Below, one piece after another: positions 1-27,994 of a stretch of DNA of 27,994 nucleotides. The notes beneath the pieces are model-generated. The model saw only the letters and a list, made by a program, of their open reading frames with translations, made no database searches and was not told where the DNA came from. Source of the DNA: a virus. How positions within the stretch are numbered: the stretch's first letter is position 1; each line of letters starts with the position of its first letter. The translations under genes and the position numbers were made by a program. The DNA lies in the IMG/VR virus record IMGVR_UViG_3300005515_000236, positions 1 through 27,994 of that record; one strand, given 5' to 3'.

Positions 1-105
1 CCTTGACTATTTAAATCCAGTACGAAATTAGTTGTTAATTAAAATTAATGTGCGTAGCAACTGTGCAAGTTCCAGTTGCACAACCGAACACAACCACCCG
101 AAACC
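1..105 (+). promoter_or_regulatory. AT-rich leader upstream of the response regulator
   Basis: This stretch is far richer in A and T than the rest of the window, especially bases 8-50, as expected of a promoter region. A TAAAAT hexamer at 40-45 resembles a -10 box, but no good -35 box sits 16-18 bases upstream of it. A TTGACT at 3-8 resembles a -35 box but has no good partner. The leader probably carries the promoter of the regulator gene, but exact elements cannot be assigned. No Shine-Dalgarno sequence is visible before the ATG at 106. Confidence 0.4.
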
Positions 106-831
106 ATGCGAGTCGCCGCAGTCGATGACGATCTGACTCAGCTAGATCTGACCAAGTGCACCTTGAAGGCGATGAACCACCATTGCCACACCTTCACGGA
201 AGGGGCTGCATTGATGAACGAACTGCGCCGCGAATCCTTCGATTTGCTGCTGCTCGATTGGGAGCTTCCCGACATTTCCGGCCCGGACATCGTGCGGTGG
301 GTCAGGGGCAACGTGAAAGAGAACATCCCAATTCTCTTCGTGACCAACCGGCGGGGCGAGCGCAACGTGGTGGAAGGCTTGGGCGTGGGGGCGGACGACT
401 TCATGAGCAAGCCCGTCGGCGTTGCCGAACTGACAGCTCGCATCCAGGCCTTGTTGCGCCGTTCGTATGTTGCGCCTCGCGCCCAGGAAGAAGCGTGGGG
501 CCGCTACCGGTTCATTCCCGCGGCGGCAAGACTCGAGGTTGACGGCAAGGTCGTTCAACTGACCCAGAGGGAGTACGACCTCGCACTCTTTCTCTTCCGG
601 AACATGGGGCGCCTGATCTCGCGCAGACACATGCTGGAAAGCGTTTGGAAGACCAACAACCCCGCGGGAACCGAGTTGATGTCTCGCTCCCTGGACACAC
701 ACGTTTCGCGAGTGAGAACATTGCTGGGATTGCGGCCCGAGAACGGTTATCGCCTCTCAGCAGCCTATGGCCAGGGCTATCGCTTCGAGGCGATCCGCGA
801 CCCCATGAGCGACGCTGGCGCGCTGCCCTGA
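106..831 (+). CDS. OmpR/PhoB-family response regulator
   Basis: This is a two-domain transcription factor of 241 residues, cytoplasmic, expected to be phosphorylated by a partner histidine kinase and then bind DNA. The receiver domain (about 3-118) has the acidic pair D8/D9, phospho-acceptor D51 in LLLLDWELPD, T80 in LFVTN and K102 in MSKP, so all signature residues are present. The C-terminal winged helix (about 130-235) includes LTQREYDLALFLFRN and a late SLDTHVSRVR recognition helix, typical of OmpR-type outputs. A longer reading from TTG at 76 adds ten residues; ATG 106 is preferred because receivers normally begin right at the first beta strand. The sensor kinase downstream is the obvious partner, but a 165-base gap and an internal sigma-54 promoter mean the two need not be one transcript. 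Confidence 0.9.
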   Translation: MRVAAVDDDLTQLDLTKCTLKAMNHHCHTFTEGAALMNELRRESFDLLLLDWELPDISGPDIVRWVRGNVKENIPILFVTNRRGERNVVEGLGVGADDFMSKPVGVAELTARIQALLRRSYVAPRAQEEAWGRYRFIPAAARLEVDGKVVQLTQREYDLALFLFRNMGRLISRRHMLESVWKTNNPAGTELMSRSLDTHVSRVRTLLGLRPENGYRLSAAYGQGYRFEAIRDPMSDAGALP

Positions 832-909
832 AAGACCTCAGCTTTCAATCCTTGCTTCGGCAGAGCCGCCACTGACCGGGACCTGCGCAGCCGTTTTTTG
901 CCGTCCGAA

Positions 910-925
910 TGGCACGAAGCTTGCA
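910..925 (+). promoter_or_regulatory. sigma-54 (RpoN) -24/-12 promoter
   Basis: TGGCACG at 910-916, four bases, then TTGCA at 921-925 matches the RpoN consensus TGGCACG-N4-TTGCW at every specified base. It points toward the sensor kinase; transcription would begin near 936, about 60 bases before the ATG at 997. RpoN promoters need an AAA+ activator bound upstream. The neighbouring regulator is of OmpR type and cannot play that part, so the activator must be encoded elsewhere. The match is seen directly; activity is inferred. Confidence 0.7.
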
Positions 926-996
926 CCCGATATCGCCCACGGGCGAATGTCAGCCTTGCATACAAGATTGGTGCATGAATCTGAACTTTTTGCTCC

Positions 997-3510
997 ATGA
1001 AGGTGCCTGTGTGTCCGACAACGGAAGAACCAGAAAGCCAACCTCACGAGATGGGCTTAGAAAAATACATGCACGAGACATCTCCAAATCCGAAGGTCAG
1101 GCAGCCCTCTCGCCTGAGCACGGTTCGATACATTCGCTGGGTCAGCTGGAGCGGCCTGGCGGTTCTTGCGGTGACGCTGGTCGTCGGGATGGATATTTTT
1201 GGCTTGGTGCGGCAACCCAACCGCATCTTGCAAGACGCACTTGTCGCATCGCAACGCCGCGACGTGCAGCGCAGCGACGTGGTGGTCGTCGCCATCGACG
1301 AAAAAACCGTTTCTGCATTGGGAACCTGGGCTTTTCGCGGCGCGACCCATGCCGAGCTGATCGATCGCATCAGCCAGGATTCGCCGCGGGCGATTGGCCT
1401 GGACCTCCTGTTGACCGACTCGGACGCGCACTCCGCCGACGACGACAAGGCGCTGGCGGCGTCTTTGCGGCAAAGCGGCCGCGTCGTTCTGCCGATGACG
1501 ATGCAAACGTACTACGGAGCCAATCCGCGGACCGTGCAGCCGATCCGCACCTTGGCGACGAGTGCAAATCGGCTGGGCCTCGATCGCCTTCCGGTGGACA
1601 ACGACGGCGTCCTTCGCGACATCTATCTGAGGGAAGGCCTTCGCGATTTCGAACTGGACCACTTCAGTCTCGCCATGCTCCGTGTGGGCGACGCCGCTCG
1701 CTTCTCCCTGCACGTGCCAGGCAGCACCAAGCCGGAAGAGCTTTCTCACGCGCCGCCTTCGGGACAGTGGCTCGACTGGCGGCGCTCGCACAAGCTGATC
1801 GTTCCGTTCGCTGGCCCGCCAGGGCACTTCAACCGCATCTCCTACGTCGATGCGATCAGCGGCTTGCTTCCGCCCGGCACGTTCGACGGCAAGTACGTGC
1901 TGGTGGGCACCACGGCCCCTGAATTGGGTGGCCTCTACGAGGTTCCCGTCGCTGGCGACGACACATTGATGCCCGGTGTCGAGATCAATGCCAACGTGCT
2001 GGACAGCCTGCTTGGCGGGCTCGAGGTAACACCGGCCCCGCTCTGGTTGAACGCGAGCCTGAACGCATCGGCCGTGGTGCTGGCTTTGGTGGGCATGGCT
2101 TTTCTGGAGCCGCTGTTCGCCTTGTTGCTCGCTGGCTCGCTGGCGCTCGGGCTACTGTCGGCCTCCTGGGCCGGATTTGCTTTGCTGCGTTTGCAGTTTG
2201 CTCCGTTTGCCGGGGTGGTGGGCTTGGGCATCGTGTACACGCTATGGAGCTGGAGCCGCCTGAATGCGGCAACGCGCTACCTGATCGACGCGTCCATTCA
2301 TTTGCGCGCGACTGGAAGCATCTCGCAACTGCCCTGCGACCCAACCCGGTCATCGGGTGATTTTCTCGAGCGTCGCATCAGGGCACTGGCGCAAGCCACG
2401 CGCCACTTGCGCGATCTGCATCAGTTCGTGAGCGACAGCCTGAACAGCCTGCCAGACGCAAAGCTGGTGTGCGATCAGCAAGGCCGCGTGCAACTGGCCA
2501 ACGCCGCGGCGGCCCAGTACTTCAACGTGGCCTCCAGCGAGGCATTGAGGAACATGTCGGCGGTCGAGCTCATGCGCGGCGTCCGCTCATCGGAAAACCA
2601 TGAAGCCGTTGTCACGCCCGACTTGCTGGCGCAGCAGCCGACAACGATTGCCGTGTCCGCACGGGACGGCGGCGACCTCGACCTGCTCGTCAAGCGCGCG
2701 CCTTCGCTCAATGCCGACGGGCAGCATGTCGGATGGATCCTCAGCCTTGTCGACGTGACTGAAATGCGCCAGGCCCAGCGGCAACACGAAGATGCGATTC
2801 ATTTTCTGGGCCACGACATGCGCGCGCCGCAGGCCGCCATTCTCACGCTGCTGGAACTCGATCGACACGCGCCGTCGACGATGTCTCCGTTGCAGTTTCG
2901 CGAGCGGATTGCGCGGCACGCGCGCAAGGCGCTGTCATTGTCGGAGGGGTTCATTCAACTGGCACGGGCGCGGTCGCAGCCCTATCGCCTGGAGGTCCGC
3001 AACCTGGCTTCCATCTTGCTCGAATGCATCGACGACACCTGGGAAGCGCGCCGCCGCAGCCAGGTCCAGGTGATCGTGGATTCAAGCAGCGCGGCCGAAG
3101 CGTTCTGCCGGGTTGAACCCAATCTGGTCGCGCGCGCGATCGACAATCTCTTGGGCAATGCAATCGAACATTCGCCGCCGCACTCGACGATCATCTGCGC
3201 CGTCGAGCAGCATCAGGACGGCTGCGCCATCCGCATCCAGGACCAGGGGCCGGGCATCGGCAAGGACAAGCAGGCTGCAATTTTCGAGACTTTTGAAAGA
3301 GGCGGAAGCGCGCGCAGCCGAGCCCATGGTGCCGGGCTGGGACTGGCGGTGGTCAAGACAGTTGCCGCTCGCCACGGCGGACGGGTGGTGCTTGAAAGCG
3401 CCGCGGGGTCCGGCTGCACTTTCAGGTTTGTTCTACCAGCGTCGCCGGGATGCTGCCAGCGCCCTTCGGCAGTTCCAGCGCCGGAGAAGCTGGCGCTCGA
3501 TATCTTGTAG
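997..3510 (+). CDS. CHASE2-domain sensor histidine kinase
   Basis: This inner-membrane sensor kinase of 837 residues would phosphorylate a response regulator, most simply the one upstream. A first membrane helix lies near residues 50-70. A CHASE2 extracytoplasmic sensor follows (about 75-345; it includes VVVVAIDEKTV and GKYVLVGTTA), then three closely packed membrane helices (about 355-430, rich in Leu, Ala and Gly). Next come a PAS-like segment (about 480-595), a HisKA box with H606 in FLGHDMRAP, and a HATPase domain with N717 in the N-box NLLGNAIEH, DQGPGIG and GAGLGLAVV. All catalytic boxes are intact. The start is uncertain: ATG 997 has no clear ribosome-binding site, and ATGs at 1051 and 1069 are also possible without losing a domain. 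A sigma-54 promoter lies upstream and a strong terminator follows. Confidence 0.9.
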   Translation: MKVPVCPTTEEPESQPHEMGLEKYMHETSPNPKVRQPSRLSTVRYIRWVSWSGLAVLAVTLVVGMDIFGLVRQPNRILQDALVASQRRDVQRSDVVVVAIDEKTVSALGTWAFRGATHAELIDRISQDSPRAIGLDLLLTDSDAHSADDDKALAASLRQSGRVVLPMTMQTYYGANPRTVQPIRTLATSANRLGLDRLPVDNDGVLRDIYLREGLRDFELDHFSLAMLRVGDAARFSLHVPGSTKPEELSHAPPSGQWLDWRRSHKLIVPFAGPPGHFNRISYVDAISGLLPPGTFDGKYVLVGTTAPELGGLYEVPVAGDDTLMPGVEINANVLDSLLGGLEVTPAPLWLNASLNASAVVLALVGMAFLEPLFALLLAGSLALGLLSASWAGFALLRLQFAPFAGVVGLGIVYTLWSWSRLNAATRYLIDASIHLRATGSISQLPCDPTRSSGDFLERRIRALAQATRHLRDLHQFVSDSLNSLPDAKLVCDQQGRVQLANAAAAQYFNVASSEALRNMSAVELMRGVRSSENHEAVVTPDLLAQQPTTIAVSARDGGDLDLLVKRAPSLNADGQHVGWILSLVDVTEMRQAQRQHEDAIHFLGHDMRAPQAAILTLLELDRHAPSTMSPLQFRERIARHARKALSLSEGFIQLARARSQPYRLEVRNLASILLECIDDTWEARRRSQVQVIVDSSSAAEAFCRVEPNLVARAIDNLLGNAIEHSPPHSTIICAVEQHQDGCAIRIQDQGPGIGKDKQAAIFETFERGGSARSRAHGAGLGLAVVKTVAARHGGRVVLESAAGSGCTFRFVLPASPGCCQRPSAVPAPEKLALDIL

Positions 3511-3554
3511 AAAGAAGCCTTTTGAGACCCTTGCACGGCAAGGGAGAGCCAATG

Positions 3555-3582
3555 AAAAACGGCCCCGTGAAGGGCCGTTTTT
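3555..3582 (+). terminator. Rho-independent terminator, probably bidirectional
   Basis: ACGGCCC (3559-3565) pairs perfectly with GGGCCGT (3572-3578) around a six-base loop. Five A bases precede the stem and five T bases end it, so the A:U arms extend the stem to 11 pairs. The U-run serves the kinase transcript on the + strand. The A-run can serve as a U-run on the minus strand, so it could also stop late phage transcripts leaving Rz. Confidence 0.85.
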
Positions 3583-3739
3583 ACTTGCTAGCTGGCGGAA
3601 CCGGAGGGAGCGGGGAACCCTTTGAAATCAAGGCCTTAGGTAGGCTGTGCCATGTTCCGTACCCTGGTTGCCGAGAGATCGAGGATTCGAACGGCCTGGC
3701 GGGATTCCAATGGTCGATGCAGGTCTTGCCCCTGCGATC
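3583..3739. other. Chromosome-phage junction region, no gene
   Basis: This 157-base stretch separates the kinase terminator from the last phage gene, so the attachment site should be here. It holds a short stem-loop, GCAGG (3719-3723) with CCTGC (3731-3735), just beyond the Rz stop. It also holds GCCTTAGG (3633-3640), repeated inverted as CCTAAGGC (3739-3746). I looked for a tRNA or tmRNA 3' end because of the GGATTCGAAC string at 3682-3691, but no T-stem or acceptor pairs around it. The att core cannot be defined without the other end of the element. Confidence 0.45.
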
Positions 3740-4219
3740 CTAAGGCGTCAGCGCGTCGTAGGTACGCTGGCAGATGGTGCCGGCAGCCCCTCGCTCTCCA
3801 GCAAGGCGCGCCAGGTCTTCCGATCTCTGCTCAAGGCGGCCGAACACGTCGGCAAACACCATGAGGGGGTCTCCGGCTGGCGCGCCTGCGGCGGCAGCGG
3901 AGGGATTCGGGCAGGCTCGACGGATGTAGCGGATGGCGGGCTGCTGCAGCCGGCTGTCAGGCAGAGTAGCAGCGTCGCGAGCTTCAGCCTGGATGAGGGG
4001 TTGGGCATTGGTGACCTCCTTGGCGACGGCCGCAGTGCGGCGCTGTTCTTCGGTGCGCTGGGCGCGGTCGGCGAGCATGCGGGCCTCGGCCGCGGCGGCG
4101 CGCTGGTCGGCCGCATCCTTCTGCAGATCGGCCACGCGCAGGGTCTGCACGCCCAGCAGCGCCAGCAGGAGGCCGACGAGCAGCAGCTTCCAGTTGGCCA
4201 GCAGCCAGGTCAGCGGCAC
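3740..4219 (-). CDS. Rz: Rz-type i-spanin (inner-membrane spanin)
   Basis: The product is the inner-membrane half of the spanin pair that fuses inner and outer membranes in the last step of lysis. From GTG 4219 it is about 159 residues. It has an N-terminal membrane anchor (about 9-27, WKLLLVGLLLALLGVQ), then a long charged, Ala-rich helical periplasmic region from about 30, with a paired-Cys C-terminal part. The frame extends to GTG 4234, but GGAGG at 4228-4232 lies eight bases before GTG 4219, which I prefer. It follows endolysin and a zinc-knuckle micro-gene, and contains Rz1 in another frame. That arrangement and the anchor identify it although Rz proteins share little sequence. Confidence 0.85.
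   Translation of the reverse strand: MPLTWLLANWKLLLVGLLLALLGVQTLRVADLQKDAADQRAAAAEARMLADRAQRTEEQRRTAAVAKEVTNAQPLIQAEARDAATLPDSRLQQPAIRYIRRACPNPSAAAAGAPAGDPLMVFADVFGRLEQRSEDLARLAGERGAAGTICQRTYDALTP
3748..4008 (-). CDS. Rz1: Rz1-type o-spanin lipoprotein embedded in Rz
   Basis: This 86-residue outer-membrane lipoprotein is read in a different frame wholly inside Rz. It begins with a short positive segment and a hydrophobic stretch ending in the lipobox LTAGC, so Cys21 should be lipidated after signal peptidase II cleavage. The mature part is Pro-rich (PPLPPQARQPETP), as is usual for Rz1. The start at ATG 4008 is strongly supported by AAGGAGGT five bases upstream. It would bind the C-terminus of Rz across the periplasm. 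It ends eight bases before the Rz stop, giving the fully nested layout known from lambda. Confidence 0.85.
   Translation of the reverse strand: MPNPSSRLKLATLLLCLTAGCSSPPSATSVEPARIPPLPPQARQPETPSWCLPTCSAALSRDRKTWRALLESEGLPAPSASVPTTR
4014..4021 (-). promoter_or_regulatory. Consensus Shine-Dalgarno for Rz1 inside Rz
   Basis: The minus strand reads AAGGAGGT five bases before the Rz1 ATG at 4008. This is the full anti-16S complement, stronger than that of almost any other gene here, although it lies within Rz coding sequence (codons for a KEVT segment). It decides the Rz1 start. Confidence 0.85.
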
Positions 4220-4293
4220 AGCTTGAGCCTCCACAGCTCGCGCGGGCAGTTAGCCGCGGTGTGGCCTTCCATGCCGCAGGCCACGCACCTCAT
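4210..4293 (-). CDS. CCHC zinc-knuckle micro-protein in the lysis cassette
   Basis: This 27-residue frame starts at ATG 4293, overlapping the endolysin stop in an ATGA, and ends at TGA 4210 inside the beginning of Rz. It contains CVACGMEGHTAANC, an exact CX2CX4HX4C zinc knuckle, the motif found in retroviral nucleocapsids and other single-stranded nucleic-acid binders. A basic tail rich in Arg and Lys follows. The 4-base overlap gives translational coupling, but I see no strong ribosome site of its own. Its function is unknown; nucleic-acid or zinc binding is what the motif suggests. It could be an accidental frame, yet an exact knuckle in a frame that fits the junction on both sides argues for a real gene. 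Confidence 0.6.
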   Translation of the reverse strand: MRCVACGMEGHTAANCPRELWRLKLCR

Positions 4294-4808
4294 GCCGATT
4301 CCGCCAGGGTCAGGCACCAGTTGGCCTCGTACTGGCGCCGGTTCTGCAGTCCGCGCACGAAGACCCCGGCGGCATAGCTCCACACCGGCCGGCCGTCGGG
4401 CCCGCGCGCCAGCGCCTTGCATGCCGCCTCGCGGTTGCCGTTGCGCATGAGCTGCGCCGCGCGCGACGCGCACGCGCCCTGCTTGCCGACGTTGATCGCG
4501 AACAGCGTGAAGGCGTCCAGGCTGTTCTGGTCGAACCTGTCGGCGGGGATGCACTCGAGGATGGCCCGCCCGAAGTCGCTGGCGGTCTGCTGGTCGATCG
4601 CATCGCACTGCGCCTGCGTCAGGTGCTGGCCCACCGGGCGCGGCGGCTGCGTGCGGCCGCTGCAGTATGTCGGCAGGCCATTGGCCAGCTTGTCGGCATA
4701 GACGGTCAGGCGCTGGTCTTCCCAGCGGTGCATCGCACCGAGCAGCGCGGCACTGCCCAGCACCAAGGGGGCCACGATCTTTACAGCAAGTTGGGCCCGC
4801 TCGTTCAC
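4290..4808 (-). CDS. SAR endolysin, GH24 lysozyme family
   Basis: This muramidase of 172 residues cleaves the glycan strands of peptidoglycan during lysis. The N-terminus (about 7-25) is a weakly hydrophobic Ala/Gly/Leu/Val helix typical of signal-arrest-release endolysins, which are first tethered to the membrane and then released when the holin depolarises it. The catalytic part follows at once: E30 in HRWEDQR, D39 eight residues later, and T47 in GLPTYCSGRT, matching the Glu-Asp-Thr triad of T4-type lysozymes with a two-residue insertion. C49 and later Cys residues may allow disulfide control. It starts at GTG 4808, with the GTG overlapping the holin stop (GTGA) and GGGAG seven bases upstream. 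Confidence 0.85.
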   Translation of the reverse strand: MNERAQLAVKIVAPLVLGSAALLGAMHRWEDQRLTVYADKLANGLPTYCSGRTQPPRPVGQHLTQAQCDAIDQQTASDFGRAILECIPADRFDQNSLDAFTLFAINVGKQGACASRAAQLMRNGNREAACKALARGPDGRPVWSYAAGVFVRGLQNRRQYEANWCLTLAESA

Positions 4809-5035
4809 GTCAGATCTCCCGGCTTGGTGAAATCGCCCTTCGCCCACCGCTTCAAGCGTTGCCCCCACTCCGTCTCTTCGCGCCACCACTTGCGCATGAG
4901 GTAGGCGATCTGGAGCACCACGAGCACGCCGGTCAGGAACCCCGTCCAGCTGATCTGCGAGTACCAGGCAATGCCGCTGGCCGGCGCCGTTCGGACCGCC
5001 AGCTCCACCGCGATGTCTTTCAGTTCTTGCTTCAT
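4805..5035 (-). CDS. Putative holin, T7-like, one clear membrane helix
   Basis: This 76-residue membrane protein lies immediately upstream of the endolysin. One strong hydrophobic helix spans about 31-48 (WTGFLTGVLVVLQIAYLM), followed by a basic, Trp-rich cytoplasmic tail (RKWWREE). A weaker hydrophobic stretch lies at about 10-25. Size, layout and the VLQIAYL segment resemble small class II or class III phage holins of the T7 type, which set lysis time and here would release the SAR endolysin. The start ATG 5035 overlaps the previous stop in ATGA. The call rests on position and topology, not on a conserved motif. Confidence 0.75.
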   Translation of the reverse strand: MKQELKDIAVELAVRTAPASGIAWYSQISWTGFLTGVLVVLQIAYLMRKWWREETEWGQRLKRWAKGDFTKPGDLT

Positions 5036-5328
5036 GCCGGCACCGCGCTCGTCGGCAGATAGGCTACCAGCGCGCCGCGGCGGTCCTTGATCGTCAGCGA
5101 GTGGGCGCTGGGCACGTAGATCTGTGCCGGCGTGCCGGCCTGATAGACATAGCCGCTGCGCGTGCGCACGGGCTGGGCGACGGGTTGCGTGCCAGCCGCA
5201 TCCCAGTAGACCGTCATCGGGCTGGTCTCGGGGTTCTGGTTCGGCTGGCCGAAGTACAGGTAGCCGTTCTCAAGCGGCGCACCGCTGAGATCGAAGTACT
5301 GCGGGAATGGGGAGACGACAGGTGTCAT
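5032..5328 (-). CDS. Stand-alone P22 tailspike head-binding domain (adaptor)
   Basis: The product has 98 residues and is almost entirely a head-binding domain like the first 110 residues of P22 tailspike gp9. Matching landmarks are NGYLYFGQPNQNP (P22 NGKIYIGQIDTDP), TVYWD, VAQPVRTRSGYVYQAG, and SLTIKDRRGALVAYLP (P22 SMAIYDANGSQVDYIA). In P22 this domain fixes the trimeric spike to the gp4/gp10 neck. Here the protein stops at the domain end, with no beta-helix or receptor-binding part. It sits after the gp16-like ejection gene, the slot of gene 9 in P22. Start ATG 5328 has AGGA seven bases upstream. It is probably a virion adaptor onto which a separate spike docks, but a decayed spike remnant is possible. 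Confidence 0.75.
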   Translation of the reverse strand: MTPVVSPFPQYFDLSGAPLENGYLYFGQPNQNPETSPMTVYWDAAGTQPVAQPVRTRSGYVYQAGTPAQIYVPSAHSLTIKDRRGALVAYLPTSAVPA

Positions 5329-5330
5329 GG

Positions 5331-8210
5331 TCAGTCCTGGGAGTTGTTGCGGCCCTGCACGACCTGCAGCACCCACTTTTCGCGGTTGCTGAGCTCGCGC
5401 GGGCTGCCCACGGCGCGGATGTAGCGGGTGAAGGGCTTGCTGTAGGCGAAGCGGCGCGCCTTGGCGGCTGGATCGCCGCCGGCGCGCACCATCTGCGCAA
5501 ACTCTGGTGAGGCGATCAGCGCGTCGGCGGCCTTGATGGCGTTGGGTTTGGCGCCGCGCGTCAGGGCGCTGGCCACCGCGGCGCCCACGCCGGGCCCCAT
5601 GACCGCGCCGGCCGCGGTGCCGACGCTTGCGCCGATCGCGCTTTGCTTGGCGGTTTCGTAGAGCCGGCCGGCCAGGTTGTCAGCGGCCTTGAATTCGTCA
5701 GCCACGGCCATGATGCGGCCGGTGGTGATGCGCTCACGGCTGGCGGCGCTGATGCCGCGCGAGACGCGGTAGAGGTCGCTGATCTGCTTGCGCGCGGGCG
5801 GCGGCAGGTTCGACATCACCGCGGCATAGGCCTGCTTGTTGCGCAGCAGGCCCTCGTACCACTTGGCGTAGGTCGTGAAATTGATGGGCCCGCGCGTGCC
5901 GGCGGTGCGGAAGGCAGAGGCCAGGCCCGCGGCCATCACCTCCTGACGCTGATTCTCGGGGACTGCCTTCAGAAGCCGCAGCAGCTTCGAAGTGTCTCCT
6001 TGAGCCACCGTGCGAACAGCGCCAGACAGATCGCCGACGATGCTGCCATCAAGAGTTTTGCCAAAAAGAGAAACGAGATCGTCTTCCAGTCCCTTGCGGA
6101 CGGCGACGGAGGCTTTCGCGGCGTTGAAGAGGTCGGTGGCACCGTGCGATCCTACGACAGCCGCCTGGTCTTCGGTGATGAGCGAATAGAGCTTTTTCGC
6201 GAGGCCCGTGTCGGCGTCCTTGAACGGGCCCATCATGCGCGACGCGGCGCCCACGTCCTTGCGCACGTCGTCGAGTAGCGCATAGGTCGGCTGCTTCAGC
6301 GTCTGGGTCGTGACCTGCTGCGTCGGCTTCCAGCCTGGGAGCATGAGGCCGGCCTGCGCCGGATCCGATGCCACCGTCTCGGTCTTGCTGCCGGCCTTGG
6401 GTGTGAGCCGCGCGATGATCTTCTTTTCCATCGGCGTCAGGTTGGCCTCGCCGCCCAGTTCGTCGGCGCGCTGCTTGATGAAGCCCAGCACGTTGGTTGC
6501 GGGCGCCTCGGCCTTCGTCGGAATCTCGGTGCGCACGCGCGCATAGAGGTCATCGGCCTGCTTCTCCAACGCGGCCTGCGTGGCCTGCATGCGTGCCTTC
6601 ACCGAGGCGTCGAGCGTGCTCACATCGGTGGTGCCGCCGATCTCGTCGATCAGGCGCTCAGCGCGCTGGCCCACAGCTTCCAGGCCCTGCATCTCGGCGG
6701 CGCGGGCTTCGGAGCCGGGGATCGACTTCACGGCCTGCGCCAGTTCGCGGTAGGCCTGGTTCGTCGTGACGTGGTCGGGTTGCAGGTATTCGTCGATGCC
6801 CAGGCGCTTGGCGGCGGCCACGGTCTTGGCATCGGGCGCGGCCTGCTCGGCGAGTACCTGGGTGGCGCGGCTGCTGCCCATGCCGCCGCCCGCGGCCGTC
6901 TTGGCGGTCTGCGCCAGCTCGGCGGCCGGCATCGGCGGCACGACCGGCGCGGCGGCGACCGGGGGCGCCGCTGGCGCAACAGGTGCCGCCGCGGGGGACA
7001 CGCCAGCCTCGGGCGCGGCCATGGCGGCTTCTTGCACCACCTGCGCGGGGTTCAGGGCCGGCTCCGGCACGCCGCGCATCCGCGACAGGGCCGCTTTGCC
7101 GGCATCGACGACAGCGCCGCCAGCGCGCGCGACGAGCGGCACGATGCCACCGGCAGCGCCAGCCAGCGCGACATCGCCCGCATTGAAGTTCCCACCGGTC
7201 GCGGCCTGCGTGCCCTCGATGACCGCCTGCGTGAGGCCTGCGCCCGCCGCGGCGCCAGGGATGGTGGCCGCCTTGCCGGCCGGCGTGAAGGCTGCGATGG
7301 CGGTGATCGCGCGTGGGATATCGCTCACGCGGAAGCCCGGCTTGATCGCGTATTCCTGGCCGTCAGCAGCCGAGCGGATGATGAAGTTGCCCTTCTCGTC
7401 CTGACGCACCTGGGCCGCTGGGAAGTTGGCCTTGATGATCTGCGCGGTTTCCGCGGGATTGGTCAGCACGGTGCCGACGCCGGTCTTCGCGCTGGCCAGC
7501 GACAGGGAGTTGAGCTCCGGCATGGAAGCCCAATCCGGCAGCGCTTGCGTCGTGGGCGTGCTGCGCGCAGTGCCGGTCACGGCTTCGCGCGTGCGCTCGA
7601 GGAAGTTCATTTCGGGCGCTTCGGCCGCTTCCTGCGGCTGCGGGTTGGTGGCCAGGAACTGCGCGAAGCCCTGCTCGAGCGCGCCGGCTGGCGCTGCAAC
7701 ATTGGCCGGCGCTGCGCCGCCAGGCACAGCCGCTGCCGAGCGCCCGGCCGGTACCGCCGGATTGGCCGACATGAACTTCGCGAAGTCGTTCTCCAGCGCA
7801 GTGGTCTTCGCACCCTGCTGACCGACCATCACCCGATTGATGTAGGCCTGCGTGCGCGGGCCCCAGTTGCTGCGGTTGGTGCCGCCGTGGTATTCGCCAA
7901 CGGCCGCGGCGGCGTCGCCCTTGTTGCGGTCGAGCGCTTCCTTCAGCAGCAGGCCGGCAGCCTCGGAGGCGTTCTCCGGGCTCAGCAGCGGGTCGATGCC
8001 GTACTTGTCGATGACCGCCTTGCGCGTGGACGGGATGAACTGATACGGGCTCTGCGCGGCCGCCTCGCTCACCTGGTCGTTGTTCGACTTCTCCCCCTTC
8101 GTGCGGATGCCCGACAACAGGCCCACCGGCAGCCCGAGCTTTTCCTCAGTCTTGGCATCGAGCGATGCATAGACCGGGTCGGCATACGAGTTGGGGAATT
8201 CGCGCGCCAT
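5331..8210 (-). CDS. Large ejection protein with N-terminal lytic transglycosylase (gp16-like)
   Basis: This 959-residue internal virion protein lies in the position of P22 gp16 but is much longer. Residues 25-130 look like a soluble lytic transglycosylase fold: E40 in GIRTKGEKSNND as probable catalytic Glu, then AQSPYQFIPSTR and VGEYHGG, echoing the family MQ-P-T and A-Y-N-A-G blocks. It should open peptidoglycan for DNA entry. Two copies of a 14-residue segment follow at 138-151 and 177-190. An Ala/Pro-rich linker (about 390-430) and long helical regions complete it; a Gly/Ala-rich stretch at about 890-920 could insert in the membrane. One base separates it from the gene before; no strong ribosome site is visible, so coupling is likely. 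Confidence 0.8.
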   Translation of the reverse strand: MAREFPNSYADPVYASLDAKTEEKLGLPVGLLSGIRTKGEKSNNDQVSEAAAQSPYQFIPSTRKAVIDKYGIDPLLSPENASEAAGLLLKEALDRNKGDAAAAVGEYHGGTNRSNWGPRTQAYINRVMVGQQGAKTTALENDFAKFMSANPAVPAGRSAAAVPGGAAPANVAAPAGALEQGFAQFLATNPQPQEAAEAPEMNFLERTREAVTGTARSTPTTQALPDWASMPELNSLSLASAKTGVGTVLTNPAETAQIIKANFPAAQVRQDEKGNFIIRSAADGQEYAIKPGFRVSDIPRAITAIAAFTPAGKAATIPGAAAGAGLTQAVIEGTQAATGGNFNAGDVALAGAAGGIVPLVARAGGAVVDAGKAALSRMRGVPEPALNPAQVVQEAAMAAPEAGVSPAAAPVAPAAPPVAAAPVVPPMPAAELAQTAKTAAGGGMGSSRATQVLAEQAAPDAKTVAAAKRLGIDEYLQPDHVTTNQAYRELAQAVKSIPGSEARAAEMQGLEAVGQRAERLIDEIGGTTDVSTLDASVKARMQATQAALEKQADDLYARVRTEIPTKAEAPATNVLGFIKQRADELGGEANLTPMEKKIIARLTPKAGSKTETVASDPAQAGLMLPGWKPTQQVTTQTLKQPTYALLDDVRKDVGAASRMMGPFKDADTGLAKKLYSLITEDQAAVVGSHGATDLFNAAKASVAVRKGLEDDLVSLFGKTLDGSIVGDLSGAVRTVAQGDTSKLLRLLKAVPENQRQEVMAAGLASAFRTAGTRGPINFTTYAKWYEGLLRNKQAYAAVMSNLPPPARKQISDLYRVSRGISAASRERITTGRIMAVADEFKAADNLAGRLYETAKQSAIGASVGTAAGAVMGPGVGAAVASALTRGAKPNAIKAADALIASPEFAQMVRAGGDPAAKARRFAYSKPFTRYIRAVGSPRELSNREKWVLQVVQGRNNSQD

Positions 8211-8211
8211 G

Positions 8212-9579
8212 TCAGAACGAGCCCGTTGCGCCGCCCGGCGCGGACTGGGCGGCCGGCGTGGCCGTCGACTGCAGGTATTGCAGCACCTGCGCGCGCGTGG
8301 CGCCCGGGAACTTGGTCAGCAGCTTGTTGATGTCGCCCTCGTTGACGTTGCCGTAGACCGGGTGCTTCAGCACGAAGCCGCCGCCGCTGGTCGGGAGCTT
8401 GCCGCTGCCCACCTGCTTGGCGAGCGCCTTGTCGATGTAGCCTCGGACCACGCCGAGGTTGTTCTTCAGCTGCTTCGCGGACTGGTCGGGGTCGAGGTTT
8501 GCGATGGCTGCCGACAACTTCTTGCCCTCGGCATCGGACAGCGCGCCCATGCCGGTCATCGTCTTGATCTGCGACTGGAAGTTTTGCGCCTGCAGCGTCT
8601 CGATCTGCGCGCGGAAGTCCTTGTCTTCGGTGCCGGGCACGCCGGCGAGGTACTTGCCGGTGACGGTACCAGCGCCGCCCAGCACAGTGCCGCCCTTCAG
8701 CCCCGGGTGCTTCATGAGCGCGTCGATGGTGCTGCGCGTCTGGTTGAGCGTGTCGATCGCATCCTGCGCCGCGCCGCCCTCGGTCTTGGACTTGTCGGTC
8801 TGCTTCTGCACGAGCTCGTCGCGCTTGAGGATCAGCTCGCCGCGCTGCGTTTCGCTGTTGGCCTGGGCGATCTGGGTATTGAGCGCATCGATCTGGCGCT
8901 TCGCCTGCTTGGATTCGACATCCTCGGCGGCATTGGCCAGCTCGAGCGCATTCTTCTGCGGCGCCACGCCGGCCTCGGCGGTCTTGATTCCGGCTTCGGC
9001 ATTCTTCTTGGCGAGGTCGGCCGGCGCCTGCTCGGCGGCGCGCTGCTCGGTGCCGGCGGAAGCTGCCGCGGCCAGGAACTTCTCGCCGCCAGGCACGCTG
9101 GACAGCAGCATGCCCATGGTGGCGCGCGCGAACTCGGGGTGCGCGGCGATCACCTGCGCCTGCGCGCGCAGTGCCTGCACCTCCTGCTTCGGCACGCCGG
9201 CCGTCTCCATGGCGTCGGCGCGCTTGTTCATCTGGTCGATGGCGATGTCCGGGCGCCCGCTGGTCACGGCCGCGTAGTACTGGCCGAGGTCGCGCAGCGT
9301 GGAGTGCTGCTGCTCGGTGCTGCGCATCTCGAAGGCCTGCTTGAAGTTGTCCTTCAGGGCCGGCATCGCGAGGGTCGCATTGGCATAGTCCTTTGCGTTC
9401 GCGTTCGGATTGGAGATCAGGCTTTGCAGCATCTGGGCCTGGCGCTGCTGCTGCGCCAGGGCCACCTGGATCTGCTGCTGCTTGAACTGGTCATCCCGGA
9501 TCGCGACGCCCGCCTGGTAGCCCTGCAGCGCGGACTGGAAAGGCGTCTGAACGTCCGTCGAGTAGTTGATCGGGTCCAT
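8212..9579 (-). CDS. Ejection/DNA-transfer protein (gp20-like)
   Basis: This protein of 455 residues starts at ATG 9579 (MDPINYSTD), four bases after the previous stop; the longer frame upstream overlaps the gp7-like gene and is not needed. It is almost wholly alpha-helical, with Gln/Lys-rich stretches (FKQQQIQVALAQQQRQAQ) and heptad-like regions around 210-290 suggesting coiled coils. A central Gly/Thr-rich segment (GTVLGGAGTVTGKYLAG) breaks the helix. It has no enzyme motif. Position between gp7-like and gp16-like genes matches P22 gene 20, whose product leaves the capsid with the DNA and builds a channel across the envelope. Assignment is by order and character rather than detectable identity. 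Confidence 0.65.
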   Translation of the reverse strand: MDPINYSTDVQTPFQSALQGYQAGVAIRDDQFKQQQIQVALAQQQRQAQMLQSLISNPNANAKDYANATLAMPALKDNFKQAFEMRSTEQQHSTLRDLGQYYAAVTSGRPDIAIDQMNKRADAMETAGVPKQEVQALRAQAQVIAAHPEFARATMGMLLSSVPGGEKFLAAAASAGTEQRAAEQAPADLAKKNAEAGIKTAEAGVAPQKNALELANAAEDVESKQAKRQIDALNTQIAQANSETQRGELILKRDELVQKQTDKSKTEGGAAQDAIDTLNQTRSTIDALMKHPGLKGGTVLGGAGTVTGKYLAGVPGTEDKDFRAQIETLQAQNFQSQIKTMTGMGALSDAEGKKLSAAIANLDPDQSAKQLKNNLGVVRGYIDKALAKQVGSGKLPTSGGGFVLKHPVYGNVNEGDINKLLTKFPGATRAQVLQYLQSTATPAAQSAPGGATGSF

Positions 9580-9583
9580 GATT

Positions 9584-10384
9584 TCACAGTCCGTTGATGA
9601 AGGTGCCGAGGGGATCGGCGCCGGTGTCGTAGCCCGTGCTGCCGTTGTAGCCACTGCTCAGGCCCATGCTGCCCGAGCCATAGCCGCGCTGGCTGCCTGC
9701 CCACAGGCCCAGGCCGCTGCTGATGGCGTTGTAGCCCTGGGCCGTGGCGCGGCCCTGCGCGATCGACGAACCCGCCTGGGCCGCGCCGATCTGCGCGAGC
9801 TGCGACGAGATCGCGTTCGTGGCGGCCTGGCCTGCGTTGCCGACGCCCACCGCGGCGTTTTGCCCGATGTTCGCGAGGCCGCCGAGCTGCTGGAAGCGGT
9901 TGTTGATCTCGGCCGACAGCATGGCAGGGCTGAACTGCGCGAGCGCCGCCTGGGTGTTGCCGCCGCGCAGGCCGCCGGTGGCCGAGGCGTTCTGCAGGAT
10001 CGACTGCTCGCCGCGCTGGATCTGCGCCTGGAACAGCGGCGAGTTCTGGATGTTGTCGATCATGGCCTGCTGCGGGGCACTGCCATTGACGCCGATCAGG
10101 TCGCCCTGTTGGCCAAAGGCGCGCGTGCCGGTGTCCACGAAGGGCCGCAGCAGGGCAAGCACATTGTTCAGATTGGCCTGCTGGTTGATGGCGCTGTAGA
10201 CCGCCATCTGGGTCTGCTGCTGGGCACCCGCCTGGGCCGCGCCGGCCTGGGCATTCGCGCCGGCGACACCTGCCACCGCGGTACCGACGCCGACCGCCGC
10301 TGCCACGCTGCACAGGCGCGCGGCCTTCAGGAAGTGATCGGCATGCTCGCGCTGCAGCCGGCTGGTGGTTCGAATGCGGCCCAT
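9584..10384 (-). CDS. Ejection/DNA-transfer protein (gp7-like)
   Basis: The first of three ejection proteins, 266 residues. After a basic start it has a hydrophobic Ala/Val/Gly helix (about 25-45, VAAAVGVGTAVAGVAGANA), then Gln/Ala-rich helices (AAQAGAQQQTQMAVYSAINQQ) and a Gly/Ser/Tyr-rich end. This composition and the order 7-20-16 match the P22 DNA-transfer proteins that are packaged in the head and expelled into the cell envelope. Start ATG 10384 has a strong AGGGAGA five bases upstream and is one base beyond the acetyltransferase stop. Sequence identity to gp7 is not obvious to the eye. Confidence 0.7.
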   Translation of the reverse strand: MGRIRTTSRLQREHADHFLKAARLCSVAAAVGVGTAVAGVAGANAQAGAAQAGAQQQTQMAVYSAINQQANLNNVLALLRPFVDTGTRAFGQQGDLIGVNGSAPQQAMIDNIQNSPLFQAQIQRGEQSILQNASATGGLRGGNTQAALAQFSPAMLSAEINNRFQQLGGLANIGQNAAVGVGNAGQAATNAISSQLAQIGAAQAGSSIAQGRATAQGYNAISSGLGLWAGSQRGYGSGSMGLSSGYNGSTGYDTGADPLGTFINGL

Positions 10385-10385
10385 G

Positions 10386-10922
10386 TCAGTCTCCCTGCGG
10401 AATCAGCTTGGCGTAGAGGTATTCCACGCGCGTGTAGCCCAGATGCTCGAAGAGCTTGCTCATGTCGAGGTGCACCTTTGTGCCGGTGAAAAGTTTGCGC
10501 ACGCCGAGCGCGGCCATTTCCTTCTCGACCTGGCGGAACAGGCGGATGCCGGTGAAGCCCTGGCGGTGCGCCGGCGCGAGCCAGTAGACGTCGGTGATGC
10601 CGTGCAGCGTGGACTTGTAGTGCAGGTGGCCCGAGATCACGGCGACGTGGTAGCCCACGAGCTCGCCGTCCTGGCGCACCGTCACGATGTGCAGCGCGCC
10701 GGACTTGTCGAGGGCGTCGTATTTCTCGTGGTCGATGTCGAGCGGCACGTCAGCGTGGTTGAGCGCGATCTCTTTCCAGTGCTGCACGAGCAGCGGCAGC
10801 ATCTCGCGGCGCAGGTTGCGCCACTTCTCGACCTGGTAGGCGATGCCGGCTCGGGGCGCCACCCTTACGCCTTCGCTGGGGCCGTGGACGGCTTCGACGC
10901 ATGGCAATGCTTCCGTGGTCAT
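10386..10922 (-). CDS. GNAT-family N-acetyltransferase
   Basis: This predicted acetyl-CoA-dependent acetyltransferase has 178 residues from ATG 10922, which overlaps the hydroxylase stop in ATGA. The core spans about 60-165: strand ALHIVTVRQDGELVGYHVAV, then motif A, WLAPAHRQGFTGIRLF, whose R-Q-G-x-x-G turn binds the pyrophosphate of acetyl-CoA, then the helix VEKEMAALGV and a final TKVHLDMSKLFEHLGYTRV segment where GNAT proteins close the site. Substrate is unknown. It lies between the needle and ejection genes, so a virion protein or a host component made late in infection is the likely target. It and the preceding hydroxylase occupy the place where P22 has gene 14. Confidence 0.8.
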   Translation of the reverse strand: MTTEALPCVEAVHGPSEGVRVAPRAGIAYQVEKWRNLRREMLPLLVQHWKEIALNHADVPLDIDHEKYDALDKSGALHIVTVRQDGELVGYHVAVISGHLHYKSTLHGITDVYWLAPAHRQGFTGIRLFRQVEKEMAALGVRKLFTGTKVHLDMSKLFEHLGYTRVEYLYAKLIPQGD

Positions 10923-11500
10923 GTCGAGCACCTGGCGTCGAGGATCATGTGGATGCGATCCGTCTTGCTGTGGTTGTGGATCTCGTGCTCGAGCTTGTTG
11001 TTGAACCAGAAGACCGAGCCGGTTTCCCAGTAGGTCACCTCGTTGCCGCAGCGGAACTCGACGCCCTCTTCGCTCTGCAGCACGATGTGGAAGCGCCGGT
11101 AGTAGTCGCAGTGCGCGGGCGTGTCAGCGTGCGGGAAGATGTGGCCGCCGGGCGCGATCTTGTTGATCATCACGCGGCCCAAGCGCTCGCCGGCCACCGC
11201 GGCGAAGACGTTCTGCACCAGCGGTCGCGCCTCGTGCAAGCGGCCATAGGCGGGCTGGTCCACGCTCTCGTGCTGGTCGTAGCCGGGCAGCTTGTTCTGC
11301 TTGTAGAGCTTGATCTGCTTCTCGGTCAGGCCGGTGGCCACGACCGGGAAGCGCAGCATGATCGACTCGACCTCGCCGAATGGGCCCTGGGGGTAGTTGC
11401 GGAGGAAGGTGTCTTCGGTCCAGAGTTCGGGCCGGCGGGCGATGGCCAGCATCAACGAGGTGACGTTCACACCCGTGGCCAGCCGCATGAAATTGCGCAT
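10919..11500 (-). CDS. Aspartyl/asparaginyl beta-hydroxylase-like 2-oxoglutarate dioxygenase
   Basis: This 193-residue protein is related to aspartyl/asparaginyl beta-hydroxylases, which use Fe(II) and 2-oxoglutarate to hydroxylate protein side chains. The cupin core runs from about 105 to 190: H124 and D126 in GGHIFPHADTP, the strand CDYYRRFHIVLQSEEG, GSVFWFNNKLEHEIHN with H172, and DRIHMILD with R182 as probable 2-oxoglutarate anchor. The metal and co-substrate residues expected of the family appear present, so it should be active. It is the first gene after promoter-like module P3 and is coupled to the acetyltransferase. The substrate is unknown; a late virion protein is plausible. Confidence 0.8.
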   Translation of the reverse strand: MRNFMRLATGVNVTSLMLAIARRPELWTEDTFLRNYPQGPFGEVESIMLRFPVVATGLTEKQIKLYKQNKLPGYDQHESVDQPAYGRLHEARPLVQNVFAAVAGERLGRVMINKIAPGGHIFPHADTPAHCDYYRRFHIVLQSEEGVEFRCGNEVTYWETGSVFWFNNKLEHEIHNHSKTDRIHMILDARCST

Positions 11501-11582
11501 CTCACTGCTCTCTTTCGAGGATTGGTGAGCTGCTGGCTGCTCGTTCGGCTCAGCTGATCGGCGCGGGGGCCGACTGGCGCGG

Positions 11583-11620
11583 ATTGTAGGAATGGCCTAT
11601 GCGAAAGCCAAACTTTGATA
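11583..11620 (-). promoter_or_regulatory. Phage late promoter module P3 (upstream of hydroxylase)
   Basis: Read on the minus strand, TATCAAA (11614-11620) is followed by TTGGCT (11606-11611), 17 bases, then TACAAT (11583-11588) and CCGC. The hexamers match the sigma-70 -35 and -10 consensus at 4 and 5 of 6 positions with ideal spacing. The same layout and length recur before portal and scaffold. The start point would be near 11576, giving a leader of about 75 bases before the hydroxylase. Confidence 0.65.
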
Positions 11621-11629
11621 CTTCCCGCC

Positions 11630-12667
11630 TCAGGGCGTCAGCGTGGTGCCCTGGAAATAGGTCCGGCTCGCTGCGCCGTTCGTGTTCTGCGCGACGCCGG
11701 TGCCCTGGAAGGCCCAGAGCTCGTAGACGTCGGTGCCGTTGGGGATGTCGATGCACGTCACCGAGGAACCCGTGGGGCCCGCGCCCTGGGCTGCGATTTC
11801 GGTGCCGCGCTTGAACTCGGCGCCGTTCTTGTAGACCGCGACCGTCATCTGCGCGGCGGCCACGGATGCCGCGGACACGTAGGCCCCGGTGAGCATCACG
11901 GGCTTGCCGGCCGGTGGCGTCCACGCGCTGGCGGCGAAGTGCGCGCCGGTGTCGAAGGCCTCGGTGCTGAAGGTCAGCTTCGTGAAAGCCGCGTTCGGGA
12001 TCGACTGGGCCACCGCGTTGTTGTGCGCGCTGAAGCTGGCGGCCGTCGACGCCGGCGCCGCGCCGCCGCGGAAGACCATCAGCAGCTGCGCGCTGGTGGC
12101 GTCGTAGTAGCCGAAGGCATAGTCGACTACACCGGGCGCGGCACTCAGCACTGGCGCGCCCGCCGCGCCGAAGTTGTAGATCGGGTCGAAGGCCAGCGTG
12201 CGGCCGCCGGTCACGTCCTGGCGAATCGCAATGCTCAGAAGCGTCCCATCCACCAGGAAGGTGGGCGCAGCCAAGGTCCGATTGCCGCCGAGCGTGACGC
12301 TGAAGGCGTTGTGCTGCAACGCGTTGACCGAGATGATGGGCGCATCCACGAGCGCCAGCGGCACGTCGCGCAGCGCGAGCGCGTTGACCGTGGCCTGTGC
12401 GGTGTTGGCAGAGCCGAGCGCGGAGGTCGCCGTGATCTGCGCCGCGTTTGCCGCGCCCTGCGCAATCACAGCGGCAGCGGCTGCCCCGTCGGCGGTGGCC
12501 TGGGCTGCTTCTACTGCCGCCGTATTGCCATCGATCGCCGTGGGGATCGTGACCGTGAGGTCATAGGACTGATTCTCGAAGGCCTTGAGCAGCTCGGGCG
12601 TCTTGAATGCCTGGGCCAGCTTGTCGCGCGAGATCGACTGCGACCGGAAGACTATCTGCGTCGCCAT
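11630..12667 (-). CDS. Tail needle or fibre with C1q/TNF-like C-terminal knob
   Basis: This trimeric-looking virion fibre has 345 residues. An N-terminal helical part (about 10-45, DKLAQAFKTPELLKAFENQS) leads to a long Ala-rich heptad region (about 48-98) that should form a coiled coil. A small beta domain follows (about 105-205; IIRQ-like strand SIAIRQDVTGGRTLAF, common in phage fibres). The last 125 residues have a C1q/TNF-like jelly-roll pattern (WTPPAGKPVMLTGAYV, MTVAVYKNGAEFKRG). It comes right after the gp10-like gene, the slot of P22 gene 26, the tail needle; some P22-like needles, such as that of Sf6, carry a TNF-like knob. An ordinary tail fibre is the alternative. Confidence 0.6.
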   Translation of the reverse strand: MATQIVFRSQSISRDKLAQAFKTPELLKAFENQSYDLTVTIPTAIDGNTAAVEAAQATADGAAAAAVIAQGAANAAQITATSALGSANTAQATVNALALRDVPLALVDAPIISVNALQHNAFSVTLGGNRTLAAPTFLVDGTLLSIAIRQDVTGGRTLAFDPIYNFGAAGAPVLSAAPGVVDYAFGYYDATSAQLLMVFRGGAAPASTAASFSAHNNAVAQSIPNAAFTKLTFSTEAFDTGAHFAASAWTPPAGKPVMLTGAYVSAASVAAAQMTVAVYKNGAEFKRGTEIAAQGAGPTGSSVTCIDIPNGTDVYELWAFQGTGVAQNTNGAASRTYFQGTTLTP

Positions 12668-12670
12668 GCG

Positions 12671-14074
12671 TCAGGCCATCAGCGGCTCGAGCTGCATCTC
12701 CAGGCGCAGCACCGACAGGAAGGCATCGCTCGTGCCCCGGAAGCGCTGCACGCGCCAGTTGCGCAGCGTGCCCTGCTGGCGCCAGCAGATGCGCTTTTGC
12801 GTCTCACCCTGCTTGCCCGCGGACACCGAGCGTTCCTGGCTCCATTTCTGGCCGTCCAGCGAGTAGGAGGTCCAGATCACCGGCTGCGCGCCGAGCGGCA
12901 CATTGCCGGGCAGGCAGATCAGCTCCATCTCGTGGATGATCGCCCCGCGGCTCTCGTTGTAGATCACGGCGGTGCCGAAGTCCCAGCCGACCACCGCGCC
13001 GTAGTGCGTGGCGATGTTGTCGACCAGCTTACCGACCTGGGCCGACAGCGGGTCATCGCAGAGCCAGCGGTCATAGGCCCAGGTCAGGTTGCGCGCGCGG
13101 TACAGCGCATGCCCGGTGATGCTGGTGCCAAGTTCGAACCACACGGGGCTGCCGATCAGCTCGCTGGCCGCGCCATCGAACACCATCGTACGATCGGGCA
13201 GGTGCAGGTAGAGGTGCTGGTGCCCCTTGTCGAGCCGGGCCTCGAGCTGGACGGCCGCGAGCTGGGCTTCGGTGTAGCCAAGCAGCACGGTATCGATCTC
13301 GCGCGTGGACAGCTTCTGCGCCGTGCCCGAGGCTGCGATCCACACGGCTGGCGCTTCGTTGCGGCCGGAGCCGACGAAAGCCACGCTCTCCAGGAACTTG
13401 GCGCAGGCATGCGTGCCGACGCAGCCGCGCTGGATCTGGGCGCCGTCGATGCGCGCATACGGGAAGTTGTCGCCGCCCACGTTCTGGAAGGTTTCGCAGG
13501 TGTAGCGATTGAGTGCGATCACCTCGCTGCGCAAGTGCTTGAGTGCGACCACCGGATCCGGGTCGGCTTCCGACGAGCCGTACTTCAGGGGGTTCACCTC
13601 GAAGGGGTTGTTCAGCTCGGTGACCACGAGGTTCACGCCATCGGTGGTCATGAAGTAGCCCGCGGTCCAGATCATGTCGACCACGGTGCCGAGGTCGGGA
13701 TCAGTGACCTGCGCCAGCGCGGCGCCATCCCAGTAGTAGAGTCGGCCGCCGGAGCCGATGGCGAGCCGGTCGAAGGAATAGTCGAGGCTGACCGGGCCAC
13801 CGTCGCCCACATCGCCCAGCTCGTTGATCGTGCCGTCGGCATTCACCCGCACGAGCTTCGTGCCCATGACGCGATAGCAGGTGCCATTCCAGACGATGCC
13901 GCCGCGGCCGATGCCTGGCGCGCCGGCGGCGTGCACCACCAAGCCATCGGCCGGGCCGAGGTAGCTCTTCGAGATGCCCGACTCCTTCAGGACCGGCACG
14001 AGGTTGCGCGGCAGCGCGCTGCGCAGGTCGGCGGTGGTGCCGGCATAGATGCCGTTCATGATTCCGACTTGCAT
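12671..14074 (-). CDS. Packaged-DNA stabilization protein (P22 gp10-like)
   Basis: This is the neck protein that closes the portal after DNA packaging, 467 residues against 472 in P22 gp10. It is mostly beta structure with repeated short strand blocks, consistent with the propeller-like fold of gp10: GIVWNGTCYRVMGTKLVRV, LDYSFDRLAIGSGGRLYYWDG, YFMTTDGVNLVVTELNNP, RSEVIALNRYTCETFQNVG and AVWIAASGTAQKLSTREID. The order gp4, gp10, needle is kept apart from the inserted fibre genes. The start at 14074 lacks a visible ribosome site; ATG 14059 with CGGA just upstream is possible and would remove five residues. It acts with gp4 as platform for the spike and needle. Confidence 0.85.
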   Translation of the reverse strand: MQVGIMNGIYAGTTADLRSALPRNLVPVLKESGISKSYLGPADGLVVHAAGAPGIGRGGIVWNGTCYRVMGTKLVRVNADGTINELGDVGDGGPVSLDYSFDRLAIGSGGRLYYWDGAALAQVTDPDLGTVVDMIWTAGYFMTTDGVNLVVTELNNPFEVNPLKYGSSEADPDPVVALKHLRSEVIALNRYTCETFQNVGGDNFPYARIDGAQIQRGCVGTHACAKFLESVAFVGSGRNEAPAVWIAASGTAQKLSTREIDTVLLGYTEAQLAAVQLEARLDKGHQHLYLHLPDRTMVFDGAASELIGSPVWFELGTSITGHALYRARNLTWAYDRWLCDDPLSAQVGKLVDNIATHYGAVVGWDFGTAVIYNESRGAIIHEMELICLPGNVPLGAQPVIWTSYSLDGQKWSQERSVSAGKQGETQKRICWRQQGTLRNWRVQRFRGTSDAFLSVLRLEMQLEPLMA

Positions 14075-14086
14075 GTCAGGCGCCGA

Positions 14087-14395
14087 TCAGAAGCCCTCGC
14101 CCGTAATGACCTGCAGCGTAGTGCCGGTGGCCGAGATGTGAGCCAGGCGATCGTGTGTTTCGTCTTTCGAGAAGGTGACCGTGGTGTTCGGGGCGACCGG
14201 CAGATCGGCAGCCGTTGCAGCCGGCGCTGGCACGGTGAGGCTCGAGTAGGTGCGCACGAAGGCGATGGCCGCGCCCATGTTCACTACGCGCACCTGCTTG
14301 TTCTGCGCATTGATGGCGACGGCGGCCGAGGCGGCGGCGGCCGCGAGCGCCTGGCCGCTGCCGTAGGTGGGCATGAATCGTTGGAATGCGGACAT
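14087..14395 (-). CDS. Small conserved phage structural protein
   Basis: I do not recognise a named family for this 102-residue protein. It has an Ala-rich helix near the start (GQALAAAAASAAVAINAQ), then a short beta-rich domain with KQVRVVNMGAAIAFVRTYSS, APNTTVTFSKDE and GTTLQVITGEGF. The latter half resembles the small beta-sandwich proteins that phages encode beside fibre and neck genes. Start ATG 14395 has GGAG about eight bases upstream. It lies between the short fibre and the gp10-like gene and is presumably a virion or tail-assembly component. Confidence 0.7.
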   Translation of the reverse strand: MSAFQRFMPTYGSGQALAAAAASAAVAINAQNKQVRVVNMGAAIAFVRTYSSLTVPAPAATAADLPVAPNTTVTFSKDETHDRLAHISATGTTLQVITGEGF

Positions 14396-14422
14396 GGGAG
14401 GCTCCAGAGGTTGAATGGTTGA

Positions 14423-14887
14423 TCAGCCGACGCGGTACCACGACTTCGCGATGAGGTCGAAGCGCAGGCGGAAAAATGAGTTCGCGTCCAGGGTGGCAGG
14501 CGCACCGTTCACGCTGGTCGCGCCGCTTCCAACGATGGTGAGCGCAGCCACTGGTTGAGTGCAGGCTACAAGCACCTCCTGCCCGTCGATGCAGTTGCCC
14601 ACCAGCGGCAACGCAATGGCGCCCGCAGCGAGCGCGCCGGTGGGGGTGAGCAGAAGGAATGTGGGAGTCCCGTTCACGGGCGGCGCGATCGTGACCGCAA
14701 AGCCGGTACTGCTGGGCGCCGCGTACTGGGTTCGAAAGCCGGAGCTCGCTGCGATCTGCGCCAACAGGAAATTCACCAGTGCGGAGAGCGAGACACGGCG
14801 AGTGTCGCTCGCGTTCGATGACCAGATCGGGATCAGATCGCCGACGCTGAGCTGATCTTCGCTCGACAGGCTGTAGATGTCAGTCAT
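14423..14887 (-). CDS. Short tail fibre sharing an N-terminal domain with the tailspike
   Basis: The product has 154 residues. Residues 1-38 follow the same pattern as the start of the adjacent tailspike: MTDI-x2-LS-x2-DQ-x4-DLIP and later DTR-x-V with L and N behind it. This should be a common virion-attachment domain. The rest (about 50-154) is a compact beta domain with ALPLVGNCIDGQEVLVACT and FFRLRFDLIAKSWYRVG, a C-terminal type found at the tips of many phage fibres. Start ATG 14887 has AGGA six bases upstream. The larger overlapping frame to 15982 is only a shadow of the tailspike gene. It is probably a branch or accessory fibre. Confidence 0.75.
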   Translation of the reverse strand: MTDIYSLSSEDQLSVGDLIPIWSSNASDTRRVSLSALVNFLLAQIAASSGFRTQYAAPSSTGFAVTIAPPVNGTPTFLLLTPTGALAAGAIALPLVGNCIDGQEVLVACTQPVAALTIVGSGATSVNGAPATLDANSFFRLRFDLIAKSWYRVG

Positions 14888-14898
14888 GAGGGTTCCTA

Positions 14899-16791
14899 TC
14901 AAACGGCCACGCCGGTGGAATCGACCCACACGGTGCCGGTCCACCAGATCGGCTTTCCGCCGGCGGCCAGAGTGGTGTCGAGGTACTGCAAGCCGACATC
15001 GGAAGCCGAAACAGCGGGCCGGTTGGCCGTCGTCGATCGCTTCACAACAACGCCCGACCTGGCGAAACCATCGACCGTCACGCTGCTGTTGCCAGCAGCC
15101 ACTGCGCCCGTGATCACCCGGATAGTGTTCACCGTGTTGCCGAGAGTCTTGTTCCCCACGACGACGGGCTCGCCCGCGCCAGCGAAGAGGATGGGATAGC
15201 TGGCGTTGGTGTTGCCTCGGATCGTGTTCCCCACAAAGACGGTAGTGCCGGTTGCCTCGCTGAACACGGCGCTGTTCACGGTGCCCCCGACGATCTCCAC
15301 ACCTACCACCGACTGGTAGTCGGCCGCGTTGAGGTAAAGCGGCTGGTTGGTGGCATTGATCGAGCCGCCATTGATCTTGATGGTGCTCAGGTTGGAATTG
15401 TGGCGGACACCGTCCTCGCAAGGCGTTACCTTGCCGATCTCCACGCCGATCAGTTCGATGTGGTGCGCTGCATCCGACGAGATCTCGACGCCGCGCCAGC
15501 AGTTGTCGATGCTCACGTTCACCAGGCTCACGCGCTTGGGATAGACGTCGGTGACGTAGACACCGTGCAGGCCCGCGCCGGCGCCGGTCTTGTAGCCGCT
15601 GATCTTCACGTTCGACATCTGGCCGCCGGACTCGCCGGAGAAGCGAACCACGTGCGTGCCCGTGCTCAAGGAGTTGTCGCAGGACGTGTTCGCAATGACC
15701 GCGTAGGACGGCTGGAACACGGCCGGGCTGTTGGACGAAACCAGAATACAGTCGCGGAAATAGCTGTCCTTCAGCGTGCAGCCGTCGATGTGCGCGTCGA
15801 GCGTCTCCCAGATGATGAGATTCTGGCGATCGGTGCGATTCACCTTGACCCGAACGGCGTGCACCGTGGTGGAGAACGAGAAGGCCAAGCCATAGCCGAC
15901 GCCCACCGTGCCGGGCAGGTCCTTGATGCCGACGTCGATGATCTGGCAGTTGCGCGTCTTGTAGGCATTGATGCCATAGCAAGAGTCGGTAGTGACAACG
16001 TTGGCGATGTTGCCGTCGATCTTGACTCCGACGATCTGCACATCCTCCGATTCGACATAGGCCGGGTCGTAGGTGATGCCCGTGTTGGTCCCAAGGAAGT
16101 AGCGGGTGGTGGTGTAGTTGCCGGCCTTCAGCTTGAGTGTCGCGCCGTACCCATAGACGGTGGTGCGGGGAAAAACGCGCAGCAGCGAGCCGTCAACGAG
16201 ATAGGTCCCCGGCGGAAACACGACCGTCTTCCCGGCCCCGGCCGTGAGCGCCACCTTGATGCCGAGCGTGCTGTCCAGGATGCCGGTCGGGTCGACGCGC
16301 GGCCCGCTCACGCCGTTGGCGAAGAAGTCGGTGACGCTGAGCTGTTCACGGGCCTTGCCCTGCATGTCCCGGGCGGCGGCGCCGGCGCCATCCTGAATGA
16401 ACCCAAGGAGAAGCGACCCATTGGGGCCTGCCAGCTGGACCGCATCCACGTTCGGGATGACCCACAGCCCAGACAGGCGCACGTGCTCAACGGGCAGGCC
16501 CCCGAACATGATCACCGCACGGTCTCCGTCAGCACTGGGCGCACCGCTGTGAGGTTTCACGGTGGGGCCAGTGACATAGATCCCGGGGTAAACGAGGTCC
16601 TCGTATGCATTGCGCGTGGCGATCACAGATGCCTCGGCCGAAGCGATCTCGGCGAGCACCGCCCCCGCCACGACGTTGGCCAGTGAACCCGCGGGCACCT
16701 TGCGCGTGTCACCGGCCGCCATGGAATAGACCGGGATCAGGTCATTGGATTCGACCTGGTCGTAGCCGCTGAGTCGGATGATGTCGGTCAT
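14899..16791 (-). CDS. Tailspike with right-handed beta-helix
   Basis: This 630-residue virion protein should recognise and perhaps cleave surface polysaccharide. Residues 1-43 form a short attachment motif shared with the short fibre. A bridging region follows, and about 150-560 shows the pattern of a single-stranded right-handed beta-helix: KTVVFPPGTYLVDGSLL at the entry, as in pectate-lyase-like spikes, then repeated coils of short strands with Asn and Gly turns (VQIVGVKIDGN, CQIIDVGIKDLPG, LVNVSIDNCWRGVEISSD, ELIGVEIGKV, VGVEIVGGTVNS). The end (KPIWWTGTVWVDSTG) is a C-terminal stem seen in many fibres. It lacks the P22 head-binding domain, which is a separate gene near 5.2 kb. The start overlaps the gp4-like stop in ATGA. 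Confidence 0.85.
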   Translation of the reverse strand: MTDIIRLSGYDQVESNDLIPVYSMAAGDTRKVPAGSLANVVAGAVLAEIASAEASVIATRNAYEDLVYPGIYVTGPTVKPHSGAPSADGDRAVIMFGGLPVEHVRLSGLWVIPNVDAVQLAGPNGSLLLGFIQDGAGAAARDMQGKAREQLSVTDFFANGVSGPRVDPTGILDSTLGIKVALTAGAGKTVVFPPGTYLVDGSLLRVFPRTTVYGYGATLKLKAGNYTTTRYFLGTNTGITYDPAYVESEDVQIVGVKIDGNIANVVTTDSCYGINAYKTRNCQIIDVGIKDLPGTVGVGYGLAFSFSTTVHAVRVKVNRTDRQNLIIWETLDAHIDGCTLKDSYFRDCILVSSNSPAVFQPSYAVIANTSCDNSLSTGTHVVRFSGESGGQMSNVKISGYKTGAGAGLHGVYVTDVYPKRVSLVNVSIDNCWRGVEISSDAAHHIELIGVEIGKVTPCEDGVRHNSNLSTIKINGGSINATNQPLYLNAADYQSVVGVEIVGGTVNSAVFSEATGTTVFVGNTIRGNTNASYPILFAGAGEPVVVGNKTLGNTVNTIRVITGAVAAGNSSVTVDGFARSGVVVKRSTTANRPAVSASDVGLQYLDTTLAAGGKPIWWTGTVWVDSTGVAV

Positions 16792-17285
16792 AGCGGCACA
16801 GGTCCGTTGAAATCGAGCGTGCCGTCCGGGCCCGTGGTGAGCACGTCGACAGGCGATTGAAGGAAGGGGTCAGGCGTGCGGCCGCGCTTGTAGCCGGCGC
16901 CGGCGGGCATGTAGCCGCGGATCTGCTTCTGCGGCGGCATCGCCTGCGTCTTGCCCTGCAGCGCGTCGTAGCCCTGCTTGGCGGTGGCCAGCGTGGATTG
17001 CGCGAGGCTCTTGCCGTAGCCGGCCGCGGCGCGGATGGCCAGGTTCAGGTAGACGGTTTCGTTTGCCTGGAGGGGGATGCCGGAGTCCTGATCGGGGTTG
17101 GTCGCATCTGGGTTGACGGTCTGGTTGTAGCCCACACGGATGCCCAGCATCTCCCACGTGCCCATCATGGCGTCCAGGCTCTTGACCATGGCGGCGTATT
17201 CCTCGGGCCCGATGTCGAAGACATACCCCGCGAGGGCGATCTCGCGAAACGCCATGTCGCAGATCTGACGTTTCGTCCAGGCCAT
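16788..17285 (-). CDS. Tail accessory factor / head-completion adaptor (P22 gp4-like)
   Basis: The product has 165 residues; P22 gp4 has 166. It binds under the portal ring as first neck component. Landmarks shared with gp4 are an N-terminal helix region with a MVKSLDAMMGTWEMLGIRVGY stretch (gp4 has DLEAMMAEWYQDGIITGY), then YLNLAIRAAAGYGKSL, ATAKQGYDAL, and a Gly/Pro-rich C-terminal arm (GYMPAGAGYKRG, against P22 RMPTGSGN). P22 gp4 is reported to have peptidoglycan hydrolase activity; nothing here shows whether that holds. It follows the HeH/LEM gene by four bases, with GAAGG about nine bases upstream of the ATG. Confidence 0.85.
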   Translation of the reverse strand: MAWTKRQICDMAFREIALAGYVFDIGPEEYAAMVKSLDAMMGTWEMLGIRVGYNQTVNPDATNPDQDSGIPLQANETVYLNLAIRAAAGYGKSLAQSTLATAKQGYDALQGKTQAMPPQKQIRGYMPAGAGYKRGRTPDPFLQSPVDVLTTGPDGTLDFNGPVPL

Positions 17286-17289
17286 GGCG

Positions 17290-17649
17290 TCAGGCCTTCA
17301 GCTTCTCGTCGATCAGGGCCGCGAGGCGCTTGTCGCCCAGCCGCTTATCGAAGCTGATGCCCAGCTCGTTGGCTTTCTGCTCGAGCTCGGCGCGCGTGGG
17401 GCCTTCGGTACCGTGTGCATCGATCAGCGCCTTCGCGTCAGCCAGGCGCTTGGCATCCGCAGCATCTTCGGCAGCGTCGGCGTCAGCCTTCAGCTTCTCG
17501 TCGTGCGCGGCCTTGGCCTCGGGGGTGGTGAGGTGCCAGCCATCGGCCAGCGCGTCGTCGAGCTTCTCGTCATCGACTACCAGGTAATCGAAGTGGCCGC
17601 CGTGGATGGCATGGACGCCCGGGGCCTTGTAGACCATCGTCTGAGACAT
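17290..17649 (-). CDS. Head-associated protein with C-terminal HeH/LEM-like domain
   Basis: The product has 119 residues. The N-terminal part (IHGGHFDYLVVDDEKLDDALADGW) is a short domain seen in many phage proteins encoded just after the coat gene. A charged Ala/Asp/Lys-rich helix occupies about 45-75. The last 37 residues (RAELEQKANELGI and DKRLAALIDEKL) have the helix-extended-loop-helix pattern of HeH/LEM or Rho N-terminal domains, which bind protein or nucleic acid. Start ATG 17649 has AAAGGA seven bases upstream. A strong terminator separates it from the coat gene, so it begins a less-expressed segment. A head-decoration or neck role is inference. Confidence 0.7.
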   Translation of the reverse strand: MSQTMVYKAPGVHAIHGGHFDYLVVDDEKLDDALADGWHLTTPEAKAAHDEKLKADADAAEDAADAKRLADAKALIDAHGTEGPTRAELEQKANELGISFDKRLGDKRLAALIDEKLKA

Positions 17650-17665
17650 GTTCGTTCCTTTGAAG

Positions 17666-17691
17666 AAAAAGCGCCCGCTCGAGGCGGGCGC
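17666..17691 (-). terminator. Rho-independent terminator after the coat gene
   Basis: On the minus strand GCGCCCGC (17684-17691) pairs perfectly with GCGGGCGC (17671-17678) around a five-base loop and is followed by TTTTTCTT. It lies 33 bases past the coat stop and only 17 bases before the next gene. Because tail genes downstream have no evident promoter until P3, it is probably leaky, keeping coat message in excess over neck and tail messages. Confidence 0.9.
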
Positions 17692-17723
17692 AACTGTGGC
17701 AACTGCGCCCCTCGGCGGATTCC

Positions 17724-19133
17724 TCAGGTCTGGCTGAACAGCTCGATACCGGACATCTCCGGCTGCTTGTTCACGAGGCCGTAGAACACGTCCCAGCGGT
17801 ACTTGGTGCTCAGGTCACCGATGGCACCCTGGCGGGTCATCGTGACGGTCACGCCGTTCTCGGTGGTGGCGCTCATGATGGCCAGGCCGCTGTCTTCCTT
17901 CGGCTTGTAGTGGCCGGGGATGATCTCGAAGGCGTCTTCCTGCCAGAACGGGTTGGCAGCAGCGGCCGCGGTGTTCAGCCAAGTGATGGCGGCACCGTTG
18001 GCCGGCGTAGCGGTCACGTTCTTGTACTGGAGCTCCGGGTCCGTGCCGCCACCACCCGAGATGATCGGAGGGCTGATCTGCACGACGCCCGAACCACCGG
18101 CACCCGACACGATGGCCGTGACGCGGAAGGTCTTGAGCGAGCCGGTGTCGGCCTTGGTGATGTGGTGCACCTCGTTGACGCCCGCGATGGTGAAGGCATC
18201 ACCCACCTTGACCGCGCCGCTGGTGACGGCGATGGTCAGGTTCTGGTAGCGGTTGTCCACGTTGGACACTTCACCGGTGCCAGCCGTCGAGGTCGCCTTC
18301 GGCGTGTAGTACTGGTTGGCGCCGTTGACGGTCACCGTCACGCCCAGGGCCGCGGTGAGGCGGTAGGCATAGTCCAGCTTGAACACGTCGAACCCTGCCA
18401 CGCGGCCGATCTTGGCGTCGTTGTAGGCGGTCAGCGACTTGCCGTTGTCCACCACCACGCGGCTGGCCAGGTTGGACGCCATGCCGTTGTAGTCGGCGCT
18501 CGAGTAGTTCGCGCGGCGCGCAAACATCGGCACACCCAGGCGGTTCATCGTCGAGTCGATCGCGGCCACGTCGTCGAAGCCGGCGGCGGCCGTGGTGCGC
18601 TTCACGACGATGGTGCCGGTCAGCGCAGCGAGGTTGCTGCAGTCGACGTTGATGTCGCTGGCCAGGCGCTGCATGGCGGCCTCGCCGAGGCGTTGCTCCT
18701 GCAGCAGGTCGCGCAGTTCGGTCGCGGTGAGCGTGAGCGGCACCGAGTGGCTGTAGCCCAGCGAGGCCGGCACCGACAGCTGCGTGTAGTTGCGCGCGAA
18801 GTTCGCCGACTGGTCGATGCCGGTGAACGATTGCGCGATGTACGGCATCGGGCGCCAGATGGTGTTGCCCGTGCGCTCCGCCATCACGTCTTCGAGCGTG
18901 TACTTCTTGAACTGGTTCGACACCACCAGGCCATCTTCGAATTTCTCGAAGACCTGGTCGAACGCGACGCGCTCTTCCTTGCTGAACGAGTTGGCGCCCA
19001 GGATCATCCCGGTGCGCGTCATGTGGCGGAACAGCGCATCGTGCGCATGCTCGCCAAGGGATCGGAAGACACCCGGGGCGAAGGCCACCAGGCAGAGGAT
19101 GGCGGCTGCCATCAGGAGAAGGGTAGTTTTCAT
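17724..19133 (-). CDS. Major coat protein, P22 gp5-like, with hydrophobic N-terminal extension
   Basis: The capsid subunit has 469 residues; P22 gp5 has 430. Shared features include NTIWRPMPYIAQS (P22 NTIWMPVEQES), a VSNVDNRYQNLTIAVTSG block (P22 VNVDNRFATVTLSATTG), GDAFTIAGVNEVH (P22 GDKISFAGVKFLG), NPFWQEDAFEI (P22 NVFWADDAIRI), and the ending FYGLVNKQPEMSGI. The HK97 fold with the gp5-type insertion domain is implied. Unusually, residues 4-20 are a Leu/Ala-rich hydrophobic stretch after a Lys, like a signal peptide or membrane anchor, and coat-like sequence starts only near M43 (ILGANSFSKEERVAF). ATG 19133 has AAAGG upstream; neither M38 nor M43 has a ribosome site. Gene position after scaffold is standard. 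Confidence 0.9.
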   Translation of the reverse strand: MKTTLLLMAAAILCLVAFAPGVFRSLGEHAHDALFRHMTRTGMILGANSFSKEERVAFDQVFEKFEDGLVVSNQFKKYTLEDVMAERTGNTIWRPMPYIAQSFTGIDQSANFARNYTQLSVPASLGYSHSVPLTLTATELRDLLQEQRLGEAAMQRLASDINVDCSNLAALTGTIVVKRTTAAAGFDDVAAIDSTMNRLGVPMFARRANYSSADYNGMASNLASRVVVDNGKSLTAYNDAKIGRVAGFDVFKLDYAYRLTAALGVTVTVNGANQYYTPKATSTAGTGEVSNVDNRYQNLTIAVTSGAVKVGDAFTIAGVNEVHHITKADTGSLKTFRVTAIVSGAGGSGVVQISPPIISGGGGTDPELQYKNVTATPANGAAITWLNTAAAAANPFWQEDAFEIIPGHYKPKEDSGLAIMSATTENGVTVTMTRQGAIGDLSTKYRWDVFYGLVNKQPEMSGIELFSQT

Positions 19134-19151
19134 TGCTCAGCCTTTGAATGG

Positions 19152-20030
19152 TTAGGCTGAAGCCTTCCGACGTTGCTCTCGGCGATAGGCGATCACTTTG
19201 GAGCGATCTCCCGTCCGGTCTGCTTCCTCTTCCAGCTTCTTCAGGTTCGGGTCCACCGATCCGGCCACTGGCGCGGAACCGCGCACGGTGGATTCGGGCA
19301 GTGGTGCTGCTTTGCGGGGCGTGACCTTCAATTGCGTCTCCAGTTTTGCGACCGCGAATGCAAACTTCACCGGGTCTTCGATGGAAGCGAGTTCCTTGGC
19401 CTTCTTGGGGTTCTTGCCGAGCGCGTAGATCACAACCGCGGGGTTTTCAGCCCCTGAGAGAATCACGCCCTGCTGGGTGACTGAGAAGCCGTCGCGCACT
19501 GTCTGCTCGGCGTCTTCGAAGTCCTTCACCTTCAGCTCGCCTTTCAGCTTGCCGTAGTGGTCCAGCTTCGCCTGCCATGCCTGCTCGGCCTTGGTCTGCG
19601 AATCCCGCTTCTTCTGTTCCTCGGCGTCGGCAGCGCGCTTGCGCTCGTGCCATTGCTCCAGGTCCTTTTCGAAACGGTCGGTGTCGTATTCGCAACTTTC
19701 GAGCGTGGGCTTGTCTCCGACAGTGATGACCGCGGAGGTCTTCGCCGTGGTGGCCTGGGCCTGCTCGAGTTCGCGGATCCGGCGATCCTTCTCTCGATTG
19801 CTCTTTCGCAACTCGCGAACCCATTCGGGCGCACGGTTCTCATCTTCTTCAGAGGGAGGCGATTCCTCTCCGATGGATACGACTACATCGTCGGTGCCCT
19901 CGGCCTCGGTGCCTGCTGCGGCTTCGGTTCCGGTGCCGGCTTCCGCCTGCTCGGTCCCTGGCTGCTGCTCAAGCTCTTGGGTTTCGGTCCCGGTCGCGGT
20001 TTCCGCGCCATCGGTTGCTGCCTGCGTCAT
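19152..20030 (-). CDS. Scaffolding protein (P22 gp8-like by position and layout)
   Basis: The product has 292 residues; P22 gp8 has 303. It guides coat assembly and leaves the procapsid before packaging. The first 65 residues are very acidic and low in complexity (Glu, Gly, Thr and Ala). The middle (about 70-170) is a charged helix likely to form a coiled coil (RELRKSNREKDRRIRELEQ). The last 25 residues are basic and helical (EEADRTGDRSKVIAYRREQ), like the coat-binding helix-turn-helix at the end of gp8. Start ATG 20030 has AAGGG about eight bases upstream. It lies under promoter-like module P2, with the coat gene 18 bases downstream. Confidence 0.85.
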   Translation of the reverse strand: MTQAATDGAETATGTETQELEQQPGTEQAEAGTGTEAAAGTEAEGTDDVVVSIGEESPPSEEDENRAPEWVRELRKSNREKDRRIRELEQAQATTAKTSAVITVGDKPTLESCEYDTDRFEKDLEQWHERKRAADAEEQKKRDSQTKAEQAWQAKLDHYGKLKGELKVKDFEDAEQTVRDGFSVTQQGVILSGAENPAVVIYALGKNPKKAKELASIEDPVKFAFAVAKLETQLKVTPRKAAPLPESTVRGSAPVAGSVDPNLKKLEEEADRTGDRSKVIAYRREQRRKASA

Positions 20031-20077
20031 CGTTTCGACCCTTCATCTCACCTGAAAGCCGGTGGTGGCTGCGGCGG

Positions 20078-20115
20078 ATGATAGGTAGACGCAATTGCCG
20101 ATACAACTTTTGATA
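20078..20115 (-). promoter_or_regulatory. Phage late promoter module P2 (upstream of scaffold)
   Basis: On the minus strand TATCAAA (20109-20115), TTGTAT (20101-20106), 17 bases, TATCAT (20078-20083), then CCGC. The -10 hexamer matches 5 of 6 consensus bases, the -35 only 3 of 6. Layout and total length of 38 bases are the same as in P1 and P3. It would give the scaffold-coat pair its own message with a leader of about 40 bases. Confidence 0.65.
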
Positions 20116-20136
20116 GTTTCGAACTACCGCAGGCGC

Positions 20137-20159
20137 CGGACTGCTATTGCGGCAGTCCG
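20137..20159. other. Stem-loop overlapping the portal stop codon
   Basis: CGGACTGC (20137-20144) and GCAGTCCG (20152-20159) form a perfect 8-base-pair stem with a seven-base loop that contains most of the portal stop codon. No U-run follows on either strand, so it is not a standard terminator. It might slow decay, cause processing or attenuate read-through between portal and scaffold. Confidence 0.5.
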
Positions 20160-22231
20160 AGGTCGGGCGCAGGGATGTTCAGCGGCGCGGCGCCGGCGGG
20201 CGCGGCCAGCATGTCCTGCAGGGCCTGCGCGCTGGCGATCTGCTGCTGGTTGTTCTCGCCCATCGTCTCGGCCATGGTCTTGGCCGTCTGCGCGCGCTTC
20301 AGGTCGGCGTTCGCGATGGTCTCCACCGTGTCGGCGCGCTTCGCGGCAGCGCCGGCGGTGGCTTCCTCGGCCGCGGCCTGCAGGTACTGGGCCTGGGGGT
20401 CGGGCTTGGCGTTCTGCGCCGCGGCGGCGAGCTCGGCCGCCTCTTCCTCGGTCGGCTTGATGACGCCCATCTTGACCATCTTCGAGCGGAAGAAGTCGCG
20501 GGTTTCAGAGAGGCCCTCGCCTTCCATGTTCATCAGCGTCATGGCGCTGAGCACGGCCAGCGTCTCCGGATCCTGGGTGATCGACATCATGCCGGTGAGC
20601 GCGCGCACGGTGGCGGCGCGGCGGCTGCTCGACGACGGGCCCACGTCGACATTCACGTCGAAATCGGCCTTGGTCATGTCGTTTTCGACGATCTCTTCGG
20701 CCTTGTCGGTGTCGTAGCTCGGCTCGTTCACCACCACGCTGCCGACCTCGCCCGATGCGTCGATGGTCTTCATGCGGCGCTTCTCTTCGACAAGGATGTC
20801 CTTCGACATCGAAAGCCACACCTGGCCCGAGCGGCGCATCGCCTTGGCGAAGTTCGACATGTAGATGAAAACCTGCATGTCCAGGCGGTTCTGGATCAGC
20901 TCGACGGCCTTGCCCGAGATGTTGGGCTGCATCTGCTCGCCGGCCTGCTGGTTGCCCAGCAGCGCCTGCATGTCCTGCTCGACCACCTGCATCAGCGCGG
21001 CCCAGGCTTCGGGCACGGCCGGCGCCTTGGTGTAGCCGATCGGGCCGGCCGCCTGCTGCTGGCCCTGGGCATCGGTGATCGGGTTCACCAGCAGGTAGGG
21101 GTACTTCTTGACGTTGTCTTCGGCCCACATCATCGTGTGGCCGGCGATCTGCTGCGGCGTGAAGATTGGCTTCTCGGTGTTGGACTCCCCAGCCAGTTCG
21201 CCGAGGTTGGAGCGCAGCATGTTGGCCAGGCGCTGCGCGTCCTTGGCGAGCCGCACGTGGCCCATGCAGCGCTCGACGTTGTCGACATACCAGCGCTTGC
21301 CGTAGGTGGGGATGACGGGGATGCAGCGGCCCGGGATGATCTCCTTGTCTTTGAGCACCTTGCTGCCGCTCAGCACGTATTTCTGTACCTCGCGGCGCTT
21401 CACGCGCTTCTGGCGCACCTCGCGGAACCCGGTGGCCAGCAGCACCTGCAGCTTCTCCGGATCGTCCTTCAGCTCCTGATCGGGGACCGTCATGTCCTCT
21501 TCGTCCAGGCCGCGGAAGACGTGGATCAGCTCGGTCTTTTCCTCGATGCTGTAGCGCTCGCAGACGTAGACCACCGAAGGCGTGCACCAGTCGAAGTAGG
21601 TGCTCTTGATCTCCTTGGGCCAGCTCGCCGGGTCATCGCCGTATTCCTCCTTGTAGGCGGCGTGGGTCATGCCCGTGAGCACGTAGCAGCGCTTGGCGTC
21701 GGCCTTGTCCTGGCGCTTGGCGTTCAGGTCGAAGAACACCGACGAGTCGGCATCGAAGATCGGCTCGAGCTTGATGCGCTGGCGCGTGTCGTCGTCATCG
21801 TCTTCGTTCTCATAGCAGGCGCGCAGGCGCCAGGCACCGAAGCCGCCGCCCACGGCTTCCTCGAAGGCGTTGTCGTAGGCTTCCTCCGCGGTGCTGTCCT
21901 TCTCGTCGGCCCGGTAGAGCCCGTCGCAGACATCGGCCATCTTGTCGCCCGTGGTGCCGTCCTTGGGCGAGAAGTCCACGGTGATGCGGTTGTTCCGGTA
22001 CTCGTTGATGATCCGGATCACCGCGAGGTGGACCTTGTTCATCTCGAAGCGCGGCTTGTTTTCGAACTGGTCGCCGATCGGGCCTTCCCACTGCGCGCCG
22101 GCAATGGAGTAGAAGCGGCGGTCTTCCAGGCACTGCTGGCGCTCGTCGCGCAGCGCCATCTGGATTTCATCGAACTCCCGCAGGGCTTCGGCGTGGATCT
22201 TGGCGAGCCGTTCTGTCGTCGAGACTGTCAT
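20144..22231 (-). CDS. Portal protein, P22 gp1-like
   Basis: This is the dodecameric DNA gate at one capsid vertex, 695 residues against 725 in P22. Similarity runs through most of the length: an ITVDFSPKDGTTGDKMADV region (P22 IDVLYRPKDGARPDAADV), AVGGGFGAWRLRACYENED (P22 IEAGVGAWRLVTDYEDQ), KRRRV-type KRVKRREVQKYVLSGSKVLKDK, IPGRCIPVIPTYGKRWYVD, RLAKDAQRLANML, TPQQIAGH, and DVNVDVGPSSSSRRAATVRAL (P22 [21 protein letters not shown]). The last 100 residues are Ala/Gln-rich helices, matching the long barrel of the P22 portal. Start ATG 22231 has AGGA eight bases upstream, under module P1. Confidence 0.92.
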   Translation of the reverse strand: MTVSTTERLAKIHAEALREFDEIQMALRDERQQCLEDRRFYSIAGAQWEGPIGDQFENKPRFEMNKVHLAVIRIINEYRNNRITVDFSPKDGTTGDKMADVCDGLYRADEKDSTAEEAYDNAFEEAVGGGFGAWRLRACYENEDDDDDTRQRIKLEPIFDADSSVFFDLNAKRQDKADAKRCYVLTGMTHAAYKEEYGDDPASWPKEIKSTYFDWCTPSVVYVCERYSIEEKTELIHVFRGLDEEDMTVPDQELKDDPEKLQVLLATGFREVRQKRVKRREVQKYVLSGSKVLKDKEIIPGRCIPVIPTYGKRWYVDNVERCMGHVRLAKDAQRLANMLRSNLGELAGESNTEKPIFTPQQIAGHTMMWAEDNVKKYPYLLVNPITDAQGQQQAAGPIGYTKAPAVPEAWAALMQVVEQDMQALLGNQQAGEQMQPNISGKAVELIQNRLDMQVFIYMSNFAKAMRRSGQVWLSMSKDILVEEKRRMKTIDASGEVGSVVVNEPSYDTDKAEEIVENDMTKADFDVNVDVGPSSSSRRAATVRALTGMMSITQDPETLAVLSAMTLMNMEGEGLSETRDFFRSKMVKMGVIKPTEEEAAELAAAAQNAKPDPQAQYLQAAAEEATAGAAAKRADTVETIANADLKRAQTAKTMAETMGENNQQQIASAQALQDMLAAPAGAAPLNIPAPDLGLPQ

Positions 22232-22269
22232 AGCAAATTCCTACCGCGCCACGAGACGCGAATAGCGGG

Positions 22270-22307
22270 ATTCTATGAATCAGTCAACTGAAATCACAGT
22301 TTCGATA
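22270..22307 (-). promoter_or_regulatory. Phage late promoter module P1 (upstream of portal)
   Basis: On the minus strand TATCGAAA starts at 22307, and TAGAAT (22270-22275), 5 of 6 to the -10 consensus, lies at the same 32-base offset as in P2 and P3, again followed by CC and a G/C pair. The -35 position (TGTGAT) is a poor match. A TTGACT at 22282-22287 is too close to this -10 to serve it. It lies in the 101-base gap between terminase and portal. Confidence 0.55.
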
Positions 22308-22312
22308 GATCG

Positions 22313-22332
22313 GCGCTGCGGCGCCCCAGCGC
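22313..22332. other. GC-rich stem-loop after the large terminase stop
   Basis: GCGCTG (22313-22318) pairs with CAGCGC (22327-22332) over an eight-base loop, immediately after the terminase stop. No U-run follows on the minus strand. It may be a weak or factor-dependent stop separating packaging from head genes, just upstream of module P1. Confidence 0.4.
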
Positions 22333-23691
22333 TCACCGCCTGCCGTAGTGGCTGACGCTGGGGATCGCGACCACGCCCGCGCTCGGGTCCGGGGGCTTCG
22401 TCATGCCGGGGAACAGTTCGGCCAGGCCCCAGATGTGCGCGTCCGCCCGATTGGGCGAGCGCGGGCCGGTGTAGCCGCCGGTCGAGAAGGCGCACATCTC
22501 GTCTTCCAGCTTGGGGAACAGGCCCACGTGCCGCACCTTGCCGTCTTCGTAGAGCGCGGAGAACGGCTCGGCACGCTGGATCTTGCCGCGGCTGGCGGTG
22601 ACCATCTTGAAGGGCACGCGCACCTGTTTGCGCGCGGCGGCAACCTGGATCGTCTGCTTGACCATGCCGCCGCCGAAGTTCGTCTCGCCGACGACGACAT
22701 CGGCGCTGTGCCGGATGTAGGCGTCCACCGCGATGTTGCCCCAGACCGTGGGGCCGCCCTTCACCGTCAGGTCTTCCAGCAGGTAGGCGCGGCCGTCTGT
22801 ACCCAGGGCGTCGACCGTGATGCCGATCTCGTCGTTGTCGGCGTTCTGCTCGTCGTCGCTGGCGCCCGAGGGGTCGACCGATACCACCACGCGCACGAAG
22901 TCGGGCAGCTCGCTGCCGTCAGTGGCGCGCCACCGGTCGATGACCGATTCCTCGAAGAGCGCATTCGGCGTGGCGTCCGACCACTCGCCGCGGAGAAAGC
23001 GCCGCTTCATGCGCTCGGTCAGGCCGTCGAGCGTGGCCAGGTATTCAGGGCTCAGGTTGTCGGCGTTGTCCGCCGGGTTCATCTGGAAGCTGACGTAGTT
23101 GTTCGGCTCGCGCAGTGGTTCCTTCGTCTCCGGGTCGAGCTTCTGCTTGAACACCTTGAACGCCCAGTGCGCTTTCGATGGCGGGTTGCAGTCGAACAGG
23201 AAGCGCAGCTTGAGCGACCTCTCCTGCCCCTGGATCACCTGCATAACCTTCTGCGCCAGCCGCGTGAGCAGCATCTGCACGCCGCTCCAGCTGACCTGGG
23301 AGGCCTCGTTCACGTAGATCGTCGCGAACTCCAGACCGAGGATCTTCTCCATGCGCTCGCTGTCATCGAGGCCACCGAACCATATCTCGGAGCCGCCGGG
23401 CAACGTGGCGAACCAGTCGGTCTTGTTGAGGTCGTAGTGCACGCCGGGGAAGCAGATGCGCATGACCTTCGGGAACGTGTCCAGAATGATCGAGGCCTTG
23501 ATGTGCTTGAACCGGAAGCGCACAGCCAGGTGGCGCGAGCCCGGCGCCTTGAGCGCGCGCATCACGATGTTGCGCATGATGAGGAAGGTCTTGCCCGATC
23601 GGCCGCCACCGAACAGCATCTGCCAGGTGGCCGGGCCGCTCAGTTCGACTTGCGCCAGCGCCTGGCGCTCAGTGAGGGTGAAGCCGCTCAC
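22333..23691 (-). CDS. terL: Terminase large subunit
   Basis: This 452-residue motor drives DNA into the procapsid and cuts the concatemer. The ATPase half has Walker A GGGRSGKT (28-35), Walker B FATIYVNEA (122-130) and coupling motif FLFDCNP (165-170). The RNase-H-like nuclease half has D273 in VVSVDPSGASDD, a second acidic strand at VVVGETNFGGG and D418 in NRADAHIWGLAELF. All motor and nuclease motifs are intact. The gene begins with GTG 23691, overlapping the small terminase stop as GTGA, with AGGAGG about ten bases upstream. With P22-type head genes next to it, headful packaging is likely, but the pac site is not visible. Confidence 0.93.
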   Translation of the reverse strand: MSGFTLTERQALAQVELSGPATWQMLFGGGRSGKTFLIMRNIVMRALKAPGSRHLAVRFRFKHIKASIILDTFPKVMRICFPGVHYDLNKTDWFATLPGGSEIWFGGLDDSERMEKILGLEFATIYVNEASQVSWSGVQMLLTRLAQKVMQVIQGQERSLKLRFLFDCNPPSKAHWAFKVFKQKLDPETKEPLREPNNYVSFQMNPADNADNLSPEYLATLDGLTERMKRRFLRGEWSDATPNALFEESVIDRWRATDGSELPDFVRVVVSVDPSGASDDEQNADNDEIGITVDALGTDGRAYLLEDLTVKGGPTVWGNIAVDAYIRHSADVVVGETNFGGGMVKQTIQVAAARKQVRVPFKMVTASRGKIQRAEPFSALYEDGKVRHVGLFPKLEDEMCAFSTGGYTGPRSPNRADAHIWGLAELFPGMTKPPDPSAGVVAIPSVSHYGRR

Positions 23692-24092
23692 AGGTTCTCA
23701 TCCTCCTTGCTGAGCACCATCTGGATGGGACCGCCGCCGATACCGCCGTGCTCGTGCTTCTCGGTGAAGAGCTTCAGGTGCTTGCCGATCAGCTCCTGCG
23801 AGCGCAACGCGGCGTTGAAGTCGGCCACGTACTCCGCTTTCATGCCGATGCGGTGGATGTTCTGCAGCACCTTCTCGGCCTGCAGGTCCAGCTTCTCGGC
23901 GATGCGGTCGAGCGATTCGGCAATAGCCGCCTTCACGTCCGCGCGCTTGAGCAGCTTGTGCGCCTGCGCGCCGGCCGTCTTGGCGCTGTAGCCCGCGCGG
24001 ATGGCCGCGGCCGTGGCGTTGCGCTTCGGGTCGGCCAGGTACTCGGCAGCGAAGCGCTTGCCCATGTCGTTGTTGCGTTTGATGGTGGCCAT
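23688..24092 (-). CDS. terS: Terminase small subunit
   Basis: The product has 134 residues. It recognises phage DNA and loads the large subunit. A helix-turn-helix lies at about 12-50 (YLADPKRNATAAAIRAGYS, then AGAQAHKLLKRADVKAAI), the usual Terminase_2 signature. A long helix for oligomerisation follows (LDRIAEKLDLQAEKVLQN), and a Gly-rich tail (EHGGIGGGPIQ). Two starts are possible: ATG 24098 overlaps the previous stop in ATGA, but its GGAG is only two bases away, whereas ATG 24092 is eight bases from the same GGAG and is preferred. Any pac site is likely inside this gene, as in P22. Confidence 0.9.
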   Translation of the reverse strand: MATIKRNNDMGKRFAAEYLADPKRNATAAAIRAGYSAKTAGAQAHKLLKRADVKAAIAESLDRIAEKLDLQAEKVLQNIHRIGMKAEYVADFNAALRSQELIGKHLKLFTEKHEHGGIGGGPIQMVLSKEDENL

Positions 24093-24094
24093 CG

Positions 24095-24529
24095 TCATTT
24101 CTCCAGGGTCAGCGTGTCGACGCCATTGCCGCAGCCAGCGTCGAATTCGCTGGCCACCTCCACCGCTTTGCGCGCGTCGCAGCCCAGGTACATGGCTGCC
24201 AGCGCATAGTCGCGGCCCGAGCCCATCGCAAAGAGCTTGTCTTCGAAGAGCATCGGATACGGCGTGCGCTCGTACTTCAGCACGCGGCCTTCCTCGATCA
24301 CGAGGATGTCGGGCGAGGTGTCCCTGTCGCGCATCGCCGCGGTGAACTCCTCCGGCTTGCGACCGCCCTCCACCCACACGAAGCCGGCCACCACCATGTC
24401 GAGATCGCCCGAGCCGGCGACCAGCAACGGCCCGACGCGCAGGATCTTGGTCACGGTGCGGATCAGGCCCGCGCATGTCGCGCGCTTGTCGCCAGCCAGC
24501 GTCTTCCCATCCCAGGCGATCACGGTCAT
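24095..24529 (-). CDS. HslV/proteasome-like Ntn-hydrolase
   Basis: This 144-residue protein resembles the peptidase subunit HslV and proteasome beta subunits. If Met1 is removed, the N-terminus is Thr, the family nucleophile. AGDKRAT corresponds to HslV AGDGQAT with the catalytic Asp (D14), and TKILRV to HslV KKVRRL with the catalytic Lys (K28). Later blocks also fit: VAGSGDLDMV, ILVIEEGRVL, and FAMGSGRDYALAAMYLGCDARKA (HslV IAIGSGGPYAQAAARALL). Start ATG 24529 has AAAGGGA upstream; the longer reading to 24562 would bury the Thr. It lies directly before the terminase genes. The substrate is unknown: a capsid maturation or host-protein cleavage role is inference. P22-type coats need no maturation protease. 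Confidence 0.8.
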   Translation of the reverse strand: MTVIAWDGKTLAGDKRATCAGLIRTVTKILRVGPLLVAGSGDLDMVVAGFVWVEGGRKPEEFTAAMRDRDTSPDILVIEEGRVLKYERTPYPMLFEDKLFAMGSGRDYALAAMYLGCDARKAVEVASEFDAGCGNGVDTLTLEK

Positions 24530-24539
24530 GTCTTCCCTT

Positions 24540-24689
24540 TCAAACTCGAATCTCAACCACACGCAGCACGAGCGTGCCGAGGTGGAACACGTCGCCGGGC
24601 CTGACTGTGAACAGGTCGGCGGCGCGGTTGATGGCGATCTCGATCACCCGCCAGTTGCCTCTGCCCTTCGGCCTGCACATCAGGGTCAC
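24540..24689 (-). CDS. Small protein, 49 residues, unknown
   Basis: It begins at GTG 24689, which overlaps the previous stop as GTGA and has GGAGG about eight bases upstream, good evidence for a real micro-gene. The product has a basic start (MCRPKGRGNW) and a beta-rich remainder (RVIEIAINRAADLF, VFHLGTLVLRVVEIRV) that could form a small barrel. No named family is recognised. It ends ten bases before the HslV-like gene. Confidence 0.65.
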   Translation of the reverse strand: MTLMCRPKGRGNWRVIEIAINRAADLFTVRPGDVFHLGTLVLRVVEIRV

Positions 24690-24823
24690 GGCACCACCCT
24701 CCACGCGAGCGCACCGAAAGCGCAGGCGAGGCATGCCCAGCCGAAGTTGCGCGCGGTCGCAGGCGACATAGCCGATGCCATGAAGACCGCCGACAGCAGC
24801 AGGAAGAAATCCACGGTTGTCAC
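24686..24823 (-). CDS. Small membrane protein, 45 residues, unknown
   Basis: It begins at GTG 24823, overlapping the previous stop as GTGA, with GGGGG about eight bases upstream, and ends by overlapping the next gene as GTGA. Two short hydrophobic helices (about 4-18 VDFFLLLSAVFMASA and 28-43 GWACLACAFGALAWRV) flank a small polar turn (SPATARN), so it should be a membrane hairpin. The role is unknown; a superinfection-exclusion or regulatory membrane peptide is possible but not shown. Confidence 0.6.
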   Translation of the reverse strand: MTTVDFFLLLSAVFMASAMSPATARNFGWACLACAFGALAWRVVP

Positions 24824-25023
24824 AGCAGAGCCCCCATCTGCGCTTCCCGTGCGCGCAGCACAGCGACAGTCGCTTTCTCCCAACGCTGGATGCGGCAGAT
24901 GTTCTCCGCGCTGGTGCTGAGCCCGGCGCGCAGCTGCGGGTCTGGCTGGGCTTGGCACTTGCCATAGCCGTGCTGGCCGAGCGCGCCGGATGTGTCCCAG
25001 TGGGCGCAAGAGCCACAGTTCAT
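24820..25023 (-). CDS. Small Cys-rich protein, probable zinc binder
   Basis: The product has 67 residues, from ATG 25023 overlapping the previous stop in ATGA, with GGAG about nine bases upstream. Cys3 and Cys6 (MNCGSCAHW), Cys23 (GYGKCQ) and Cys43 (ENICRIQRW) could hold one zinc ion, a pattern seen in small phage proteins of the early-to-late transition region. The C-terminal third is a helix with many Arg and Ala. No enzymatic motif is seen and no specific function is assigned. Confidence 0.7.
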   Translation of the reverse strand: MNCGSCAHWDTSGALGQHGYGKCQAQPDPQLRAGLSTSAENICRIQRWEKATVAVLRAREAQMGALL

Positions 25024-25643
25024 GCGGTGCGCTCCACGCCCTGCATGCCGGGCCCAGTCGCCGCGAACCTGAACTTCGAGCCGGTGGCCTTCATGTGCCG
25101 GTTGCACTCCGCCTTGATCGTCGGCAGGTGGACGTCGTCGAACTCCGCGCTGTCGCCCACCCCGAACTGCGCGAACCACTCGGCGAACTCGGCGCGGCGC
25201 CGTTCCTCCTTCGTCTGCAGCTTCACGCCCTTGCGAACCCTGATGTTCGCCAGGTCGAGGATGACCGGCGGCGCGGTCGGGAACGGAGACGCTCGCGTGT
25301 GAGGTACTGAATCAGCCTCGCCGGCCGCACCTCGGGGCGTCGGGAAGCAGCGTGCAGGGAGTGCTGCGGCCCGATCATCCTCTGTCTTCGATTGGTCGAG
25401 CACGAAGTCCGTGCAGTCGCCCAACGACCACACGAGATCCATGTCCGAATTCCTTCCCCGCTTCAACACGCCGCGCGTCACAGGCAGCGACAGCAGCGAA
25501 TCGATCGTGCTGTGGTTGGCATCGAACTTCGTAGCGATGTCGGCGCGCGTCAGTTCTTCCTCGGGGTTGAGCACCATGAACGTGAGCACACGATGCGGCA
25601 GAGAGCCAGCCTTCGGGGTGTAGCGGGTAGCGGTTTCGGTCAT
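25020..25643 (-). CDS. Winged-helix DNA-binding protein
   Basis: The product has 207 residues, with start ATG 25643 overlapping the RusA stop in ATGA and GGAG eight bases upstream. The N-terminal part (about 13-65) has a winged-helix pattern: LPHRVLTFMVLNPEEELTR, ADIATKFDANHSTIDSLLSL as helix-turn-helix, and a wing VLKRGRNSDMDLVW. A Pro/Ala-rich linker (about 95-130) leads to a C-terminal helical domain (KEERRRAEFAEWFAQFGVG) and a short basic end. It may regulate phage transcription or assist replication; its promoter or target cannot be inferred from the sequence. The upstream extension of the frame lies inside rusA and is not used. Confidence 0.75.
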   Translation of the reverse strand: MTETATRYTPKAGSLPHRVLTFMVLNPEEELTRADIATKFDANHSTIDSLLSLPVTRGVLKRGRNSDMDLVWSLGDCTDFVLDQSKTEDDRAAALPARCFPTPRGAAGEADSVPHTRASPFPTAPPVILDLANIRVRKGVKLQTKEERRRAEFAEWFAQFGVGDSAEFDDVHLPTIKAECNRHMKATGSKFRFAATGPGMQGVERTA

Positions 25644-26095
25644 GCGAGTGCTCCAAGAAGATCGGGTTGAACTGCTGGCTGCGCGAGCGCCGTGATCGTC
25701 ATCTCGACCCGCGCCTCGCCATCGGGCTCCATGCGGTCGCAGTGCAGGCTGCGCACCTGCCATCCGTCATCCACGATGGCCACGCCCTTGAGCGCGTCGA
25801 GCAGCACCTTGTTGGCGTTGTCGAGGTCGATGCAGCGCACGGTGTCATCCCAATTCGCGCCCTGCGTGCGCTGGCGCTTGGCCCAGTCCTGCGGGCGTTG
25901 CGGGTAGAGCTTCACGGTGATCGCCACGCGGCAGTCGAGCGGCGCGCGGATGCCGGCGGCGCGGCACAGCCATCCCACCTTTTCCTTGAAGTCCTTCGCC
26001 TCCTTCGTGGGCACGAGCATCGTGCGGCCGGGGATGGTGACATTGCGCCAGTAGCGATTGGCGCTGATCGGGTACGGCAGGGTGAGCGAGATCAT
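25640..26095 (-). CDS. rusA: RusA-family Holliday junction resolvase
   Basis: This 151-residue endonuclease resolves four-way DNA junctions made during phage recombination, clearing branches before packaging. The family core is plain: LPYPISANRYWRN near the start, as in RusA P-x-S-x-N-x-x-W, and CIDLDNANKVLLDALKG then IVDDGWQV, carrying the acidic catalytic residues (DLDN and DD). Start ATG 26095 is chosen for a strong GGGAGGT five to six bases upstream and an ATGA overlap with the gene before; the longer frame to 26158 is not needed. Its place before the late genes matches the ninR-like region of lambdoid phages. Confidence 0.92.
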   Translation of the reverse strand: MISLTLPYPISANRYWRNVTIPGRTMLVPTKEAKDFKEKVGWLCRAAGIRAPLDCRVAITVKLYPQRPQDWAKRQRTQGANWDDTVRCIDLDNANKVLLDALKGVAIVDDGWQVRSLHCDRMEPDGEARVEMTITALAQPAVQPDLLGALA

Positions 26096-26604
26096 CGTGC
26101 ACCTCCCGCAACCAGGCCAGAGAACAGCCCAGCAAACGGGCTCGCATAGTCCTTCCACAGCTTGCGGGCCCGGATCGACGTGATGTAGCTGGCCGCCACG
26201 CCGTACTCAGCCGACAGCGCCTTTGCGCTCTTCGTGCTCGCGCGGATCGCAGCGACCTTCTCATCGTCCAGCTTCGACCGCGCGCGCTTCGTGGCCGCCA
26301 TCTTGGCGACCTTCACCGGCCCGCTGTAGGCGCCCAGCTTCCCAAAGTACTGCGCGTGCTGCAGCCGCGTGCGCTGGCGGATGTGCTCGACGGCCACGCA
26401 CTTACGGTTGCGGCACGAGCAGCCGAGCAGCGTGCCATCGATGCGCTGGATCGCGTGGGCCTGCAGCATCAGCGCGCGCACGTTGACCTTCTTGCCGCTC
26501 ACGGTCAGGTGCGGCACCTTCGCGCTACCGCCCTGCCAGATCAGGCAATCGCCCTCTTCCTCGCAGCACGCCAGGATGCTGGCCTTGAGCTGTTCGGCAT
26601 TCAT
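26092..26604 (-). CDS. HNH-like protein with helix-turn-helix tail, catalytic His replaced
   Basis: The product has 170 residues. The first half follows the layout of phage HNH endonucleases: CLIWQGG (C20), VNVRALMLQAH, then a metal-knuckle block CSCRNRKCVAVEHI. In active members that block reads H-x-C-x-N-x-x-C-x-x-x-H; here the leading His is Cys62, while C64, N66, C69 and H74 are kept. The C-terminal third (DDEKVAAIRASTKSAKALS, then YGVAASYITSIRARKLW) is a helix-turn-helix of the sort found at the end of such nucleases. It may be a DNA-binding regulator derived from a nuclease. Start ATG 26604 has AGGAGG five bases upstream and overlaps the previous stop. Confidence 0.7.
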   Translation of the reverse strand: MNAEQLKASILACCEEEGDCLIWQGGSAKVPHLTVSGKKVNVRALMLQAHAIQRIDGTLLGCSCRNRKCVAVEHIRQRTRLQHAQYFGKLGAYSGPVKVAKMAATKRARSKLDDEKVAAIRASTKSAKALSAEYGVAASYITSIRARKLWKDYASPFAGLFSGLVAGGAR

Positions 26605-26861
26605 GAAAACCTCCTGAGATCAAAAACAGAAACCGGCTGCGTGCGCCGTGCCTCGCTCACGATGGCCTCGGCCGGAGCGTTCGTCCGCACGTACGCGCGG
26701 GGCCGCTTGCGCTTCACGCACGTGGCCTTCCCGGCCATGCACAGGCGCGCCATGTACATCGACACCAGCGACGACGGAACACCGCTGGCGCTCGCGATCT
26801 GGGTGCTGGTCATCGGGCTGGGGCCGTCCATCGCGGCCAGGATCTTGTCGACGTGGCTCAT
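26601..26861 (-). CDS. Small winged-helix DNA-binding protein
   Basis: The product has 86 residues. Residues 3-60 form a compact winged helix: HVDKILAAMDGPSPMTSTQIA, SASGVPSSLVSMYMARLC as recognition region, then a basic wing TCVKRKRPRAYVRTN. Such proteins in this part of phage genomes are usually small regulators. Start ATG 26861 overlaps the previous stop in ATGA, with GAGGG about eight bases upstream. No specific function can be assigned. Confidence 0.75.
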   Translation of the reverse strand: MSHVDKILAAMDGPSPMTSTQIASASGVPSSLVSMYMARLCMAGKATCVKRKRPRAYVRTNAPAEAIVSEARRTQPVSVFDLRRFS

Positions 26862-27136
26862 GCGGGGGCCCTCGATTCAGCCGTTTTCAGCACGCCCGGC
26901 TGCCGGATGTAGGGTTGTTGGAGGGTTGCGCGCGCGTGCGCGGAAGAGGCAGCGTCGGGGCGCCAGTGCATGCGCCCAGTGAGCGGCGGCACCTTGGTGC
27001 AACCGTCCTTGTCGCCGAGGTAGGCGAGCGCCCAGTCGACGCGGCATGCGGACACTGCGCCGCCGGTGCGCACGCGGTCGAGCAGGTGGTGCGCGTACAG
27101 CGCCCAGCGGTCGGAGGATTCGCGGCCGCGGGTCAT
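26858..27136 (-). CDS. Hypothetical phage protein, 92 residues
   Basis: It starts at ATG 27136, overlapping the previous stop in ATGA, with GGGAG seven bases upstream; the longer frame to 27211 lies inside the neighbour. The product has a helical start (SSDRWALYAHHLLDRVRTG) and a basic, Pro-containing C-terminal half without a recognised motif. Two Cys residues are too far apart for an obvious metal site. Coupled translation with both neighbours is the main support for expression. Confidence 0.65.
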   Translation of the reverse strand: MTRGRESSDRWALYAHHLLDRVRTGGAVSACRVDWALAYLGDKDGCTKVPPLTGRMHWRPDAASSAHARATLQQPYIRQPGVLKTAESRAPA

Positions 27137-27633
27137 GCCCGGCTCCCGACCTTGTGCCGCAGCACGTTGAGCACCTGGCCGCCCATGAAGTTCTCCAGGC
27201 CACGGGCCCATTCGCCGTACGACAGCCCGGGCGACGGAGCCAGTTCGCCCTCGTGCCAGCCGCCAGCGATCAGGGCCGGATGCAGGCGCTTCCAGGCTTC
27301 GGCGTAGCGCTCGTTCTGCACCTTCACGTCACAGCACAGGTCCTGATCGCACAGCACGCGGCGGCATTCGTTGATCTCGGCGGTGATGCAGCGCCAGTCG
27401 TTGAGCACCTGCGTGATGCGGGGCCAATCGCTGGGGTTTGTGGCGTAGTGGTAGTGGCAAATGCCACCCTTCGTGCTGCCTGACGGAAACATGGCGCCCG
27501 GCATCGGGCAGCCGTTGGCGCAGCACTCATAGCGCATGCGCGCCGGGGTGCTGGGCTGCTGGTCATCGGCATCGTCTTCAGGTCCGCCAGCGATGAAACG
27601 CGGGCGGCGCGCAGTGGGAGAGGTTGCGGCCAT
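27133..27633 (-). CDS. Cys/His-rich phage protein, unknown
   Basis: From ATG 27633 the product has 166 residues; ATG 27639 overlaps the previous stop, but GAAGGA lies five bases before 27633. After a basic, disordered start there is a cluster YECCANGCPMPG and GGICHYHYATNPSDW, whose Cys and His residues could bind zinc. A helical part follows with further Cys (CRRVLCDQDLCCDVKVQNERY) and WKRLHPALIAGGW. Family not recognised. The metal cluster and position beside a replication-protein end suggest a nucleic-acid role, without proof. Confidence 0.65.
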   Translation of the reverse strand: MAATSPTARRPRFIAGGPEDDADDQQPSTPARMRYECCANGCPMPGAMFPSGSTKGGICHYHYATNPSDWPRITQVLNDWRCITAEINECRRVLCDQDLCCDVKVQNERYAEAWKRLHPALIAGGWHEGELAPSPGLSYGEWARGLENFMGGQVLNVLRHKVGSRA

Positions 27634-27635
27634 GG

Positions 27636-27994
27636 TCATCCTTCGGGGTGGTATTTGCCTTCGATGACCTTGACCCAGTTGCTGGACTTCACCAGCCACT
27701 CGAGCTCCAGGACGAAGGCTTTGCGGTCGGGCGAGCTCGGCTTCGAGCGGCCCATGAGGAAATCGGATTTACGGATGAAGCGGAACAGCTGGCGCAGGTA
27801 CTTCAGCCCGTCATCGACGCTGGCCCAGCGGTGTTCCGCCGCGGCTTCGCGCCAGCGCCCGCGCAGCGCCGCCTGCCTGGGTTCGGTCCACTTCGTGTGC
27901 TGCGGCAGTTCGGGCAGCACTTCAGCGAACAGTTCGAGCACCCGCTGGTGGGGGCAATCTGGCAGCCCGACCGACACCGCCGACCCGAGAAGGT
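27636..27994 (-). CDS. C-terminal part of a probable phage replication protein (cut by window edge)
   Basis: The frame is open to the right edge, so the N-terminus is missing; the GTG at 27977 may be just an internal Val. The visible part has CPHQRVLELFAEVLPELP, then WTEPRQAALRGRWRE, LKYLRQLFRFIRKSDFLMG and FVLELEWLVKSSNWVKVIEGKYH. This ending is typical of phage replisome-organiser or helicase-loader-type proteins, which usually have a winged-helix N-terminal domain. It ends with TGA at 27636, in an ATGA with the next frame. Confidence 0.6.
   Translation of the reverse strand, partial: LLGSAVSVGLPDCPHQRVLELFAEVLPELPQHTKWTEPRQAALRGRWREAAAEHRWASVDDGLKYLRQLFRFIRKSDFLMGRSKPSSPDRKAFVLELEWLVKSSNWVKVIEGKYHPEG

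Follow-up and report, generated by a model that had tools for sequence, protein, structure and literature searches.

The two genes of a two-component pair commonly share one promoter, and at sigma-54 promoters transcription starts at a fixed spacing, about 12 nt past the C of the -12 element. The sigma-54 consensus is given as TGGCAC-N5-7-TTGCT, and the same source names ntrC-ntrB and ntrY-ntrX as sensor-kinase genes with predicted sigma-54 promoters (PMC12316311). In this work, a candidate sigma-54 promoter was analysed that precedes the kinase gene of a PhoB/OmpR-type pair, the regulator of which is itself no RpoN activator. The proposed arrangement is similar to ntrC-ntrB and ntrY-ntrX in that a sensor kinase gene would be under sigma-54 control, but sensor and regulator are described as made together there, whereas the site described here lies before the kinase only (PMC12316311).

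The window, i.e., the whole analysed stretch of 27,994 bases from a virus record, consists of bacterial DNA from position 1 to about 3,600. Contig L002 of Variovorax paradoxus aligns with window positions 4-3609 at 91% identity, and phage genes (spanin-type, tail, coat, portal, and P22-kind terminase) follow on the other strand from position 3740. The site at 910-925 belongs to the Variovorax-like bacterial flank of a P22-like prophage. The left prophage boundary is at about 3609-3621, where the match with V. paradoxus ends; by eye, L002 continues there into a tRNA-Ser gene, and the prophage seems to be inserted at the 3' end of this gene. The flank encodes on the plus strand an OmpR/PhoB-type response regulator (106-831; PF00072, Response_reg, and PF00486, Trans_reg_C) and a CHASE2-PAS-HATPase sensor histidine kinase (1069-3510; PF05226, PF00989, and PF02518). 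The best NCBIfam matches of the pair were PhoB-like for the regulator and PnpS/PhoR-like for the kinase, both far under the cut-offs. The regulator is 95% identical to that of V. paradoxus L002 and 76-79% identical to those of the genomes G027, G051, G032, G015, and G002. A terminator-like hairpin was noticed by eye after the kinase gene at 3554-3582. No relatives were found in the viral_contigs set, the Rfam search gave 0 matches, and the literature search returned no report on the kinase locus.

The sigma-54 (-24/-12) element TGGCACGAAGCTTGCA occupies positions 910-925 of the plus strand, within the 237-nt gap between the regulator stop and the kinase gene, with GG at 911-912 and GC at 923-924. 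The initial annotation had described it as a match to every defined base of the RpoN consensus, which was borne out: the element has 0 mismatches to TGGCACG-N4-TTGCW and was the only match in the window when at most one mismatch was allowed, the mean for shuffled sequences being 0.46. It also has the GG(-24)/GC(-12) pair, with ten bases between, inside TGGCAC-N5-TTGC. With a hand-made scoring matrix, the box gets the maximum score. Among 20,000 shuffled versions of the 237-nt gap, none scored as high, and 0.03% scored at least as high as the weaker V. paradoxus copy. The spacing rule places the predicted transcription start at position 936 (plus strand), 12 nt after the -12 C. No sigma-70-type promoter was found in 1-5000. 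Like sigma-54 (RpoN) promoters in general, 910-925 has all consensus letters, the spacing, and an intergenic position, and rpoN is present in near relatives; it differs from known sigma-54 promoters in that no enhancer site or cognate activator was found for it.

The locus was compared over 33 rows, in 18 of which the regulator lies upstream; 16 distinct loci were left after dropping the duplicates L080 (= L002) and L084 (= L003), and the 15 rows lacking a P0001-like regulator were left out of the box scoring. The box was present in four of the 16 loci, namely the window, V. paradoxus G001, G027, and G051, with scores of at least 15.8, and the other 12 loci, including G015 and G002, scored at most 12.8. 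In a set of 74 rows (L004-L077), the 11 loci with a regulator up to 1.5 kb upstream all scored at most 8.8. The kinases of the three related carriers are 93% (V. paradoxus G001), 65% (G027), and 64% (G051) identical to that of the window. A further carrier is G032, in which the kinase match breaks off at about residue 122, where unrelated sequence that looks IS-like by eye takes over (L250 8072-8332), and the regulator is 78% identical; both the box and the palindrome described below are intact there despite the truncated kinase. The box reads GGGCACGAAGCTTGCA in V. paradoxus (G001), TGGCACGCAGCTTGCA in G027 and G051, and TGGCACGTAGCTTGCG in G032, so that the first T is lost in V. paradoxus and the last W in G032. 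Conservation of the GG and GC dinucleotides among relatives, which the initial annotation had proposed as a check, held in all five carriers (window, G001, G027, G051, and G032); the box was absent in both G015 and G002, which have 60% identical kinases and are the nearest non-carriers.

By aligning the four carrier loci, 14 of the 15 box columns were found to be invariant, as against 75 of 202 in the remainder of 832-1068 (Fisher p ~2e-5), and the window compared with G027 alone gave 14/15 identical positions in the box and 95/202 in the remaining gap. The kinase tree groups the window with V. paradoxus, G027, and G051 (100/99) and places G002 and G015 next to this group. Because the kinases of G027 and G051 are 97% identical, there are about three independent carrier lineages. 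The regulator tree with G032 included did not resolve gain versus loss of the box. When box and palindrome were combined in a gapped pattern, it matched four of 101 genus genomes (G001, G027, G051, and G032) and its reversed control none. A stricter pattern matched two genomes, G001 and G051, among 399 from the family, in a sample that lacked some genus members. This lineage-limited distribution had been missed by the initial annotation, as had the palindrome at 951-970 and the later start codon of the kinase.

The perfect consensus occurs 20 times in five Variovorax genomes, compared with seven matches for the reversed pattern, and some perfect matches are therefore expected by chance. That the match at 910-925 is itself such a coincidence is nevertheless highly improbable, since the box is found at the same place in the window, G001, G027, G051, and G032, and since none of the shuffles reached its score. 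By a simple ORF filter, 12 of the 20 perfect sites fell outside genes and ahead of a start. When the filter was combined with reading of the flanks, 17 sites lay just 5' of a gene start (two of them, L119 and L124, at the kinase locus), two probably did so (L115 and L127, ahead of a binding-protein gene), and one (L125) lay inside a gene. The filter had called L110, L114, and L118 intragenic due to starts that extended too far; these were reassigned by eye to positions ahead of an rpoN-type gene, an amidase-like gene, and another gene, respectively. Representative targets identified by profile were an NMT1_2 binding protein, a NirB-like nitrite reductase, a Peripla_BP_6 binding protein, and a flavodoxin-fold protein, and the target transporters are inferred to serve nitrate or urea. 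Perfect sites in the genus are thus usually promoter-placed, and several of the targets fit nitrogen control. Two rpoN-type genes each were found in the carrier G001 and in the non-carrier G002. Taken on sequence evidence, a real, lineage-restricted sigma-54 promoter at 910-925 is the most likely reading. As a separate observation, the perfect site L110 (1501-1516) is located 42 nt before the ATG of a V. paradoxus rpoN-type gene, beside an activator gene, and self-control of RpoN is possible there.

The search for activators with PF00158 gave 50 strong matches in the five genomes, none of them closer than 10 kb to the locus. When these were clustered, no activator family was shared by G001, G027, and G051 and missing from both G015 and G002; three of the 50 rows (L191, L210, and L217) were apparently in the wrong frame and stayed singletons. 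The motif GGTGC-N3-GCAC is found about 120 nt 5' of the box at three NMT1_2-type genes. Upstream activator sites, for which a search had been suggested at the outset, did not appear at the kinase: neither this motif nor NtrC-like dyads occurred in the 400 nt upstream of the four carrier loci. NtrC as the activator of the kinase promoter is a guess.

The initial annotation had placed the box about 60 bases before the kinase on the same strand. The strand is correct, but the distance assumes the ATG at 997, where the kinase reading frame opens. The kinase match in V. paradoxus starts only at residue 20 and is preceded by a frame shift. The start was moved from 997 to 1069 because ATGCAC, at 1069 in the window, is the first in-frame ATG common to the four carriers, and 1069 is the more likely start by this frame comparison. 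With this start, the kinase would lie about 144 nt downstream of the box and about 133 nt downstream of the predicted transcription start. The intervening leader includes a conserved block, GAATCTGAAC, at 977-986 (plus strand, from the carrier alignments). A very short putative reading frame of 9-10 codons at 972-1000 is present in four carriers, starting with GTG at 972 in the window and with ATG in G027 and G051; it is unlikely to be a conserved leader reading frame, as its stop codon, by eye, is lost in G032.

Regulator and kinase lie on the same strand, and no terminator-like site was found in 832-910, so read-through from the regulator gene is possible, and RpoN control of the kinase may not be exclusive. 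The kinase could be mainly co-transcribed with the regulator, with the sigma-54 site acting as a minor or relic internal promoter. Relatives lacking the site have shorter gaps (31 nt in G015) and presumably use read-through. On the other hand, the gaps of the carriers are longer (238-326 nt), and the box and palindrome were selectively conserved while the gap diverged, which makes predominant co-transcription unlikely. The claim that the kinase but not the regulator has an RpoN site is supported in so far as no sigma-54-like site was found within up to 300 nt 5' of the regulator gene at 11 loci (for the window, in the 105 nt available).

The second conserved element is a palindromic operator candidate, CAGCCTTGCATACAAGATTG, at 951-970, which begins with CAGYCTTGCATACAAG (951-966) about 16 nt past the predicted start and has the core CTTGCATACAAG at 955-966. 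In the four-way alignment, 17 of its 20 columns (Fisher p ~4e-5 vs the remaining gap) and all 12 core columns are invariant, and the core is also present in G032. The five genomes hold eight copies of CTTGCATACAAG, compared with one of the reversed pattern; three of these are at the kinase locus, and each of the five genomes has one further copy just 5' of the dicarboxylate-uptake gene dctA. The identity of dctA was checked with NF009587 on two genes and with PF00375 on three of the five, all of which matched. At the Variovorax dctA promoter (L239, L240, L243, L244, and L245), the 12-bp palindrome CTTGYATRCAAG lies shortly ahead of the gene, as it does at the kinase; dctA differs in having a GGGAATACCC element and no sigma-54 box. 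The dctA copies of the core occur in both orientations, and conserved CTTGCCTACATT and CTTGCATTCAA-like blocks flank the palindrome there, a pattern that fits a symmetric protein site. The wider set CTTGYATRCAAG added one site, apparently intragenic, and was hardly more frequent than the reversed control, so the case for the palindrome rests on its conservation and position. An RNA hairpin at 951-970 was rejected as the main reading, given that the fold was predicted in G027, G051, and G032 and not in the window or V. paradoxus, and that the core occurs in either orientation at dctA. The MatR operator site is TCTTGTATACAAGA. The general palindromic consensus of GntR/FadR-type operators (PMC4494728) resembles 951-970 in being a short A/T-centred dyad; in those systems a GntR protein binds, whereas no GntR protein was linked to this locus. 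No report on the palindrome, and no bacterial paper for it, was returned by the literature search; such papers as came up for it do not, judging by their titles, deal with bacterial promoters. Its conservation and the copies of its core at dctA suggest a second, operator-type control of the kinase at this candidate site.

In a different reading of the conserved region, the whole block 911-970 binds a regulator, e.g., at two CTTGCA sites about 36 nt apart, and resembles a sigma-54 site only by coincidence. In its favour, conservation reaches past the sigma-54 consensus to three of the four spacer bases (AGC), the palindrome contains CTTGCA again, and dctA has several CTTGC copies without a sigma-54 box. 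However, the invariant letters cover all of GGCACG and TTGC at the sigma-54 spacing, dctA has the palindrome but no GGCACG-N4-TTGC (best score 6.9), and most of the perfect sites in the genus lie where promoters would be; we consider this reading quite unlikely. As a side observation, the dctA promoters of the five genomes have GGGAATACCC, TCTTGCCTACATT, CTTGYATRCAAG, and CTTGCATTCAA-like blocks in common.

We hypothesize that a working sigma-54 promoter at 910-925 gives the CHASE2 kinase its own transcript, and, judged from the sequence comparisons, this full explanation is the best one and probably correct. The promoter, switched on by some unlinked enhancer-binding activator, would drive a separate kinase transcript that begins near 936 and has a leader of about 133 nt. 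The regulator gene would be transcribed from a separate promoter that is not of the sigma-54 type. Basal kinase may come from read-through out of the regulator gene, and the sigma-54 promoter would then raise the kinase:regulator ratio on a nutrient signal, the best guess for which is nitrogen status. A dimeric DNA-binding protein, also acting at dctA, probably binds 951-970 and may block or tune the promoter. It would mean that kinase supply in a few Variovorax is probably set by nutrient signals. A promoter that raises the kinase alone would turn kinase dosage into a regulated signal, and the possible tie to nitrogen activators and to the site common with dctA would connect CHASE2 sensing to nutrition. 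In its most specific form, sigma-54 would switch the kinase on and the dctA regulator would hold it back, so that the ratio of the PhoB-type pair follows the nitrogen and C4-dicarboxylate state; this form is conceivable and is put forward only tentatively. A direct repeat of 10 bp (TGACAnTnT followed by TGAc/g) that is conserved ahead of the regulator gene was seen by eye at about 2890-2912 of L002 and in L081-L084, and it is a possible self-control box.

Follow-up and report, generated by a model that had tools for sequence, protein, structure and literature searches.

A hydroxylase–GNAT gene pair in an exchangeable slot behind a candidate leader RNA at the entry to a P22-like ejection module

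The pair and its neighbours

The stretch of DNA analysed here (the window) comprises positions 1 to 27,994 of IMG/VR virus record IMGVR_UViG_3300005515_000236 and contains a P22-like late region on the minus strand, where all features described below lie. Gene order is terminase, portal, scaffold, coat, gp4, gp10/Hc3, a needle-position protein, a hydroxylase, a GNAT-family protein, and then gp7-, gp20- and gp16-like proteins. The hydroxylase gene (10919..11500; 193 aa) and that of the GNAT-family acyltransferase (10386..10922; 178 aa from the ATG at 10922, with an alternative GTG at 10931) are joined by an ATGA overlap in which the hydroxylase stop (...ACATGACC) shares nucleotides with the GNAT start codon at 10922. 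Immediately downstream come the gp7-like ejection protein (9584..10384; PF25688, phrog_598), which is the pair's constant neighbour, the gp20-like ejection protein (8212..9654; phrog_2534) and a gp16-like internal protein with a transglycosylase (SLT) domain (5331..8210). The Hc3/gp10 protein lies upstream, as does a protein of 345 aa (11630..12667) that occupies the needle position. An initial annotation of this DNA had described two overlapping enzyme-fold genes in the slot of P22 gene 14, and open reading frames, coordinates, strand and matches to PF05118 and PF00583 all agree with it. Its placement of the pair between needle and ejection genes holds on the downstream side, where profiles identify gp7, gp20 and gp16, whereas the needle is assigned by position alone: homologues sit in the same place in relatives, and a family search with the protein gave no convincing match. 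A megablast search of the locus against phage records matched nothing.

The designation of the PF05118 gene product as a hydroxylase is well supported. The profile match (E = 4.5e-17, 62.8 bits) stands far above the curated cut-off of 22.6 bits, and the residues of the HxD...H...R motif – H124, D126, H172 and R182 – are unchanged in 134 of 134 non-redundant sequences, down to approximately 25% identity. A median dN/dS of 0.075 between closely related pairs shows that the gene is under purifying selection, and the product is apparently an active enzyme, as we infer from sequence. The predicted structure (pLDDT 92.9) is a double-stranded beta-helix (DSBH) 2-oxoglutarate (2OG) oxygenase whose best structural matches are all 2OG hydroxylases, with Z scores of 15.2 for the nucleoside hydroxylase 7v4m, 14–15 for proline hydroxylases, 13.6 for AspH and 13.4 for PHD2; the matches from Foldseek include the structure of an EF-Tu prolyl hydroxylase. 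Since the scores for nucleoside, proline and aspartate hydroxylases lie so close together, the Asp/Asn specificity originally assigned to the enzyme does not follow from its structure; nor is it fixed by membership of PF05118. Mean identity among the hydroxylases is 65%, compared with 28–37% for the coat protein, gp10, gp4 and gp7 around them. A group of PF05118 relatives at about 25% identity (L077–L089) was set aside, their context being a different one: in the member examined, L077, the gene stands between a DNA polymerase and a UvsX-like recombinase.

The second gene of the pair matches PF00583 (E = 3.6e-6, 27.7 bits; cut-off 20.7) and phrog_1249 (2.9e-15). Within the acetyl-CoA loop (Q/RxxGxG/A) R120 is present in 115 of 115 sequences and G125 in 98 of 115, while the first glycine is a phenylalanine in the window. 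Its relation to P22 gp14 turns on the fold of the latter. An AlphaFold model of gp14, built on a shallow alignment, reached a pLDDT of just 42, and the fold was therefore judged by comparing the family profile with solved structures. With divergent members added, the profile of the gp14 family (PF11039/DUF2824) matches solved GNAT structures (best E = 2e-8), and the structure matches listed are acetyltransferases save for one or two named simply as hypothetical proteins. By this profile evidence P22 gene 14 belongs to a GNAT-fold family, so that the window GNAT is the counterpart of gp14 and the hydroxylase the added gene. The two share a place – from needle/gp10 to gp7 – and a GNAT-type fold; sequence membership of the gp14 family does not extend to the window protein, for which the PF11039 profile reported no match at E ≤ 1. 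The earlier view that the enzymes stand in place of gene 14 is thus right as to position, but they are not an unrelated replacement. The window protein likewise gave no match to the T7 gp13 profile (PF11090), nor a significant hhalign comparison with it, and hhalign among the GNAT, gp14 and gp13 profiles returned nothing significant. As the gp13 profile also found no match in the PDB, these comparisons do not tie T7 gp13 to the GNAT fold.

The association of the two genes extends well beyond the window. Our set of 159 loci was assembled from scans seeded with the hydroxylase alone, supplemented by phage records and by a small number of loci found with a GNAT seed. Among the 130 close relatives a GNAT gene directly follows the hydroxylase at all 124 loci with room to see it, bearing out the co-occurrence that the initial annotation had proposed as a check, and the pair is followed by gp7 in 112 of 114. 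In 107 of 128 pairs the GNAT start lies at offset –3 to the hydroxylase stop; the two would be translationally coupled, to judge from this overlap. Even where gp10 has moved downstream (14 loci) the hydroxylase–GNAT–gp7 trio is intact. All told the pair is present in more than 100 related phages, the named ones being mostly Burkholderiales prophages, with others from Acinetobacter and Sphingomonadales. Each gene also occurs singly: a hydroxylase without GNAT adjoins gp7-type or 'DNA ejection' genes in five loci (L246, L251, L252, L253 and L003), and both ct2os315 and gp7-anchored loci show a GNAT without hydroxylase ahead of such genes. The overlapping pair of Limnohabitans phage DC33 is found between terminase and portal rather than before gp7.

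The promoter-like module, the leader RNA and exchange of the slot gene

The pair is headed by a promoter-like module, P3 (11581..11620), of the form TATCAAA-N25-TACAATCC. The window has three exact copies of the general pattern TATCRAA-N25-TAnnATCC, always with identical spacing (11620..11581, 20115..20076 and 22307..22268), ahead of the hydroxylase, the scaffold gene and the portal gene; the module was never found in shuffled sequence, a count to be read with the fact that the pattern was derived from the same three sites. The position assigned to P3 in the initial annotation is thereby upheld. P3 also holds the sole sigma70-like site found between 8.0 and 17.4 kb (TTGGCT-17-TACAAT). Its spacing is kept in one relative (L010); the exact module was not found in the relatives fetched. 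The presence of three modules so alike in spacing suggests an activator-dependent late promoter.

Between P3 and the hydroxylase start codon lies a conserved structured leader RNA (11501..11560), absent from the initial annotation. It has an invariant GCTGAG (11554), followed by a GAGC/GCTC stem around a loop containing CCAGC (11542..11527) and then by a second hairpin across the Shine-Dalgarno region (11520..11508), giving the general scheme GCTGAG-N-[stem]-loop with CCAGC-[stem']-hairpin with Shine-Dalgarno. Eighteen hydroxylase loci, the window included, possess the leader, and in all 18 the short stem is formed by sequences that differ: GAGC/GCTC, GCGC/GCGC, GGGT/ACCC, GCCT/GGGC and TTGCGT/ACGCAA. 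This degree of pairing was reached by none of 2000 strand shuffles. A covariance model built from these leaders alone finds the leader in loci devoid of hydroxylase, where the slot gene encodes a cupin, a cupin–SET fusion, a gp14-type GNAT or a DUF6445 oxygenase. The plain leader pattern is present in 39 of 70 such loci against an expectation of about 4.3, and covariation of the stem in this hydroxylase-free set was equalled by none of 3000 shuffles. For 26 model-aligned leaders, an alignment that itself leans to the model, 99.5% of positions in the stem are paired, with 12 double changes and 0 of 500 shuffles doing as well. Strand shuffles ignore relatedness and the exact counts are accordingly not probabilities; controls in which the strands were slid agree with them. 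The hairpin thus covaries in independent sets.

Carriers of the leader are numerous (the window itself at 11501–11560, slot leaders in L284–L361, and L364–L443), and a single version of the stem has exact matches in at least 119 viral contigs. Of 80 leader contigs inspected, 57 have room downstream, and in 51 of these gp7 comes within 2.6 kb; a needle-type gene stands ahead of the leader in 58; the slot gene between varies, and gp7 stands immediately behind the leader in just two. Searches of the leaders of the window and of L285 with the Rfam 15 covariance models gave only sub-threshold chance matches at E ≤ 10. We therefore regard the GCTGAG...CCAGC leader as a candidate new structured RNA family at the entry to podovirus ejection modules, whichever gene follows. 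A pseudoknot between GCTG and the CAGC in the loop is conceivable, a matter on which covariation is silent because both segments are invariant. A competing helix, in which the second strand pairs with the third and the Shine-Dalgarno sequence is hidden, was equalled by 1 of 2000 shuffles for the 18 leaders and by 56 of 2000 for the nine distinct ones, and is only suggestive. Translation may be what the leader regulates.

The nature of the slot itself came into view from a census seeded with gp7, for which the closer of two gp7 alignments was used for searching (a more diverse set was dropped) and in which the tally of classes is our own. The 80 loci contain 10 hydroxylase–GNAT pairs; 32 proteins of cupin type (phrog_12032, labelled 'short tail fiber'); 11 members of phrog_21390, a family without known enzyme fold; eight gp14-type proteins; seven other GNATs and four small GNAT-like proteins; one DUF6445 2OG oxygenase; and seven that are other or unassignable. 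Five of the 32 cupin-type proteins have a C-terminal SET match, four of them carrying both NHSxxPN and GEE[LI]TVDY. The gene before gp7 is swapped among phages that have the same gp7. In BPP-1 a GNAT (bbp24) adjoins a cupin (bbp23) between terminase and portal, and bbp23 belongs to the same family as the slot cupins (1.4e-29 against their profile).

Several further details of the slot deserve record. Cupin–SET fusions stand directly before gp7 in L286, L289, L299, L309 and L326. The phrog_21390 reading frames (L307, L308, L316, L319, L335, L340, L343, L344, L347, L348 and L354) are about 150 aa long, with conserved FDDxADGD and SFVWRAGYYD motifs, and possibly represent another enzyme; phrog_21390 is also the commonest gene behind the leader (38 of 80 leader-bearing loci). 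An N-terminus common to the slot reading frames of L316 and L321 was entertained as protein and rejected, being the leader RNA translated.

What the slot proteins may do

We propose that the window has, where its P22-like ejection module begins, one form of an enzyme cassette that is exchanged among phages. P3, a late promoter-like element, and the structured 5′ leader would together set expression of the slot genes and of gp7–gp20–gp16, the leader being able in principle to hide the Shine-Dalgarno sequence. The slot is here filled by an Fe(II)/2-oxoglutarate hydroxylase whose catalytic residues are intact and by an overlapping GNAT acyltransferase, both of which may act late in infection on an ejection or tail protein, or on an assembly partner, by hydroxylation and acylation. 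That the pair are made late and serve to modify the ejection apparatus is a reading to which we give a little less than an even chance. The place and recurrence of the pair suggest that components of the injection machinery undergo chemical modification by these phages; and of the purposes considered, place, conservation and exchange with other families of modifying enzyme, taken together, best support modification of the ejection apparatus.

Not all of the data fall in line with this. The hydroxylated and acetylated virion proteins envisaged in the initial annotation drew no support from gp7, in whose alignment a search for modification sites turned up no column with Asp/Asn or Lys at a conservation of at least 75%, and no mass-spectrometric evidence for them came to light. 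The distances of the hydroxylase correlate better with those of the GNAT (rho 0.51) than with those of gp7 (0.32; gp7 with gp10, 0.78), so that the data show no diversification of the enzyme in step with a gp7 substrate. The pair stands elsewhere in the late operon of DC33, and GNAT plus cupin likewise in BPP-1; the slot also hosts phrog_21390; and the nearest structures include hydroxylases of free amino acids and nucleosides.

This last point bears on a different target, the host. The pair might modify lipid A or an envelope component, in the manner of LpxO; a free amino acid, in the manner of proline hydroxylases; or a host protein, for instance EF-Tu or a ribosomal protein, in the service of superinfection exclusion or takeover, with the late slot merely tolerating cargo. 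The closest folds, those of nucleoside and free-proline hydroxylases, are tied with AspH, an EF-Tu prolyl hydroxylase is among the matches, and the hydroxylase is conserved well above its neighbours, as if its target were conserved too. We nevertheless consider a host target unlikely: adjacency to gp7 is strict through diverged and rearranged genomes, and in related phages other slot genes lie between the same leader and the same gp7, which argues for a function tied to ejection. Polymorphism of the slot between conserved flanks also fits homologous exchange, and the pair could owe its fixed place to recombination between leader and gp7 while serving counter-defence or auxiliary metabolism, with no role in the virion; a related hydroxylase is classed with auxiliary metabolism in the paper on the Limnohabitans phage (PMC12195039). 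Dispensable cargo would be expected to be missing from many genomes, however, and the slot is filled in nearly all relatives (empty in two of 80 leader loci); no defence-related neighbour was seen, and the late operon is late for counter-defence. We consider such a role highly improbable.

A role in assembly is a further alternative. The slot proteins could be chaperones or scaffolds that load the ejection proteins, like P22 gp14 and T7 gp13, with catalysis vestigial or irrelevant. Both gp14 (PHROG 'head morphogenesis') and gp13 (Pfam 'probable scaffold protein') occupy the same slot, the gp14 family is itself GNAT-fold, unrelated folds are swapped there, and one glycine of the customary RxxGxG/A loop is missing from the window GNAT. 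Yet a scaffold does not explain active sites that are invariant – all four residues in all 134 hydroxylases, lineages at 25–30% identity among them – and SET versions retain NHSxxPN and GEELxxDY; we think a purely structural role decidedly unlikely.

Modification of the ejection apparatus invites a bolder generalization, namely that P22-like podoviruses have a dedicated 'ejection-modifier' slot, composed of a new regulatory leader RNA and interchangeable protein-modifying enzymes – hydroxylase plus acetyltransferase, SET lysine-methyltransferase-like proteins, other 2OG oxygenases, and GNATs including P22 gp14 – that act post-translationally on ejection proteins. In this broad form the idea is speculative and on balance rather doubtful, but were it true, chemical modification would be a step in building the genome-ejection machine. 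What P22 gene 14 does, and what the gene preceding the T7-type ejection proteins does, has long been obscure. The occurrence of enzyme folds at the pre-ejection position across podoviruses, often with intact active sites, makes modification for loading or firing of the ejection apparatus testable; if borne out, virion assembly would gain one of its few examples of hydroxylation, acetylation or SET-type methylation. The leader is a separate regulatory element that can itself be tested directly.

Comparison with known systems

A search of the literature, with most subscription journals outside its reach, found no paper describing such a pair or slot. The closest parallel is P22 gene 14 (gp14; PF11039/DUF2824, phrog_651), which has the same needle-to-gp7 position and a family profile that matches GNAT structures; divergent members of its family stand behind the same leader RNA (L317 and L323). 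P22 itself has neither a hydroxylase nor an intergenic leader, gene 14 starting at the gene 26 stop, and the window GNAT differs from gp14 in falling in phrog_1249 with no match to PF11039. T7 gp13 (PF11090, formerly DUF2833) is similarly a small protein directly upstream of the first ejection protein, but is without sequence match to the window GNAT. A DUF2833 protein in a gp13-type position in Pseudomonas phage YA3 has been annotated as a 'putative acetyltransferase' (PMC7326022).

The hydroxylase has its own relatives in human AspH and L-proline cis-4-hydroxylase, with which it shares PF05118 and the DSBH fold, the HxD...H...R motif being conserved in the phage family; the window protein has no TPR domain and is only 193 aa long. 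Among cultured phages, Pseudomonas phage PfAn1 (PV364321, XRX11816–XRX11820), for which Pseudomonas fluorescens serves as laboratory host, has the order hydroxylase–GNAT–gp7–gp20–gp16, with a hydroxylase (annotated as 'hypothetical protein') 53% identical to that of the window; its needle and gp10 genes are inverted relative to the module, and the leader RNA was not found there. In Limnohabitans phage DC33 (ORF8–ORF7; PMC12195039) hydroxylase and GNAT are adjacent with an ATGA-type overlap, but lie, unlike those of the window, between terminase and portal. The DC33 record (PQ492659.1; L002) is filed under Inoviridae despite a 39-kb genome with terminase and head–tail adaptor (portal-type) genes. 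Set against these systems, the components belong to known families; what seems new is their arrangement, together with the polymorphism of the slot and the leader RNA.
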